From Saprospiraceae bacterium (GTDB lineage: Bacteria; Bacteroidota; Bacteroidia; Chitinophagales; Saprospiraceae): a DNA stretch of 63,026 nt. Positions 1 through 63,026 of the stretch are shown here, in pieces (positions within the stretch are counted from its first letter, which is position 1; each line of letters starts with the position of its first letter). A model generated the notes under the pieces. It ran no database searches. It worked only from the letters and a program-made list of their open reading frames with translations, and was not told where the DNA came from. The stretch is from positions 1 through 63,026 of the forward strand of contig JAIPBL010000029.1 of the NCBI GenBank assembly GCA_021739645.1, written 5' to 3'. A program made the translations under genes and the position numbers.

Positions 1-28
1 TAAACTAAAAAATAGTTGTGTCCAGCGT

Positions 29-270
29 AAATTAAATTCTTTGAGTTTCTCCTTTTTATGCAATGGTTGTGGTTACCCCGACGTTGGTCGGGCTCGCCGC
101 TTTTGGCATCGCCGCAGGCGACCCGTCCTCGTATAGCGTGCAAACGTGACGTGAAACGAGGCGTCGCAGTTGGCCTTGGGCCATGCCAAAAGCGGCGCAC
201 AGCAGAGAGAACACAGCACCGTTGGGAGGTCGGCGATAAGGAGCAAAAGCAAAGAAATTTAATTTCCAGT
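29..270. repeat. Large imperfect palindrome (about 240 bp)
   Basis: The two ends of this gene-free stretch are inverted copies of each other. The outer arms, an A/T-rich stretch near 29-60 and its counterpart near 235-270, match imperfectly. The inner arms at 96-109 and 183-196 are a perfect 14-base inverted repeat. A further six-base pair (cctcgt and acgagg) sits inside. Short open frames on both strands are explained by the palindrome and look non-coding. It lies downstream of the stop of the minus-strand gene ending at 361. It could be a mobile palindromic element or a large folded RNA or cruciform; I cannot tell which. Confidence 0.55.
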
Positions 271-360
271 GCACTGCGTATCATTTTGCGGTGATATGCA
301 GTTTTTTGTTTTTCAGGGTTTCAAGTTCCACTCCAGTGAAACCCGAAACCCTGCATCTGC

Positions 361-3258
361 TTATTGTTTCACAAACTTGCTCGTCCAAGCCTCGCCGCCA
401 GCTCGAAAACTTATCAGGTAAAGCCCCGGCTGCAACTGGCTGACGTCAAGCTTGTTGCCCGGTGATTTTACTTGCATCACTTGCTGCCCAAGTGCATTTG
501 CCATAATCACATCATCAACGATATTGTCCGTTTTGATGAAAAGTAGGTCACCCACTGGGTTGGGGTAAAAGCTGATTTTGCCTTCCAGCAGTGCTTCATC
601 AGCGGCATTGAGTAGAATGATGTCAGGAGCGTATCGAGGGAGGAATTGGTAGCCGCTTGCACAATTTCCACCGCCACCGCTCACGTACTGTCCACCAATT
701 CCAATGGCATGAAAAGGCCCATTTGGTGCTGGCATATTGAACAGTTCGCAGTCATTGTCTATCCGCATGATAATGGTATCGGCAGTTGGGTTAATCGTAC
801 TTTTTATCCTCACATCGAACCCTGTGCCACCTGGATTCCAGTCAGCGGGGTCAATCATTGCCATGTTCGTAAATTCCACCAACTCGGATTCAAAGCTCTC
901 ATTGAGGAAAGTCGTGATTGCCGGAGGCAATAAAGCATTGTTGGAAGAAACCTTGTAAAGCGTATCCAAATTGGTAATTTGAGTCAGGCAGTTAAAGTTC
1001 ACAATCTTGCCCCGCACTGCTACCTCATCACCTTCTTGCACCGCGTAACCAAAAGCTTGTGTTCCGAAGACGCTGATGCCACCCGTGCCGTCATTGATAT
1101 AAAACTGCACTGCCGGCAGTGGGACTCCAGTTGCACTAACCCCTTGAAAATCAATACCATACACGATACCTCGCAGCTCGCAAGTAACGCCGACAGAGTC
1201 AGGCTGACCGCCGGTCACTGTCGTTACAGTGGAAATGTCGTAGAGTGGAAAACACTCAACCGTCAGGTTCACCGTGGCCTGGTCACAACCGCCTGCGTCA
1301 CAAACCTCATAGGTAAACGCATCTGTGCCACAGTAGCCCGTCGCCGAGGTATAGGAGATGTCAATCAGTCCATTCACGGTGACCGAACCGTTCGTTGGCC
1401 CGCTCACAATTGTCAAAGCCGTGATAGGAGCAGGTAAAATGTCGTTGGATAAAACATTGAGGTTCGTTGCTGTTCCGGACTGCACCACAAAGTCATCATC
1501 CACCAATTCGGCAGTCATCGGTGCAACGGGTGAGTAATCACAAACCGGGAACGGAACGCTGGCAGTAGCATTTGACGTCTGCAAATCGAAAACATCCGTG
1601 CCACTGTAGCTCCAGTTGTTCAAGGTGAAAAGAATGCCATCAGGATCTGTACCATCCTTGCGATAGGCCCAACCATCCAGATAGTTCCAAGCGAGCGTGC
1701 TGCCACTTGGATAGCTCAATTCACCAAAAACATCAATCACCTGCCCATTTTCAAACAACTCGATGGCATCGTCGCCGTTGATACCCGCATCGTTGTCGGC
1801 CAATGTTGGCGGGAAACCAAAAAAATCATGAAACTTAGCACTATCGTTGGTCACCCATACACATTCGCCCGCCAAGAGTGAAATAGCTGGTAAAAATGCT
1901 TCCTCACCATCCGTTCCGCCACCGTTATTGGCGAAGCCAACGGAATAAATGCTCAAGTCTGGAATATCCTGCAATGCCTTCAATTCACAGCCCTTGGCCC
2001 AAGTGCCAGTGGCTTCCACCTGAGTGTCAAAAATACCGGAAATGAGCAGTGCACCAGACAGTGGCGTATCGTCGTCGGCTATGTTCAGCTTGAAGGCGCT
2101 ACTGGTCACATTGGCCCCATTTGTCGGGTTGGTCAAGTCCAGCAGCAGCACCTCGTCACCTTCAATGACTGCATCGTCGTTCACCGTGATAGTCACCATC
2201 TGCGTATCAGCCACAACGCCTGCTGGAAAGGTGATGGTTATTGGCAGTGAAGCCGTGTAATCACTGCCAGCAGTAGCCGTGGAGCCAGCGTTGGCGGTTA
2301 TCGTAATCGCTGTTGGGCTGGCATTGCCACTAGCAATGGCAACTCGGACAAGTACATTTCCATCGTTTTCAAAAACGCTGGCATTGGAAGCGACATAGCT
2401 TATGTATGGCCCCGAAACACAAGGGCCAGAACCACCCGGCGTGGCCCGGATTTCGGTCGGTCCAACTGAAACGCCCGTTGGGTAAGCAGCAGCCGCCCAG
2501 TTGCTCGGGTTGTCATTGTCGGAATTCAGGCCGCAGAGCACCAACGATGGGCCGCCGCCATTCGCCGCAGTAGGCCAAGGCGCCATGCTGGAGTAGTGAA
2601 CCGAGTCCACCAGCGTGCCAGCAGCATCTTTTAATACGATGTTCTCGCCCGTGTTGTTAAGCACGTTGTTGCTGGCGGGATCCCAGCCCAGCGGCACGAA
2701 GCCAAAGCCTGCTTCAAAAAGCGTGGCATTGTTGGACACAACCACCAATTCGCCAGGGTCAAGTGTATAATCTGGGAAAGTGTAGTTGATGGCAGTCGAA
2801 ATCGTCCAGCCCTGCAATTGCACGGCGGAGGTGCCTCTGTTGTAAAACTCAATGAACTCGTAGTTGTCCGTCCCCGGGTTGTTGTAATTGATTTCAGTAA
2901 TCACCACATCGCCAGCCGGAGCAGCATTTACGGTAATGACGCCAGTCATTCCCAAGCTAAAATGCGGGTCGCAGCGGTACTGGTACACGCCGGGGGTATT
3001 GAAAGTATGGGAAAACATCCAAGGCGACGGCATGGCACCGCCACTCATGAATCCTGCTGGGTTACTGGGGAAAGTGGCAGTTGACCCATTTACATTGTGT
3101 GTACCGTTGGTGTTGTTCCACTGCACCGTTTCCCCCACGTTGATGGTGAGGTTGTTAGGAGTAAAGGCAATGCCCGAAAGGGTGACGATGTGGTCTTGCG
3201 CCATCAAGGTAGCTATCAAGCCGCAAAAAGTCAGGAGGGTAAAAATTGTTCTTTTCAT
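361..3258 (-). CDS. T9SS-secreted cupredoxin / lamin-tail / Calx-beta multidomain protein
   Basis: This 965-residue protein is probably secreted and cell-surface attached. The start is the Met opening a clean signal peptide (MKRTIFTLLTFCGLIATLMA); a frame open further upstream has no signal sequence. Residues about 22-112 form a cupredoxin domain with type 1 copper ligands visible as His54, Cys96, His99 and Met104. Next come a lamin-tail domain (begins VVITEINYNNPG), a Calx-beta-like segment with a DGNVLV start and an IEGDE motif, a second lamin-tail-like region, a cadherin-like DAFTYEVCD segment and an OB-fold-like stretch of the kind found in secreted nuclease-associated proteins. The last 80 residues are a T9SS type A sorting domain (FYPNPVGDLLFI to the end). 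A TAnnTTTG promoter element lies just upstream. Substrate and role are unknown; redox activity would be inference from the copper site. Confidence 0.85.
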   Translation of the reverse strand: MKRTIFTLLTFCGLIATLMAQDHIVTLSGIAFTPNNLTINVGETVQWNNTNGTHNVNGSTATFPSNPAGFMSGGAMPSPWMFSHTFNTPGVYQYRCDPHFSLGMTGVITVNAAPAGDVVITEINYNNPGTDNYEFIEFYNRGTSAVQLQGWTISTAINYTFPDYTLDPGELVVVSNNATLFEAGFGFVPLGWDPASNNVLNNTGENIVLKDAAGTLVDSVHYSSMAPWPTAANGGGPSLVLCGLNSDNDNPSNWAAAAYPTGVSVGPTEIRATPGGSGPCVSGPYISYVASNASVFENDGNVLVRVAIASGNASPTAITITANAGSTATAGSDYTASLPITITFPAGVVADTQMVTITVNDDAVIEGDEVLLLDLTNPTNGANVTSSAFKLNIADDDTPLSGALLISGIFDTQVEATGTWAKGCELKALQDIPDLSIYSVGFANNGGGTDGEEAFLPAISLLAGECVWVTNDSAKFHDFFGFPPTLADNDAGINGDDAIELFENGQVIDVFGELSYPSGSTLAWNYLDGWAYRKDGTDPDGILFTLNNWSYSGTDVFDLQTSNATASVPFPVCDYSPVAPMTAELVDDDFVVQSGTATNLNVLSNDILPAPITALTIVSGPTNGSVTVNGLIDISYTSATGYCGTDAFTYEVCDAGGCDQATVNLTVECFPLYDISTVTTVTGGQPDSVGVTCELRGIVYGIDFQGVSATGVPLPAVQFYINDGTGGISVFGTQAFGYAVQEGDEVAVRGKIVNFNCLTQITNLDTLYKVSSNNALLPPAITTFLNESFESELVEFTNMAMIDPADWNPGGTGFDVRIKSTINPTADTIIMRIDNDCELFNMPAPNGPFHAIGIGGQYVSGGGGNCASGYQFLPRYAPDIILLNAADEALLEGKISFYPNPVGDLLFIKTDNIVDDVIMANALGQQVMQVKSPGNKLDVSQLQPGLYLISFRAGGEAWTSKFVKQ

Positions 3259-3296
3259 GGAGTGAGTTTTTGTTTTTAAATATTTTCTGGAAATCT

Positions 3297-3304
3297 CAAA
3301 GATA
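3297..3304 (-). promoter_or_regulatory. Putative -7 promoter element (TATCTTTG)
   Basis: Read on the minus strand, TATCTTTG matches the Bacteroidota TAnnTTTG box about 39 nt before the start of the cupredoxin gene. No clear TTG -33 box is seen at the preferred spacing. Confidence 0.5.
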
Positions 3305-3317
3305 AGACCGTGGAACG

Positions 3318-3360
3318 GAAAATTGAAAATTGAAAATCCCCAATTCCCAATTTTCAATTC
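3318..3360. repeat. Intercistronic hairpin of a short tandem repeat
   Basis: On the minus strand, directly after the phospholipase-like gene's stop codon, G/A-rich units of the type GAATTGAAAATT are followed by their C/T-rich complement. They can form a hairpin in the spacer before the cupredoxin gene. It belongs to the spacer-hairpin set described in the findings. Confidence 0.5.
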
Positions 3361-4640
3361 TCATGCCCCCGCCCGAGCTGCTTCCCACTATTCACTGCCT
3401 TTTTCAATTCAATTTCCGTGGAATCCGGCAGCGTGGCCGTTTCTTCACCGAGGTTAGAAAGATCGGGCTGACCGGCCAGCACCCACGCAGTGTACCAGGC
3501 ACTGCCCACGGCACGGATGGCTCCTTGCATCCGGTCCTCCACCATGCCGCTCATGCGCTCGTGGTAGGCGGCGGCAAAATCCTCGCACTGCGTTTTCACA
3601 AAAACGTTGTTTCGGTACTCGTTGCACATTTGGCGGTCGGGTGGGAACTGCTTGCGCAGCGACCGCTCAATGCCAATCACGCTGTCCACCAATGCATAAC
3701 TGTCCAGCACGATTTTCCAAAAATAGTCCTTCGGCTTTTCGATAAAATCGGCCTGCCCCACCCAAAAGTCATACTGCTCGTCGGCATAGAGTTCAGGCAG
3801 GCGGCTCTCCCAAAAGGCATGGAGGCCATCCTGTCCGGTCATTTGACCGTTGTAGTTCATGGAAGTGTGCAACGGTACATGGGCATCGGCGATGTAGTGG
3901 CCGATGTCGGCGCTGTAATGCAGGATGCGTTTTTCGTCGTGCTCGACAAAGGCATCAGTGAGGCGCTTCAGCATCTGCTCCAAGTTGTAGGGCAGCACGC
4001 CGTGTTGTGAAAAAGTGTCCAGCACAAAAATCTTCCGGCAGTTGAGCTGGCCACCGCCCAATAGATTGGCCAATGAATCGCATGGGACGCTCCATTTCTC
4101 ATCGTCGTAATAGTGCGACAGGATGTTTTGGTTAAAAAAGCGGCGGAAATCCTTACGGGTTGCCCCCTTTGGGCTTGCCACGTCGGAGCCAGCGCCCGCT
4201 TTCTCTCTTTTGAAAATACGGGGGTTGAACGCTACTGAATCCGATTCTTCGGTGATGGGAGCGGTGATAAGGCGCAGCGTATCGCCCCGTTCATTTACAT
4301 AAAAATACTGGAAATACTGCATGAGTGCATCTGTCCAAACACGGGGCAGCTCCTCGAAGGGCGGCTCGCCGTAGCGGTCGAGGTCGAGGAAGTGGCGGGG
4401 TGCTTCGTGCTTGCTGGCATAGCGGCGCATGTCGGGGTCCACGGCATGTTCGGTAAGCCAGTCCACGTTTTTTTTGTAAAAAACCAGCATCTCCGGCGGC
4501 AGGGTGAACACCGCCATTCGGTTGATTTTGCGGTGGCCGAAGAAGCCCCAGGCGGCGGTAGGGGCGGGGCGCAGGGCAAGGAGTATTGCCACAAATGGAA
4601 AAGCAAGCAGCAGGATTGGTTTGAATTTGATAAAACCCAT
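3354..4640 (-). CDS. Zinc-dependent phospholipase C / S1-P1 nuclease-like protein
   Basis: This 428-residue secreted or membrane-anchored protein has an N-terminal hydrophobic signal (about 5-30). The mature chain would begin at Trp31 (AWGFFGHRKIN). In S1/P1 nucleases and bacterial zinc phospholipase C the N-terminal Trp itself binds zinc. His36, Asp68, His83, the HYIADAHVPLH stretch (about 248-258) and LHAFWES (about 273-279) match the metal-binding pattern of that superfamily. The region between about 115 and 225 is longer than in classical S1/P1 nucleases, a form I associate with Bacteroidota proteins annotated as zinc-dependent phospholipase C. A phosphodiester is the expected target, but lipid versus nucleic acid cannot be decided from the sequence. 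The cupredoxin gene follows on the same strand. Confidence 0.75.
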   Translation of the reverse strand: MGFIKFKPILLLAFPFVAILLALRPAPTAAWGFFGHRKINRMAVFTLPPEMLVFYKKNVDWLTEHAVDPDMRRYASKHEAPRHFLDLDRYGEPPFEELPRVWTDALMQYFQYFYVNERGDTLRLITAPITEESDSVAFNPRIFKREKAGAGSDVASPKGATRKDFRRFFNQNILSHYYDDEKWSVPCDSLANLLGGGQLNCRKIFVLDTFSQHGVLPYNLEQMLKRLTDAFVEHDEKRILHYSADIGHYIADAHVPLHTSMNYNGQMTGQDGLHAFWESRLPELYADEQYDFWVGQADFIEKPKDYFWKIVLDSYALVDSVIGIERSLRKQFPPDRQMCNEYRNNVFVKTQCEDFAAAYHERMSGMVEDRMQGAIRAVGSAWYTAWVLAGQPDLSNLGEETATLPDSTEIELKKAVNSGKQLGRGHEN

Positions 4641-4683
4641 TCAAATAAATTATTTTTGGCCAATTGTAGGACTGAGCATCCGG

Positions 4684-4691
4684 CAAAGTTA
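4684..4691 (-). promoter_or_regulatory. Putative -7 promoter element (TAACTTTG)
   Basis: TAACTTTG on the minus strand fits TAnnTTTG and lies about 45 nt before the start of the phospholipase-like gene. No convincing -33 box was seen. Confidence 0.4.
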
Positions 4692-4743
4692 ATGCTGCCT
4701 TGAACCGCTCAGTGGTATTTGCCAAAAAATAAACCTACAAACT

Positions 4744-4781
4744 AAAAAACTCCCGGCAGCCATCGCCACCGGGAGTTTTTT
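4744..4781 (-). terminator. Rho-independent-type terminator
   Basis: Inverted repeat AAAAAACTCCCGG / CCGGGAGTTTTTT around a 12-nt loop. It is symmetrical and can act in both directions, but it lies 31 nt past the stop of the minus-strand pseudokinase gene, so it most likely ends that transcript. Confidence 0.75.
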
Positions 4782-4812
4782 CAAATCCTCACCTCCTCAA
4801 TCCCTCACCCCC

Positions 4813-6294
4813 TCACAACTTATCCAGCGCCTGCTGAATCACATCATCCCAAGCTTTCCCAATGGCCGGGTCTCGTTTCCAGTAAAAATCGTTTTCCTGC
4901 ATTTCCGCCTTTAGCGTTTGAAGGAAATTGGAGAAGTCCTGCATTTCGAGGCCAGCGTGGCCGCTGTACTGTTTAATCAGTGCAAAATTGGCGAGGGCGT
5001 TCGGGTTGTCCACGTCAATGAGCTGAAGCAGCATCACCCGCAGCTTTTTTCGGGTTCGCTTGCTGACAGGGCCTTCGCCGAAACGCTTGGCATAGTCCCG
5101 CTCCGGGTGCTCCTGGAACAACCGTACATAAAAACTGCTGATGAAGTCCTTGCTTTTTGCGCAGCACCGCAAATAACTCTCGTGTACCAGTTCCGTGGAA
5201 CGCTCGCCGTGGATGGGCAGGCGGTAGAGTTCCTTGTCCAGTTCCACGAGGTTGGAGTAGCGTTTGTTCGGGTCTTCTTGCAGCAGTCTATCGAGGATGT
5301 CTTGCAGCTTTTTGGGCAAATTGGCGGCTTTCAGCACTCCCCGGCGGAAGACGGGCTTGCTGAAAAACTGGCGGCGGTGGTCCATTACCTCCTCCACCGT
5401 GTTGCCCCGGAAGAGTGGGCAGCCCGTCATCATTTCGTACATCAGCAGGCCCATGAGGAACTGGTTGACCTTGTCGTAGTCAATGTTTTCGGCTTCAACG
5501 CTCAATTCTTCGGGACTGGAATAAATGAGGTCGTCCTTGATTTTGTCCAACCGGCTAAAGCCCCGCATGTCCTTGAAGATTTCAAAAACGGAGATGACAG
5601 GTTTCAGTTCATGGTCAATGATGATTTTGGAAGGGCGCAGGTTCTTTAGGTCAACGCCAAGGTTTTGCAGGTAGTACAGCCCATCGCAGAGCTGCCGGAT
5701 GATGGAGATGGTGTCCCGCCGGGGGATGTAGCCGACCTCCAGCAGTTTGTCGAGGGTGATGCCGTTGATGTACTCCAGCACGAGGCAGAACGGGATGTCG
5801 CTCTCATAGCTGCTCAACACCTCGATGATGTTGCGGTGTTTGAGCCGATAGACAATGCTGGACAAAGTGTTGGGGAGTGGCTTGATGTCCTTGAGCGCCC
5901 GCACAGCCACGGTCTTGCCACTCGACAGTTCCCTCGCCCGGTAAATGACCGCCGAAGTGCCGCTGCCCAGCACCTCCTGTATGTCAAAATGGCGCATCAT
6001 CTTGAGTTGCACCTGCTTGTCGAAGTCGTTTACGTCGTATTTGAGGTCAAGCACGGTGTTCACCCGCTCCTCCAGGTTTTCGTAGAAGTACAAAAACGAG
6101 TCGGTAATCCGGTTCATTTCGGTGTCCAGGTCTTCCTGTTTTGCGACTTTCTTTAGCCGTTTTTCTTCCAACTGTGCCAAGCGGGAGCGCAGCAGCGCCA
6201 AGGTGTTGGCATCTGCCTCCATGGATTCGAGCAGTTTCAAAAGGGCGTCCAGCGCCTCCTCGATTTTTCCGTCTTGAACCAGTTCTTTTATCAT
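4813..6294 (-). CDS. EAD11-like / pseudokinase / globin-like fusion protein
   Basis: This 493-residue soluble protein has three parts. Residues 1-78 resemble effector-associated domain 11: a short helix with DGKIEEALDALLKLL, then LLRSRLAQLEEKRL and EMNRITDSFLYFYENL. Residues 102-356 have a protein-kinase fold with a glycine-rich loop (GSGTSAVIY, 110-118) and a PxKRYSN end. Every catalytic residue is replaced: the VAIK lysine is Arg132, HRD is Leu216-Lys217-Asn218, the catalytic-loop Asn is Lys223, and DFG is Val236-Phe237-Glu238. It is therefore a pseudokinase. Residues 368-490 look globin-like (DFISSFYVRLFQEHPE, a central HAGL segment, AW at 481-482), but the proximal-His position seems occupied by Ser. 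No signal peptide or membrane segment is present. The EAD suggests recruitment to a partner carrying the same domain; no such partner is visible nearby. The globin call is my inference from pattern. Confidence 0.75.
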   Translation of the reverse strand: MIKELVQDGKIEEALDALLKLLESMEADANTLALLRSRLAQLEEKRLKKVAKQEDLDTEMNRITDSFLYFYENLEERVNTVLDLKYDVNDFDKQVQLKMMRHFDIQEVLGSGTSAVIYRARELSSGKTVAVRALKDIKPLPNTLSSIVYRLKHRNIIEVLSSYESDIPFCLVLEYINGITLDKLLEVGYIPRRDTISIIRQLCDGLYYLQNLGVDLKNLRPSKIIIDHELKPVISVFEIFKDMRGFSRLDKIKDDLIYSSPEELSVEAENIDYDKVNQFLMGLLMYEMMTGCPLFRGNTVEEVMDHRRQFFSKPVFRRGVLKAANLPKKLQDILDRLLQEDPNKRYSNLVELDKELYRLPIHGERSTELVHESYLRCCAKSKDFISSFYVRLFQEHPERDYAKRFGEGPVSKRTRKKLRVMLLQLIDVDNPNALANFALIKQYSGHAGLEMQDFSNFLQTLKAEMQENDFYWKRDPAIGKAWDDVIQQALDKL

Positions 6295-6310
6295 GATATG
6301 GATGGTTGAA

Positions 6311-6400
6311 TTGTTGGATTGTTGGATTGCTTTATTGTTGATTTATTGATAGCTACTCGAACCTACAACATTCCAACAATAAAGCAATCCAACAATAAAG
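6311..6400. repeat. Intercistronic hairpin, perfect 22-nt arms
   Basis: Bases 6319-6340 and 6374-6395 are perfect inverted copies, each made of a repeated TTGTTGGATTGC-type unit that continues imperfectly outward. The element fills the gap between the stop of the C25-like gene and the start of the pseudokinase gene, both on the minus strand. Confidence 0.85.
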
Positions 6401-6403
6401 CAA

Positions 6404-9400
6404 TTATTCCATCTTCACCACCTTCAGCACCGCTACTTTGCCTTCGGCAACGATTTTACAAAAATAAACACCTGACGGTGAATTATTTAGGTCAAACTGC
6501 CACGTTTTTTCCAGCACATTTTCCAGTTTGGTTTTGGCCAAAATGCGGCCCGTCACGTCCAGTAGCTCCACCTGCACGGGCAGTGGGTTTTCCAGTTCGA
6601 GTCTCAGCTCGAACTTGCCATTCGTCGGGTTCGGCGAGAGGGCGAGGCGGCGCAGACCGGGGAGGTCGGTGGTCGCATCCAGCCCAGCCTGAATTTCCAC
6701 TATCACGATGAATACACATCCAGCAGCATCGGTGATGGAGCAATTGTGGACCCCGGGCGAAAGATTGGTAGCCGTAGCGGTGGTTTGTCCATTGTCCCAA
6801 AGGTAGGTGTAAGGAGGCACGCCGCCAGAAGGTGACAAGGTTGCAGATCCGTCATTGGCACCAGCTACCGTTTCATCCGTTACCGTGAACCCAACTTCCC
6901 AAGGAATTGGAAAGCTCACCGTGCCGCTTACCGATGCAGTACAGCCATTGAAATCAGTGACGGTAATTTCGTAGTTAGTTCCCGGAGGGAAAGGTGGCTG
7001 CGGTGAAAAGGTATAGGTATAAGGGGCCACGCCGCCTGTTGCTACAATTGTAGGAGTGAAACTCCCGTCGCAATCAATCGAACCTGCTCCTTCGAGCGTC
7101 AATGCTGGCGGTGCAGTCACCACCACGGTTTGCTCAGTTTCACAACCGTTCAGTGCTGTAGCTGTCACCGTGTAGCTACCTGGTGGAACGGTCTGCACAG
7201 GGTTGCCATCGAGGCCAGTCCACCAGTACATCACACTCGAAGTTGAGGAACTGGCGGTCAGCGTAGTCACATCATCGGCACACGGCAGGTCAAAGTCGCC
7301 AGTAATATCGAGGGTTGGGACGGAGATATCTTCTGTAACTTGAATATTGTCAGACCCAACCAAACATCCCGTAGCATTGTCAAATACTTCGAGCAGGTTA
7401 TTTCCCAGCTCAAGATTGACCACTGGCCCTGTTACGACCTGTCCGTTCAATTTGCAGGTGATGCCTGGCAAGCCGCATATTGCTGACAAATCAACCGTTG
7501 TCGATGTAATTATGCAGTTGATGACAACATCAGGTATAACAATGGTTATGGTCGGTGGAATCATTTCAATGACCGTAATCGAATAGGTGGCGGCGCATCC
7601 AGTGCCAGTGTTTGTCACCAATACCATGTAATTACCCGGTTGAGTAACCATTGGGTTTTGCGCAGCAGAAGTGAAGCCGTTCGGCCCCGTCCAAGCAAAA
7701 GTGTAGCCAGCCATGTCGGGGTTGGCCATGATGGCCACTTGCGTAACGTTACAGGTCAAAAAACCTGTCGCCATTGGGTTCGCCTGTGGCAAATCACCCT
7801 GTTGCATCACGCTTGCGGTAGCAGTTGCACTGCAACCATTCGAGGAAGTGACAGTGAGCAAATAAGTGCCAACACTGGTCACCACCGGGTTTTGTTCATC
7901 GGAGGCAAAGCTGTTCGGGCCCGTCCAATGATAGGATACATTTTGAGTGGTCGAGCTGCCCATCAGTTGCACCGTTGGCGAAGCGCAAGTAATATCGCCG
8001 CCGGTAGCCGAGGCATCGGGTACGGCAAATGGCGCCAAAGTGACGCTAGCGGACGAAGTGCAGCCGTTGGAAGGGATGGTGACGGTGAGCAGGTAATCAC
8101 CCGGCTCGGTCACAGTCGGGTTTTGCATGGAGCTGCTGAACCCATTGGGGCCGCTCCAGGCATATTCAACGACAGGTGTCGTGCTATTTCCCATCAGTTG
8201 AGCACTTTGTGCTGCGCAATTGATGGCTCCAACCGAAGCAGTTACGTTTGACGGTGTGACACTATTGACGAAAACCAGTAAAAAATCTTCAACGACGCAT
8301 CCGGTTGCAGGGTCGGTTGCAGTGACATTGTAAATCCCCGACTCAGTAAGAATCACAGGTGTATTTGAAGTCACGCCGGGGCCAGTTGCGAAGCAGGTAA
8401 TGGGCGCCTGACAAGGGTCGAGCAGATAGCTTGGGTTGTTGCAATTCAACGACACTTCGAAAGGTAGGTCTAAAGTAGGCGGCGTCACCTCCACCACATT
8501 TATGCTGGCTGGAGCGCCCGTGCTCATGTTGAAGAAAATACCGCTTGGCGTTTCTTCCCGAACCACGGCCTTTACGAAGTAAAATTTGTCACCAATGTTT
8601 GGAGAATCGTCGGTGAATATCGTCGAGGTGACAGGCGAGGTAGTCAGGCGTGTATAAAATTGGGTGTTGAAAACATTTGCCCTGAAAACATGGTAGCCCA
8701 CCACGTCCGTTTGCTCTGACGCTGTCCAGTTGAGTTCAACACCGTTGCAAATTTGCGCAGCCACCACATTGCTCGCCGGAGCCACCACCTGCGCCCGAAT
8801 ACTAGGGTCGCCGAGCAGGCTCACATGTGCGCCACAAGCACCAAAGCTATCGAAATAGCCAGGAATTTCACAGGTGTTTTGGGTCTGCAATGCGCAGTTG
8901 CCAATCGTTTCACCAGCACCCAATGGGTGGGTAAACCAATGGGGGCGACCCGCCCAGGCGCAGTTCAATATGCCGCCTTTAGAGGCCAGGGCGCTCATCA
9001 TGAAGGGGTTGGGGTTGTAGTCCCAATCGCCGTGGTAGCTGCCGAAAAGCTGCACGAACACCGCGTTCACGGTATCACTGGCGAACTGGGCACTGGTACC
9101 CACTCCATTGGCGCTGGTGTAAGAGCCGCCGCCAGTGCCATAGGCGAAGAGGAAGCTCTGACCATCGTCGGTATCGTTGAAAAAATCGCCAGCCTGCACG
9201 TTGTTGACACCCACGAGTGGGTAGCCGTTGCGGTAGCCATTGGCAGCGAAAGCCTCACCGCCAAAGTAGCCGAAATTGTCGTCCACCAACACCTTGTTGT
9301 CCACGGTGTATTGCTTCGAGCGCCAGTTGTGGTTTTTGTCGAGATAACGCCGGTAGAGTTCCGTGCGGGTGGTGCCGAAGGTCGTTTCTGAGAGGTTGGA

Positions 9401-10213
9401 AAAATCCACCCGACCCACGGCAATCTCAGAATTCGTCGGCACGAAATTGTTGTCGAACTTGCCATCACCGGGCACGTTCACGGTTTCTGTGCGGCTGGGT
9501 TGGGTGCCATTGTTGGCAGTGTTGACAGTGTTGTCCGTCCAGTTTGCGCTCTGGATGTCACCATAATAAGCATCGGCAGGCCAAGCTCCCTGGTGGTTGG
9601 TGTGACCGTCCCAAGCTACATTGCCGGAGTATGGCACGGGTATTTCACCAAAAAGAAACACGGTATTGTACCCCACATTGTTGTAGTCATCCACAATTTG
9701 GGACTTGATGCTTGCAACGGTGGCACTTGGCGGCACGCTGTGCTCCACCACCCGCCAACCATCACCGATGAGGTCGAGCTTTAGCCGCTCCAACTCCGTG
9801 GCTAAAGGGGTTTCCAGTGCTTCCTCCACGAAAAGGGACATGACTCCCCTATCTTCCACCGCTGGCGCTTCCACTTTTACGGTAATATAACCGAAGGCAA
9901 CGATGCCATTAATGATTCGCTGAATGCCATACTCGTAAGTTCCACCAACGGCAACAAAGGGGTCATCGACGGTTGTTTCCGTGTTTGGGTTTTCCTGAAA
10001 ATAGATGTACCAAACATCAGAGCCTTCATCTCTACGTAAAATCGTAAGATCGGATGGGGCAGGATTTTCCCAGGTGAGTGTCACCATGGGCTCGTTGAGG
10101 TCAACGGTGGCAGTAATCTTGACCACCGCATCTTGTACGGTTTGAGAAAAAAGTGGATTGATGGCCATTGTGAAGAAGGCCAGCAGACAGGTAACGGTTG
10201 CTCTCATATTCAT
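6404..10213 (-). CDS. Gingipain-like (peptidase C25 fold) T9SS protein with Ig-like repeats
   Basis: This 1269-residue secreted protein starts at the first of two close Mets before a signal peptide ending near LFSQ; the second Met, two codons on, is equally possible. The segment at about 115-475 follows the C25 cysteine peptidase layout. It has a FLFGEIPVPYSG strand, IAVGR, a catalytic-type His in FGSYHGDW (His394), Cys418 in ILNCAWAGRP and the closing LLGDPS (467-471). A fibronectin-like domain follows. At least three PKD/Ig-like repeats with the signature W[ST]GPN[GS]F...QNP come next, then further Ig-like modules. A T9SS type A sorting domain ends the protein (LSPNPTNGKFEL to the end). Gingipain-type proteases are classic T9SS cargo. 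Proteolytic activity is inferred; the usual His-Gly motif is HGDW here. Confidence 0.8.
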   Translation of the reverse strand: MNMRATVTCLLAFFTMAINPLFSQTVQDAVVKITATVDLNEPMVTLTWENPAPSDLTILRRDEGSDVWYIYFQENPNTETTVDDPFVAVGGTYEYGIQRIINGIVAFGYITVKVEAPAVEDRGVMSLFVEEALETPLATELERLKLDLIGDGWRVVEHSVPPSATVASIKSQIVDDYNNVGYNTVFLFGEIPVPYSGNVAWDGHTNHQGAWPADAYYGDIQSANWTDNTVNTANNGTQPSRTETVNVPGDGKFDNNFVPTNSEIAVGRVDFSNLSETTFGTTRTELYRRYLDKNHNWRSKQYTVDNKVLVDDNFGYFGGEAFAANGYRNGYPLVGVNNVQAGDFFNDTDDGQSFLFAYGTGGGSYTSANGVGTSAQFASDTVNAVFVQLFGSYHGDWDYNPNPFMMSALASKGGILNCAWAGRPHWFTHPLGAGETIGNCALQTQNTCEIPGYFDSFGACGAHVSLLGDPSIRAQVVAPASNVVAAQICNGVELNWTASEQTDVVGYHVFRANVFNTQFYTRLTTSPVTSTIFTDDSPNIGDKFYFVKAVVREETPSGIFFNMSTGAPASINVVEVTPPTLDLPFEVSLNCNNPSYLLDPCQAPITCFATGPGVTSNTPVILTESGIYNVTATDPATGCVVEDFLLVFVNSVTPSNVTASVGAINCAAQSAQLMGNSTTPVVEYAWSGPNGFSSSMQNPTVTEPGDYLLTVTIPSNGCTSSASVTLAPFAVPDASATGGDITCASPTVQLMGSSTTQNVSYHWTGPNSFASDEQNPVVTSVGTYLLTVTSSNGCSATATASVMQQGDLPQANPMATGFLTCNVTQVAIMANPDMAGYTFAWTGPNGFTSAAQNPMVTQPGNYMVLVTNTGTGCAATYSITVIEMIPPTITIVIPDVVINCIITSTTVDLSAICGLPGITCKLNGQVVTGPVVNLELGNNLLEVFDNATGCLVGSDNIQVTEDISVPTLDITGDFDLPCADDVTTLTASSSTSSVMYWWTGLDGNPVQTVPPGSYTVTATALNGCETEQTVVVTAPPALTLEGAGSIDCDGSFTPTIVATGGVAPYTYTFSPQPPFPPGTNYEITVTDFNGCTASVSGTVSFPIPWEVGFTVTDETVAGANDGSATLSPSGGVPPYTYLWDNGQTTATATNLSPGVHNCSITDAAGCVFIVIVEIQAGLDATTDLPGLRRLALSPNPTNGKFELRLELENPLPVQVELLDVTGRILAKTKLENVLEKTWQFDLNNSPSGVYFCKIVAEGKVAVLKVVKME

Positions 10214-10372
10214 AAAATTTTTAGTGAAAAAACTGGTAAAAAGTGAAGGGCTTGCCCATTGGTTCGAGAGCGGTAAGGTAGCAGTTTTTTCAAAAATCAA
10301 AGAAATTACAATGTCAATTTGTAAACTTGCGCACAGTTTCAAAACCGAATTTTACCATAAAGAAATCTAATC

Positions 10373-11095
10373 ATGAAAAATACCATTCTGCTTTGTCTGC
10401 TCGCTTGCCTGCTCGGCTGCAAGCCCAATACCTCCGAAACAACCCACGAAAGCACACCCAGAAATGGCACCTCGCTTACAGCCGAAGAACAAAAGGCCGT
10501 TCTACTCTCCGGCACTGCCCTCAGCGGACAAGCTACGGGAGCACTCTCCCAAGATGGCCGGGCGCTGGAACTGACCATTGCCCACAGCGCCGTTTTCGAC
10601 CAAGAACCCGACCTGCTAAAGCTGCACGCCTCCCGTGCCGCTTGGGTTTTTTATAAAAATATGGGGACTGAGAAGCCTAGCTACGAACACCTTGTATTGG
10701 TAGCCGAACTGCAAGATACGACTGTTAAATTCCCGTACAGCATGAAGCAACTGGACCTGGTAGCCGCCCGCTACCCCGCCGTTGAAGAGGCTTCGAAAAT
10801 GTTGATAGATGGCAACTATGAGGATCTCTACACCTTGTTCGACCCCGACGTGATGGGGCCCAGTAAATCTGAGAACCTCCAAAGCTACTGCACCCAAATA
10901 GAGCCGGAATATGGCAAGCCGCAAGGTTTTGAATTCCGGGGATTTTCCTTTGAAAAAACCTCCAGCGGGCAAGATGTGCTCAGCCTCGCCGGACAGCTCA
11001 AACGATCCATCAAGGATACCCCCCTCAACATTTCCGTTGACCTGAGCAAACCGGAACTGAAAGGGTCTTTGTTTTCGATAAAGTTTGCGTATTGA
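10373..11095 (+). CDS. Putative lipoprotein of unknown function
   Basis: This 240-residue protein has a lipoprotein signal peptide with lipobox LLGC (Cys18), so it is probably anchored to a membrane. The mature part is Thr/Ser/Glu-rich at first. The C-terminal half (MLIDGNYEDLYTLF, then a YGKPQGFEF segment and alternating strands to the end) recalls the NTF2-like DUF3887/DUF4019 group, where a helix is followed by a curved sheet. That likeness is weak and I do not assign a function. It is divergent from the C25-like gene, with 159 bp between them. Confidence 0.7.
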   Translation: MKNTILLCLLACLLGCKPNTSETTHESTPRNGTSLTAEEQKAVLLSGTALSGQATGALSQDGRALELTIAHSAVFDQEPDLLKLHASRAAWVFYKNMGTEKPSYEHLVLVAELQDTTVKFPYSMKQLDLVAARYPAVEEASKMLIDGNYEDLYTLFDPDVMGPSKSENLQSYCTQIEPEYGKPQGFEFRGFSFEKTSSGQDVLSLAGQLKRSIKDTPLNISVDLSKPELKGSLFSIKFAY

Positions 11096-11223
11096 GGGGG
11101 TTGGGGGAATTTGGGAATTAGGTACTTCACGACTATTGCGTGGAGGTATATTTGCTAATTCGTTGATTGTCAACGGTACTTTTTTTCAATGCTGAATTTT
11201 GTCTCATTTCTGAATTCTTTTCG

Positions 11224-11282
11224 TTCTTTGACAATTAGTGTGGTGAAGCCTGAAAGGCTTCACCACACTAATTGTCAAAGAA
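11224..11282. repeat. Perfect 28-nt inverted repeat
   Basis: Bases 11224-11251 and 11255-11282 are exact reverse complements around a 3-nt loop (GAA). There is no run of T after it, so it is not a typical terminator. It sits in the 308-bp gap between the lipoprotein and EamA genes; I see nothing else in that gap except a G-rich stretch just after the lipoprotein stop. Confidence 0.9.
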
Positions 11283-11403
11283 CCAGAAAAGCTACCAGTT
11301 ACTATCTAGTTTGGCAGCCCCATTAAGATTTTGACACCTTAAAATTGCACCGACCATCGAACCTGCACCGCCATCCAAGTTCCTGACGAAAAGCGTCATC
11401 CGC

Positions 11404-12258
11404 ATGTTTTGGGCCGTGGTTTTCTTCGCCGTGATGAACGTTTGCGCCAAAGGGCTGACCGATTTCCCAGCCATGGAGATTGTGTTTTTCCGATGCGTGG
11501 TGTCCATTTTGCTCAGTTTTTTTTGGTTGAAACAAGTGTCCGTTTCCTGGAAGGGCAGCCATACGCTGCAACTCATTGGACGAGGACTGGCAGGCACCAC
11601 GGCGCTGTACTTTTTCTTCCTCACCATCCAGAAAATGCCGCTGGCCTCTGCGGTGACCATCGGCTACACCTCGCCCATTTTTACGGCAATTTTAGCTGTG
11701 CTTTTTTTGAAAGAAAAAATGAAACCCTTGCAATGGCTGTTTTTCGGTGTGTCGTTTCTCGGTGTGGTGGCACTCAAGGGCTTCGACCCACGGGTGACTT
11801 GGCTTTTCCTCGGATTGGGGTTGATAGCGGCGGCCATGTCCGGTGTGGCCTACGTGCTGGTGCGCAGTCTGACGGGGAAAGAACATCCGCTTGTGGTCGT
11901 TTTTTACTTCCAACTGGTGGGCACGGTCGTTGGGGGATTATTTACGATTTTCAATTTCAAAATGCCGCAAAGTTGGGACTGGCTGCTACTGCTAGCTGTC
12001 GGACTTTGCGCCCATTTCGGGCAGGTGAACCTGACCCTGGCCATCCAAGGCGAGAAGGTGGGCACCATTTCCAGCCTGAATTTTTTGGGAGCCATTTTCG
12101 CCACATTTTTCGGTTGGCTACTGTTCAACGAGCACTTGACGATAGGCAATATACTGGCCATGTTGCTCGTCATTGCTGGGGTGCTGCTGAATATTTGGGC
12201 AAGTGCCCGGGAAGGGGCAGGCATTCGACGCTGGGTGGCGAATTTGTTGTCAAAATAG
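11404..12258 (+). CDS. EamA/DMT-family transporter
   Basis: This 284-residue polytopic inner-membrane protein has about ten hydrophobic segments in two EamA repeats. The first repeat runs from FFAVMNVCAKG to the ALKGF region, the second from about residue 135 to VLLNIWA. EamA proteins of the drug/metabolite superfamily export amino acids, nucleosides or metabolites; the substrate cannot be read here. The frame continues upstream without a stop to 11335, and the encoded residues look like a normal family N-terminus. No ATG, GTG or TTG occurs there, so ATG at 11404 is used and the protein begins unusually close to its first membrane helix. Confidence 0.85.
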   Translation: MFWAVVFFAVMNVCAKGLTDFPAMEIVFFRCVVSILLSFFWLKQVSVSWKGSHTLQLIGRGLAGTTALYFFFLTIQKMPLASAVTIGYTSPIFTAILAVLFLKEKMKPLQWLFFGVSFLGVVALKGFDPRVTWLFLGLGLIAAAMSGVAYVLVRSLTGKEHPLVVVFYFQLVGTVVGGLFTIFNFKMPQSWDWLLLLAVGLCAHFGQVNLTLAIQGEKVGTISSLNFLGAIFATFFGWLLFNEHLTIGNILAMLLVIAGVLLNIWASAREGAGIRRWVANLLSK

Positions 12259-12295
12259 TCCATTTTTACGAAAAAAAAAGCAAATCATTTATCAA

Positions 12296-12646
12296 ATGAG
12301 CAAGAACAAAAAGCCCGACCAGTTCGGCTTCGTCTTCTCCACCAACCCCGATTTCAGCTTCCAGCCGGAGGAGCCGGAGCAGGTCGAGGATGTCCCCAAC
12401 CACCAGCAGCCGCTCAAAATCTGGCTCGACCGCAAGCAACGAAAGGGCAAGGACGTGACGCTCATCACGGGCTTCACGGGCAGCGGAGAATCGTTGGAGG
12501 TACTGGCAAAAACGCTGAAATCAAAATGCGGCGTGGGCGGCTCCGCCAAGGGCGGCGAGATTTTGCTGCAAGGCGACCACCGGGACAAGGTGCTGGCTTT
12601 TTTATTGGAAAAAGGATACTCGAAGGCGAAAAAAGCAGGCGGGTGA
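12296..12646 (+). CDS. SUI1/eIF1-like translation factor (YciH family)
   Basis: This 116-residue cytoplasmic protein has its SUI1 domain in the C-terminal two thirds: LITGFTGSGESLEVLAKTLK, then a basic CGVGGSAKGGEILLQGDH loop and VLAFLLEKGY. In bacteria, YciH-type proteins resemble eukaryotic eIF1 and are thought to influence start-codon selection. The start at MSKNKKPDQF matches family length; a longer open frame runs back into the transporter gene but encodes unrelated residues. It lies 37 nt after the EamA gene and may be co-transcribed with it. Confidence 0.9.
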   Translation: MSKNKKPDQFGFVFSTNPDFSFQPEEPEQVEDVPNHQQPLKIWLDRKQRKGKDVTLITGFTGSGESLEVLAKTLKSKCGVGGSAKGGEILLQGDHRDKVLAFLLEKGYSKAKKAGG

Positions 12647-12688
12647 TTTTTTCAAAAAAACCTGTTATTTTTACACAAAATATCAGCA

Positions 12689-13306
12689 ATGACAGCAGAA
12701 GCCGTTAAATACAAATTCAGCGTGGAAGATTACCTGGAACTGGAATACAGCTCCCCGGAGAAGCATGAATTTGTTGACGGAAAACTACGCACCATGGCCT
12801 ACGCTTCTGAAAACCACCGACATATTTGCTCCAATGTTAACTTTCTGTTGCAAGTAAATTACAGGGAAAGGGCAGAAAATATCTTCACCAATCAAACCTT
12901 GGTTTACACACCGGTCTGCGAACGGTACTACTACCCCGATGCGACTATTTTTCCTTCGGAAATAGCCTACAAAGACTATCGTGGGAAAATGAAATCAGCC
13001 CTGAACCCGCTTACCATTATCGAAGTGCTTTCGGATAGCACCGAGCAAACGGACAGGGGCGAAAAATGGAAATGCTACCAGAACATCCCCTCGCTGCGGC
13101 AGTATGTGCTCATTGCTCAAGACGAAATGCAAGTGGAAATATATACCCGGATAGGCGAGAGCGAATGCTGGACTTACCGTTCTTTTGATGAGGTTTCGGA
13201 TGCCCCCACGATAGGCGACTTTGAAGTGCCAATGGCTGAAATATACCGCAAAGTCGTTTTTGCAGAAAGCAAAACGGATGAAGCAGAATCACTCGTAACC
13301 GATTGA
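12689..13306 (+). CDS. Uma2-family (DUF820) putative endonuclease
   Basis: This 205-residue protein has the restriction-endonuclease-like fold of Uma2 proteins: EHKEFVDG-type opening (KHEFVDGKL), YYPDATIF, then TIIEVLSDST followed by DRGEKWKCYQNIPSLRQYVLI. The acidic residues in VDG, PDA and IEV match the PD-(D/E)xK positions. The biological role of this expanded family is not settled; many copies occur in cyanobacteria and Bacteroidota. It is a single gene, 43 nt after the SUI1 gene and convergent with prmC. Confidence 0.85.
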   Translation: MTAEAVKYKFSVEDYLELEYSSPEKHEFVDGKLRTMAYASENHRHICSNVNFLLQVNYRERAENIFTNQTLVYTPVCERYYYPDATIFPSEIAYKDYRGKMKSALNPLTIIEVLSDSTEQTDRGEKWKCYQNIPSLRQYVLIAQDEMQVEIYTRIGESECWTYRSFDEVSDAPTIGDFEVPMAEIYRKVVFAESKTDEAESLVTD

Positions 13307-13320
13307 TTTCCAAATAATTA

Positions 13321-14175
13321 CTACCCCGGCCTTCGGCAGCAAATCATCCTGTCCCGCTTGTTCAAATCCTTCCTAGTTTCGATGTCCACGTAGCCCATTT
13401 TGGACAATATTTTTGTGGAGGTGGGTACGTAGAATTCATTGGTTTCCAGAAATAGCCAACCACCGGGGTTCAAATGTTTCGCCCCAAATTCACCGATAAC
13501 TTTCACAAACCGCTGCGCATCGTTGCCCCCTGCAAACAGGGCGAGGTGCGGCTCGTAATCCACCACGTTTTTGGGCAAAATGGGTCGCTCGTCCTCCGTG
13601 ACATAAGGTGGGTTGCTCACGATTAGGTCAATTTTTGGCAGTGCTTTCCACGCTTTTTTGTCCAGGATATTTACTTCGTAAAAATGCACGTCCGTGTTGT
13701 GCGTCTGGGCGTTTTCGGTCGCCACGGCCAGTGCATCGGTGCTCACATCGAGGGCATGAACATCAAGGTCGGGCCTGCGTTTTTTGATGCTCACGGGCAT
13801 GCAGCCGCTGCCCGTCCCGATGTCGAGGATGCTGTGGATTTCGGGGTGCAGCTTGGCGGTTTCGAGTACCCAGTGCACTGATTCTTCCGTCTCTGGCCGG
13901 GGGATGAGGACGGCGGGCGTTACCTTGATACGAAGGCCATAAAATGCTGCTTGCCCCATCACGTACTGCACTGGTTCGTGGGCCACCAAGCGTTGGATTA
14001 TGGAATCCAATTGGACAGTTTGCTCTTTGCTGAACTTGTTTTTGGCGGAAATTTGGCTCGGATGAATGCCAAAAGCGTCCTCCAAAACGATGGATGCAAT
14101 GCTGACCGATTCGCCGGGGTCGTAAATGTCGAACAAGTTTTGAACGATGCGTTTGAGGGCTTGAGCGGAGGTCAT
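13321..14175 (-). CDS. prmC: Peptide chain release factor N5-glutamine methyltransferase
   Basis: This 284-residue SAM-dependent enzyme methylates the Gln of the GGQ motif in release factors. It has an N-terminal helical substrate-binding domain, the bridging LIPRPETEESV motif, SAM-binding ILDIGTGSGCMPV, acidic ALDVS and the catalytic LIVSNPPYV. The C-terminus (RDRMICCRRPG) is in the family range. It is divergent from the RdgB gene. Length and motif order are normal for PrmC. Confidence 0.95.
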   Translation of the reverse strand: MTSAQALKRIVQNLFDIYDPGESVSIASIVLEDAFGIHPSQISAKNKFSKEQTVQLDSIIQRLVAHEPVQYVMGQAAFYGLRIKVTPAVLIPRPETEESVHWVLETAKLHPEIHSILDIGTGSGCMPVSIKKRRPDLDVHALDVSTDALAVATENAQTHNTDVHFYEVNILDKKAWKALPKIDLIVSNPPYVTEDERPILPKNVVDYEPHLALFAGGNDAQRFVKVIGEFGAKHLNPGGWLFLETNEFYVPTSTKILSKMGYVDIETRKDLNKRDRMICCRRPG

Positions 14176-14259
14176 TCTTTAGTTTGTTTTTTGTCTAGTT
14201 AATTGAAACTTGGCGCAAAAATCACAAAATCCAGCACTTTTGTAAAAAAGAATCAAAAT

Positions 14260-14898
14260 ATGATGGTAAACCACGACACCCGATCCACCCCGACGAATCA
14301 TCGGGGCAATCCAAAACTCCCAATTGTCTTTGCCACTGGCAATCCCAATAAAATACGAGAAGTGAATGACCTGCTCGCAGGGCAGTTCGAAGTGCAGGGC
14401 CTTGCCGACATCGGTTGCCAGCTCGACCTGCCGGAAACCAGCCCGACCATCCCTGGAAATGCCCTTCAAAAAGCCCGGTTCGTTTATGAAAACTTCGGTG
14501 TGGATTGCTTCTCGGAGGACACCGGATTGGAGATTGAAGCATTGGGCGGTGAGCCGGGCGTGTTGTCCGCACGATATGCTGGCGAGGGTAAAAATTCAGA
14601 AGACAACATGAATTTGGTGCTTCGCAATATGGCGGGCGAGGCCAATCGAAAGGCCCGTTTTTACACCGTTATCGCTTTGATTTTGGATGGAGAGGAGCAT
14701 CTGTTCGAGGGCATTGCCGAAGGCACCATCCGAAATGAAAAATCGGGAACGGACGGCTTTGGCTACGACCCGATTTTCCAGCCGGACGGTTTTGGTGTTA
14801 CTTTTGCCGAGTTGTCGAAAGCGGAAAAGAACGCCATCAGCCACCGAGGCAAGGCCGTGCGAAAGCTGATTGATTATTTGGCAAGTCTAAACCATTGA
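14260..14898 (+). CDS. rdgB: Non-canonical purine NTP pyrophosphatase (RdgB/HAM1)
   Basis: This enzyme (212 residues from the chosen start) hydrolyses dITP/XTP to keep deaminated purines out of DNA. Core motifs are VFATGNPNKIREV, FSEDTGLEIEAL, GVLSARYAG, GTDGFGYDPIF and the end SHRGKAVRKL. The family usually starts one or two residues before the IVFATGN strand, but here there is no Met there. I use the ATG at 14260; 14263 and an earlier ATG at 14203 are alternatives. The extra N-terminus is encoded partly by a small GC palindrome (CCCCGA...TCGGGG, 14288-14306) and is unlikely to be folded enzyme. Confidence 0.92.
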   Translation: MMVNHDTRSTPTNHRGNPKLPIVFATGNPNKIREVNDLLAGQFEVQGLADIGCQLDLPETSPTIPGNALQKARFVYENFGVDCFSEDTGLEIEALGGEPGVLSARYAGEGKNSEDNMNLVLRNMAGEANRKARFYTVIALILDGEEHLFEGIAEGTIRNEKSGTDGFGYDPIFQPDGFGVTFAELSKAEKNAISHRGKAVRKLIDYLASLNH

Positions 14899-14923
14899 AT
14901 ATCAGTAGGAAAACCTATTTTTG
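14895..14923 (+). promoter_or_regulatory. Putative Bacteroidota-type promoter
   Basis: TTG at 14895-14897, an 18-nt spacer and TATTTTTG at 14916-14923 fit the TTG / TAnnTTTG pattern, 43 nt before the start of the acidic protein gene. The -33 box overlaps the rdgB stop. Confidence 0.55.
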
Positions 14924-14966
14924 CATACTTTTCCTGCTCATTTCACCGACACAATAGCCCAGGACG

Positions 14967-16034
14967 ATGAACTCAGAGAATTTTCACGAATACGTCAAGA
15001 ACCCCTCGATGCTCCATCAGGTGACCTATCAGGAGTTGAAGAGTTTGGTGCTCCAGTACCCGTATTCGCCCAACCTGCGCTACCTTTTGCTGCTAAAAAG
15101 CCTGTTTGAGCAAAGCAGGGATTTTGATAGAAATCAAGTGTTGGCCTCCCTCAGCAGCCCCGACCGGAAAAAACTGCGGCAATTGGTGAAGCAATACACC
15201 CGCTTTCGGGAAATGCAGGAAAACTACACGCTGAACGAGGATTTTTTGGAACTCAAAGACCTCTCTTCGCTGGAAAGTATGATGGACGAAATGGAAGCGG
15301 ATGCAGCGCCCAAACAAACAGGGGCCGCCGTGCCACCACCGCTTAATCCAACTAAGGTGGAAGCTATTGGCGATGATTTGGAGGAAGAAGTTGAGGAGGT
15401 AAGCGACCTCAATTTCTTAATGGATGTTGGTGGAATTGCCGAAGCCGATGAAAACGCTACCACCGAACCGGTAGAACCTAATCCTGAAGTCGATGAAATT
15501 GCTGCTACGGAAAGCCATGACCAGTCAGTTCCTCTGGAAGAATTGATGGAAACTGCGGAAGATGAAATGCAAGTGGAGGAAGCCTCCGTTGAGGAAGCGA
15601 TACCAGACATTGCGGTTGAGGAAACGCCCGAAGAAGCCGAAACGCCAAAGCCTACCGCCGCTAATATTCCACTTGAAATCACCAGCGAAACGGATGCACA
15701 TCCTACGCCGATGCCGAAATCGTCGTTCAATACTTGGCTGAGGAAGTTCAAGCCACCGGAAGCAGGGATTTTGAGCACCGATTTGAAAGATATTTCACTG
15801 AACAACAAGCCGCACCAGCACCCGGTGGAGGAAATAGAACCCGATGCGAAACAGATTGCAGAGCAAAGCGTTGTGGAGGATGGTGAAATTGCCAGCGAGA
15901 CCTTTGCGCTTTTACTGGAAAGGCAGAGACTTTTTGGCAAAGCAATTTCAATGTATGAACAATTGAAGTTGTTATATCCCGAAAAAAGCAGTTTATTTGC
16001 GGCCAAAATCGAAGAATTGAACAAGAAAATCTAA
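14967..16034 (+). CDS. Conserved acidic protein of unknown function
   Basis: This 355-residue protein has a helical N-terminus (1-120, HEYVKNPSMLHQVTYQELKSL, a LRYLLLLKSLFEQ helix), a long acidic low-complexity middle (about 125-270, rich in Glu, Ala, Thr and Pro) and a conserved helical C-terminus (LERQRLFGKAISMYEQLKLL...KIEELNKKI) resembling a single TPR-like helix pair. I recall similar proteins of this layout next to secG in Bacteroidota, with no known role. No signal peptide is visible. It is followed by secG on the same strand after a hairpin-filled 97-nt spacer. Confidence 0.8.
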   Translation: MNSENFHEYVKNPSMLHQVTYQELKSLVLQYPYSPNLRYLLLLKSLFEQSRDFDRNQVLASLSSPDRKKLRQLVKQYTRFREMQENYTLNEDFLELKDLSSLESMMDEMEADAAPKQTGAAVPPPLNPTKVEAIGDDLEEEVEEVSDLNFLMDVGGIAEADENATTEPVEPNPEVDEIAATESHDQSVPLEELMETAEDEMQVEEASVEEAIPDIAVEETPEEAETPKPTAANIPLEITSETDAHPTPMPKSSFNTWLRKFKPPEAGILSTDLKDISLNNKPHQHPVEEIEPDAKQIAEQSVVEDGEIASETFALLLERQRLFGKAISMYEQLKLLYPEKSSLFAAKIEELNKKI

Positions 16035-16053
16035 TTTGAAGAAGTTAGGCAAT

Positions 16054-16104
16054 AGACATTAGACCATAGACCACCTCGGTTTTTCCTCTAAGTGTCTAAT
16101 GTCT
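16054..16104. repeat. Intercistronic hairpin of a short tandem repeat
   Basis: AGACATTAGA at 16054-16063 and TCTAATGTCT at 16095-16104 are exact inverted copies. Both extend outward as degenerate tandem units of the same word up to the preceding stop and toward the secG start. Same architecture as the rpoB-rpoC and nusG-rplK spacers. Confidence 0.7.
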
Positions 16105-16131
16105 AAAATCTAAAGTCTTAAAATATTTACC

Positions 16132-16389
16132 ATGGTAGCACTGACTATTTTGATAGCAATCGTAGCGTTCCTTTTGATTGCTGCAGTTTTGATTCAGAAC
16201 CCAAAAGGTGGTGGCGTTGACTCCACTTTTGGTGGCCAAGCCAACCAGATGTTTGGTGTCGCAAAATCTGCCGACATGATTGAAAAAATCACTTGGGGAC
16301 TTGCCGCTGTACTGGTTATCCTTTGCGTACTGACCACCTTCATGTTGGGCGGCGGCGTTGTTGGGCCTGAGATTCAGTCGGCTGGATAA
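16132..16389 (+). CDS. secG: Preprotein translocase subunit SecG
   Basis: This 85-residue inner-membrane protein has two hydrophobic helices (about 4-22 and 52-74) joined by the characteristic loop NPKGGGVDSTFGGQANQMFG. It assists SecYEG-dependent export. Length and topology are normal. A terminator follows at 16473. Confidence 0.93.
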   Translation: MVALTILIAIVAFLLIAAVLIQNPKGGGVDSTFGGQANQMFGVAKSADMIEKITWGLAAVLVILCVLTTFMLGGGVVGPEIQSAG

Positions 16390-16472
16390 GGTTGGGAATT
16401 GGGGAATTAGGAATTTTTTGTTCCTGATAATTTTCACTCTCCAGTTTATAATCTAAAAAATTGATTATCAAC

Positions 16473-16512
16473 AAAATAGCTCTGAGCTGAACTACAGCCA
16501 GAGCTATTTTTC
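16473..16512 (+). terminator. Terminator after secG
   Basis: AAAATAGCTCTG at 16473-16484 pairs with CAGAGCTATTTT at 16499-16510 and is followed by more T residues. It also lies just upstream of the next gene's start, so the next gene is probably transcribed separately. Confidence 0.75.
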
Positions 16513-16533
16513 GTAACCCAATTTCTTAATTTC

Positions 16534-17202
16534 ATGAAAATAGCAGCCATCGTGCCCATGCGCCACTCCAGCGAGCGGGTGGTCGGGAAAAACTACCGGG
16601 ACTTTGCGGGAAAACCGCTCTACCACCACGTCGTCGAGAGCTTGTTGGCTTGCTCCGCAATCGGGCAGGTGGTTATTGACACGGACAGTCATATCATTTT
16701 GGAGGATGCTGCCAAGCACTTCCCGACCGTCACTTTGTTGGAACGGCCAATGCACCTCCGGGCAGGCGACATTCCGATGAACGACGTGCTGTTGAACACG
16801 CTGAACCAACTCGACGCTGATTTTTTCCTGCAAACGCACAGCACCAACCCGCTGCTCACCGCCGAGTCCGTGAAAAAAGGCGTGGATATTTTTCTGAAAA
16901 ACTACCCGATTTACGACTCGTTGTTCAGCGTGACGAGGCTCCAGACCCGACTCTGGGACGAACTGGCTCGTGCCGTGAACCACAACCCGAACATCTTGTT
17001 GCGCACACAGGATCTACCGCCGATTTACGAGGAGAACTCCTGCCTGTATATTTTCTCCAAAGAGATTTTGCTCCGCAAACACAACCGCATCGGTGACCGC
17101 CCTTACCTCCTCGAAATCTCAAAAGAAGAGGCGCAGGACATTGACGTGGAGATTGAATTTCGGATTGCGGAGTTTTTGATGAAGGCGAGGCTGGGGCAGT
17201 AA
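16534..17202 (+). CDS. Acylneuraminate cytidylyltransferase-family protein
   Basis: This 222-residue cytoplasmic nucleotidyltransferase is of the CMP-sugar synthetase type (NeuA/KdsB superfamily). The start MKIAAIVPMRHSSERVVGKN is the CTP-binding loop with the SER..GKN signature. Further motifs are GKPLYHHVVES, DTDSH, the LQTHSTNPLL metal-site region and the late SCLYIFSKE and AQDIDVEIEF motifs, where Asp residues bind Mg. It should activate an acidic nonulosonic sugar or Kdo-like sugar for surface glycans. No sugar-synthesis neighbours are present, so the substrate is undefined. Confidence 0.85.
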   Translation: MKIAAIVPMRHSSERVVGKNYRDFAGKPLYHHVVESLLACSAIGQVVIDTDSHIILEDAAKHFPTVTLLERPMHLRAGDIPMNDVLLNTLNQLDADFFLQTHSTNPLLTAESVKKGVDIFLKNYPIYDSLFSVTRLQTRLWDELARAVNHNPNILLRTQDLPPIYEENSCLYIFSKEILLRKHNRIGDRPYLLEISKEEAQDIDVEIEFRIAEFLMKARLGQ

Positions 17203-17208
17203 ACGGTT

Positions 17209-17390
17209 CGAATGCAATTAAAGGTGGGAACGAGGTTGGTGGGTGGTTGGGTTGACGGACTAACGTGCAGGGCTTGCCGAAGTGGGGGCTTCAGCAATAA
17301 ACTTCATTAGAAGCGCAGAGCTTGGATTTTGCACTTCACTTTCATAGAAACACACCCCCACGCTTTTACAAAACCGCTGTTGTGCATTCG
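17209..17390. repeat. Possible 180-bp imperfect palindrome
   Basis: The ends CGAATGCA (17209-17216) and TGCATTCG (17383-17390) are inverted copies, and GTGGGGG (17282-17288) pairs with CCCCCAC (17355-17361). The rest of the match is weak. It fills most of the 402-bp gap before the DUF4231 gene. From 17391 to the start of that gene I see only A/T-rich sequence. Confidence 0.35.
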
Positions 17391-17604
17391 TTTTTTATTG
17401 ATTCATCGTAATTGATTAGCTTAGATTCAAGTCGGAAAAGCCCAATAAGTCTTCGTAAAATTATTCTTGTGTCATGGGGCTAATTTAGCTCCTCCACTAG
17501 ATTTGTCAAAGACCCAAAAAAATCACTGGTGACGATTATTCATGCGTCAAAAATTGATAGAATATTTTGATGAAAGCTATCTTGCACCCATAAAAATAAA
17601 CCTT

Positions 17605-18336
17605 ATGGCAACTACAACAATTACAAGCGAATCCATATCCCCTGCAATGGAAAAAGATTATGACCCCATCCAAATGCTGAGGGATTACCTACGGGACTAC
17701 AAAGATGCTCCCGGTTATCTGACCAATTATATCATCAACCGACTGGGCGACCAGATGATTTGGTACGACAACAAAAGCGCCTATTTCAAGCGGAAATGGG
17801 AGAAATACCGCAAAATTGTCATCATCCTTTCCGCTTCTATTCCATTCTTGGTGGGGCTTATCGGACTCAGTTTTAATGGTGAAACCAACCAATATTTTGA
17901 TACTGCCATCAAGATTTTGGTCGGCACGGCAGGTGTCGTCATCGCCGTTTTAGAGGGCTTCAACTCTTTGTTCAAAAGCCAGGACCTTTACATTGACTAC
18001 CGGGTGACTTCCGAACAACTCAAGCAAGAATTCTCCTATTTTCTTGGAAAAGGCGGCGACTACATCGGCCTCGGCAATGAAGATGCCTTTTCAAAATTAG
18101 TTGGAAATGTGGAAGTCATAATGGCCAACCAAAACAACCGCTGGGCCGAAGTTTCCAGACAGAAAGAAAAAGCGGAAATGGCCGGTGAAATCCAAGACGC
18201 CATGCAAAGTTTTTTGGAAAAACACGAGGTGGTGAAGCCAAAACCTAAGCCTATGCCGCCCCCTGCTCCGCCAGTCGTAGATGCACCACCGACGGAACCG
18301 GAAGGCGATGATGCGGAGGAGGAACCGGAAGTGTAA
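17605..18336 (+). CDS. DUF4231-family membrane protein (SLATT-like)
   Basis: This 243-residue protein has the DUF4231 hallmark YIINRLGDQMIWYDNKSAYF followed by KRKWEKYRKIVII. Two transmembrane helices come next (about 72-92 and 102-121 from this start), then a conserved LYIDYRVTSEQLKQEFSYF helix. The C-terminus is Pro-rich then acidic and probably disordered. DUF4231 resembles SLATT domains, two-helix membrane modules often paired with nucleotide-sensing conflict systems; no cyclase or SLOG partner is nearby. The start MATTTITSE was preferred; an ATG at 17542 in frame would add 21 residues. Confidence 0.8.
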   Translation: MATTTITSESISPAMEKDYDPIQMLRDYLRDYKDAPGYLTNYIINRLGDQMIWYDNKSAYFKRKWEKYRKIVIILSASIPFLVGLIGLSFNGETNQYFDTAIKILVGTAGVVIAVLEGFNSLFKSQDLYIDYRVTSEQLKQEFSYFLGKGGDYIGLGNEDAFSKLVGNVEVIMANQNNRWAEVSRQKEKAEMAGEIQDAMQSFLEKHEVVKPKPKPMPPPAPPVVDAPPTEPEGDDAEEEPEV

Positions 18337-18368
18337 TTCGTTAAGATTACTACTGCACGTGCGCTCAT

Positions 18369-18412
18369 AACAGCACTACCCGAGAATGGAATAGTTTGCG
18401 GGTAGTGCTGTT
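18369..18412. terminator. Hairpin after the DUF4231 gene
   Basis: AACAGCACTACCCG pairs with CGGGTAGTGCTGTT around a 16-nt loop, 33 nt after the stop. No T run follows, so termination is uncertain; it may stabilise the 3' end. Confidence 0.55.
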
Positions 18413-18452
18413 CGATAGATTGAAATCTAAAATTAACCACAAATAAAATTGC

Positions 18453-18923
18453 ATGAAAAGTATCATTTTGCTCGCTCTATGCGGATTTTTTACTGCACCC
18501 ATTTTTGCTCAAAATCTGCCACCGGCCCCACCGCCACCGCCACCGCCACCCAATTTGGCAACTTCTCAGGACATTTACAAAGTGGTAGAAAACCAGCCGC
18601 TTTTTCCGGGCTGCGAATCTGAAACTGACAGGAAATTGCTCAATCAATGTTCCAAGGAAAAAGCTGAAAAGTTCATCCAGGAAAACTTAACATACCCACC
18701 CATTGCAAAAGCAAATGGCATAGAAGGGGTAGTTTACGTGAAATTTGTTGTAGAAAAAGATGGCTCGATTACAGAAGCTAAAGTCCTACGAGACATCGGT
18801 GCTGGCTGCGGTCAAGAGGCACTGCGCATCATTAGTTTGATGCCAAATTGGATACCCGGCAGGCAGCGGGGAGTGCCAGTGAGAGTGCAAATTAATATGC
18901 CAGTAAAATTTAGTCGGCTCTAA
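18453..18923 (+). CDS. Secreted TonB C-terminal-domain protein
   Basis: This 156-residue protein has a signal peptide (MKSIILLALCGFFTAPIFAQ), a Pro-rich linker (residues 22-33, a run of prolines) and a TonB C-terminal domain. The domain shows NLTYPPIAKANGIEGVVYV, FVVEKDGSITEAKVLRDI and the closing PNWIPGRQRG.PV. It lacks the N-terminal membrane anchor of energy-transducing TonB, so it is a stand-alone periplasmic TonB-C protein, common in Bacteroidota and of unclear role. Confidence 0.88.
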   Translation: MKSIILLALCGFFTAPIFAQNLPPAPPPPPPPPNLATSQDIYKVVENQPLFPGCESETDRKLLNQCSKEKAEKFIQENLTYPPIAKANGIEGVVYVKFVVEKDGSITEAKVLRDIGAGCGQEALRIISLMPNWIPGRQRGVPVRVQINMPVKFSRL

Positions 18924-18938
18924 CTTTTAAGGCAAAAT

Positions 18939-18975
18939 GGGCAAGACAATCACCGGTCTTGCCTATTTTTATTTT
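18939..18975 (+). terminator. Terminator after the TonB-C gene
   Basis: GGCAAGAC (18940-18947) pairs with GTCTTGCC (18956-18963) and is followed by a T-rich run (TATTTTTATTTTT). Confidence 0.75.
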
Positions 18976-19063
18976 TACAAGCTTTCGAGCACTCATTGCC
19001 CATCCTGCAACTTTCCCTACCTTTCGCCCTCTTTACGCCAAATCAAAACTCATCAATTTCAGT

Positions 19064-22000
19064 ATGAAAAAAATCAATTTCACCCTTGCAATATTATTTG
19101 CGACTTCAATCATGGCATTCGCCCAATCCCCAGCCCTCTGGCTCCGCTACCCGGCTCTTTCCCCCGATGGGAAAAATATCGTGTTCAGCTATCAAGGCGA
19201 CCTTTATAAAGTTAGCGGCGACGGCGGCACAGCCACTTTGCTCACTGTAGCCGAAGCGTATGACTACAACCCCGTCTGGTCGCACGATGGCCAGCAAATC
19301 GCCTTTTCCAGCGACCGTTACGGCAATTTTGACATCTTCGTAATGCCAGCAGCAGGCGGGCAAGCTACTCGGCTTACCTACCACAGTGCCGGGGAGGTTC
19401 CTAGCGATTTCACCGCCGATAATAAATCGGTCATTTACACCTCCAGCCAACTCGACGCTGCTTCGAACCAACAGTACCCCAGTGGCGTGTTGCCTGAATT
19501 GTACAGCATTCCCGTCACTGGTGGAATGCCGCACCAAATCATCACGACGCCAGCGGAGGCTGCCCGATTCAATGCCGATGGCTCGGTGCTTGTCTTCCAC
19601 GACCGGAAGGGCTACGAGGACGAGTTCCGCAAGCACCACACCTCCAGCGTGACGAGGGATGTGTGGAAGTTCGACCTAAAAACAGGGAAATACACCCAAC
19701 TCAGCAGCTTCGGCGGCGAAGACCGCAACCCAGTTTTTGCCCCAAACCAGCAGGACATTTATTTTTTGAGCGAAAAAAGCGGCACGTTCAACATCTGGAA
19801 AATGGACGGGAACGGCAGCAACGAAAAGCAAATCAGCTTCCTCGACAAGCACCCCGTCCGCTACCTCACCATGAGCAACGACGGCACACTTTGTTTCAGC
19901 TACAACGGCGAATTATATACCATGAAAGAAGGCGGGCAGCCCAAAAAACTGACCGTCACGGTGGTGAATGATGGTCGCTTCAACCCCGAAAAAGTGGTTT
20001 CCGTGAAAGGTGATATCTCCGAAATGGCACTTTCGCCAAACGGCAAAGAAGTAGCATTTATCCATCGGGGCGAGGTGTTCGCAGCCTCGGTGAAAGAAGG
20101 CACTACCCGCCGCATCACCGACACGCCGGAGCAGGAGCGCACGGTCAGTTTCAGCCCCGATGGCCGCTCCATCCTCTACGCCGGGGAGCGTGACGGCAGT
20201 TGGAACGTTTATCAAACCTCCTTGACCCGACCTGAGGAGAAGTATTTTTTCAGCAGCACCATTCTGAAAGAAACCCCAGTCATCGCCACGGCAGCCGAGG
20301 AGTTTCAGCCGGCCTACTCGCCCGATGGCAAGGAGGTGGCGTTCCTCGAAGAGCGCACCGCCCTGCGGGTGGTCAACCTCGCTACAAAGGCCGTGCGCAC
20401 CATCATGCCTGCCGACAAAAACTACAGCTACTCCGACGGCGACCAGCACTACGAATGGTCACCGGATGGGAAATGGTTTTTGGTGGAGTTCCTGCAAGAC
20501 AAGCAGTGGATTGGGCAAGCGGGGCTTGTGAGCGCCGCAGGCGGGAAGGAAATCTTCAACCTCACGAAAAGCGGCTACGGCAGCGCCCAGCCCCGGTGGG
20601 CGATGGACGGCAAGGCCATGACCTTTTTCAGCGACCGGGACGGCATGAAAAACGACGCCAGTTGGGGCGGGCAAGCCGATGCTTATGCCATGTTTTTTAC
20701 GCAGGAAGGTTTTGACAAATTCAAATTGAGCAAAGAAGAATTTGACCTAAAAAAAGAAGACGAAGACAAGGACAAAGAGGATAAGAAAGATGATAGTAAA
20801 AAAGAAGAACCTAAAAAAGAGGAAAAGGACAAGCCCGTTGAACCGCTCAAGTTCGAGCTGGACGGCATCGAAGACCGCAAGGTACGCCTGACCATCCATT
20901 CCTCCGACTTGGCGGATGCCATGCTTTCAAAAGACGGCGAAAAGATGTTTTACCTCGCCAAATTTGAGAAGGGTTTTGACCTCTGGCAAACCGAAATCCG
21001 CACGAAGGACACCAAGATTTTGGTTAAACTCGGCGCTGAAAACGTCGGTGGCATCATCATGGACAAGGAGGGGAAAAATCTGTTCATCCTCGCTGACGGC
21101 GGCATCTCAAAGGTGGAAATCGAGGGTGGCAAAAAGGAGGGCGTTTCCATCAAAGGCGAAATGGTGCTGAACGAGACTGTGGAGCGCCAATATCTTTTTG
21201 AGCACGCTTGGCGGCAGGTGGTAAAGAAGTTTTACAAAATCGACCTGCAAGGCGTGAACTGGGATTTCTACAAAAATGAATACCAGCGATTCCTGCCCTA
21301 CATCAACAACAATTATGATTTTGCCGCCATGCTCAGCGAACTGCTCGGGGAGTTGAACGCCTCTCACACGGGCGCTCGCTTCCGACCCAAGGTCGAAAAT
21401 GGCGACCAGACGGCTGCACTCGGCCTTTTTTACGACCAAAACTATACGGGCGCTGGCCTCAAAATCCAAGAAGTGATGGAAAAAAGCCCCGTGGTGAAAA
21501 GCGACTCGAAAATCAAGGCAGGCGTGGTGATTGAAAAAATAGACGGCCAGGAAATTACTGCCACCATCAATTACCAGGGCTTGCTGAACCGGAAGGATGG
21601 CAAAAACACCCTCCTTTCCCTCTACAGCCCCGGCACGAAACAGCGCTGGGACGAGGTGGTAAAACCCATCAGCCTCGGCGAAGAGGGCGAACTGCGCTAC
21701 CAGCGCTGGGTGAACCGCTGCCGTTTTTTGGTGGACAGCCTCAGCGCTGGCCGTATCGGCTACGTGCACGTTAGGGGCATGAACGACCAGAGCTACCGCA
21801 CCGTTTACGAAGATGCTTTGGGTAAAAATGCGGGCAAAGAAGCCCTTGTGGTGGACACCCGCTTCAACGGCGGCGGCTGGCTCCACGACGACCTTGCCAC
21901 TTTCCTCGATGGCAAAGAATACATGACTTTCATGCCTCGTGGCCAGAACCTCGGCAACGAACCACAGTTCAAATGGCGCCGCCCCAGTGCGGTGGTAATG

Positions 22001-22303
22001 AGCGAGAGCAACTACTCCGATGCGCACATGTTCCCGTACACCTACCGTGCGCTCGGCATCGGCAAGCTGGTCGGGATGCCCGTACCCGGTACCGGAACGG
22101 CAGTCTGGTGGGAGGGCTTGCAGAACGGCATGGTCTTCGGCATCCCGCAGGTGGGCATGGTCGGCAACGATGGCCAGTACCTCGAAAACCAGGAACTGGA
22201 GCCAGACATCAAAGCTCCGAACGACCCCAATGAGGTGAGCAAGGGGCGTGACCAACAATTGGAGGCGGCGGTGAAGGCGCTGAAGGAGGTGTTGAAGCCG
22301 TAG
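19064..22303 (+). CDS. Tricorn-like S41 protease with WD40/PD40 propeller
   Basis: This 1079-residue secreted protein starts at the Met of a clear signal peptide (MKKINFTLAILFATSIMAFA). The first half has repeated PD40 propeller motifs such as YPALSPDGKNIVFSY, NPVWSHDGQQIAFSSDRYG and FSPDGRSILYAGERDG. A Lys/Glu/Asp-rich low-complexity insert lies at about 562-595. The C-terminal part has a core helical region, a PDZ-like segment (GVVIEKIDGQEI) and an S41 protease domain: VDTRFNGGGWLHDD, then SESNYSDAHMFPY with the catalytic-type Ser, then LGIGKLVGMPVPGTG. Tricorn proteins degrade peptides; this one is periplasmic or surface-located. Confidence 0.92.
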   Translation: MKKINFTLAILFATSIMAFAQSPALWLRYPALSPDGKNIVFSYQGDLYKVSGDGGTATLLTVAEAYDYNPVWSHDGQQIAFSSDRYGNFDIFVMPAAGGQATRLTYHSAGEVPSDFTADNKSVIYTSSQLDAASNQQYPSGVLPELYSIPVTGGMPHQIITTPAEAARFNADGSVLVFHDRKGYEDEFRKHHTSSVTRDVWKFDLKTGKYTQLSSFGGEDRNPVFAPNQQDIYFLSEKSGTFNIWKMDGNGSNEKQISFLDKHPVRYLTMSNDGTLCFSYNGELYTMKEGGQPKKLTVTVVNDGRFNPEKVVSVKGDISEMALSPNGKEVAFIHRGEVFAASVKEGTTRRITDTPEQERTVSFSPDGRSILYAGERDGSWNVYQTSLTRPEEKYFFSSTILKETPVIATAAEEFQPAYSPDGKEVAFLEERTALRVVNLATKAVRTIMPADKNYSYSDGDQHYEWSPDGKWFLVEFLQDKQWIGQAGLVSAAGGKEIFNLTKSGYGSAQPRWAMDGKAMTFFSDRDGMKNDASWGGQADAYAMFFTQEGFDKFKLSKEEFDLKKEDEDKDKEDKKDDSKKEEPKKEEKDKPVEPLKFELDGIEDRKVRLTIHSSDLADAMLSKDGEKMFYLAKFEKGFDLWQTEIRTKDTKILVKLGAENVGGIIMDKEGKNLFILADGGISKVEIEGGKKEGVSIKGEMVLNETVERQYLFEHAWRQVVKKFYKIDLQGVNWDFYKNEYQRFLPYINNNYDFAAMLSELLGELNASHTGARFRPKVENGDQTAALGLFYDQNYTGAGLKIQEVMEKSPVVKSDSKIKAGVVIEKIDGQEITATINYQGLLNRKDGKNTLLSLYSPGTKQRWDEVVKPISLGEEGELRYQRWVNRCRFLVDSLSAGRIGYVHVRGMNDQSYRTVYEDALGKNAGKEALVVDTRFNGGGWLHDDLATFLDGKEYMTFMPRGQNLGNEPQFKWRRPSAVVMSESNYSDAHMFPYTYRALGIGKLVGMPVPGTGTAVWWEGLQNGMVFGIPQVGMVGNDGQYLENQELEPDIKAPNDPNEVSKGRDQQLEAAVKALKEVLKP

Positions 22304-22336
22304 GCAGGAAAAACTCGCCCAGGTGTTAATAGGGGC

Positions 22337-22379
22337 AAAAAAACAGGGGGTCGCTTCGGACGAAGCGACCCCCTGTTTT
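22337..22379 (-). terminator. Bidirectional terminator of SRP RNA and Tricorn-like gene
   Basis: ACAGGGGGTCGCTTCG pairs with CGAAGCGACCCCCTGT. On the minus strand a run of seven U follows directly, ending the SRP RNA transcript 14 nt after its 3' end. In the plus direction it follows the Tricorn-like gene with a weaker U run. Confidence 0.88.
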
Positions 22380-22392
22380 ATAAAAAAAAGAT

Positions 22393-22485
22393 GGCAAGCA
22401 ACTACATCACACCGCTCAACAACCTACCCTTGCTGCGTTTCCGCCCTGGGGGAGTTCAGCCGGAGCTGGTTGTGTAGCGCTTGCC
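22393..22485 (-). ncRNA. ffs: Bacterial small SRP RNA (4.5S RNA)
   Basis: Read on the minus strand, the ends GGCAAGC and GCTTGCC pair. The apical region shows the SRP helix-8 signature (CCCAGGGCGGAAACGCAGCAAGGG): the symmetric loop with CAGG...AGCA and a GGAA-type tetraloop, where Ffh binds. The length is about 93 nt, typical of a short SRP RNA. A TACCTTTG promoter box lies 6 nt upstream and a terminator directly downstream. Confidence 0.92.
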
Positions 22486-22490
22486 GGGGG

Positions 22491-22498
22491 CAAAGGTA
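22491..22498 (-). promoter_or_regulatory. -7 promoter element of the SRP RNA gene
   Basis: TACCTTTG on the minus strand fits TAnnTTTG exactly and lies 6 nt before the first base of the SRP RNA. No TTG box is seen at the usual distance. The 286 bp between here and the RRM gene start hold only A/T-rich sequence. Confidence 0.75.
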
Positions 22499-22784
22499 GT
22501 AAAAAACTGTTCCCATGTTTTAGGCTTTGAAAAAATGACAGGCATAAAATTAAAAGCTTATTTCCGTAAAGCTTTTGCTAAAAGTAAAAAAAACCTGCAT
22601 TGGAATAAATCTTCACTTATTTTTGCGGCAACGACGGAAGGTCGTTTGTTTGGCAAACCAAGATTACAGAGGCATTTTGAACCATTTTATCAAAACAGAT
22701 TTGCATTAGCGGCTTGCTACTCAACACAGATGGATTTTCTAAACCAATTTTATTTTTTAATCATTTTTAAAGTTTTTTCTTGTT

Positions 22785-23495
22785 ATGAACATTTTTGTAG
22801 CAAAGCTGGATTTCAACACGACCAGCGAAGATTTGCAAGCCGCATTTGAAAAGTTCGGTGAAGTTTCTTCTTCTAAGGTTATTACAGACCATTTTACTGG
22901 TAAGTCGAAAGGATTTGCCTTCGTCGAGATGCCCAATGATGACGAGGCCAGGGCAGCCATTACTGCACTAAACGAAAGCGAGATTGATGGAAGACCAATC
23001 TTTGTAAAAGAAGCCACTCCAAGAGAAGACCGCCCACAGCGCAGCGCCTATGGCGATGGTACTGGCAGCGGAAGCTATCGTCCTCGCACCAGCAGCAGTG
23101 GTGGTAGCGGCGGTGGTTACAGCGGCGGAAGTCGAGGTGGCGGCGGATACGACCGTGGCGGCGGCGGCGGCGGTGGTTACCGTGGCGGCGGCGGCGGATA
23201 CGACCGTGGCGGCGGCGGCGGATACCGTGGCGGCGGCGGCGGCGGTGGATACGACCGCGGCGGAAGCCGTGGCGGCGGCGGTTATGACCGTGGCGGCGGT
23301 GGAGGTTACAATAACGACCGTGGCGGTGGCGGTGGTGACCGGTACAGCAATGACCGTGGCGGTGACCGCTACAATAACGACCGAGGCGGTGACCGCTACA
23401 ACGACCGTGGCGGTGACCGTTACAGCAATGACCGTGGCGGTGACCGCTACAACGACCGTAGCAACGAAGACCGTTACAAAGACGACAAATATTAG
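22785..23495 (+). CDS. RRM RNA-binding protein with RGG/Gly-rich tail
   Basis: This 236-residue protein has one RNA-recognition motif at 1-80: RNP2 is IFVAKLDF and RNP1 is KGFAFVEM, with LNESEIDGRPIFVKEA closing the fold. From about 95 on, the chain is almost only Gly, Arg, Tyr, Asp and Asn, arranged as GGYDRGGGG and later RGGDRYNNDRG repeats. Single-RRM Gly-rich proteins occur in Bacteroidota and cyanobacteria and bind RNA, often in the cold. The tail is of the type that drives condensate formation in eukaryotic proteins; that role here is inference. The A/T-rich leader may hold regulation. Confidence 0.93.
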   Translation: MNIFVAKLDFNTTSEDLQAAFEKFGEVSSSKVITDHFTGKSKGFAFVEMPNDDEARAAITALNESEIDGRPIFVKEATPREDRPQRSAYGDGTGSGSYRPRTSSSGGSGGGYSGGSRGGGGYDRGGGGGGGYRGGGGGYDRGGGGGYRGGGGGGGYDRGGSRGGGGYDRGGGGGYNNDRGGGGGDRYSNDRGGDRYNNDRGGDRYNDRGGDRYSNDRGGDRYNDRSNEDRYKDDKY

Positions 23496-23566
23496 TAGCC
23501 ACTCGGCTATTAAAAATAATTGTCTAGTCCTGAAATAACAATACAGGATTAATGACTAAAAAATAG

Positions 23567-23603
23567 CTGAGTATCGCTTTGTGGTGATACTCAGTTTTTT
23601 TTT
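23567..23603 (+). terminator. Terminator after the RRM gene
   Basis: CTGAGTATC (23567-23575) pairs with GATACTCAG (23586-23594) and is followed by nine T. Its T run touches the stop codon of the convergent T9SS gene. Confidence 0.85.
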
Positions 23604-26600
23604 ACTTTATCAAACTCACCCCGCCCTTGAACAAACGCACTTGGCCATCCAGAAAAACAACCTCGGCATACCAGACGAAAACCGCTGGGTCAAGCTCTTT
23701 GTCCTTGTAAGTGCCCGTCCAGCCAAGCTGCAAGTCGTTCGGCTCAAAATTGTAATACTCGAAGACCAGTTCGCCCCAGCGGTCAAAAATCTGAAAGCTT
23801 TTTATTTTGTCCACTTGCGGCCCAGCGAATACTGTCAGCTCGTCGTTGATGCCGTCGTTGTTGGGGCTGAAAGCGTTCGGTACGTAAACTTGCTCCACTT
23901 TTTCCACAAACACCGTCAACTCGCCCTCAGCTGTGCAGCCGTTTAGGTCTGTGACGGCTATCGTGTACACGATGTCGTTGCGTGGGGTGCAGAGCGGTTT
24001 GGGGCAGTCCGTGCAGCTGAGGTAGTCGGGTGGCGACCAGGACCAAGTTGCGATTTGCGAAGCAGAACCAGCACCGAGCACCACACTGTTGCCGAGCGGC
24101 ACGGTGTATGGGCCGTCCAAATCAACTTGCAGCACGGGCGCATCGGGCATGAAAACCTCTTGCGTGGTGATGACGCCCAGCGCATCAATAATGGTGAGGG
24201 TGTGGAAGCCAAAAGTCAGGTTGTCGAACACGACGGGAAAACTGACCACTGGGGCAGAGCTGCCGCCGTTCAACGCAACGACGTAGGGCGGCGTGCCTCC
24301 CTGAACGGCCGTCAAAGTGATGGCCCCATCGCCCCCGAAATGACAAAGCGGCGAGCTTACCTCAACGATGCCAACTACGTCTTGGCCCTCAAAACTCAGG
24401 TTGACGACCACGGTCGAGTCGCAGCCCGTGTAGCTTGCGCCAGCGAAAACCTCCGTTCCCGAAGGATTCTGTGCATCGTAAATGGTGCCGTTCACGACGA
24501 TGAAACCACCCATCTGTAAAATGTCGGTAATATTCCCGACCGCATCCGGGAAAAACGACAGACCGACGTTCACCGTGGAGTCGCAGCCGAGGTAGCTACC
24601 ATTGGGGATGGTCTCACTTCCTGTCGGGTTGGTGGCCGAGTAGATTTCCCCATTTACCACCACCACTTCGCCAAGGCAAAGCGTCGAATCGAGGCTAATA
24701 ATCACCGAATTTCCGAAGGTCAAATTGATGTTTATGGTTGAATCGCAGCCGTTTGTGCTTGCATTCTGCAATACTTCAGTGCCACTTGGGTTCGCCTCGT
24801 TGTACACCGTTCCGTTGACGGTAATGCTGCCCCCAGTGCAGAGTTGGTCGTCAATCGTGCTGCTAACTGGTGGGTAAAACGACAGGCTGACGCTCATCGT
24901 AGAATCGCAGCCGTTCACGCTGCCGTTAGAGATGACCACCGAGCCGCTGGGGTTGTTTTGGTTAAAAACCGTCCCGCCCAAAGTGATGCCCCCATTGGGG
25001 CAAAGCGTTGTGCTGAAACTGCCTGTGGCAGGGGCGTAAAATGACAAGCTGACGTTCACCGTGGAATCGCAGCCGTTCACACTGCCGTTGGGGATGACCA
25101 CCGAGCCGCTGGGGTTGCTTTGGTTAAAAACCGTCCCCCCAACTGTGATGCTGCCACCTTGGCAGAGCGTTGGGTTCAAATTGCCAACGGCAAGCTGGTA
25201 AAACGACAGGCTGACCATCGCAACGGAGTCGCAACCGAGATAACTGGCGCCGGGCATCGTCTCCATGCCGCTGGGGCTGGCGGCGTTGTAAACCGTACCG
25301 TTTACCGTAACGCTACCACCTTGGCAGAGTGTCGGGCTGATGTTCGAGGTGACCACCGAATTGAAACTTAGGTTCACCACAATGGCCGAATCACAACCAT
25401 TGGCAGCGCCAGCGATGATGACCTCCACGCCACTTGGGTTGTTTTCGTCGTAAACAATGCCGTTCACGGTAATGCTTCCACCTGTACAAAGGGTTTGGGT
25501 AAAATTGGTGGTTGGGCTTGGTATGGGTGCCAAGTTGACATATATCACTGAATCACAACCACTTGCGGCAGCATTTGACAGGGTGATGGTGTCAGTTGGG
25601 TTGTTTTCGTCGTAATCCACGCCATTCACCGTGATGATTTGGCCGGGGCAAATGTCGGCAACGACGCTCAGAACGGCTGCCTGGAAAAACGCCAAGTTGA
25701 TATTCACGGTCGAATCGCAGCCAGAAGCACTGCCGCCGGGGAAGAATTCCGTTCCGGTTGGGTTGGCTTCGTTGTAGGTTGTGTTGTTTACCACCACCGA
25801 CTCGCCGGGGCAAAGCATGGGGGAGAGGTTGTTCACCACGCTGTTTCCAACGGTGATGTTGATGGTCGGTGCAGTGAGTGAAACGCCGCAACTGTTCCCG
25901 TCTTCGAGGGCTGTCACCTCTATCGTCACCACGCCATTGGTGATGTTGAAATCGGCGGGACAAAACTGGACGGAGGAACTGGCCGGGAGGTTGCTCTGTG
26001 AGCTGTTTCCCACCAAAATATTGTTGAAATAAACGTTCCATTCAAAGTAAAAAGGCGGAATCCCGGTGAACTGAACGGGGATGTTGTAGCAGTCGCTGGC
26101 GCAAATCGAGGCATCGTTCCCGATTTGAACCGTTGGCAGATAAAATACAATGGGGATAGCCTGGGAGAAGCTGAAGCAAGGGTCGTTGAAGTCCACATTG
26201 CCAGTGCCGTCGTCGTTCCCGGCAATGGCCGACACGTAGTACGTTTGCCCCAAAACCAGCCCCGGCGGTGTTTGTATGACCGCAGAATTGCTCGTTGCGA
26301 GGATGTTGGCCAGCAAGACGTTTGGGCCGTCGAGCAAGACAAACTGCAAGGTATCGTCGCTGTCCAAAACCTCATCCTGCTTGAACGGCACGGAGAACTG
26401 GAAATGGTTGATGCACAATAGGAGCGGTGCGTTTGCAAAGTTCATGGTGCCAGCATCGGTCACGCAGCTGCAGTTTTGACTGCCTGTAACCGTCACCGGG
26501 CCGCAGCTATTGGCATCGTCAATGTCAAACGAGTAGCTAGTGCCGCTTGGAATTGGGGTTGAAGTGAAAGTAGAATCGGCCAATGTCACACCGTCCACCG

Positions 26601-28902
26601 TGTAAGGCGCTGTGCCGCCGATGATGGTGAAACTGACCTCATAAGTCTGCGTGGCGAGGTCGCAAACTTCCATTAGGTTGGTGAAGCTGATGGTGGAGAA
26701 AACCGTGACCATGGTCGTGCCGGACACCGTGCAGTTTGCCGTAGGCACAAAAGCCAGTGTCACGTTGCCGTTTTGGCCAGCCGGATTAAAGTTGCCGCCA
26801 CTGACCCCAGGGCCACTCCAAGTGCCAGCCGGGTAGTTCGGGTCGATGAGGTTGGTGAGGTCGTAAGGCCCGCCGTTTTGGCAGAGCATGGTGGTGTTGA
26901 GTTGAGGCGTGGCTGGTGTGTTTACGGTGATGCTCGTTGTGGCTGGGTCGGCGCACTGCCCGGCATTTGGGGCGAATGTGAGGGTGATGCTGCCGCTCAA
27001 CCCCGTGGGGTCAAAGCTGTTGCTGGCGACGCCGCTTCCCGACCAGTTTCCCACAAACCCACTTTGCGTGGTGGGCAAGGAGATGGCATTTCCGGTTTCA
27101 CAAATACTGTCCGGAACGCCTGTGATTGCAGGGATAGTTGGCGTAGATACGTTGATGCTGGTCGTGGCCGTGTCGGCGCACAGCCCGGCATTTGGGGTAA
27201 ACGTGAGGGTGACGCTGCCGCTCAAACCCGTGGGGTCGAAGCTGTTGTTGGTGACGCCGTTCCCCGTCCAGTTTCCGGCAAAGCCATCTTGCGGGGTGGG
27301 TAAGGAAATGGCGTTTTCTGTTTCACAAATACTGGCCGGAACCCCCGTGATGGTTGGGGTGGTGGCCGAGTTCACAGTGATGCTCGTCGTGGCCGGGTTG
27401 GCACACAGCCCTGCATTTGGGGTGAAAACAAGGGTGACGCTGCCGCTCAAACCCGTGGGGTCGAAGCTGTTGTTGGTGACGCCGTTCCCTGACCAATTTC
27501 CGGCAAAGCCGCCTTGCGGGGTTGGTAAAACGATGGCGTTTTCATTTTCACAAATACTGGCCGGAACCCCCGTGATGGCTGGTGTGGTGGCCGTGTTCAC
27601 GGTGATGTTCGTGTTTGCTGGCCCCACGCAATTTTCACTTGAAGTGAAAGTAATGGTAATGGCGCCACTCAACCCGCTTGGATTGAAAGCAGTGCCAATC
27701 ACGCCTGTTCCTGACCAAGTGCCCTGCTGATAAAATGGGTCTTGCAACAACGTGAGGTCGTAGGGTGGGTCGGTGTTGCAAATCACGGTGGAGCCGAGCA
27801 TGGGTGTGGCGGCTTGTGTGACCATGACCGGCAGACTGGCCGTGTTGGCACATTGACCGGGGGTTGGCGTAAAGGTCAGACTGAAATTGCCCGGCCCACT
27901 AGAAATTGGGTCAAAGGTGTTGGCGATGACTCCTTGGCCCGTCCAATTCCCGTTGATGCCGCTCAGGTTGGTGGGCAGACTGGCTGGAGGGTCGGTGGTG
28001 CAAAATGGGCCGATGGGATTTGGCAACGGGTTCACCGCTGAGTTGATGGTAACCATCATCGTCGTAGGCAATGCACATTGGCCAGCCGTTGGGGTAAAAG
28101 TGGCGGTGATGGTGTTGCCGCCTTGTCCCGTGGGATTGATGCTGGCGGGGTTCCAAGTGCCGTTGATACCTTGGGTGGAGGTAGTCGGCAGAACAAATGG
28201 CGGGTCGTTTTCGCAAAGCGGCCCAACGGCGTTGAAAGTGGGTGTAGCGGCGGCGGTGCCGTTGACAACGATATTGTCGATATAATAATACTCGTTGTTG
28301 GACTTGTTGGCAGCAAAAAACCGAAATTGGAGCGTGTTGCCGTTCAGTCCCATTACGCTGATGGTACCTGAGAGCGGCATCCCGCAAACGTAGCCAAACT
28401 GCGTCCAGCCCCCACTGTTCAGGCTGTATTCCGACACAATTTGGTCGTGGCTGTTGTCGGGTGGGGTAGCGCCTTGGCAGCCGAAAATCGGTGAACCACC
28501 TGAATCACATTCGAAATCGCCAGTGCCTGATACATCGAACGTGATGCTCACGTTGCAATAGCCCGAAATGTCGATGACTTCCGACAGCCAGGAATTGTCG
28601 TTGCCACCGCCGCCAAACGCCGGGCAGCAGGGTGCACCTTCGATATCGTTGATGGAAAAAACGCCCGACCAAACCCCCCATTGGCTGGCGCCGGGGCCGA
28701 GGTTCAGGTTGCCGCCGTCGTCGCAGTCGGTGGCAATGGTCGTCCATTTTGGAGGGCCTTGTGTGGTGGCGTCAGGGTAGCTATTGAAATCTTCTGTCCA
28801 AATTTGGGAATAGGCGGGGGAGAGAAAAATACTGGAGATAAACAGCAACAAAATGCTGTGCCTTACAACCGCAAATACCAGTAGGGAGTGCCGTTTAGCC
28901 AT
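23602..28902 (-). CDS. Giant T9SS type B (gliding-motility-type) repeat protein
   Basis: This protein of about 1766 residues is exported and surface-attached. The N-terminus has a long hydrophobic signal ending near SPAYSQ; I use the Met of MAKRHSLLVF, as the earlier frame starts almost at the putative promoter. Residues about 35-220 form an MAM/jellyroll-like domain (WTEDFNSYPD, ISGYCNVSITFD, YYYIDNIVVNG). Then come Ig-like repeats of about 75 residues, three nearly identical (ITGVPxSICExxNAI). An irregular region follows, then nine 54-residue repeats with LC...GG.ITVNG...NPSG...GCDST. The end has a PKD-like SPPDYLSCTDCP segment and the type B sorting domain (VYVPNAFSPNNDGINDELTVF...FDRWGELVFE). 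Function may be adhesion or matrix formation; this is inference. Confidence 0.9.
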   Translation of the reverse strand: MAKRHSLLVFAVVRHSILLLFISSIFLSPAYSQIWTEDFNSYPDATTQGPPKWTTIATDCDDGGNLNLGPGASQWGVWSGVFSINDIEGAPCCPAFGGGGNDNSWLSEVIDISGYCNVSITFDVSGTGDFECDSGGSPIFGCQGATPPDNSHDQIVSEYSLNSGGWTQFGYVCGMPLSGTISVMGLNGNTLQFRFFAANKSNNEYYYIDNIVVNGTAAATPTFNAVGPLCENDPPFVLPTTSTQGINGTWNPASINPTGQGGNTITATFTPTAGQCALPTTMMVTINSAVNPLPNPIGPFCTTDPPASLPTNLSGINGNWTGQGVIANTFDPISSGPGNFSLTFTPTPGQCANTASLPVMVTQAATPMLGSTVICNTDPPYDLTLLQDPFYQQGTWSGTGVIGTAFNPSGLSGAITITFTSSENCVGPANTNITVNTATTPAITGVPASICENENAIVLPTPQGGFAGNWSGNGVTNNSFDPTGLSGSVTLVFTPNAGLCANPATTSITVNSATTPTITGVPASICETENAISLPTPQDGFAGNWTGNGVTNNSFDPTGLSGSVTLTFTPNAGLCADTATTSINVSTPTIPAITGVPDSICETGNAISLPTTQSGFVGNWSGSGVASNSFDPTGLSGSITLTFAPNAGQCADPATTSITVNTPATPQLNTTMLCQNGGPYDLTNLIDPNYPAGTWSGPGVSGGNFNPAGQNGNVTLAFVPTANCTVSGTTMVTVFSTISFTNLMEVCDLATQTYEVSFTIIGGTAPYTVDGVTLADSTFTSTPIPSGTSYSFDIDDANSCGPVTVTGSQNCSCVTDAGTMNFANAPLLLCINHFQFSVPFKQDEVLDSDDTLQFVLLDGPNVLLANILATSNSAVIQTPPGLVLGQTYYVSAIAGNDDGTGNVDFNDPCFSFSQAIPIVFYLPTVQIGNDASICASDCYNIPVQFTGIPPFYFEWNVYFNNILVGNSSQSNLPASSSVQFCPADFNITNGVVTIEVTALEDGNSCGVSLTAPTINITVGNSVVNNLSPMLCPGESVVVNNTTYNEANPTGTEFFPGGSASGCDSTVNINLAFFQAAVLSVVADICPGQIITVNGVDYDENNPTDTITLSNAAASGCDSVIYVNLAPIPSPTTNFTQTLCTGGSITVNGIVYDENNPSGVEVIIAGAANGCDSAIVVNLSFNSVVTSNISPTLCQGGSVTVNGTVYNAASPSGMETMPGASYLGCDSVAMVSLSFYQLAVGNLNPTLCQGGSITVGGTVFNQSNPSGSVVIPNGSVNGCDSTVNVSLSFYAPATGSFSTTLCPNGGITLGGTVFNQNNPSGSVVISNGSVNGCDSTMSVSLSFYPPVSSTIDDQLCTGGSITVNGTVYNEANPSGTEVLQNASTNGCDSTININLTFGNSVIISLDSTLCLGEVVVVNGEIYSATNPTGSETIPNGSYLGCDSTVNVGLSFFPDAVGNITDILQMGGFIVVNGTIYDAQNPSGTEVFAGASYTGCDSTVVVNLSFEGQDVVGIVEVSSPLCHFGGDGAITLTAVQGGTPPYVVALNGGSSAPVVSFPVVFDNLTFGFHTLTIIDALGVITTQEVFMPDAPVLQVDLDGPYTVPLGNSVVLGAGSASQIATWSWSPPDYLSCTDCPKPLCTPRNDIVYTIAVTDLNGCTAEGELTVFVEKVEQVYVPNAFSPNNDGINDELTVFAGPQVDKIKSFQIFDRWGELVFEYYNFEPNDLQLGWTGTYKDKELDPAVFVWYAEVVFLDGQVRLFKGGVSLIK
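24390..25850 (-). repeat. Nine 162-bp (54-residue) coding repeats
   Basis: Within the giant T9SS gene, nine consecutive units share the pattern LCxGGSITVNGTVYNxxNPSG, then NGCDSTVNVxLSF. Two adjacent units have the same DNA words exactly 162 bp apart (24931 and 25093). Each unit has two Cys, except that the ninth has lost the first one (ILQMGG). Confidence 0.85.
26918..27600 (-). repeat. Three near-identical 225-bp (75-residue) coding repeats
   Basis: Three units with the shared core NWSGNGVTNNSFDPTGLSGS repeat every 225 bp. Older, diverged copies lie on the N-terminal side. The high DNA identity suggests recent duplication or gene conversion within the gene. Confidence 0.8.
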
Positions 28903-28932
28903 CATCAAAATTGTTTTGGGCAAATGTTTTCA

Positions 28933-28940
28933 CAAAGATA
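28933..28940 (-). promoter_or_regulatory. Putative -7 element of the giant T9SS gene
   Basis: TATCTTTG on the minus strand lies about 30 nt before the preferred Met. Initiation there would leave almost no leader for the earliest possible start, which supports the later Met. Confidence 0.5.
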
Positions 28941-28992
28941 AAACAATGAAACGGGGTGCAGGTGTGCTTTGGCGTTAAGCGAGGGTTTAGGG

Positions 28993-29059
28993 AGGTATGA
29001 GGTATCGAGGTATGAGGTATGCTCTGCTGCCATACCTCATACCTCGATACCTCATACCT
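28993..29059. repeat. Intercistronic hairpin, perfect 29-nt arms
   Basis: Bases 28993-29021 and 29031-29059 are exact reverse complements made of an (A)GGTATG(A) tandem unit with a 9-nt loop. The element abuts the stop of the Ppx-like gene (minus strand) and lies in the spacer before the giant T9SS gene. Confidence 0.9.
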
Positions 29060-29061
29060 TC

Positions 29062-30057
29062 TCAAAGGTTTAGCAAAAAACCAATCGTGAAATTGGCATC
29101 CCAGTCAAACACAAATGTCTGGCAGCCAGTGGCATCAGCGACGGCCTTGTAGATGTTGAGGCCAGCTTTCTGCTTTTCACCGGAAGCCGTGTAGTCGCCG
29201 GGCGCTTTCAGCACGGTGAAACGCTCCTTGCCGTTGCGTACCTGCTTGGCCAACTCAAACGGCACTCCACCGATGATGAAACAGGTGCCACGCAGGCTGG
29301 ACGGAATGCCTTTCGACATGGCGCTCACATTCTGGTAGGCGGCGTCATCGGTGATTTTGTCCTGAAAATACTTGGCGCCGTAGGCTTCCTTGGCCATCAC
29401 GGAACCGCCCTGTATCCACGAGATTTTTGTGTTGCCGGAGCCGATGTCAACCACGAACGCCTTGTCGTTGAAGCTGGCAGGCAGTACGCTTTTCAATGCC
29501 AATTGGCCCTCCTGCTGCGGCGTCACGGTGTTCACGAAGTAGCTCATTTTTTTAAGCGCAGCAATGATTTGTTTGGTGATTTCCACCTTCTGCGCCCCGG
29601 AGCTGATGACGAAGTGGATGTCCTTGCCACCTACCCCGAATGCCAGCATGTCGGCGATATAGTTTTTCAGTCCGGCGGTGATGTCGGCGTCGTTGGTCAT
29701 GCTCTCGTAGAGCAGGCTGCTGCCGTAGTCGGCCTTCTCCAGCTTCCAGTTTTTCTGGGCATCCGCTCGGATGATGAACGAGTTGAAGCCCGTGGCGCCG
29801 AGTTCCACCACGCCCTGCAGCTTGCCGTTCACGGGTTCTGGGGCGGTGTAGTTGAAGCTGGCTGTTGGAGCTGTCGTGCCACCGCTGTTGTTGGTGTCTG
29901 TTGTTGGCTCGGTGGTCGGTATTTCCTTTTCACTTGTGGTGACGGTGTCCGTGCCGCCGCCAATCACGCCGGGGAAGAGGTATTTCACCCCAAAGAAAAT
30001 GCCTGCCACAATGGCCAAAACGATTAAAATTCGTGCAAAAGGAGTTAGTCTTGACAT
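29062..30057 (-). CDS. Membrane-anchored Ppx/GppA-like (ASKHA-fold) protein
   Basis: This 331-residue protein has one transmembrane helix (about 9-29) with Arg8 before it, so the C-terminal domain should face the periplasm. A Thr/Ser-rich linker spans about 35-70. The domain has the order of exopolyphosphatase/GppA-type proteins: a first phosphate-loop strand (GVVELGATGFNSFII, with Glu85 where the family has Asp), then TPQQEGQLALKSVL with a catalytic-type Glu, then VVDIGSGNTKISWI (Asp204) and a late IIGGVPFEL adenosine-type loop. ASKHA enzymes act in the cytosol; a periplasmic copy is unusual and may bind a ligand without ATP hydrolysis. No partner gene is nearby. Confidence 0.7.
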   Translation of the reverse strand: MSRLTPFARILIVLAIVAGIFFGVKYLFPGVIGGGTDTVTTSEKEIPTTEPTTDTNNSGGTTAPTASFNYTAPEPVNGKLQGVVELGATGFNSFIIRADAQKNWKLEKADYGSSLLYESMTNDADITAGLKNYIADMLAFGVGGKDIHFVISSGAQKVEITKQIIAALKKMSYFVNTVTPQQEGQLALKSVLPASFNDKAFVVDIGSGNTKISWIQGGSVMAKEAYGAKYFQDKITDDAAYQNVSAMSKGIPSSLRGTCFIIGGVPFELAKQVRNGKERFTVLKAPGDYTASGEKQKAGLNIYKAVADATGCQTFVFDWDANFTIGFLLNL

Positions 30058-30205
30058 GGTTGTGCTGTTTTTTGTTTTTTGTAAATATTACCGCAATGGT
30101 AAGGGTTTTGGAGGAAATGGTGGGCCTTTGGGAGAGGCTAATTTTGGTCTGTAGCAGGAAATGCTAAGCGACATGGCTTGGGGGAGTTAGCAGGAAAGGA
30201 CAGCA

Positions 30206-30577
30206 TTATTTTGTATCGGAAAATTCACCAAAATGCCAGAGAATCCCAGATGGGTCATGCACAAAACATTCCCTGCCCCAATCATATTCCCGAATCGGGG
30301 TCAGCCTAACGGTCTCGTATTTGGCGGGCAGGTCAAGCGCCAACAACTCCTTCCAAAAACGGTCAACATCTTCCACCTCCATAAAAATCATGGAATTGTC
30401 AATCCAATCTTTGACGTAGGCATCTTGTAAATAAAAGCCAAAACCTTCCGAATCGAAATACGAGAAATTAGGTGCTAGAACGCTTTCTTGAAACCCTAAA
30501 TCACGGTAAAAACGCCTCGAAAGTTCGAAGTTTTTGGCGCCGATAAAGGGGCGGATTGATTTTGGATGGTGGTTCAT
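30206..30577 (-). CDS. VOC-family (glyoxalase/bleomycin resistance fold) protein
   Basis: This 123-residue protein is a single VOC domain with the usual two beta-alpha-beta-beta-beta modules: IGAKNFELSRRFYRDLGF, FGFYLQD, then IFMEVEDVDRFWKEL, ending with FVHDPSGILWHFGE. The last Glu and an earlier His are metal-ligand candidates. The reaction is unknown; the family includes glyoxalases, dioxygenases and drug-binding resistance proteins. It is a one-gene unit followed upstream by an attC-like palindrome, so it may be a cassette gene. Confidence 0.85.
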   Translation of the reverse strand: MNHHPKSIRPFIGAKNFELSRRFYRDLGFQESVLAPNFSYFDSEGFGFYLQDAYVKDWIDNSMIFMEVEDVDRFWKELLALDLPAKYETVRLTPIREYDWGRECFVHDPSGILWHFGEFSDTK

Positions 30578-30588
30578 TTGTTTGAATT

Positions 30589-30679
30589 GCCGCTAACGTG
30601 TGGATGAACGCCGTGCCGCCGTGCGTCGGGCTTGCGGGGGTGGCTTCGGCGGCATGGGCGTACATCCTTTGTTAGCGGC
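30589..30679. repeat. attC-like imperfect palindrome
   Basis: GCCGCTAAC (30589-30597) pairs with GTTAGCGGC (30671-30679). After a short unpaired gap GGATG pairs with CATCC, then ACGCC with GGCGT, then TGCCGCCG with CGGCGGCA, leaving a loop of about 25 nt. The R-box, spacer, L-box order with single unpaired bases is the layout of integron attC recombination sites. The outer core GTTAGCG differs from the classic GTTRRRY at two positions. It lies exactly between two single-gene units on the same strand. Confidence 0.55.
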
Positions 30680-30684
30680 ATTTT

Positions 30685-31179
30685 TTATTCTGATAAAAAA
30701 ATCATTCCGTTATTAACTATACCCTCTTTGCTAAAGGTAAACCTTAATTGACCACAATCAAACTCCCCTACAATTTTGCCGTCTTTGATAGCGCATAATT
30801 TATTCAAAATTACATACTCGTAAGATAACTCCCCTGTACGTTGCCCAATAACTTCTTTTGTAGGCTTTCCAAACAGACGTAATATATCTGCTTGCGTAAA
30901 ATTCTTTGACCAACAATCTATAACGTTACTAAAAAATGATTCTTTAATTTCGTTAATTTTGTTGGTTCTAACATCAGAATTGATAAGGTATTTTGATTTT
31001 AACTGGAGAACTTTCCCATCTGGGCTTCTTTCCAATAAACTTTTCACTAATTTCAATGACTCGTAGCATTCAGTTGTGAGGTCTCTTTCCTTTTTTATTT
31101 TTTTTATTTTTGACGAACACCCAACTGACAAAAGAAGCAATAAGGATGTCGCAAATAAAAGTCCTTTCTGGTTTTTCAT
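30685..31179 (-). CDS. Small lipoprotein of unknown function
   Basis: This 164-residue protein has a lipobox (LLSVGC, Cys21) followed by a very basic stretch (KIKKIKKER). The rest has mixed helices and ends in short strands (YEYVILNKLCAIKDGKIVG, LRFTFSKEG). The LLRLFGKPTKEVIG-type segment resembles the 'G-P' loop of BamE/SmpA-like outer-membrane lipoproteins, but I do not see enough to assign that family. The gene is clearly more A/T-rich than its neighbours, which with the adjacent attC-like palindrome hints at acquisition. Confidence 0.65.
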   Translation of the reverse strand: MKNQKGLLFATSLLLLLSVGCSSKIKKIKKERDLTTECYESLKLVKSLLERSPDGKVLQLKSKYLINSDVRTNKINEIKESFFSNVIDCWSKNFTQADILRLFGKPTKEVIGQRTGELSYEYVILNKLCAIKDGKIVGEFDCGQLRFTFSKEGIVNNGMIFLSE

Positions 31180-31276
31180 AGCTTTATTATTTTTAGGGTT
31201 ATTGATTGAAGACCATCTGTTGTTTCAAGTCTTCCTCAACCCTCCCACAAATTTATAAACCCGTTTCGTAAAATAC

Positions 31277-31371
31277 CCCACCGTTCCAGCAAGTTTAGCG
31301 AAGCGGCTCTTGCGGTGAGCCTGCTCCACATAACGCAAAAGCCGCTACGCTAAACTTGCTGGAACAGTGGG
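31277..31371. repeat. Inverted repeat with 38-nt arms
   Basis: Bases 31277-31314 and 31334-31371 are inverted copies with about three mismatches around a 19-nt loop. No T run is present. It lies in the gap between the small lipoprotein and the sialidase-like T9SS gene. Confidence 0.85.
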
Positions 31372-31437
31372 CTTTTCTTAGATACTTGGGCACTGCTGGG
31401 CTTGGAATGTGGAACATTTTCGGCAAAGGGTGTCCAA

Positions 31438-33117
31438 TTACTCCTCAATTTTCACCATTCTTCCCGTCCCAATAATCTCCCCATCCGCCGCTACCCGATA
31501 AAAATATAGCTCCGACCCAGCCCGGCTTTCCCATTCCACGGTATTCATCCCCGCAGGCATTTCCCCACCCGATAGCCGTTCCACCAATCGCCCACGGGCA
31601 TCCAGTATTTCCACCTGCACCTGCCCTGCTTTTTTCAAAGAAAACCGAAACGACGTGCTGCCCTTGAACGGGTTCGGACTGCAGGTGACGTTGGCTGCGC
31701 CGTTTTGCGAAGCAAAACCATTAGTGCCGGAAAAAATGTCCGGCACGATGTGGCTGTAAAAAACATCCTCCTCACCGTTGAAAGTAGCTGCCCAAGCTAA
31801 GTGCGCCGCCAGGTTGTCGGAGCGCTGGTGATTGTAGTCGCCCATTTTCTGCTGCTGCGGCCAGCCGAGGTGCGGGTCAAAGGCATCGCTGAGTGCTTCG
31901 TTCGGAGACCAGGTAAGGCCGCCGTCGGTGGAGTAGGAGTAGTAGAGCCGGGAGAGGTAGGTGCCGGGGTTGTCACGGGTATCGAACCAAGTCACGTCCA
32001 GCCGTCCGTTCGGTGCGACGGAGAGGCTGCCGAACCACTGCCAGTTGAACCCATCGGGGTCTGCGTCGTCGTTGATGCGGATGGGGGCTTCCCAAGTTTG
32101 GCCACCGTCGGTGCTGCGGGAGAGCTTGATGTCGGCGTGGTCGCCATTGCCGTTCACTGCGGCCAGCAGGTACACATTGCCGTGGGTGGCCGTGCCGGAA
32201 TTGTCCACATCAATCCAGGCTTGACCGAGCATCCCGCCGGGATTGGGGCCGTCATAAATGGCGAGGTCGCCGCCCATGTCCACTTGCAGTGCGAGGTCCC
32301 AGCTGAGCGGCTGCCCGATGATGCCGGGTTCCTCCGATTTTAGCACCACAAACCCGCCGGGCGAGCCGCCGCCACATGCGTACAGCGACCCGGTGGGGCT
32401 GACGACCAAGGTGCCACGAGTGGGGTTGTTCACCAGTTGTTCGCAGGGTTCGTAGGTCAGGCCGCCGTCGAGGGAGCGGGTGAAAGCGCCGGGTACACAA
32501 CTCGAAATGCCCGTTTTCCAAAAGGCGTAGATATTGCCGTTGGTGGCGCCGCCGTTGCGGTCGATGGCCATCCATTGCTTGTCGCCGCCGTAGGCGAAAG
32601 TGCCGCTGTCCCAGGTGTTGCTACCTGTCTCGGATTTAAAAACATGGCAGAGGTAATCGCCCGTCGTGCTGCTCAGGCTGTTGTAGTAAAAATTGCCCTC
32701 GGTATCAGCGTCCAGCACGGGGTCAGAGCGGAAGATGCCCGCCTCGATGGGTTCGGGAAAGTCCCAGTTTTCGCCCGCATCAAAGCTGAAGGCGTAGCCC
32801 GCCTGCCGGAAATTGCTGGAGATGGTGTCGAACTGCCGCCAGCCGATGGCCATGCGCTCAGGGTTCGTCGGGTCAATGACGAGGGATGGTTCGTTGGCGG
32901 CATCGCCGAGGATGTTCTGCCCGGCGGCGTCCACGTTCACCTGCCGGATGCTGAACGTTGTACCGTCGAGGCGATAGGGTGGGGAGGTGGCTTGCCCCGC
33001 CCTCGGCACGTGGATGTACGGGTCGTCCGGCGATTCGTCGTACTCGAACGGCGGGGCGTTTTGCGCCAGCAAAAAAATGGGGAACGTGAGGCAGAGCCAA
33101 AATGCGGTGCTTTTCAT
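31438..33117 (-). CDS. T9SS protein with BNR/sialidase-like propeller
   Basis: This 559-residue secreted protein has a signal peptide (to FLLAQ) and repeated Asp-box-type motifs of a six-bladed propeller: SFDAGENWDF, RSLDGGLTYE, SRSTDGGQTWEAP and SYSTDGGLTWSP, plus GWPQQQKMGDYN. A T9SS type A sorting domain ends it (CSPNPFKGSTSFRF to GTGRMVKIEE). Asp-box propellers occur in sialidases, but also in non-enzymatic and glycan-binding proteins. No sialidase Arg triad or FRIP motif is evident, so I call the fold, not the activity. Confidence 0.85.
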   Translation of the reverse strand: MKSTAFWLCLTFPIFLLAQNAPPFEYDESPDDPYIHVPRAGQATSPPYRLDGTTFSIRQVNVDAAGQNILGDAANEPSLVIDPTNPERMAIGWRQFDTISSNFRQAGYAFSFDAGENWDFPEPIEAGIFRSDPVLDADTEGNFYYNSLSSTTGDYLCHVFKSETGSNTWDSGTFAYGGDKQWMAIDRNGGATNGNIYAFWKTGISSCVPGAFTRSLDGGLTYEPCEQLVNNPTRGTLVVSPTGSLYACGGGSPGGFVVLKSEEPGIIGQPLSWDLALQVDMGGDLAIYDGPNPGGMLGQAWIDVDNSGTATHGNVYLLAAVNGNGDHADIKLSRSTDGGQTWEAPIRINDDADPDGFNWQWFGSLSVAPNGRLDVTWFDTRDNPGTYLSRLYYSYSTDGGLTWSPNEALSDAFDPHLGWPQQQKMGDYNHQRSDNLAAHLAWAATFNGEEDVFYSHIVPDIFSGTNGFASQNGAANVTCSPNPFKGSTSFRFSLKKAGQVQVEILDARGRLVERLSGGEMPAGMNTVEWESRAGSELYFYRVAADGEIIGTGRMVKIEE

Positions 33118-33286
33118 GGTGGTTGTTTTTTTGGTAAATTTATAAAAACAGGGAAGAAATTCTTGCTGCCTTGTTTGCCAATTGTCTAATTGCTTGCGCT
33201 AATTGTTAAAAAAATCGAGACAAGATTTTCCATGCGTGGAGATGTGGCTACCTTGCAGCATTGTTTCACCAGAAAATATCCAATTC

Positions 33287-34618
33287 ATGAAAAGATTGTA
33301 CTTCCCGTTTTTCGCGTTGATTTTTTGCTTCGCAATACTGCCCGAAGTTTCAAATGCACAGTGTACAACTTGGTCGGCGCCAACGCCACCGGGCACCTAC
33401 AACGACTTCAACGGAACTTTCCTCGGAGCGCCATGCGACTCCGGCAACGGCTGTCCGTTCAATGAAATAACGGCTTTTCAGGTTTTCGCCTCCGAGGCAT
33501 ATATCTGCAACAATTTCTTGGCTGGGGGCACTTATGCCTTCAGTATTTGCAACGGCCCTGGTGCTGGGACTTGGGTGCCCGAATTCACCATCATTGCGCC
33601 AAGCGGTGCAGTGGATGCTTTTGGCCCCGGTGACGGCGACGGCTGCACCATCACTTGGACTGCATCAGAAAACGGCAATTATACCATCGTCATCAACGAA
33701 GCCGGACACTGCCCAGGTGGTCCAAATACCGCCACCAGCAACGGCTACCCGGCACTCACCTGCATCAGTGGCGCAGTTTGCACTGGGGATATTTGCGCTG
33801 CTGGCGAACTAACCACCACGGGTGCAGTCTCGGCGTGTGGTACTGGCGCAACGTTCGATATAGCCACCGATGGCTCACAATTCACGCCACCGAACGGTGG
33901 TCATGGCTGGTATTTTGATGATGCGCTGGGTGGGACAGGTGGCCTTGCTGGCGGGTTTACCCTCACCAACATGCCCTTTGCCAGCACCTTGAATGCCGAC
34001 TTGAATGGCGTTTTAAGCCAAAATTCGCTGCCGATTTTGGCGGGTGTTTGGGTCGTCAAAAGCGTAGCTTATGTTCTCGCAAGTGACCCGTCAGGCACGG
34101 TTTGTAGCACTTCCATGGATTCGCTCATCGTCTCCTTTTCGCCCACTGCTCCACCGTCTGTCACCGTGGTTGACAATGGAAACAGCAGTGCTACGGCCAC
34201 GGGTACGGGTGGCACAGGCGCCTTGACGTATTTGTGGTCAAATGGGCAAACGACGGCCACGGCCACGGGCTTGCCCACTGGCGACTACTCCGTCGTGGTG
34301 ACCGATGCGAACGGCTGCACGGGCATGGCCTCGGTGAGCGTGGTAGCTGGCATCGGTAATATTTCGAGCTTAGAATCACTTTCCATTTCGCCCAACCCGA
34401 CCAGCGGTTTGTTTTTGGTAAAAATGGAACTCAATAGTGTCGAAAATGTGGCGATAAATGTCTTGGATGTGACCGGAAAGCTGGTCGCTCGAGCGGCTGG
34501 AACTACCTCAAACGGGCAATTCACCTTCGACCTCAGCGACCAAGCCGCCGGAGTGTATCTCCTGAAACTGACAGTTGGCGGGGAGACACTGGCAAGGAAA
34601 CTGGTGCTGACCCGGTAA
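33287..34618 (+). CDS. Secreted T9SS protein, domain of unknown function
   Basis: This 443-residue protein starts at the Met of a signal peptide ([20 protein letters not shown]). Residues about 25-180 are a Cys-rich beta domain ([50 protein letters not shown]), resembling jellyroll/PPC-like sensory or binding domains. A PKD-like repeat follows ([25 protein letters not shown]), and residues about 365-443 are a T9SS type A sorting domain ([15 protein letters not shown]). No enzymatic motif is visible. It is followed by a terminator and by murI. Confidence 0.85.
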
Positions 34619-34633
34619 AAAAATAACCACCCA

Positions 34634-34680
34634 AACGCCACGTACCCCTGTTAAATATTGGGTGCGTGGCGTTTTCTTTT
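34634..34680 (+). terminator. Terminator after the T9SS gene
   Basis: AACGCCACGTACCC pairs with GGGTGCGTGGCGTT (one mismatch) and is followed by TTTTCTTTT. An upstream in-frame Met of murI falls inside this hairpin, which supports the murI start at 34689. Confidence 0.8.
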
Positions 34681-34688
34681 CATTCAAA

Positions 34689-35519
34689 ATGAAAACCGCT
34701 CCCATCGGCATCTTCGACAGCGGGTACGGCGGCCTCACTGTCCTTCGGGAAATCGTTACGCTCCTCCCCAGCTACGACTACCTGTACCTCGGCGACAACG
34801 CCCGTTCGCCCTACGGCCCCCGGGATTTCGACACGATTTACCACTACACGTTGGAATGTGTGCAGTACCTTTTTGGGCAGGGCTGCCCGCTCATCATCCT
34901 CGCCTGCAACACGGCCTCGGCCAAGGCGCTCCGCAATATCCAGCAGTTGGCGTTGCCAAAAATCGCCCCAGACAGACGGGTTTTAGGCGTCATACGGCCA
35001 ACTGCGGAGGTCATCGGCAATTTTTCAAAAACTAAAAAAGTGGGGGTGCTCGGGACAGTGGGCACGGTGCGTTCGGAGAGTTATCTGATGGAAATCGGGA
35101 AGTTTTTCCCGGAAGTTGAAGTGACACAGCAAGCTTGCCCGATGTGGGTGCCGCTCGTCGAAAATGGCGAGTTGGCGGGCGCTGGCACCGATTTTTTTGT
35201 GAAAAAATACCTCGACGAACTGTTGGTTAAATCGCCGGATGTGGACACGCTGCTGCTCGCCTGCACGCATTACCCGCTGCTGGAGCCGGTGATTCGGCAG
35301 TTTTTACCGAAGGAAATCAAGGTCATTTCGCAAGGTGAAATCGTGGCGAAAAGCTTGGTGGACTACCTGCGTCGCCATCCTGAGATGGCTGAAAGATGCT
35401 CAAAAAATGGCCACCGAGCATTTCACACTACTGGTTCGGCGGAGGATTTCGATGGACATGCTTCGGCGTTTTTTGGGGAAGAAGTCAAATCAATTCATGC
35501 GGTAGTGGCGCATTTTTGA
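34689..35519 (+). CDS. murI: Glutamate racemase
   Basis: This 276-residue cytoplasmic enzyme makes D-glutamate for peptidoglycan. It shows the Asp/Glu-racemase motifs IGIFDSGYGGLTVLREI, LGDNARSPYG, LACNTASA with catalytic Cys73, and LLACTHYPLLEP with catalytic Cys192. Length and order are normal. The start was placed at MKTAPIGIFD because upstream in-frame sequence is the terminator of the previous gene. It is a single gene, followed by an inverted repeat. Confidence 0.96.
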   Translation: MKTAPIGIFDSGYGGLTVLREIVTLLPSYDYLYLGDNARSPYGPRDFDTIYHYTLECVQYLFGQGCPLIILACNTASAKALRNIQQLALPKIAPDRRVLGVIRPTAEVIGNFSKTKKVGVLGTVGTVRSESYLMEIGKFFPEVEVTQQACPMWVPLVENGELAGAGTDFFVKKYLDELLVKSPDVDTLLLACTHYPLLEPVIRQFLPKEIKVISQGEIVAKSLVDYLRRHPEMAERCSKNGHRAFHTTGSAEDFDGHASAFFGEEVKSIHAVVAHF

Positions 35520-35547
35520 ATAAGATGCGCTGAGTTTTTTTTTACCA

Positions 35548-35617
35548 CTTTGGCATTCCCGAAGGGAACCTACGACATCTCGCGAGACGTTGCAGGTTCC
35601 CTTCGGGAATGCCAAAG
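35548..35617. repeat. Perfect 24-nt inverted repeat with nested palindrome
   Basis: Bases 35548-35571 and 35594-35617 are exact reverse complements. The arms contain the words CCCGAAGGGAACC and its complement, and the loop holds the self-complementary TCTCGCGAGA. It sits between murI and the convergent DUF4139 gene and may serve both 3' ends. Confidence 0.9.
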
Positions 35618-35663
35618 CGGCTTGGGGCAAAAAACTATTTGTTGATGGATTTTTGCGCCAGTC

Positions 35664-37292
35664 TCAATACCCCGGCACATAAATCTCATACGTGTAGGTA
35701 ATCTCCAACTCGCTGTTCGCCTTGATGGGCGTCTCCCAGCACACATTCGTTTTGCGATTGCGGGGGTTGTTCGGGTTGATGACGTCCTCTTTCAGCCAGT
35801 CAATGCTGGTCTTTTTCAGGTTGCCAGAAATGGTGCGCTGAATCCGCAGGTCGAGCTGCTTGTCCTTGAAGTTTTTCACTTTGACCTTTCCTTCCACCTG
35901 CACAAGGTCGTAACTGAAGCCACGACGCTTGTCCGTCCATGCGGCGGTTTGACGGCTGATTTCCCGTTCTGCCTGCTCTACTTTCACCTCCACCGCCTCG
36001 GTCAGTTTCACGAAAGTCTTTCCGCCGATGGGTGTGTAGGTCATCAGGTCTTGGCTGATGGGGCGCCGCTCGCCTTGCGTATTGACCACCAGAATTGGCG
36101 CTGTGGTCCAAGGTTGTTTGGTCTTGTTTTCCAAACGCAGCGTGTGGTAGGTCTTGTTTGTCAGCGGCGCAAACAGGAAGTCCGATTCGTAGTATCGGTT
36201 GTTTTCGTCGTTGTCCGGCAGCTTGCACTCGTAGATATGCGCCACCGCTGTATTTTCTTTGAAAATGGGCTGCACGGAGCGACCGCCCTTGGGCAGCGAG
36301 AAGTTTTTGAGGGTGTAAATGAACAGGTCTTCGTTGCGGCTGCCCTCGGGTGAATCGATGTTTTGAACCGGAGGTAAATCACCTTGGACTCTAACTCCAT
36401 CTATGTAATAATTTGCGGATTGGGACCTCAGCGAATTAGAGAAAGCATTTATGTCACTCCTCGAATTGAAAGCCATCGGGTTGATAACTTGCAGAAAATC
36501 AACGAGATACGCCAACCGATTTGCGTAAGCAAAATTTGGCACACCCACCACGAGGTTCACGGTTGTGTTCAAAATATCCTCGGCGTCGTTGGCCACTTCG
36601 CCTTGTAAACTGAGGGTGCCAGCGGTTTCGCCCGTGAGTTCGAGGAGGTACTCGGGCGCCCAGTTGAGGCCGTTGGCGAGGTACATCATCTCGAAGGGCT
36701 GCTCCCCCTTTTTGTTGTTGAAGGACAGCTCGAAGAGGTGGCGGGGCGTCACTTTGGGCATGGAAACGTCGAGGTTGGGTTTGTCTCCAAACAGCACATA
36801 CCGGATTTGCCCAGCGGGGATGGTGTACCAACCACCGTTAATTTGCGATTGAATGGTCACGAGACTTTGTGCTGAAAACTGTGGCTCGTCCCGGTTGTTT
36901 TTGTAGGCTGGCGAAACGCTGATGATATTCCCACCTACATTGCCTTTTTCATCCAAAACACAGGTGACCGTTTTTCCGATGTTGTTGCGGAGCAAATCCC
37001 AGATGGCCACGGCGGCTTCGGTTTTTTGCTCTCGCAAGGTGTCGGGATAGGTGGCCACACGGGTCAGGCTGCCCTCCGGGGAGTTGAACCAGAGGGTGCC
37101 GTAAAGTGCCTGTGGAGTCGGGTCGGGCAGCAGGAACCTGCCGTTGGTGGGTTTCAGTGCCCCGCTTTTGAGGTAAAAAGCTTGGCTGTTTTTGAAAATG
37201 GAAATGCTCTGGGTGGTGAGCGGCTGGGTTTGTGCGGGCAATTTTGCGAAGCAAAAAATGGCTGCAGCGAGGAGGACGAAGTGTTTTTTCAT
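35664..37292 (-). CDS. DUF4139-domain secreted protein
   Basis: This 542-residue protein starts at the Met of a signal peptide (MKKHFVLLAAAIFCFAKLPA). The middle and C-terminal parts match DUF4139: MYLANGLNWAPEYLLELTGETAGTLSLQ, EVANDAEDILNTTVNLVVG and later ETPIKANSELEITYTYEIYVPG, a beta-sandwich also found in mucoidy-inhibitor-type and hypothetical proteins. The usual DUF4140 N-terminal domain and coiled coil are not evident; the first 200 residues are beta-rich. Function is unknown. Confidence 0.8.
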   Translation of the reverse strand: MKKHFVLLAAAIFCFAKLPAQTQPLTTQSISIFKNSQAFYLKSGALKPTNGRFLLPDPTPQALYGTLWFNSPEGSLTRVATYPDTLREQKTEAAVAIWDLLRNNIGKTVTCVLDEKGNVGGNIISVSPAYKNNRDEPQFSAQSLVTIQSQINGGWYTIPAGQIRYVLFGDKPNLDVSMPKVTPRHLFELSFNNKKGEQPFEMMYLANGLNWAPEYLLELTGETAGTLSLQGEVANDAEDILNTTVNLVVGVPNFAYANRLAYLVDFLQVINPMAFNSRSDINAFSNSLRSQSANYYIDGVRVQGDLPPVQNIDSPEGSRNEDLFIYTLKNFSLPKGGRSVQPIFKENTAVAHIYECKLPDNDENNRYYESDFLFAPLTNKTYHTLRLENKTKQPWTTAPILVVNTQGERRPISQDLMTYTPIGGKTFVKLTEAVEVKVEQAEREISRQTAAWTDKRRGFSYDLVQVEGKVKVKNFKDKQLDLRIQRTISGNLKKTSIDWLKEDVINPNNPRNRKTNVCWETPIKANSELEITYTYEIYVPGY

Positions 37293-37328
37293 GTTGATGA
37301 ATTTTGGTTGGTAAATGTGTAATGTGTA

Positions 37329-37376
37329 GCCGAACTCCAGTTCGGCGTTCATTCCTCCGCCGAACTGGAGTTCGGC
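37329..37376. repeat. Perfect 19-nt inverted repeat
   Basis: GCCGAACTCCAGTTCGGCG (37329-37347) and its exact complement (37358-37376). Each arm is itself nearly self-complementary. It lies upstream of the DUF4139 gene and is not followed by T; it resembles a dispersed short palindromic repeat. Confidence 0.85.
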
Positions 37377-37489
37377 GGCACAAAAAAATGGTGCGTAAAA
37401 ATAAGTGTTGGCTCCGCAATTTAGGGCAAAAAAACGAGCATTGACTTTTCTCAACAGTTTGTCATGATTCTCTTTTTTTGAATTCCTGC

Positions 37490-37497
37490 TACCTTTG
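37490..37497 (+). promoter_or_regulatory. -7 promoter element of fumC
   Basis: TACCTTTG followed by GCGCC, 47 nt before the fumC start. No TTG at the preferred spacing. The leader after it is a C/T-rich tandem of an ACTCAAAT-type unit running to the start codon. Confidence 0.6.
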
Positions 37498-37543
37498 CGC
37501 CGCCTCGAATACTCAAATACTCAAACTCTCAAATCCTCAATTC

Positions 37544-38941
37544 ATGAATACTCGCAAAGAAAAAGACTCCCTCGGCATTGTAGAAGTGCCCATTGACGCC
37601 TACTGGGCGGCCCAGACCCAGCGCAGCATCCAAAACTTCAAGATTGGCGGCCATCGAATGCCTCCCGAAATCATCGAGGCTTTTGCCTTTTTGAAAAAAG
37701 CGGCGGCTCTCACCAACTTCGACCTCGGCGTTTTACCGAAGGAAAAAGCGGACCTCATCGGGCAGGTCTGCGATGAAATATTGGCGGGCCAACTGGCCGA
37801 CCAATTCCCGCTCGTGGTCTGGCAGACGGGCAGCGGCACCCAGTCGAACATGAACATGAACGAGGTGGTGGCCAACCGGGGCCACGTGGTCAAGGGCGGC
37901 AAGCTCACCGACGAGAAGAAGGTGCTGCATCCCAACGACGACGTGAACAAGTCGCAGTCCTCGAACGACACTTTCCCGACGGCGATGCACATTGCCGCCT
38001 ACAAGATTTTGGTGGAAACGACCATTCCCGGCATCGAAAAGCTGCGGGACACGCTGCGGGCGAAGTCAGCGCAGTTCATGGATGTGGTCAAAATTGGCCG
38101 CACCCACCTGATGGATGCCACACCGTTGACGGTTGGACAGGAGCTTTCGGGCTACGCCGCCCAGCTCGACCACGGACTCCGTGCCATCAAGAACACGTTG
38201 CCGCATCTGGCCGAACTGGCACTCGGCGGCACGGCTGTCGGCACTGGATTGAACACGCCGAAGGGTTATGCACCTGCTGTTGCCAAAAAGATTGCGGAGC
38301 TGACAGGACTGCCTTTCGTCACTGCACCGAACAAATTCGAGTCGCTGGCGGCGCACGATGCCGTGGTGGAATCGCATGGGGCGCTCAAAACGGTGGCGGT
38401 TTCTTTGTTCAAAATTGCGAGCGACATCCGCCTGCTGGCCAGCGGCCCCCGCTGCGGCATTGGCGAACTCGTCATCCCGGACAACGAACCCGGCTCCAGC
38501 ATCATGCCCGGCAAGGTGAACCCGACGCAGAACGAGGCCATGACCATGGCGATGGCGCAGGTGCTCGGCAACGACGTGGCCATCAACATCGGCGGCATGA
38601 ACGGTCATTTTGAGCTGAACGTGTTCAAGCCGGTGATGATTTTCAATTTCCTGATGTCGGCTCGGCTCATCGGCGACGCTTGTGTGAGCTTCAACGACAA
38701 CTGCGCTGTGGGCATTCAGGCCAATCTGCCTAAAATAAAAGAGAACCTGGACAATTCGCTGATGCTGGTCACGGCGCTGAACACGCACATCGGCTACGAC
38801 AACGCCGCTGCCATTGCGAAGAAAGCCCACAAAGAAGGCACGACACTGAAACAAGCGGCACTGGCGCTTGGGCTGCTGACTTCGGAGCAGTTCGACCTCT
38901 GGGTTAGGCCGGAAGACATGGTGGGGGAGATGAAGGGGTAG
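37544..38941 (+). CDS. fumC: Fumarate hydratase, class II
   Basis: This 465-residue cytoplasmic enzyme interconverts fumarate and malate in the TCA cycle. Signatures are [44 protein letters not shown] and the superfamily loop [13 protein letters not shown]. Length is normal for class II fumarase (about 460), which needs no iron-sulfur cluster. The start at [16 protein letters not shown] fits; the upstream frame is a tandem C/T repeat. A terminator follows. Confidence 0.96.
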
Positions 38942-38966
38942 TTGGTTTGGCTTGTTTGAGGAGTTT

Positions 38967-39011
38967 GAAGGGTTTGATTTGTGGAGGCAGGTCAAACCCT
39001 TCTTCGTTTTT
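38967..39011 (+). terminator. Terminator after fumC
   Basis: GAAGGGTTTGA (38967-38977) pairs with TCAAACCCTTC (38992-39002), followed by T-rich sequence. The left flank is a G/T-rich tandem of related words beginning at the stop codon. The remaining 230 bp before the recombinase gene hold nothing I can assign. Confidence 0.7.
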
Positions 39012-39243
39012 AGAGGCCAGGGATTCAGATGATTTCTAAGTCGGTGCCGCAGAGGTAAATACGGACGCAGCTAATTTTTTTTTAATCTCAATATGTCTCG
39101 ACATTGCCTTTAAACATTAGGCAATGACTTTGGTCATTAGAATTTCGTGATAAAATTTCGACAGACAATTTCTATTGTATCTTGCATTTCTCACCACCTA
39201 AGCATACCTTGACGTCTGATACTTCTCCCTCCGACACAGATTG

Positions 39244-40152
39244 ATGAGAATGATGCACGAGCAATTTTTAGACTACTTACGATACGAAAAAAGGTTTTCA
39301 CCGCACACACTAACGGCCTACGAGTCCGACATGGGGCAGTTTGTTGAGTTCTTAACGAAGACCTATGACCTTAGCGACCCCGCTGAAATTCGGCACACAC
39401 ACGTCCGCTCCTGGATGGTGGATTTGATGGAGAAGGGCAATGTGCCCCGGAGTGTGAACAGAAAGCTTTCCTGCCTGAAATCATTTTTCAAATATTTGCG
39501 GAAGCAAGGAGAAATCACCACCAACCCGATGCTCAAGGTGATACCACCGAAGACTGGTAAGCGCCTGCCGGTGTTCGTGCCGGAGAAGGCCATGTCGCTG
39601 CTGTTCGACAAAGTGGACTTTGGGGAGGGCCATGCTGGTCTGCGAAACCGATTGGTGATGGAGGTGCTGTACTGCACAGGCATTCGGAATTCGGAACTGA
39701 TTGGGTTGAAAACGGCAGGCATAGATTTTTCCTCCAATCATATTAAAGTGTACGGCAAGGGCGGCAAGGAGCGACTGATTCCGGTTGCACGGCACTTGGC
39801 CGTGTTGATGGAACAGTACATCGGGTTGCGGAAGGCCGTATTTCCGGGAAATGAGATTCCTAATCTGATTTTAACCGATAAAGGAAAACCTCTTAGTGCG
39901 GGGTTCGTTTACAATTTAGTGAAACGCTACCTCTCCATCGTAACGACCGTGGAGAAGCGCAGCCCGCACGTCTTGCGGCATAGTTTTGCCACCCATTTAT
40001 CGAACGGTGGAGCAGATTTAAACGCCATCAAGGAGTTGCTGGGCCATTCAAGCCTTGCGTCCACGCAGGTTTACACGCACAACTCAATTGAAAAACTGAA
40101 AAAAATATATCAACAAGCACATCCGAAAGCGGAAACAACGACGGAGCCATGA
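39244..40152 (+). CDS. Tyrosine recombinase XerC/XerD
   Basis: This 302-residue recombinase should act at the chromosome dimer-resolution site dif. It has an N-terminal SAM-like core-binding domain (FLDYLRYEKRFSPHTLTAY) and the catalytic set Arg148 (CTGIRNSEL), Lys172 (YGKGGKER), His242-x-x-Arg245 (HVLRHSFATHL), His268 (LLGHSSL) and Tyr277 (QVYTHNS). The first ATG at 39244 is used; ATGs at 39250 and 39253 are also possible. Length and context (next to hpf and the tuf cluster) fit the chromosomal Xer enzyme rather than a phage integrase. XerC or XerD cannot be separated by eye. Confidence 0.93.
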   Translation: MRMMHEQFLDYLRYEKRFSPHTLTAYESDMGQFVEFLTKTYDLSDPAEIRHTHVRSWMVDLMEKGNVPRSVNRKLSCLKSFFKYLRKQGEITTNPMLKVIPPKTGKRLPVFVPEKAMSLLFDKVDFGEGHAGLRNRLVMEVLYCTGIRNSELIGLKTAGIDFSSNHIKVYGKGGKERLIPVARHLAVLMEQYIGLRKAVFPGNEIPNLILTDKGKPLSAGFVYNLVKRYLSIVTTVEKRSPHVLRHSFATHLSNGGADLNAIKELLGHSSLASTQVYTHNSIEKLKKIYQQAHPKAETTTEP

Positions 40153-40223
40153 GCCGGTGCGACCCTGTGCCAAGGCCATCAGGCTTTACGAAACCATATT
40201 TCTAACCTTTTAATTTGACGTTT

Positions 40224-40532
40224 ATGAAAATTCACACAGAAGCGGTTCAGTTTAAAGCTGACCAGAAATTACACGAATTCATTGAGAAAAAAATGGAAAA
40301 ACTAACTTCGCACTTCGACAGCATCATCAATGTAGATGTTAAGCTGCGATTGGAAAATTCGGGACAGGTAAAGGACAAAGTAGCTGAGATACAACTACAT
40401 GTGCCTGGGCAGACCCTTTTTGCGAAGGAGACCGCAAAAGCCTTTGAGCAATCAATTGACGGTGCCGTTGACAACCTGAGGAGGCAACTGTCGAAATACA
40501 AAGAAAAATTAAGACCTCATGCTGAGGCATAA
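40224..40532 (+). CDS. hpf: Ribosome hibernation promoting factor (short HPF/YfiA)
   Basis: This 102-residue protein is of the HPF/RaiA family: KIHTEAVQFKADQKLHEFIEKKMEKL, DVKLRLE, VAEIQLHVPGQTLFAKE and FEQSIDGAVDNLRRQLSKYK. It binds the 30S decoding region in slow growth. Length shows the short type, without the dimerisation tail of long HPF. Start ATG is 71 nt after the xer stop. A strong terminator follows, then the promoters of the tRNA-tuf operon. Confidence 0.95.
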   Translation: MKIHTEAVQFKADQKLHEFIEKKMEKLTSHFDSIINVDVKLRLENSGQVKDKVAEIQLHVPGQTLFAKETAKAFEQSIDGAVDNLRRQLSKYKEKLRPHAEA

Positions 40533-40554
40533 CGGTTAGTAACAGGGTGAAAGA

Positions 40555-40589
40555 AACCGGGCTGGAACCATCTAGCCCGGTTTTTTTTT
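40555..40589 (+). terminator. Terminator after hpf
   Basis: AACCGGGCT pairs with AGCCCGGTT around a 10-nt loop, followed by a run of T to 40589. Confidence 0.88.
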
Positions 40590-40642
40590 GAGTGGAAACG
40601 AACGGCTTTGAACTTTTTTTCAAAAACCTTTTGTTCTGGGTG

Positions 40643-40672
40643 TTGTAAAACCGAAGGAAACTACTACTTTTG
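40643..40672 (+). promoter_or_regulatory. Promoter P1 of the tRNA-tuf operon
   Basis: TTG at 40643-40645, exactly 19 nt, then TACTTTTG at 40665-40672 followed by GCGCC. It fits the Bacteroidota consensus with a GC-rich discriminator, which often marks growth-rate-controlled genes. Confidence 0.7.
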
Positions 40673-40732
40673 CGCCTCCAAAAAAAATGATGAAAAAGGA
40701 AAGTCAAAATTTTCTTTTTTTGTCATTTCCGC

Positions 40733-40740
40733 TATCTTTG
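40733..40740 (+). promoter_or_regulatory. Putative promoter P2 of the tRNA-tuf operon
   Basis: TATCTTTG followed by CGGGCGCTTTG, 84 nt before the first tRNA. The -33 box is not at the preferred place. The start region resembles that of the promoter at 62647. Confidence 0.55.
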
Positions 40741-40824
40741 CGGGCGCTTTGAAAAAAGCAGGGCAGAATGCCCGAAAGTTCATTGTAAATCAGGGGATTT
40801 ATTTCGATAAGTTTCCATTCGTAA

Positions 40825-40897
40825 GCCAGTGTAGCTCAGTTGGTAGAGCAGCTGATTTGTAATCAGCTGGTCGGGGGTTCGAGTCCCTCTACTGGCT
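40825..40897 (+). tRNA. tRNA-Thr (anticodon UGU)
   Basis: Full cloverleaf of 73 nt. The acceptor GCCAGTG pairs with TACTGGC, the D-arm is GTAGCTCAG-type, the anticodon stem is GCTGA/TCAGC with loop TTTGTAA, and the T-arm is GGGTTCGAGTCC-type. CCA is not encoded. First RNA of the tRNA-tuf cluster. Confidence 0.97.
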
Positions 40898-40989
40898 CAG
40901 ATGGAAGTTTTGAGTGCGAGGTCGTTGGGTTTGGTTGTTTGCAACTGATGCCCAAATACTTAGCATCCAACAGCTCAAAACTACAAACT

Positions 40990-41072
40990 GGGGGTGCGCC
41001 GAAGTTGGAGAGACGGGGCAGACTGTAAATCTGTTGTGTAATGCTGAATAGGTTCGAATCCTATCACCCCCA
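40990..41072 (+). tRNA. tRNA-Tyr (anticodon GUA)
   Basis: Class II tRNA of about 83 nt with a long variable arm. The acceptor GGGGGTG pairs with CACCCCC, the anticodon loop is CTGTAAA between CAGA and TCTG, and the T-loop is GGTTCGAATCC. Second in the cluster. Confidence 0.97.
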
Positions 41073-41078
41073 CCCAAT

Positions 41079-41164
41079 GAGAGAGGCGAGAGAAGTGAGA
41101 GCGTGAGAGAGAAAACAAACTTGTTTTACCTCTCACTTTCTCACTTCTCTCACTTTCTCACTTC
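41079..41164. repeat. Hairpin filling the tRNA-Tyr / tRNA-Gly spacer
   Basis: After tRNA-Tyr, about 40 nt of GAGAG/GTGAGA-type units run into AAAACAA, then TTGTTTT and the C/T-rich complement (TCTCAC units), ending just before tRNA-Gly. The arms match imperfectly. The hairpin separates two mature RNAs, so it could guide processing. It belongs to the spacer-hairpin set. Confidence 0.8.
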
Positions 41165-41172
41165 TTTGAAAT

Positions 41173-41245
41173 GCGGGAGTAGCTCAGTTGGTAGAGCATC
41201 AGCCTTCCAAGCTGAGGGTCGCGGGTTCGAGTCTCGTCTCCCGCT
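41173..41245 (+). tRNA. tRNA-Gly (anticodon UCC)
   Basis: 73 nt. The acceptor GCGGGAG pairs with CTCCCGC, the anticodon loop is CTTCCAA between TCAGC and GCTGA, and the T-arm is CGGGTTCGAGTCTCG. Third in the cluster. Confidence 0.97.
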
Positions 41246-41344
41246 CTGAAATCGGTTGGTGCAAGTTTGAATGACGGTTTGGTTAAAAAACTAACCTTGT
41301 TTTGAAACCATTTAGTCATTTTAGCATACAACCATACCGGTTAA

Positions 41345-41416
<72 letters not shown>

Positions 41417-41517
41417 CGAATGCAAACCGTGCAATTTGAAGGCCAAAGCCCTGACAAAAAGCTGCATTTGCAAAATCAAAAACTCCTTTACTAAATAATT
41501 TTTTAAATTCAATTCCG

Positions 41518-42714
41518 ATGGCAAAAGAACAATTTAAGAGGAACAAGCCGCACGTAAACATAGGAACGATCGGCCACGTTGACCACGGCAAGACTACACT
41601 GACCGCTGCCATCACGTATGTACTAGCGGAACAGGGTCTTGCTCAAAAGAAAGATTATGATTCAATCGACGCCGCTCCTGAAGAGAAAGAGCGCGGTATT
41701 ACTATCAACACAGCTCACGTTGAATACGAAACTACCAAGCGTCACTATGCCCACGTTGACTGCCCAGGCCACGCTGACTATGTGAAGAACATGGTAACAG
41801 GTGCTGCCCAGATGGACGGCGCCATTATCGTGGTTGCAGCTACTGACGGCCCGATGCCACAAACCCGTGAGCACATCCTACTCGCACGTCAGGTAGGCGT
41901 TCCTTCATTGGTTGTCTTTATGAACAAAGTTGACCTTGTTGACGACCCAGAGATGCTGGAACTCGTTGAAATGGAGATGCGCGACCTGTTGAGCCAATAT
42001 CAATTTGATGGTGACAACACACCAGTTATCAAAGGCTCGGCCATTAACGCACTGTCTGGTGAAGCATCAGGTATTCAATCCATTCAGGAATTGATGGATG
42101 CTTGTGACAGCTGGATTCCAGATCCAATTCGCGCTGTTGATAAGGACTTCCTGATGCCTGTTGAGGACGTATTCTCTATCACTGGCCGTGGCACTGTTGC
42201 TACTGGTCGTATTGAGCGTGGCGTTATCAACGTTGGTGACCCGGTAGAAATCATTGGTATGATGGAAGCAGGTGCAAAGCCGCTTACTTCAGTCGTTACA
42301 GGTGTGGAGATGTTCCGCAAATTGCTTGACCGTGGTGAGGCTGGTGACAACGCAGGTCTGCTCCTCCGTGGTATTGACAAAGATGCTATCCGTCGTGGTA
42401 TGGTTATCTGTAAGCCCGGCTCCGTGAAGCCCCACTTGGAGTTCAAGTGTGAGGTTTATGTACTTGGCAAAGAAGAAGGTGGCCGTCACACGCCGTTCTT
42501 CAATGGCTATCGCCCACAGTTCTATTTCCGTACAACGGACGTAACTGGTGATTGCAAATTGCCTGAAGGCGTTGAAATGGTAATGCCTGGCGACAACGTT
42601 TCGCTTTCGGTAAAACTTATCAACCCAATCGCCATGGAAAAAGGTCTCCGCTTCGCAATCCGTGAAGGTGGCCGTACGGTTGGCGCTGGTCAGGTTACTG
42701 AGATTATTTCGTAA
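41518..42714 (+). CDS. tuf: Elongation factor Tu
   Basis: This 398-residue GTPase delivers aminoacyl-tRNA to the ribosome. Domain I shows [13 protein letters not shown] (P-loop), the switch I region [22 protein letters not shown] and NKVD. Domains II and III follow at about 210-398, ending [16 protein letters not shown]. It sits behind the tRNA-Thr(GGU) gene and before tRNA-Trp-secE, the standard bacterial order. A terminator lies 36 nt after the stop. Confidence 0.99.
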
Positions 42715-42750
42715 TTCGGTTCTCCCGATTTACTTTTTATTAGAAAGGAA

Positions 42751-42784
42751 GTTAAGCGCCCCGGTACTGGGGCGCTTAACTTTT
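42751..42784 (+). terminator. Terminator after tuf
   Basis: GTTAAGCGCCCC pairs with GGGGCGCTTAAC around a short loop and is followed by TTTT. The tRNA-Trp and secE genes must then be served by read-through or their own promoter. Confidence 0.8.
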
Positions 42785-42877
42785 CTGCACTTATAGCATT
42801 AGGCGTTGCAAATCAATTTCGAAGCTTCATTTGTTGCTCAATTTGCTTACTGCTCGCCGATTTTGAAATCATTGTTT

Positions 42878-42953
42878 ACGGGCGTAGCTCAAGTGGTAGA
42901 GCGACGGTCTCCAAAACCGTAGGCTGAGGGTTCGAGTCCTTCCGCCCGTGCCA
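42878..42953 (+). tRNA. tRNA-Trp (anticodon CCA), CCA end encoded
   Basis: The acceptor ACGGGCG pairs with CGCCCGT, the discriminator is G, and CCA is encoded at 42951-42953. The anticodon loop is CTCCAAA between ACGGT and ACCGT. It precedes secE, a widespread arrangement. It is the only tRNA in this cluster with an encoded CCA. Confidence 0.97.
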
Positions 42954-43028
42954 TGTTCACATTGTTTGGCGAAAAGGTTGACCGGCTTTTACCAGTCCAC
43001 CCGAAACCATCAAATATTTAGCTTTATA

Positions 43029-43223
43029 ATGGACAAGATTAAGCTCTACATTCAGGAAAGCTACAACGAACTTCTGACGAAGGTAACTTGGCCTACATGG
43101 CCAAACCTTCAGAGTACAACAGTTGTGGTTTTGATAGGGTTGGCCGTGTTTACGGTTTGCGTCTTTTTGATGGACTCAGTCTCAAAAGGACTGATGGATG
43201 GCATTATTTATAAATTGAGATAA
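43029..43223 (+). CDS. secE: Preprotein translocase subunit SecE
   Basis: This 64-residue short-form SecE has one amphipathic helix (YIQESYNELLTKVTWPTWP) and one transmembrane helix (about 33-52). The KVTWP motif is the family signature. The start MDKIKLYIQE was chosen because upstream residues derive from the tRNA-Trp 3' flank. nusG follows 19 nt later, as in most bacteria. Confidence 0.95.
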   Translation: MDKIKLYIQESYNELLTKVTWPTWPNLQSTTVVVLIGLAVFTVCVFLMDSVSKGLMDGIIYKLR

Positions 43224-43242
43224 TTAGCCAAAAGAAAGCTTC

Positions 43243-43791
43243 ATGTCTGAAGAAAAAAAATGGTATTCCCTTAGGGTCATCAGTGGCAAGGAGAAGAAAA
43301 TCAAAGAGCGAGTTGAGCTGGAAATCAAGCGAAACAGCTGGGAGAATTTCATAACCCAAGTTATTGTACCTACGGAAAAGGTTTACAAAATAAGGAATGG
43401 GAAAAAGGTGATATCCGAGCGGAACATCCTTCCTGGGTATATTCTAATAGAAGCAGACCCCATTAAATTCTCAGGCGAAATAGTGCAGACAATAGCTAAC
43501 GTTCCAAATGTTATCCATTTTTTAGGGAAGAACACACCGATACCGATGCAGACCTCCGAAGCCAACCGTTTGCTCGGCAAGGTAGATGAATCGCAAGACG
43601 CAGGAGAGCAAATGTTAGAACCGTTTCTCGTTGGTGAGACGGTGAAAATCATAGACGGCCCGTTTGCAGAATTTGTTGGAGATGTTCAGGAACTGAACGA
43701 GGAAAAGAAGAAGCTGAAGGTTATCGTAAAAATCTTCGGCCGTGGAACGGAAGTCGAATTGAATTTTATGCAGGTAGAAAAAACGCAATAA
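43243..43791 (+). CDS. nusG: Transcription termination/antitermination factor NusG
   Basis: This 182-residue protein has an NGN domain (WYSLRVISGKEKKIKERVE, PTEKVYKIRNGKK, LPGYILIEAD, VPNVIHFLG) and a C-terminal KOW domain (VKIIDGPFAEFVGDVQELNEEKKKLKVIV). NusG binds RNA polymerase and links it to Rho or the ribosome. Length is normal. It is followed by the hairpin spacer before rplK. Confidence 0.98.
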   Translation: MSEEKKWYSLRVISGKEKKIKERVELEIKRNSWENFITQVIVPTEKVYKIRNGKKVISERNILPGYILIEADPIKFSGEIVQTIANVPNVIHFLGKNTPIPMQTSEANRLLGKVDESQDAGEQMLEPFLVGETVKIIDGPFAEFVGDVQELNEEKKKLKVIVKIFGRGTEVELNFMQVEKTQ

Positions 43792-43792
43792 A

Positions 43793-43897
43793 AATGATGA
43801 ATGATAAGTGATGAACGATGAATTGAGCGACTATAGCCCAAATCATTTTGGAATCCACTTTGACGGATACATCATTTATCATTTACCATTTATCATT
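43793..43897. repeat. Hairpin filling the nusG-rplK spacer
   Basis: Just after the nusG stop, AATGATGA/AATGATAAGTGATGA units form a G/A/T arm. The C/A/T-rich complement (TCATTTATCATTTACC units) ends 13 nt before the rplK start. The central 60 nt are unpaired. Same architecture as the rpoB-rpoC spacer. Confidence 0.7.
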
Positions 43898-43910
43898 AAG
43901 AAAGTTAGCA

Positions 43911-44351
43911 ATGGCAAAAGAAGTAGAATTTCTCATCAAGTTGCAAGCGAAAGGTGGCCAAGCCAACCCTTCCCCTCCTATTGGACCAGCACTTGGTTCC
44001 AAGGGTGTGAACATCATGGAGTTCTGTAAGCGATTCAACGCTGATACGCAGGATCGCATGGGCAAGGTACTCCCTGTTCAGATTTCTGTTTACAAGGACA
44101 AAACTTTTGAATACGTCATCAAAACCGCTCCTGCCGCTATCCAATTGATGGAAGCTGCAAAGATCAAAGGTGGCTCATCAGAACCCAACCGAAATAAAGT
44201 TGGAAAAGTGTCTTGGGACCTTGTTCGCAAAATCGCAGAAGACAAAATGTCTGACCTTAACTGCTTTACCATTGACTCCGCCATGCGGATGGTGGCAGGT
44301 ACGGCCCGCAGCATGGGTCTCAAGGTAGAAGGTGGAACTGCTCCACTGTAA
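43911..44351 (+). CDS. rplK: 50S ribosomal protein L11
   Basis: This 146-residue protein binds the GTPase-centre RNA of 23S rRNA. Motifs: [44 protein letters not shown] and ending [15 protein letters not shown]. The start at [10 protein letters not shown] was preferred over an upstream Met lying in the spacer hairpin. rplA follows after a 136-nt gap. Confidence 0.98.
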
Positions 44352-44487
44352 CTGAAAATGTGCACCGGGAAAGCACGATAAATTTCCCATAAAAACAAAT
44401 CCTTGGGGCATTTACCCCAACTATTTTGAGTAGGGAGCCTTGGCCGTAAAGTCGGACTGGCGCTAATTACCTCACAAATTTTATTCA

Positions 44488-45180
44488 ATGGCAAAAGTTC
44501 CTAAAAAAAGAAAAGTTGTCGACAAGAAAGTTGACAGCGTTAAGCTCCACTCTTTGGATGAAGCTATGGCTTTGGTCAAAGATGTGAACACGGCAAAGTT
44601 CGACGCCTCTGTCGATGTGCACGTGCGATTGGGCATTGACCCCCGTAAGGCCGACCAGGCCATCAGGGGCACCGTAAACCTTCCTCATGGTACCGGTAAA
44701 ACTAAGCGCGTACTTGTTTTCTGCACACCTGACAAAGAGCAGGAGGCCAAAGATGCAGGTGCCGACCATGCCGGTCTCGACGAATTGATCACCAAGATAT
44801 TGGGTGGCTGGACAGACTTCGACGTCGCAGTAGCTACTCCCACGGTAATGGCACAAGTAGGTAAAGTGGCAAGGGTACTTGGTCCTCGTGGCCTTATGCC
44901 CAACCCGAAAACTGGTACTGTTACGATGGACCTTGCTACCGCCGTAAGTGACGTGAAAGGTGGGAAAATTGCCTTCCGGGTTGACAAATACGGTATCATT
45001 CACTCTTCGGTTGGGCGAGTTTCATTTACACCTGATAAGCTGGTGGACAACGCAAACGAACTTATCAATACCTTGGTAAAGATGAAGCCATCTTCCGCAA
45101 AAGGTATTTATATCAGGTCAATTACCGTTGCCAGCACCATGAGTCCGGGTATCAAAATTGACTCAAAAACAATTCGTTAA
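44488..45180 (+). CDS. rplA: 50S ribosomal protein L1
   Basis: This 230-residue L1 stalk protein is a feedback repressor in many bacteria. Motifs: [54 protein letters not shown] and [17 protein letters not shown]. Length is normal. The 136-nt gap before it contains a small CTTGGGGC...CCCCAAC-type hairpin, a possible but unproven L1 or processing site. Confidence 0.98.
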
Positions 45181-45188
45181 ATCCTAAA

Positions 45189-45234
45189 GTGACGAAAAGC
45201 TGAACTGGTCAAATTTGACCAAGTAAGCTGTCAC
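45189..45234 (+). promoter_or_regulatory. Putative L10 leader structure
   Basis: Between rplA and rplJ, GTGAC (45189-45193) pairs with GTCAC (45230-45234), AGCT with AGCT, and TGGTCAAA with TTTGACCA. The stems are separated by purine-rich internal loops. The position and kinked-stem layout fit L10 leaders, where the L10-L12 complex represses its own mRNA. No sequence-family check was possible. Confidence 0.45.
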
Positions 45235-45249
45235 CAAATCATTATAAAT

Positions 45250-45783
45250 ATGACAAGGGAAGAAAAAACGGCTGCAATTGAGGACTTGAAGGAGAAATTC
45301 TCCAGTTCCTCATTTTTTTACCTCGCAGACTCTTCTGCGATGACAGTCGCACAAGTCAATGTACTCAGGAGGAAACTCCATGAGCAGGGAATGAACATGC
45401 GGGTGGTAAAGAATACCCTTGCCCGCAAGGCCATGGAAGCTGCTGCTTCTGACAGTACCAACTTCGATGGCTTGTATGATTCTTTAACTGGTCCAACTGC
45501 CATCATCTTTACGGAGGTGGCTAACTCTCCAGCAAAAATCATCAAAGCATTCCGGAAAAAATCGGATGTGGATCGCCCGCAGTTAAAAGCTGCATACATT
45601 GACTCTGCAATTTATATTGGTGATGACCAGCTCGATACACTCGTAAACCTCAAGTCTAAAGAAGACTTGTTGGGCGAACTCATCGGCTTGCTCAATTCAC
45701 CAATGTCAAGCCTCCTTTCGCAGCTTGGTTCTGGTGGCCAGAACGTAATGGGCTTGCTAAAGGCAATCGAAACTAAAGGTTGA
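45250..45783 (+). CDS. rplJ: 50S ribosomal protein L10
   Basis: This 177-residue protein forms the L10-L12 stalk base. The N-terminal RNA-binding domain shows TREEKTAAIEDLKEKF, LRRKLHEQGMNMRVVKNTLARKA and LTGPTAIIF. The C-terminal helix (LGELIGLLNSPMSSL) binds L12 dimers. Length and position before rplL are typical. Confidence 0.97.
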   Translation: MTREEKTAAIEDLKEKFSSSSFFYLADSSAMTVAQVNVLRRKLHEQGMNMRVVKNTLARKAMEAAASDSTNFDGLYDSLTGPTAIIFTEVANSPAKIIKAFRKKSDVDRPQLKAAYIDSAIYIGDDQLDTLVNLKSKEDLLGELIGLLNSPMSSLLSQLGSGGQNVMGLLKAIETKG

Positions 45784-45919
45784 TAAGCACTGGTTGGGCT
45801 TTTGGTGTTGACTATGATTCATATCAACTTCATTAATTCTTACCAACTCTAATCAACAAATAAACTTGGCTTCCAAGACAACGCACATAAGTTTTCTTAA
45901 AATTTAAAAACGAATTAAA

Positions 45920-46297
45920 ATGGCTGATTTGAAAGCTCTTGCCGAGCAGTTGGTAAACCTTACTATCAAAGAAGTAACGGAACTGACAGGTATCATGGAA
46001 AGTGATTACGGTATCAAACCTGCTGCTGCAGCAGTAGCAGTTGCTGCCGGTTCTGGTGGTGGCGATGCCGCTGCTGTCGTAGAACAAACTGAGTTCGATG
46101 TGATTTTGACTTCTGCTGGTGCTGCCAAATTGCAGGTAGTGAAGGCTGTTAAAGATGCCCTTGGTTTGGGTCTCGTAGAAGCCAAAGGATTGGTAGATGC
46201 TGCTCCTGGTCCAGTGAAGTCAGCTGTTTCAAAAGACGAGGCTGAGAAGCTGAAGAAACTTTTGGAAGAAGCTGGCGCACAGGTGGAACTGAAGTAA
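45920..46297 (+). CDS. rplL: 50S ribosomal protein L7/L12
   Basis: This 125-residue stalk protein has an N-terminal dimerisation domain ([17 protein letters not shown]), an Ala/Gly-rich hinge and the C-terminal factor-binding domain ([51 protein letters not shown]). Length is normal. A 355-nt spacer separates it from rpoB. Confidence 0.98.
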
Positions 46298-46400
46298 GCT
46301 GATACCCGGCTTGCCGGACTATTAGCAAAAAGCAGTTATTTACTAATCTAAATCGATGCTTAGTTACAACTTTTTTGCTACATAGCGCTTTTAGTACAGG

Positions 46401-46436
46401 AGGCTTAACCGATCTGCCCGCAGATTGGTTAAGCCT
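46401..46436 (+). promoter_or_regulatory. Hairpin in the rplL-rpoB spacer
   Basis: AGGCTTAACCGATCTG pairs with CAGATTGGTTAAGCCT (one G-U pair) around a CCCG loop. There is no T run. In E. coli this spacer holds a partial attenuator and an RNase III site that adjust rpoBC relative to ribosomal proteins; the same role is possible here. The rest of the 355-nt gap shows no further structure I can support. Confidence 0.65.
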
Positions 46437-46652
46437 ATTGTCGTTTCATAAGTTGTGATACTTTGTTTCTTGCTGAAAGGCAGTTAGTTGGAGCTTATTC
46501 TATTGAGATTTGCGGAGTCGGAAAAGGGAAGGTTGTATGTTTTTTGCTTTGCTAAAAATATGCCGTTCTATCCAAAATCCTATCTGCCCGAATTTCCTTC
46601 AGGAAGCAGGTTTGACCGCAATTACAATCACTAATAAATTTTTACGCCGAAT

Positions 46653-49600
46653 ATGACATCAATTCCAAGTGTCAGCGTTACCGAAACAGGCAGGTTAAGT
46701 TTTGGTAAAATCAAGTTGCCCTCCGAGCACCCAGACCTGTTGGAAATCCAGTTGAAATCATTCCAAGAGTTTTTCCAGTTAGAAACTACCCCAGAAAATA
46801 GGGGCAATGAAGGACTGTTCAAAGTTTTCAAGGAGAATTTCCCCATTACTGACGCCCGGAACATTTTCGTTCTGGAATTCCTCGATTATTACGTGGACCC
46901 TCCCCGCTACACCATTGAAGAGTGTATGCAGCGTGGTCTGACCTATAGTGTGCCCCTCAAGGCCAAGCTTCGCTTGTCTTGCAATGACGTGGAACACGTT
47001 GATTTTGAGACGATTGTACAGGATGTTTTCCTTGGAAATATCCCATACATGACGCCAAAAGGCACTTTCGTAATCAATGGTGCTGAGCGGGTAGTTGTTT
47101 CACAGCTCCACCGTTCGCCAGGTGTGTTTTTTGGTCAAAACTATCACCCGAACGGAACGGCAATTTATTCCGCCAGGGTAATCCCTTTCAAGGGCGCTTG
47201 GATGGAGTTCGCAACGGACATCAACAACGTGATGTACGCCTATATTGACCGGAAAAAGAAATTCCCGGTAACGACCCTGCTTCGTGCAATTGGCTTTGAC
47301 AATGACAAATCCATTCTCGACCTGTTCAACTTAGCCGATGAAATCGAGAACACAAGGGCAAACATCGAGGGTGCCATTGGCCGCAAACTAGCGGCGAGGG
47401 TGCTTCGCTCTTGGACGGAAGACTTCGTGGACGAAGATACTGGTGAGGTAGTGACTATCGAGCGTAACGAAATCATCCTTGAGCGTGATGTAGTGTTGGA
47501 CGAGGACAATATCGAGCAGGTAATCAGCTCTGGTCTTGCCACCATCATCCTTCAGCGGGAAGACATTGAGGAGGATTACACCATTATATATAATACCCTA
47601 CAGAAAGACCCGACCAGCTCCGAAATGGAAGCGGTGAATTACATCTACCGCCAACTTCGTGGCGCCGAGCCACCCGATGACGAGACGGCTCGTGGTATCA
47701 TTGACAAACTCTTTTTCTCCGATAAGCGCTACAACCTCGGCGAGGTGGGCCGTTACAAAATCAACCGCAAGCTGGGCATGGAAACCTCGCTTGAAACGCT
47801 GGTTTTGACAAAAGACGACATCATTGCTATCGTGAAATACTTGGTTCGATTGATGAACCAGCGTGCGGAGATTGACGATATTGACCACCTCAGCAACCGC
47901 CGTGTGCGCACGGTGGGCGAGCAGCTTTACGCTCAGTTCGGCGTTGGCCTCGCAAGGATGGCCCGTACCATCCGGGAGCGCATGAACGTCCGTGACAACG
48001 AGGTGTTCACCCCGATTGACTTGATTAATGCTAGGACCTTGTCCTCCGTAATCAACTCATTTTTCGGAACGAGCCAGCTATCTCAGTTCCTCGACCAGAC
48101 GAACCCCCTTTCCGAAATCACCCACAAGCGCCGTATCTCGGCACTTGGACCAGGTGGTCTCTCAAGGGAACGTGCAGGTTTCGAGGTTCGTGACGTTCAC
48201 TATTCCCACTACGGTCGCCTTTGTACCATTGAGACACCAGAGGGTCCGAACATCGGCCTTATTTCTACACTTTGCGTACACGCCAAAGTGAACAAAATGG
48301 GCTTTCTGGAGACGCCGTACCGCAAGGTGAATGATGGCGTAGTGGACATCCACAATATTGCTACTTATCTTTCTGCGGAGGCAGAAGACTTTATCAAAGT
48401 TGCCCAAGCAAATGCTCCGTTTGACGCCAATGGCAAATTCCTCAACGACAGGATTAAGTCAAGGGAGCACGGTGACTTTCCAGTACTTGCACCAGATGAA
48501 GTTGAGTACATGGACGTAGCGCCGAACCAAATCGTAGGTGTTTCTGCGTCTATGATTCCGTTCCTCGAAAACGACGACGCCAACCGGGCACTCATGGGCT
48601 CGAACATGCAACGTCAGGCAGTGCCACTTATCCGTCCAGCAGCTCCAATTGTGGGCACGGGTCTGGAGGGTAAAGTTGCTCGTGACTCCCGGATGTTGAT
48701 AAACGCAGAGGGTGATGGAGTGGTGGAGTATGTGGATGCGATGGAAATTGTAATCCGCTACGACCGCACCGAGAACGAGCAGTTGGTTTCTTTCGAAGAC
48801 AACCGCAAGACATACAAACTGACCAAGTTCCTGCGTACCAACCAGGCAACTTGCGTTAACCTGAAACCCATCGTTCGCAAGGGCCAACGAGTGAAAAAAG
48901 GCGAAATCCTTTGCGATGGCTATGCAACTGACAAAGGCGAGTTGGCGCTCGGCCAAAACCTGAAAGTGGCGTTCATGCCATGGAAAGGTTACAACTTCGA
49001 AGATGCCATCGTACTTTCTGAGCGGGTAGTTCGAGAAGATGTATTCACCTCAGTCCACATCGAGTCGTTTGACATGGACGTTCGGGATACCAAGCTTGGC
49101 GAGGAAGAGCTGACCAACGACATTCCAAACGTGAGCGAAGATGCTACCAAAGACCTTGACGAGCACGGTGTCATCCGTATCGGCGCTTGGGTTAAAGAAG
49201 GCGATATCCTCATTGGTAAAATCACGCCGAAAGGTGAGACGGACCCGACACCGGAGGAGAAACTGCTCCGTGCCATCTTCGGCGACAAAGCTGGTGACGT
49301 GAAAGATGCTTCACTCAAAGTGCCACCATCTGTCAGTGGTGTGGTAATAAACAAGCAACTTTTTGCCCGTGCAAAAAAGAGCAATTTGCAAAAAACGCAG
49401 GAAACCGAGGTCTTGAAAAAACTCGATGACCAGCACGCCATTGCCACCAACGAGTTGAAGACAATTTTGATTGATAAACTTCTGACGTTGGTTCGTGACA
49501 AAACCTCACAGGGCGTAAAGACCATCTACAACGAAGCGATGATTCCGAAAGGAACCAAGTTCACGCAAGAACTGCTTCGTACGATGGAGTTTACCCAACT

Positions 49601-50474
49601 TGACTACAGCGGGTGGACGAACGACGACGAAACCAACGGGTTGATTGCTAGGCTGTTGCACAACTACAGCATCAAGCTGAACGAAGAAGTAGGTCGCTAC
49701 AAGCGGGAGAAATTCAACATCAGTATTGGTGATGAGCTACCAGCTGGCGTATTGAAACTGGCCAAAGTTTATATCGCCAAAAAGCGCAAGCTGAAAGTGG
49801 GCGACAAACTCGCAGGCCGCCACGGAAACAAGGGTATCGTGTCACGTATCGTGCGATTGGAAGACATGCCATTTACCGAAGACGGCCAAGCAGTGGACGT
49901 AGTTCTGAACCCACTGGGTGTACCTTCAAGGATGAACCTTGGTCAAATCCTCGAAACCGTACTTGGTTGGGCTGGTCAGAAACTTGGCGTTCGCTACGCT
50001 TCTCCAATCTTCGACGGTGCACACAAAGATGAAATCGAGCACTTCATCCAAGAAGCTGGCCTTCCTTCTTTGGGACAAACATGGTTGTCGGATGGTGAAA
50101 CGGGCGACCGTTTCCACCAGCAAGCAACGGTGGGCGTTATCTACATCTTGAAACTCTCCCACATGGTGGACGACAAGATGCACGCACGTTCCATCGGGCC
50201 ATACTCGCTCATCACACAGCAGCCGTTGGGTGGTAAGGCGCAGTTCGGTGGCCAGCGTTTTGGTGAGATGGAGGTTTGGGCACTCGAAGCATTCGGTGCA
50301 GCCAGTATCCTTCAGGAATTGCTAACGCTTAAATCTGACGACATCGTCGGACGTGCCAAAGCCTACGAGGCTATCGTCAAAGGCGATGTGCTGCCGGAGC
50401 CGAACATCCCGGAATCGTTCAATGTACTCGTCCACGAATTACGTGGTTTGGCATTGGACATCAAGTTTGATTAA
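46653..50474 (+). CDS. rpoB: DNA-directed RNA polymerase subunit beta
   Basis: This 1273-residue protein is one half of the polymerase catalytic core. Visible conserved blocks are RSPGVFFGQ, the rifampicin-region [33 protein letters not shown] (shown here as positions only, about 470-502), [45 protein letters not shown] and [21 protein letters not shown]. The rifampicin-pocket residues look wild-type (no obvious resistance change). Length is typical for Bacteroidota. rpoC follows after a hairpin-filled 83-nt gap. Confidence 0.99.
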
Positions 50475-50477
50475 TTT

Positions 50478-50548
50478 GTGATTGGTGATTGGTGATTGGT
50501 GACTGGGGAGGCCCAGCCACCAATCACCAATCACTAGTCTCCAATCAC
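50478..50548. repeat. Hairpin filling the rpoB-rpoC spacer
   Basis: Repeated GTGATTG units from 50478, shortly after the rpoB stop, pair with repeated CAATCAC units ending at 50548, shortly before the rpoC start. The match is imperfect and the loop is short. It is the clearest case of a tandem-repeat hairpin spanning an entire gap inside an essential operon. Confidence 0.85.
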
Positions 50549-50557
50549 TATTAAGAT

Positions 50558-53500
50558 ATGTCTTTTAAGAAAAATTTTGCAGCGCCCGGTTCAAATTTCA
50601 ATTCAATTACCATCAGCCTCACCTCTCCTGACGACATTCTGGAGCGGAGCTACGGGGAGGTGTTGAAGCCGGAAACCATCAACTACCGCTCCTACAAGCC
50701 GGAGCGTGATGGCTTGTTCTGCGAGCGCATTTTTGGACCAGTTAAAGATTATGAGTGCTACTGTGGCAAGTACAAGCGTATTCGCTACAAAGGCATCGTT
50801 TGTGACCGTTGTGGTGTGGAAGTGACCGAGAAAAAAGTACGCCGTGAGCGCATGGGCCACATCAAATTGGTGGTTCCTGTGGTGCATATCTGGTTTTTTA
50901 AATCATTGCCCAACAAAATCGGCTACCTGCTCGGACTTTCCTCCAAGAAATTGGAAAGCGTAATTTATTACGAACGCTACGTCGTTATCCAGTGGGGTGC
51001 TGCGCAACGTCCAGAAAATGCGGACGAAGTGTTGGCACTGCTTTCCGAAGAAGAGTACATGGACATCATGGACGCCCTTCCGCCGGAAAACCAGCAATTG
51101 GATGACAGCGACCCGAACAAGTTCATCGCCAAGATGGGTGCTGAAGCTGCTCGTGACCTGCTCAACCGCCTCGACCTCGACCAGCTTTCTTTCGACCTGC
51201 GCCACCAGGCTGCCAACGAAACCAGCCAGCAGCGTAAAAGCGAAGCCCTCAAGCGCCTCCGTGTTGTGGAAGCTTTCCGTGCTGCGCAAACTCGCATGGA
51301 AAACCGCCCTGAATGGATGATCATCCAGTACCTGCCCGTTGTTCCGCCGGAACTCCGTCCGTTGGTGCCGTTGGATGGTGGCCGTTTCGCAAGCTCCGAC
51401 TTGAACGACCTCTACCGGAGGGTTATCATTAGAAACAACCGCCTCAAGCGACTTCTGGAAATCAAAGCTCCGGAGGTGATTTTGCGGAACGAAAAAAGAA
51501 TGCTCCAAGAGGCCGTTGACTCCTTGTTTGACAACAGCCGGAAATCCAACGCCGTAAAGGCCGAGGGTGGCCGGGCGCTCAAGTCACTTTCCGACATCCT
51601 CAAAGGCAAGCAAGGCCGTTTCCGCCAAAACCTTTTGGGTAAACGTGTTGACTACTCAGGCCGTTCGGTCATCGTGGTAGGTCCGACCCTCAAACTGCAC
51701 GAATGCGGTTTGCCAAAAGGCATGGCTGCCGAGCTTTTCAAGCCGTTCATCATCCGCAAACTCATCGAGCGTGGGGTGGTAAAAACGGTAAAATCTGCAA
51801 AAAAACTTGTTGACCGCAAGGACAGCGTCATTTGGGACATCCTCGAAAACATCTTGAAGGGACACCCAGTGATGCTCAACCGGGCTCCAACGCTTCACCG
51901 TTTGTCCATCCAGGCTTTCCAGCCTAGGTTGGTGGAGGGCAAGGCCATCCAGCTTCACCCGCTGGTTTGTGGTGCATTCAACGCCGACTTTGACGGTGAC
52001 CAAATGGCTGTGCACGTGCCATTGAGTCAAGGTGCGATTTTGGAGGCTCAGTTGCTGATGCTGTCAGCGCACAACATGCTCAACCCGCAAGACGGCTCGC
52101 CCGTTACCCTGCCTTCGCAGGACATGGTCTTGGGCTTGTACTATATTACGAAGGGTAAAAAATCAATGGATGGCCTAATTGTAAAAGGAGAGGGTGGGAA
52201 ATTCTACTCTTCTGAAGAGGTTCGTATTGCTTTCAACGAAGGCAAACTCGACCTCCACGCCAATATCCACTGTCGTTGTTCGGTAGAAAATGAGAAGGGC
52301 GAATTGGTGCTAAAAGTTATTGAAACTACTTGTGGCCGGGTGCTTTTCAATGAGGCAGTTCCCGCAGGAGTTCCTTTCGTCAATGAGCTTTTGACCAAGC
52401 GTAACCTGAAGAAAATCATCTCCGACATCCTGAACCGTACCCACTTCGCTGCTACCGCCGATTTCCTCGACGCTACGAAAGAACTGGGTTTCACTTGGGC
52501 GTTCCGGGGTGGTTTGTCGTTCAACCTTGGTGACTTGATTACACCTTCTATTAAGGAGCGCATCCTTACCCAGGCGCAGTCAGAAGTTGACGAAGTTTGG
52601 GAGAACTACAACATGGGCCTTATCACGTTCAATGAGCGTTACAACCAAATCATTGACAAGTGGACTTATGCTGACAACCGGATAACGGATGCCCTGATGA
52701 AGGAGCTATCAACGCACAAACAGGGCTTTAACTCTGTATTCATGATGTTGGACTCCGGTGCACGTGGTTCCAAGCAGCAAATCAAGCAGCTTTGCGGACT
52801 GCGGGGCCTGATGGCCAAGCCGAAGAAGTCTGGTGACAACTCTGGCGCCATCATCGAGAACCCGATCCTTGCAAACTTCATGGATGGACTTTCGGTATTG
52901 GAATACTTCATCTCGACGCACGGTGCTCGTAAGGGTCTTGCGGATACGGCCTTGAAAACGGCTGACGCAGGTTACCTCACCCGTCGTTTGGTGGACGTTT
53001 CGCAGGACGTAGTCATTATCGAAGAAGATTGCGATACACTGCGTGGCATTGCGACCCAAGCGCTCAAGGACAACGAAAAAATCATTGACCCGCTTTCTAA
53101 CAGGATTCAAGGCCGCTACACGTTGCACGATATTACGCACCCAGTTTCGGATGAACTCATCCTCAAAGCTGGCGAGTATATCACGCAAGCAGTTGCGAAA
53201 TATGTCGAAGACGCAGGCATCGAAGAAGTTACCATTCGTTCTGTACTCACTTGCGAAACCAAGCGTGGCGTTTGCACGAAGTGCTACGGTAAAAACTTGG
53301 CATCCGGCCGCATCGCCGAGCGTGGCGATGCAGTAGGTATCATTGCTGCTCAGTCCATTGGTGAGCCGGGTACACAGCTTACACTCCGTACTTTCCACGT
53401 GGGTGGTATCGCTTCTGTGACCAAATCAGAAAGCGAAATCACTGCGAAATTTGACGGTAAAATCGAGTTTGACGCCCTTCGTGTCACGACTTTAAAGGAC

Positions 53501-54886
53501 AACGATGGTGACTTGTTGAATGTGGTTCTTTCCCGGACGGGCGAAATTCGCATCACGGATGAAGAAGGTAAGCGCCAGTTTTCAGCCAATCACATTCCCT
53601 ACGGTTCAACCATTCATGTCAAAGAAGGGCAGATGGTTTCCAAAGGCGACGTAATTTGCGAGTGGGATCCATTCAACGCCGTGATTGTTTCCGAGTTCCA
53701 GGGTATCGCCAAATTCGACGCTATTGAAGAGGGTGTAACCTTCCGTATGGAGCGTGACGACCAGACTGGTTACTCTGAGAAAGTTATCATTGAGAGCAAA
53801 AACAAGAAGAAAGTTCCGGCCATTTCCATTGTCAGCAAGGATGGAGAAGAGCTTCGCCGATACAGCTTGCCAGTGGGTGCCTACATTTCCATCGAGGATA
53901 ACCAAGGTGTGAACGCAGGTATGAAAATCGTGAAAATACCACGTAAACTGGGCAAGATACAGGATATCACCGGTGGTCTTCCGAGGGTAACGGAGCTTTT
54001 CGAAGCAAGGAACCCATCGAACCCAGCTGTAGTTTCTGAAATCGATGGCGAAGTACTTTTTGGTAAAATCAAGCGTGGTAACCAAGAAGTTATCGTAAAA
54101 TCAAAGGACGAGCAAGTACACCGTTACCTGATTCCACTTTCGAAGCACGTACTCGTGCAAGAGGGAGACTTCGTACGGGCAGGCACTTCGCTGTCAGATG
54201 GCACTACTTCACCAAAGGACATTTTGGCCATCAAAGGCCCGTTTGCAGTGCAATCTTACCTCGTAAATGGGGTACAGGAAGTGTACCGCTCACAGGGTAT
54301 CGCCATCAACGACAAGCATATCGAAGTTATCGTTCGGCAGATGATGCGCCGGGTGACCATACAAGACCCAGGAGACACGACCTTCCTCGAAAGCGAGGCT
54401 GTGGAGAAATGGGAATTCTTGGAGCAAAACGACTGGATTTACGACAAGAAAGTAATCACAGAAGCCGGTGAAAGCAACCGCTTGAAACCGGGACAGCTCG
54501 TGAGCTTGCGCCAAATCAGGGAGGAAAACTCCTATCTGAAGCGCAACGACCGCAAGTTGGTTCAATTCCGGGATGCTGTAGCCGCTACTTCCAGCTCGAT
54601 GTTGCAAGGTATCACCCGTTCTTCGTTGGGTACGGAAAGCTGGATTTCAGCCGCTTCGTTCCAGGAGACGACCAAAGTACTCAGCACTGCTGCCATCGAA
54701 GCCAAGCCAGACTTGCTGTACGGCTTGAAAGAGAACGTAATCGTCGGCAAGAAGATACCAGCCGGTACTGGTATGCGCAAGTTCGATGACCTTTTCGTGA
54801 CCAGCATGGAAGCGCACAACTCCTTTAAGGAGCGCCGAATGTTGATGGAAGAAGAGGAAGAAGAGTTTGAAACTTACGGCGATTAA
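50558..54886 (+). CDS. rpoC: DNA-directed RNA polymerase subunit beta'
   Basis: This 1442-residue catalytic subunit has an N-terminal zinc-binding site ([20 protein letters not shown]), the lid/rudder region, the active-site loop [16 protein letters not shown] with three Asp for Mg, a trigger-loop/bridge region ([16 protein letters not shown]) and a second zinc site ([13 protein letters not shown]). The C-terminus ([12 protein letters not shown]) is acidic. No insertion or fusion is evident. A terminator lies 30 nt after the stop. Confidence 0.99.
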
Positions 54887-54915
54887 TCCGTAAAAGATAT
54901 TAACAGATAGCAACT

Positions 54916-54952
54916 CGGCCCGTCCTGTATTTTCAGGATGGGCCGTTTTTTT
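54916..54952 (+). terminator. Terminator of the rpoBC operon
   Basis: CGGCCCGTCCTG pairs with CAGGATGGGCCG around a TATTTT loop, followed by a run of T. Confidence 0.88.
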
Positions 54953-54954
54953 AG

Positions 54955-55058
54955 CGGGTGAGCAAGTGAGAGATGCGAGCAGGTGATCGGGTGAGAGATG
55001 TGAGCGAGTGAGCGGGGGGACTGCTCACCCGCTCACATCTCTCACCCGATCACCCGCT
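54955..55058. repeat. Hairpin of GTGAG/GCGGGTGA tandem units
   Basis: Units of the type GCGGGTGA and GTGAGAGATGTGAGC form a G-rich arm. The C-rich complement near 55023-55058 runs into the stop codon of the convergent SAM hydrolase-like gene, so on that gene's strand the G-rich arm starts at its stop. The inner parts match nearly perfectly for about 38 nt. Confidence 0.85.
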
Positions 55059-55818
55059 AAGTAAAGTCCACCTGCACCATATCATCCAGTTTCAAACCGA
55101 GAAGACTGCTCGCCTTGCCCATGCTCACGGCGATTTCGAGGAACCCGGCGGCATTGAACAAACACAAGGTATCGCCTACTGGCACGTCTGTATAGTGGCG
55201 ACTTAGGTGGGTGATGGGGTCGTTGCGTTTGAAAAACAGGGCGAACTTGCGACCATTCTGCACTTTTTCAAACAGGTCCTTCGGAATATTTATCACGACA
55301 TTTTCATAGTGATCCACATAAATGACTGATCCCCGAATCTGGGAATGGCTGAGCACGGGCTGCAGTGCTATGCGCTGTACCGTTTCTCCCGCAGGGAATC
55401 CAACTTCATGGAGCGGTTGGCCCGCAGCAAGGTGTTGGACAGTATTGGCGAGTGTTTGCTGAATGGGAAAGGGGCTTTGCTTATCATAATCGAGCCGAAA
55501 AGCGTTGGGCATTTTGGAAAATACCAGTGAAAATATGCCATTATCGGGGCCGATGAAAATCTGGCCTTCGTGTTGAAGGCAAATGAGTGACATACCCTCA
55601 GGGCTGTTGTTTACAGTGATTATATGGATGGTGCCGACCGGAAAACTTGGGTACGTATTTTTCAGCACAAAAGCACCCTGCACAATGTCGTATGGCCTGA
55701 CATTGTGTGAAATATCAACGATTTGCAAGTTGGGACTTTGCCGAAGGAGCGCCCCTTTTAGCAAGGCAACATAGTTGTCAAACAACCCAAAGTCGGTTGT
55801 CAAAGTTACTATTGGCAT
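55057..55818 (-). CDS. SAM hydroxide adenosyltransferase / SAM hydrolase (DUF62)
   Basis: This 253-residue enzyme of the SAM-dependent chlorinase/fluorinase superfamily splits S-adenosylmethionine to adenosine and methionine. Motifs are PIVTLTTDFGLFDNYVALLKG, VDISHNVRPYDIVQGAF, IHIITVN and IFIGPDNGIF; the Asp/Arg/His water-activating set (D of TTDFG, R and H of SHNVRP) is visible. Start at ATG 55818 gives the usual MPIVTLTTDFG; the nine codons further upstream start with TTG and are unlikely. Confidence 0.92.
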   Translation of the reverse strand: MPIVTLTTDFGLFDNYVALLKGALLRQSPNLQIVDISHNVRPYDIVQGAFVLKNTYPSFPVGTIHIITVNNSPEGMSLICLQHEGQIFIGPDNGIFSLVFSKMPNAFRLDYDKQSPFPIQQTLANTVQHLAAGQPLHEVGFPAGETVQRIALQPVLSHSQIRGSVIYVDHYENVVINIPKDLFEKVQNGRKFALFFKRNDPITHLSRHYTDVPVGDTLCLFNAAGFLEIAVSMGKASSLLGLKLDDMVQVDFT

Positions 55819-56085
55819 AGCTTGGGCATTGTTTTTATCGGGCAAATAAACATGGCTTTTGGGTAATCATCGTGTGTCGAAACTTTTCGGGACTTTTGCC
55901 AGTTACATGGGTTCAGGGCGATTTTGGTGAATTATTCCATCAAAAAAATAATGCGCCGATTTGTTCCAAAAAACTATTTTTACCGACAAAAGTAGCTGAT
56001 TTTTAAAAGCCCAACAGCCAAATCTGAGGCCAATTGGCCAAGATAACTCTTGTCGTTTCACCGTTTTTCAATCACAACCTAACAT

Positions 56086-57111
56086 TTGAGCGAAATAATC
56101 CTGACCATCGAAGACGTTGACCCCGTAGAACTCTACGGTGAGAACGACGTCAAACTTAACCTGCTTCGAAGAGCATTTCCCGACATCAGCATAACTGCCA
56201 GGGGCAGCAACCTTAAACTCTCCGGCGAGAAAAAATTCACCCAATCGGCCAAAGGCAAGTTTGAGCAAATGGTACGGTTGCTAAAAGAGCGCAAAAACCT
56301 TCCCATCCAGATGGTGGAAGAATTGATGCTGGAAGGTAACAATCCATTTCAAGCCCACCTCAATGACGCCGCTGGCAAGGTACTGGTGCATGGCAACGAC
56401 GGTAAAGTCATCCGAGTCAAAACGCTCAACCAGCGCAAGCTCGTCGAGGCTTCCGAGCGAAACGATGTGGTGTTTGCGGTAGGTCCGGCGGGCACAGGAA
56501 AGACCTACACAGCCGTGGCATTGGCCGTTCGTGCTTTGAAAAACAGGGTGGTCAAAAAAATCATCCTCACCCGGCCAGCCGTAGAAGCTGGTGAAAGCCT
56601 CGGCTACCTGCCCGGCGACCTCAAGGAAAAGATTGACCCCTACCTTCGCCCGCTCTACGATGCCCTTGACGACATGATTCCTGCGGATAAGCTCAAGTAT
56701 TTCATGGAAACCAGGGTCATCGAAATTGCCCCACTTGCCTATATGCGGGGCCGTACCCTCGACAATGCGTTCATTATCCTTGATGAAGCGCAGAATACCT
56801 CTTCGCTCCAAATCAAAATGTTCCTCACTCGCCTTGGCCCAACTGCCAAAGCCATCATCACGGGCGACCTTACCCAAATTGACCTGCCGATGAACACCCG
56901 GTCCGGCCTTCGAAAAGCCATTGACATCTTGCGGGATATTGAAGGAATAGACGTCATCCGGCTGACCGTTGACGACGTGGTGCGCCACCGATTGGTGAAA
57001 GAAGTCATCAAAGCTTTTGAGCGGGATGGTGTGCAGCAACGCCAACAGTGGGAGGAATCGCATGGGCGGATTCCTTTTCGGCGACCAGAATCGAATGACG
57101 AGGAAGAATAA
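56086..57111 (+). CDS. phoH: PhoH-family ATPase, TTG start
   Basis: This 341-residue predicted RNA-associated ATPase has an N-terminal KH-like domain (about 1-60), Walker A GPAGTGKT (133-140) and Walker B ILDEAQN (231-237), plus ITGDLTQID and GIDVIRLTVDDVVRH. The start must be non-ATG: a TAA stop lies two codons before the TTG at 56086 and the next Met falls inside the conserved N-terminal domain. PhoH proteins may act with YbeY in RNA processing; no ybeY is nearby. Confidence 0.94.
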   Translation: MSEIILTIEDVDPVELYGENDVKLNLLRRAFPDISITARGSNLKLSGEKKFTQSAKGKFEQMVRLLKERKNLPIQMVEELMLEGNNPFQAHLNDAAGKVLVHGNDGKVIRVKTLNQRKLVEASERNDVVFAVGPAGTGKTYTAVALAVRALKNRVVKKIILTRPAVEAGESLGYLPGDLKEKIDPYLRPLYDALDDMIPADKLKYFMETRVIEIAPLAYMRGRTLDNAFIILDEAQNTSSLQIKMFLTRLGPTAKAIITGDLTQIDLPMNTRSGLRKAIDILRDIEGIDVIRLTVDDVVRHRLVKEVIKAFERDGVQQRQQWEESHGRIPFRRPESNDEEE

Positions 57112-57242
57112 AGCAGTATGAGGAAGGTGAATGGAGTGAATATTTGCATTTTTCTGCCTTCCCGCTGTCCACCATTTTCCCCGAAAATTGTCACCCGGCT
57201 TTTATTTTCGGTATTTTCTTCGCCGTAAGAAATTCATTACAC

Positions 57243-57250
57243 TATTTTTG
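57243..57250 (+). promoter_or_regulatory. Putative -7 element of the M36 gene
   Basis: TATTTTTG fits TAnnTTTG and lies 51 nt before the start. No -33 TTG at the preferred spacing. Confidence 0.45.
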
Positions 57251-57301
57251 CCAAGTCAGCACACCTTAATAACAATAATTGTCTAACAAAAACAACCCAG
57301 T

Positions 57302-60300
57302 ATGAAGTTTAAATCTACGAAGCAGTTCGGCCTGATCATGGCATGCCTGCTGGTGGGTGCATCAGCATTTGCTCAGTTGCGCACACCAGTTGACATTGCC
57401 ACCGCGCATGTAAATTCCCATTACGCAGAATGGGGACTCACCGCACAGGACATTGATGGCATGACCGTCAGTGACCAGTACACCGACCCGACCACTGGCA
57501 TTGCCAGGGTATTTTTCATGCAGCGTTACCAGGGAATCCCTGTTTACAATGCAATTCAGAACATCAGCATCACGGCAGATGGAAAGGTTTTTCATGTGGG
57601 CAAAAGGTTTGTGCCAAACCTTTCTACCAAGGTGAACAACACCATACCCGTACTTGACGCAGAAGCGGCTGTTGTAAAACTGATGCAACACCTCGATATT
57701 CCTTACGCTCCAATTCGGCTAATTGGTCAGGATGACAAAGGCAGTTTTGTTTTTGAAAAAGGAACAGTTGCACAGGAAAATATCAAAGCCCGCCTGAGTT
57801 TTCAGCAATACGGCAGTGTGGTGCTGTTGGCCTGGGATATTTCGCTGGTGCCCGTAAAATCTTCCGATATGTGGAGCTGTCGGGTAGATGCCGTGACTGG
57901 CGACCTCCTTGACAAAGCAAACTGGACGGTTTACTGTAAAGTTGACCACACTGCGTTTATGCACACCGAGAAGAATTGCGATGCGGTAGCAAATCACAAC
58001 CACAAGTCTGTTACTTCCAGCTTCAACACAGCGGCTGCTGGCTCTTACAACGTATGGCCTTCGCCGGTAGAAAGCCCGATACATGGCACACGCCAAATGG
58101 TTGTTGACCCACACGACCTAACTGCCTCCCCTCATGGCTGGCACGATACAAACGGCCAAGCCGGCCCAGAGTACACCATTACCCGTGGAAATAACGTGCA
58201 CGCTTATGAAGACAGTGGCGATACGAACGGCTCCATTGACAATGAACCAGATGGCGGTCCCAGCTTGGTTTTTGACTTCCCTTACGATGCCTTGAACGAG
58301 CCTGTGACCTACACGAATGCAGCTGTCGTGAATTTGTTTTACTGGAACAACATCATGCACGATTTGTCCTATTCTTATGGCATGACTGAGGCTGCAGGTG
58401 CTTTCCAGTCCAACAACTATGGCAACGGCGGTGCAGGCAACGATTTTGTTAATGCTGAGGCACAAGATGGCGGTGGTACAAACAACGCAAACTTTTCAAC
58501 ACCAGCTGATGGTGGCAACGGCCGTATGCAGATGTACCTCTGGGATGGAGGGCAGGTTGGCGAGGTATTCAATGTGCTTGAACCAGCTTCAGTTGCAGGT
58601 GGGTATTCTTCTGTACAGCCAGCTACTGGTTGGGGCGTTGGAGCTTATGCTTCCCAAGCTGGCGTTACCGCAGAGGTAGCCATAGTACAGGATGCACTGG
58701 CAAATGACCTTTTTAGCGATGCTTGTGAAGAAATCTTAAATGTAACAGAATTGACTGGCAAGATAGCCCTCATAGATAGGGGCGGCTGTGAATTTGGATT
58801 CAAAGCATTGGCTGCGCAAAATGCAGGTGCTGTCGGTGTCATCATTTGTAATTTTGAAGATGCCACCATCGGTATGGGAGGCGGTGCGGTTGGCGGTCAA
58901 GTAGAAATTCCGACTATCATGATGACTTCCGTAAACTGCCAGACCATTCGCCAGTTTGCAGGCAACGGACTCGTCGCTTCCATCAAATTGCCCGACCTTC
59001 CAATGGGCCCGGCACAGCTTGATGGCGACCTCGACAACGGTATCGTTGCACACGAGTATGGCCATGGCATTTCCAACCGCCTTACGGGTGGCCCTGGACA
59101 AGCAGGCTGCCTCAGCAATGCCGAGCAAATGGGCGAGGGCTGGAGCGACTGGTTCAGCATGATTACCACTGTGGAAGCTGGCGATACGGGTACTGACAAA
59201 CGGGGCGTGGGCACTTATGCCATCGCCGAACCGGCAAATGGTGGGGGCATTCGCCGCTATCCATATTCAACAGATATGGCCGTTAACCCACTTACCTATG
59301 CTGACGTAGCAACCAACCAAGAAGTACATGCCCTTGGTGAAGTATGGACTGCCATGGTTTGGGATTTGTATTGGGCTTTTGTGGATGAATACGGCTGGAA
59401 TGCAGACCTATACCATGGTACTGGTGGAAACAACATGGCTATCCGTTTAGTATATGATGGAATGAAAAACCAGCCTTGTAACCCTGGTTTCCTCGATGGA
59501 CGTGACGGTATCATTGCCGCTGACCTAGCGATAAACAATGGGGTAAATAAATGTATGATTTGGAAGGTGTTTGCACGCAGAGGCGCTGGCTTGAGTGCTT
59601 TGCAGGGCAGCTCAGGCAATGCCGGCGACCAGGTTGAGGCGTTTGACATTCCTTGTGAATGTCGTGATGAGCTGACTGTCACGAAATCTGTTACTGATTT
59701 CATTAATCCTGGCGATGACATCCAAGTAACGGTCAATGTTTCCAACTGCAAGCTGGAGACACGTACCAATGTAATTGTTTCCGACCATCTCCCTGATGGC
59801 ACTTCCTTTAAAGCAGGCTCTGCCAATGTGCCAGCCACTGTAACAGGCAATACCCTTACTTTGCAAGTCGGGGATATTGATTTTGAACAAACCAAAACAA
59901 TCACTTACACCTTGACTACCGACCCAGGCAAATACTCTATTCGGTATTTCTTGGACGATGTGCCAGACGCAGATGCAGAAGACAATTGGAATATTGATTT
60001 TGAAGCAAATGCGCCCTCAATAAATATTTTTGAAATTCAAGATGTAAGTTTCAACAGTCCAGAATTTGCTTGGGCTGCACCAGAAATTTTAACTGAGAGC
60101 CGCGCAATACTCGAATTGATTACACCTTGGACGGTTGTAGGCAATCGTCCAGTCCTGCGTTTCTACCATGCTTTTGATACAGAAGCAGGTGTTGATGCTG
60201 GCTTTATTGAGGTGAAAAGGCCCAACGAAAACTCCTTTGTAAAAGTCGCAGATAAAATGTTGCGGAATGGTTATACAGGAGGAGTTTCCTACGGTGAGGC

Positions 60301-60862
60301 TTTTGTCATTCCAAACTTGGAAGGCTGGTCAGGGACTAGCAATGGTGAATTTATCTCAACTTACGTTGATATGAGCGATTGGGCAGGCGGTGATGTCGTC
60401 TTCAGGTTTCGCTTCGGCACTAACGACGGGATTGCTGGAGCAGGTGACAACCCCGGTTGGACAGTGGATGACATTGAGTTCATGGATATGTTGAATTACA
60501 ACGGCGAAGTTTGTGTGACCACAGCTCAGGGTGACAATGAGTGCGTCATTGCACCTGAAGAAGGCACTATCGTTGAGTCGCAGTTCTTTTCCAGTACCGT
60601 GGAAACTTTGGCCGACATGACCATGACCGTGTTCCCGAACCCGGCAAGGGACATGTTGAACATCTCACTGACGGCTGAAAGCCAAAAGGATGTCAACCTC
60701 AGCCTGCTGACCATTGACGGCAGGGTGATGATGGAAAGAAAGGCCAATGTACTTGGAAACGGCCATTTCGAACTAAACGTCAGCCAACTCCCAGCAGGAT
60801 TCTACTTGGTAAAAGTAGCCACTGAGGAAGGCGTGATGGTGACGAAAGTGGTGGTTGATTAG
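57302..60862 (+). CDS. T9SS-secreted M36 (fungalysin-type) metallopeptidase
   Basis: This 1186-residue secreted zinc protease has a signal peptide (to AFAQ, residue 25), an N-terminal FTP/PepSY-like propeptide (about 30-210) and a peptidase domain with HEYGH at 584-588. Glu612, in the conserved GEGWSDWF segment, completes the zinc site. A protease-associated (PA) domain lies inside the catalytic region at about 460-560 (IALIDRGGCEFGFKALAAQNAG). After about 775 come DUF11-like (VTKSVTDFINPGDDIQVTVN) and jellyroll-like domains, then a T9SS type A sorting domain (MTVFPNPARDMLNIS). Fungalysin family members degrade proteins outside the cell; here probably nutrient acquisition. Confidence 0.94.
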   Translation: MKFKSTKQFGLIMACLLVGASAFAQLRTPVDIATAHVNSHYAEWGLTAQDIDGMTVSDQYTDPTTGIARVFFMQRYQGIPVYNAIQNISITADGKVFHVGKRFVPNLSTKVNNTIPVLDAEAAVVKLMQHLDIPYAPIRLIGQDDKGSFVFEKGTVAQENIKARLSFQQYGSVVLLAWDISLVPVKSSDMWSCRVDAVTGDLLDKANWTVYCKVDHTAFMHTEKNCDAVANHNHKSVTSSFNTAAAGSYNVWPSPVESPIHGTRQMVVDPHDLTASPHGWHDTNGQAGPEYTITRGNNVHAYEDSGDTNGSIDNEPDGGPSLVFDFPYDALNEPVTYTNAAVVNLFYWNNIMHDLSYSYGMTEAAGAFQSNNYGNGGAGNDFVNAEAQDGGGTNNANFSTPADGGNGRMQMYLWDGGQVGEVFNVLEPASVAGGYSSVQPATGWGVGAYASQAGVTAEVAIVQDALANDLFSDACEEILNVTELTGKIALIDRGGCEFGFKALAAQNAGAVGVIICNFEDATIGMGGGAVGGQVEIPTIMMTSVNCQTIRQFAGNGLVASIKLPDLPMGPAQLDGDLDNGIVAHEYGHGISNRLTGGPGQAGCLSNAEQMGEGWSDWFSMITTVEAGDTGTDKRGVGTYAIAEPANGGGIRRYPYSTDMAVNPLTYADVATNQEVHALGEVWTAMVWDLYWAFVDEYGWNADLYHGTGGNNMAIRLVYDGMKNQPCNPGFLDGRDGIIAADLAINNGVNKCMIWKVFARRGAGLSALQGSSGNAGDQVEAFDIPCECRDELTVTKSVTDFINPGDDIQVTVNVSNCKLETRTNVIVSDHLPDGTSFKAGSANVPATVTGNTLTLQVGDIDFEQTKTITYTLTTDPGKYSIRYFLDDVPDADAEDNWNIDFEANAPSINIFEIQDVSFNSPEFAWAAPEILTESRAILELITPWTVVGNRPVLRFYHAFDTEAGVDAGFIEVKRPNENSFVKVADKMLRNGYTGGVSYGEAFVIPNLEGWSGTSNGEFISTYVDMSDWAGGDVVFRFRFGTNDGIAGAGDNPGWTVDDIEFMDMLNYNGEVCVTTAQGDNECVIAPEEGTIVESQFFSSTVETLADMTMTVFPNPARDMLNISLTAESQKDVNLSLLTIDGRVMMERKANVLGNGHFELNVSQLPAGFYLVKVATEEGVMVTKVVVD

Positions 60863-60879
60863 ATTATTCTGAAAAAATA

Positions 60880-60917
60880 AAAAGGCCTGGACGGATGCAT
60901 TTCCGTTCAGGCCTTTT
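60880..60917. terminator. Bidirectional terminator
   Basis: AAAAGGCCTG/ACGGA pairs with TCCGT/CAGGCCTTTT around a short loop. It serves the M36 gene and the convergent gene ending at 60937. Confidence 0.85.
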
Positions 60918-60936
60918 GCTTTCACTTAAAATCAAG

Positions 60937-61803
60937 TTAGAATTCTACCGCCAATTCTTTTATCAAATTGCCTCTATTTGAAAGCCTTGCGAAGTATTTG
61001 CCTTTTGGCAAACCACGTATTTCAAACTCAAACCTAAACTTGTGGCTGCCCCGCTTTTGAACCCTGTTCTTGAATAGCTGGTGCACTAATTCCCCCGCCT
61101 CATTGTACAAGCCGAAATCCACTTGCTTGTCAGCGGCCAAGTCATAATAAAACAAACCGTTCATGGCAAATGCCTCCCGCCAGTTGGCTGGTTGGCCAGG
61201 CAGTTGGCGGTCTTGTGGTGGGGATTGGTATTTGATATGGTATTCAGGCATCGGCTTGCCCAGCATGTCGGCCACGTATTTCGTGAGGGTTGGGTCCCCA
61301 ATGCCTTCCAGCCTGTCTGCATCTGATACCGCCCAAACGGCGTATTGGGCTGATGGATGCTCATGCATATTTTTTTCGTTTAGGTATTTGGCCATTTTAA
61401 GGAGGTTGCCTTCTGCCATTTTTCCAAGTTTGAAAGCACTGCCCTCGCCCGGCGAGCCGTCACTGGCCTCGATACAAAAGCCGAACAGCTTGCCTATTCT
61501 TGAAGCACCTTCCCCCACCAAGAAATTTTCCTCTTTGCTAACCATCAGGTTTTGAAGACTTGAGTCACCCGCTTCAAAAATCTGACCTGCGGGAACTCTT
61601 ACTTCCAACTTTTTCTTTGACTTGTTGTGTAGGTGTAATTTGAGGCATTCCCCAGAATGTCCACCTTTTCCTTCTGCGGATACGGTTATGAGACCCTTTT
61701 TTATGGCCTCGGCAATGTCTAGCACTTGGCCAGAAAGGTTTACGCTCTGGAAGAGGCATAGAATTACAGCAAGCATGGGATACCATGCAGTTAATTTCAT
61801 CAT
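60937..61803 (-). CDS. Secreted protein of unknown function with T9SS-like end
   Basis: This 288-residue protein starts at the first of two adjacent Mets before a signal peptide (MKLTAWYPMLAVILCLFQSV). The middle (about 45-165) has a beta-strand domain with CLKLHLHNKSKKKLEVRVPAG, then an FGFCIEASDGSPGEG loop and a HPSAQYAVWAVSDADRLEG stretch; two Cys could form a disulfide. Residues about 215-288 look like a FlgD/T9SS-type beta-sandwich (VDFGLYNEAGELVHQL ... PKGKYFARLSNRGNLIKELA). I do not recognise the middle domain. Confidence 0.75.
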   Translation of the reverse strand: MMKLTAWYPMLAVILCLFQSVNLSGQVLDIAEAIKKGLITVSAEGKGGHSGECLKLHLHNKSKKKLEVRVPAGQIFEAGDSSLQNLMVSKEENFLVGEGASRIGKLFGFCIEASDGSPGEGSAFKLGKMAEGNLLKMAKYLNEKNMHEHPSAQYAVWAVSDADRLEGIGDPTLTKYVADMLGKPMPEYHIKYQSPPQDRQLPGQPANWREAFAMNGLFYYDLAADKQVDFGLYNEAGELVHQLFKNRVQKRGSHKFRFEFEIRGLPKGKYFARLSNRGNLIKELAVEF

Positions 61804-61976
61804 GTTCAAATAAGATTTAGTGATTTTTATGTCAAACGTGGTATCCGCCAAGATTATTGGATGTTTTGAAATTTCATTGATTGGAATCGTTGACGAATAA
61901 TTCCCTATCATTGCCTGCAAAATTCATCCGGCAAGGGCAACAAAGCGCCAAGCCAAGCTTCACACAAACCTGAGAA

Positions 61977-62504
61977 TTGAATCTGACCACCAGGCTTCGC
62001 AGCGATGACAAAACTGTGCTCAAAGAACTCTTTGATGCACACTACAAAGCTGTTTGTGCTGCCATCCACCGAATTGTCGGAGAGCGAGGAGTAACAGAAG
62101 ACCTTGCCCAACAGGTTTTTATCCGTTTCTGGGAAAAAAGAAACCAAATCCAAATTAACACATCACCAGGTGCCTATCTCCATCGCATGGCTGTTAATGA
62201 GTCGCTAGCTTGGCTGCGAGCAAAAAAGAATCAACAGCCTGAGGAGATAACATTTGCAACTCCTTTACCTGCTCAAATGGATGGAGAGGTCATTTTGCTT
62301 CATAGTGAACTGTCTGATCAGATACACAAGGCGATTGACGCCTTACCTCCGCGATGTCGGACTGTATTCCAACTTAGTAGGTTCGAAGAGCTTAGCTATC
62401 AAGAAATTGCTGACGAAATGGGAATTTCCATAAAAACGGTTGAACATCAAATGGGCAAGGCGCTTAGGGTGCTCCGTGAGCAGTTGAAGGCTTTCCTTTC
62501 TTAA
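61977..62504 (+). CDS. ECF RNA polymerase sigma factor, TTG start
   Basis: This 175-residue sigma factor has region 2 (LFDAHYKAVCAAIHRIVG, EDLAQQVFIRFWEKR) and region 4 (ALPPRCRTVFQLSRFEELSYQEIADEMG, ISIKTVEHQMGKALRVLRE). A TGA stop lies two codons before TTG 61977, and no ATG precedes the region 2 core, so TTG is the start. It groups with Bacteroidota ECF factors that usually pair with a FecR-type anti-sigma and TonB receptor, but no such neighbours are in the window. Confidence 0.92.
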   Translation: MNLTTRLRSDDKTVLKELFDAHYKAVCAAIHRIVGERGVTEDLAQQVFIRFWEKRNQIQINTSPGAYLHRMAVNESLAWLRAKKNQQPEEITFATPLPAQMDGEVILLHSELSDQIHKAIDALPPRCRTVFQLSRFEELSYQEIADEMGISIKTVEHQMGKALRVLREQLKAFLS

Positions 62505-62624
62505 AAAACAGTTGATTCATTTATACCCACCTCAACATACTACTGTGTAGAATGAATATTTCTATCGAGTTCTGACGACTTGGTGCTCAAATTCAAAATG
62601 ATTTCAAAAAATCTTTAAAAAAAT

Positions 62625-62654
62625 TTGGGGATAACAACAACGCGGTTACCTTTG
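62625..62654 (+). promoter_or_regulatory. Strong promoter, first of a tandem pair
   Basis: TTG at 62625-62627, 19 nt, TACCTTTG at 62647-62654, followed by the GC-rich start region CGCCCGCTTTGG. Its start region resembles the promoter at 40733. Confidence 0.75.
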
Positions 62655-62752
62655 CGCCCGCTTTGGAAAACATGTGAATGAGATTCAAAGCTGTCCTAAA
62701 AAGTAGGGCATAGATAGGAGGCAAAAAAATCTATTTTTTTCAAAAAAAAGAT

Positions 62753-62782
62753 TTGCCAAATTCAAACTGAATGCTATCTTTG
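62753..62782 (+). promoter_or_regulatory. Strong promoter, second of a tandem pair
   Basis: TTG at 62753-62755, exactly 19 nt, TATCTTTG at 62775-62782, followed by CCGTCCC. It points out of the window to the right. Confidence 0.75.
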
Positions 62783-63026
62783 CCGTCCCTTACGCAAAGG
62801 CGTTTAAAAAGGGCTTCAAAAAGACCTAAGAAATTGCAAATCATTTTATTTCGATAGCCCAGTTTTGGGTAGAAAAAAAATGAGGCGCACAGGAGTTCAT
62901 TGACACCGATGGAGGAAAGAATATAGGTAAGGAAAAGAGGGGAGAGAAGAAGTTTGACGGACCAGTCAACGATAGAGAGTTGTAAGGTAGAATTATCTGT
63001 TGGTAAAAACATTGCCCCTTTCGGGG
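62783..63026 (+). other. Untranslated leader, probably of an rRNA operon
   Basis: After the second promoter, 244 nt hold no convincing gene; a 90-codon minus-strand frame looks random. GTTCATTGACA near 62895 resembles the GTTCTTTGACA word I recall around Bacteroidota rRNA genes. With two tandem strong promoters, a 16S rRNA gene just beyond the end is likely. This is inference. Confidence 0.4.

Follow-up and report, generated by a model that had tools for sequence, protein, structure and literature searches.

REP and REPIN elements are fixed sequence families associated with a RAYT. The hairpins described here, from gene spacers of a Saprospiraceae bacterium and other Bacteroidota, resemble them in being dispersed intergenic palindromes, but differ in comprising many unit families, in hardly ever having a tag at the foot and in lacking a link to Y1 transposases. 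As far as the published descriptions covered here go, the present hairpins are of a kind already known from the STRR hairpins of cyanobacteria and the inverted heptamer pairs of Xanthomonas. The STRR are mostly 7-nt intergenic repeats able to form hairpins, and their function is not known (PMC2670836). The tandem arrays surveyed here are also intergenic and able to form hairpins, the unit being 7 nt long in 79 out of 105 periodic hairpins, 8 nt in 21 and of another length in five. Unlike the STRR, the Bacteroidota hairpins are spread over many unit families, their chirality has been measured, and units are swapped between species at the same spacer. As regards the sequence motifs of the cyanobacterial STRR classes, the units of the present hairpins vary, and a 39-nt GTGATTG array matched nine plasmids with E up to 0.1, three from Nostocales, one from Pseudanabaena and five from Streptomyces.

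In Xanthomonas, GGGAATC heptamers are found in 70 and 75 close pairs with convergent orientation; these repeats are mostly intergenic, lie near the upstream gene and vary between species (PMC4692102). The Bacteroidota hairpins similarly consist of two convergent arrays close together, and 96 out of 100 periodic ones have the G-rich arm before the C-rich arm (G-first); going by the published description, the convergent G-rich arms of Xanthomonas would be G-first as well. The Xanthomonas repeats differ in that they constitute one unit family, discussed as G-quadruplex (PMC4692102), and the parts of that description covered here mention neither a chirality across many units nor unit replacement at orthologous sites. 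In the tRNA-Leu intron of Nostoc the P6b stem is made from either of two heptamer motifs, which have replaced one another several times independently (PMC4476775), but this is one locus inside a group I intron and under RNA-structure constraint. The TAACTGA repeats of Beggiatoaceae, found also in some Bacteroidetes and cyanobacteria, are intergenic heptamer arrays (PMC4679880) and as such similar to the hairpin arms; they are, however, direct repeats located mostly before start codons, and a table listing 170 sets has a single inverted case. Among the open-access titles and abstracts listed by the literature searches, none reports chirality across many families, unit swapping at orthologous sites or this class of hairpin in Bacteroidota, and the chirality across many unit families together with the unit swapping is the new part.

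The window, i.e. the whole stretch of 63,026 nucleotides that was analysed, is one contig of a 6.16-Mb Saprospiraceae (Bacteroidota) genome in 147 contigs, below called the source genome. Its RpoB is nearest to those of named Saprospiraceae and Saprospirales genomes, with best named hits of 85%, and displays 88-98% identity to the same-genus species giving a match. The operon in the window has the order tRNA-Thr, Tyr, Gly, Thr, tuf, tRNA-Trp, secE, nusG, rplK, rplA, rplJ, rplL, rpoB, rpoC. RpoB, RpoC, NusG, L11 and SecG were confirmed by Pfam and the tRNAs by ARAGORN, while the remaining operon genes are named from their position and the E. coli order.

The hairpins, listed in Table 1, are repeat-armed palindromes: inverted short tandem arrays, mostly with units of 7 or 8 nt, located in spacers. 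The preliminary description had reported hairpins with tandem-repeat arms in the spacers of the window, and this was confirmed, since all eight sites have inverted arms with the C-poor arm first. Tandem structure was also found at all eight by Tandem Repeats Finder with a low score limit. Six are strong stems with 25 to 34 paired positions, while 16034-16124 is mismatched and 3318-3362 is weak and escaped the survey detector. Four sites (50474, 43793, 6301, and 28993) pass a strict test for periodicity in both arms, 16034 passes in one arm, and 41078 and 54978 have repeats too degenerate to pass and are grouped with the plain hairpins. The rpoB-rpoC hairpin starts at the rpoB stop codon, and at 28993-29059 a variant unit of one arm is mirrored in the other arm. 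Among the 13 stems detected in the window, seven palindromes lack tandem arms (95, 11223, 22340, 30585, 31277, 35545, and 37323). Two long plain palindromes are located at 31263-31385 (35 paired positions) and 35545-35620 (32), and a stem at C132 92788 in the source genome, AGTTTAG..GAAGCGGCTCTTGCG, is similar to them.

Table 1. Repeat-armed hairpins of the window, with repeat unit, position, strand and pairing.
Feature	Unit	Positions	Strand	Pairing
rpoB-rpoC spacer hairpin	GTGATTG	50474-50548	+	29 paired positions (50474-50545); G-rich arm first
nusG-rplK spacer hairpin	AATGATGA	43793-43897	+	25 paired positions
tRNA-Tyr-tRNA-Gly spacer hairpin	degenerate GTGAGAG	41078-41165	+	33 paired positions (41078-41160)
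Hairpin before secG	TAGACAT	16034-16124	+	29 paired positions, many mismatches
Spacer hairpin	TTGTTGGATTGC	6301-6413	-	34 paired positions
Spacer hairpin	GGTATGA	28993-29059	-	29/29 paired, perfect 29-bp stem
Weak hairpin	AATTGAA	3318-3362	-	20-nt arms, 85% complementary
Hairpin after rpoC, convergent genes	degenerate GCGGGTGA / GTGAGAGA	54955-55058	.	34/36 paired (54978-55058)

Some other features of the window were noted. A search of the whole window against Rfam gave six matches above the gathering score, none of them on the hairpins: five are tRNAs and the sixth is a Bacteroidales-type small SRP RNA (22388-22493, minus strand, RF04183, 77 bits). Downstream of the variable nusG-rplK hairpin, the rplK-rplA spacer (44352-44487) and the rplJ-rplL spacer (45784-45919) contain non-repeat blocks conserved in the genus, GGGAGCC..TTACCTCA and TTGGCTTCCAAG..CGCA, respectively. 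These two blocks are possible ribosomal-protein leader RNAs, although neither gave an Rfam match at the gathering score. By eye, the closer sister species show strong conservation of the 355-nt rplL-rpoB spacer (46298-46652), which seems to contain a stem around GGAGGCTTAAC..GGTTAAGCCTATTGTCGTTT. On the minus strand, a large open reading frame at 23602-28923 has tandem repeats with periods of 162 bp and 225 bp, at 24874-25215 and 26923-27612, and 4813-6294 encodes a protein kinase that has an effector-associated domain (Pfam EAD11) at its N-terminus.

The survey covered 845,762 bp of the source genome, 778,880 bp of the same genus, and 80 named Bacteroidota rpoB loci (1,624,584 bp); the sampling was non-random, all named loci and some of the sister samples being centred on rpoB. 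The gene models came from a home-made ORF scorer instead of a standard gene caller. A hairpin is called periodic when both arms are self-similar at an offset of 5-16 beyond shuffled arms (p<=0.02 each). Mirror repeats served as the control for composition and chance. The window and the contigs C132 and C78 together contain 57 inverted repeats, 53 of them in spacers, vs four mirror repeats. The excess of hairpins expected by the preliminary description holds genome-wide, with 108 spacer hairpins vs one spacer mirror repeat in the source genome; 34 of these hairpins are periodic, 32 G-first and two C-first. The same-genus sample gave 114 spacer hairpins vs one mirror repeat and 35 periodic hairpins, all G-first (35:0), and the named loci 139 vs 11, with 31 periodic (29:2). 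An earlier pass, which took in the named loci and six more from other families within the order, had given 29/29 G-first; the ratio of 29:2 was obtained with other gene models. In 398,684 bp from three genomes belonging to other families of the order there were ten hairpins, and in 100 kb of E. coli five, none of them periodic, while 350 kb of cyanobacterial plasmids contained five periodic hairpins, four G-first and one neutral. Spacer arrays are paired vs unpaired in 28/5 cases in the source genome, 26/5 in the sisters, 20/8 in the named loci and 13/9 in the cyanobacterial plasmids; three unpaired rows consist of stretches of N or C, and the unpaired arrays are too few to give an orientation relative to genes. 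A Chitinophagaceae MAG (L058) is dense in repeat-armed hairpins: six of eight spacer hairpins in 22 kb are periodic, with units such as CGTGAGG, AGTCTGT, and GTTTGGC.

The arm order is nearly invariant. It had been suggested that C-rich arms coming first equally often would speak against a fixed order, and only four of the 100 periodic Bacteroidota hairpins are C-first. These four have weak skews, from -0.05 to -0.29, and the two in the source genome (C132 3498 and C115 31701) do not have the look of heptamer arrays; among periodic hairpins with |skew|>0.4 the ratio of G-first to C-first is 81:0. When the units are grouped by a greedy procedure, 43 of 44 families are G-first. In 98 hairpins the first arm contains A.301, G.305, T.319, and C.075, and the second arm C.307, A.330, T.291, and G.072. 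A GTGATTN hairpin pattern in the G-first order occurs in two of 198 Bacteroidota genomes, with 21 overlapping matches in the source genome and one match in the other, while its C-first counterpart has no match in the same 198 genomes, the source genome included. For plain hairpins the ratios are 37:30 in the source genome, 37:17 in the sisters and 44:40 in the named loci, and for strongly skewed plain stems of at least 15 pairs 10:4, 12:3, and 14:15, respectively. The plain hairpins of the genus thus have a milder G-first lean, which derives partly from degenerate repeat-armed stems, such as 41078 and 54978, classed as plain.

The preliminary description had interpreted the order as a fixed polarity between an upstream stop codon and the next start codon. 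The G-rich arm does come first, but a polarity along transcription had to be rejected: a palindrome reads the same on both strands, and the arm order is therefore a chirality of the hairpin and not a polarity of the genes. For periods of 7 or 8 nt, leaving aside the cyanobacterial plasmids, G-first hairpins make up 59/60 and 15/15 in the two colinear contexts (>> and <<), 8/8 in convergent and 5/5 in divergent spacers. This bears on the proposal that the order reflects a survival filter acting on RNA, where C-first arms would be lost as Rho loading sites or because they lack stop codons at gene ends. In its favor, arrays do provide the stop codon in some genes (e.g. C132 225257), and first arms have stops in more frames than second arms. 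Yet the order is G-first also where neither filter should act: in ten of 11 hairpins with a first arm free of stop triplets, in 22 of 23 without a gene 3' end within 25 nt, and in all 13 located between convergent or divergent genes. Among strongly skewed plain hairpins no clear filtering is seen (36 G-first vs 25 C-first over all sets and contexts). Such a filter is accordingly a very improbable explanation, and stop codons and Rho as the sole cause of the arm order were rejected on the no-stop arms and the convergent and divergent spacers.

In the genus samples, hairpins with a period of 7 or 8 nt are found in 46 of 766 colinear, seven of 158 convergent and five of 150 divergent spacers. In the colinear ones the median distance from the stop codon to the hairpin is 3.5 nt, with 35 out of 46 hairpins beginning within 10 nt, and the median gap to the next start codon is 17 nt. 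The hairpins do in this sense take up the spacer from the stop codon almost to the following start codon, but the earlier wording, that they fill operon spacers, was too narrow, since convergent and divergent spacers and one between tRNAs also carry them. The closely preceding stop codons are what would be expected of ordinary intrinsic terminators. However, a U-tract follows the stem in only four of 48 colinear and none of seven convergent repeat-armed hairpins of the genus, and is more frequent after plain hairpins (10/68 and 9/37), while two of the repeat-armed hairpins sit inside nusG-rplK and rpoB-rpoC. The rare U-tracts led to the rejection of intrinsic termination, the probability of which is considered negligible.

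When orthologous spacers of sister species are compared, the same hairpin is found with a different unit, which the preliminary description had named as support for its view. In this comparison, W denotes the window sequence and the G-numbers are sister genomes of the same genus. The rpoB-rpoC spacer folds to <= -33 kcal/mol in 12 of 12 genus sequences, eight of which have a stem above the detector limit. The unit is GTGATTR in W, G003, G006, G009, G010, and G011, a more degenerate GTGATTG in G008, and GGGAATT in G012, while G001, G002, G004, and G007 have other, non-repeat folds. Between nusG and rplK the unit is of the AATGATGA type in W, G008, and G011 and of the GTAACTC type in G006; of the ten sister species in which both genes are present, seven have a shorter non-repeat fold and no stem above the limit, with CC..GG ends in five of the seven. 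Before secG, for which eight of the 13 genomes with a match were examined, the unit is TAGACAT in the source genome and G012, GATACTG in G011 and G006, and of a GGTGAA type in G009; G007 has a plain hairpin and G003 and G008 have none. At locus C, examined in 12 of the 13 genomes with a match, the unit is GGATTGAA in the source genome, G217, and G006 and TTGTCGA in G012; a plain hairpin is found in G004 and G009 and none in G001, G003, G007, G008, G010, and G011.

Locus B consists of the gene at C132 116190-118580 and its neighbour. A full orthologue (86-100%) is present in six of 14 genus genomes, a G012 fragment and lower matches being left out, and all six spacers compared are filled by a hairpin of 18-34 bp. 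Five unit types are found: GTGATTG in the source genome, GTTATGA in G217, GGTTGATAnn in G003 and G011, GTTTAGnnn in G008, and a weakly periodic GTTTGAAT stem in G006. G003 and G006 have a few loop bases in common, so some of the locus B hairpins may be remodelled forms of a single hairpin and not new insertions. In G003 the orthologue of the 6301-6413 hairpin has the unit TTGTTGAATTGC, the place of 28993-29059 holds an unrelated plain hairpin, and the orthologue of the weak 3318-3362 is a stronger AATTGATA hairpin. By a looser one-arm test, eight of 65 orthologous spacers are repeat-armed in the source genome and eight in G003. Four are so in both, vs 1.0 expected; since three of these four have the same unit and one a different unit, the excess is weak as evidence for selection. 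Outside the genus, isolates of Mucilaginibacter and Pedobacter carry repeat-armed hairpins between rpoB and rpoC, again with differing units, while many other Bacteroidota have a short spacer without a hairpin. The occurrence in isolate genomes argues against an artefact of metagenome assembly.

It had also been stated that no two sites share sequence, that the hairpins are therefore not a copied repeat family, and that they are made anew at each site. The first statement holds among the window sites but not genome-wide, where the rpoB-rpoC hairpin has many relatives: a 601-bp query around it gave 58 matches in the source genome, many counted on both strands and all on the hairpin except for the full self match. 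The second is contradicted for at least two families, GTGATTG and GGTTGATA, which are dispersed and in part share loops. Three of seven GTGATTG loci examined have the common apex TGGGnnGGCCC. The GGTTGATA family is dispersed in two sister genomes: the locus B hairpin of G011 has 14 matches in G011 and 34 in G003, and the loop sequence TGCYC..CGCAG is common to three of seven loci examined. As to the third statement, local remodelling does occur, but so does dispersal between loci.

These relationships could mean that the hairpins are dispersed palindromic mobile elements, REPIN- or MITE-like. Each unit family would then be an element that enters spacers in one piece, with a preference for sites directly behind stop codons, and replaces or overlays earlier elements. 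The common loops and apices point in this direction, as do the differences in hairpin presence between species and the match across the loop that 48 of 69 hairpins in the genus set have to another hairpin, orthologues included. Against it, several families have common arms but differing loops, full-span matching divides the 69 hairpins into 34 groups (13 groups and 21 singletons), and no target duplication was seen by eye in the alignments or flanks examined. Nor does hairpin abundance follow the transposases. PF01797 has seven matches in the source genome and three in each of G003 and G014; the hairpin-rich G003 is without a good Y1 match (best E 1e-4), while G014, with no periodic hairpin in 200 kb sampled, has three matches. 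The REP tags GTAG and CGTC, taken from the title of PMC3733652, were found within 6 nt of either foot in two and none of 69 periodic genus hairpins, respectively, compared to 6/127 each at the feet of plain hairpins. Mobilisation by a RAYT was rejected on these two grounds, and insertion of whole mobile elements is on balance considered unlikely.

The two arms of a hairpin change together, either by selection or by copying. In 11 orthologous hairpin pairs, 268 base pairs could be compared and another 23 were lost to gaps. Two-sided changes retained Watson-Crick pairing in nine cases and not in four, where the per-side rate predicts about 3.7 doubles and about 1.2 Watson-Crick ones. Three of seven Watson-Crick doubles in six of the pairs require a transversion, e.g. 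G-C to T-A, and have no G-U intermediate; such changes are easier to obtain by copying. One-sided changes gave 17 G-U, eight A-C and 12 others (G-U vs A-C, p 0.11). For standing mismatches on the sense strand the counts of G-U and A-C are 82 and 119 in 103 colinear periodic hairpins, 21 and 23 in the source genome alone, and 77 and 47 in 135 plain hairpins; as orthologues are non-independent, only the absence of a G-U excess is relied on. As a test for selection on RNA the two comparisons contradict each other, 82:119 standing vs 17:8 between orthologues.

Selection on RNA would imply that the cell needs a stable spacer hairpin, for instance for mRNA protection, processing or translational uncoupling, while its sequence does not matter and repeats offer the simplest way of rebuilding it. 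The filled locus B spacers in all six species compared, the stable rpoB-rpoC folds throughout the genus with eight stems above the limit, the recurrence of repeat-armed rpoB-rpoC hairpins with different units in several Bacteroidota lineages, and the G-U lean of the one-sided changes are all in agreement with this. On the other hand, the standing mismatches of repeat-armed hairpins lack the G-U excess that plain ones have, many Bacteroidota have a short rpoB-rpoC spacer without a hairpin, divergent spacers carry hairpins too, and pairing alone gives no cause for the G-first order. A selected RNA hairpin is considered an unlikely explanation.

An origin in DNA by slippage and template-switch copying, with some dispersal, is the favored explanation and is given about an even chance. 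Slippage during DNA replication would multiply a short unit, and fold-back or template-switch synthesis would copy one arm onto the other, so that complementarity is kept while the sequence turns over; copies of the hairpins also spread between loci. The G-first order would then be a mark of direction, the first-made arm on a strand serving as template for the second, and C would either disappear from the first arm or never be favoured there. Alternatively, the order might stem from fold-back of a G/T-rich nascent strand, or from loss of C to T in an exposed first arm followed by copying. A required cellular function is probably absent. It has been argued that template switching makes and maintains hairpins, and that it can create a hairpin in one step and correct stems (PMC8794818). 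Within-strand correction towards the 5' base has been offered as the reason for an excess of G-C over C-G in RNA stems (PMC8794818), which fits the G-first order; the published correction also predicts an excess of U-A, but in the repeat-armed hairpins A and T are balanced. Over 74 gene ends, a weak resemblance is seen between a unit and the end of the gene upstream of it (p 0.004 to 0.064, depending on the setting). The order of variant units is mirrored between the arms in nine of 74 hairpins testable by permutation (p<=0.05), a result that is not convincing as proof of whole-arm copying.

Some observations speak against an origin by DNA copying. The dispersed families with common loops imply copying between loci, an outcome that neither slippage nor local template switching would produce; the occupation of every locus B spacer compared looks like selection or a strong hotspot; the G-U lean between orthologues is as expected under RNA selection; and the strongly skewed plain hairpins of the genus lean G-first.

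The strand-symmetric chirality of all but one of the unit families argues against most accounts that start from function, and it is a simple quantity that every mechanism has to explain. The swapping of units at orthologous spacers makes the question of origin experimentally testable, and a hairpin conserved between species need not imply a conserved sequence. More tentatively, and with the odds leaning against it, the hairpins may represent a heritable structure without a heritable sequence, where arrays are kept, the unit is rewritten and the arms are G-first because replication copies the first-made arm. If so, the chirality common to Bacteroidota, cyanobacterial plasmids and, by description, Xanthomonas would preserve, like a fossil, the direction in which fold-back DNA synthesis proceeds, and this direction could be read from ordinary genomes.
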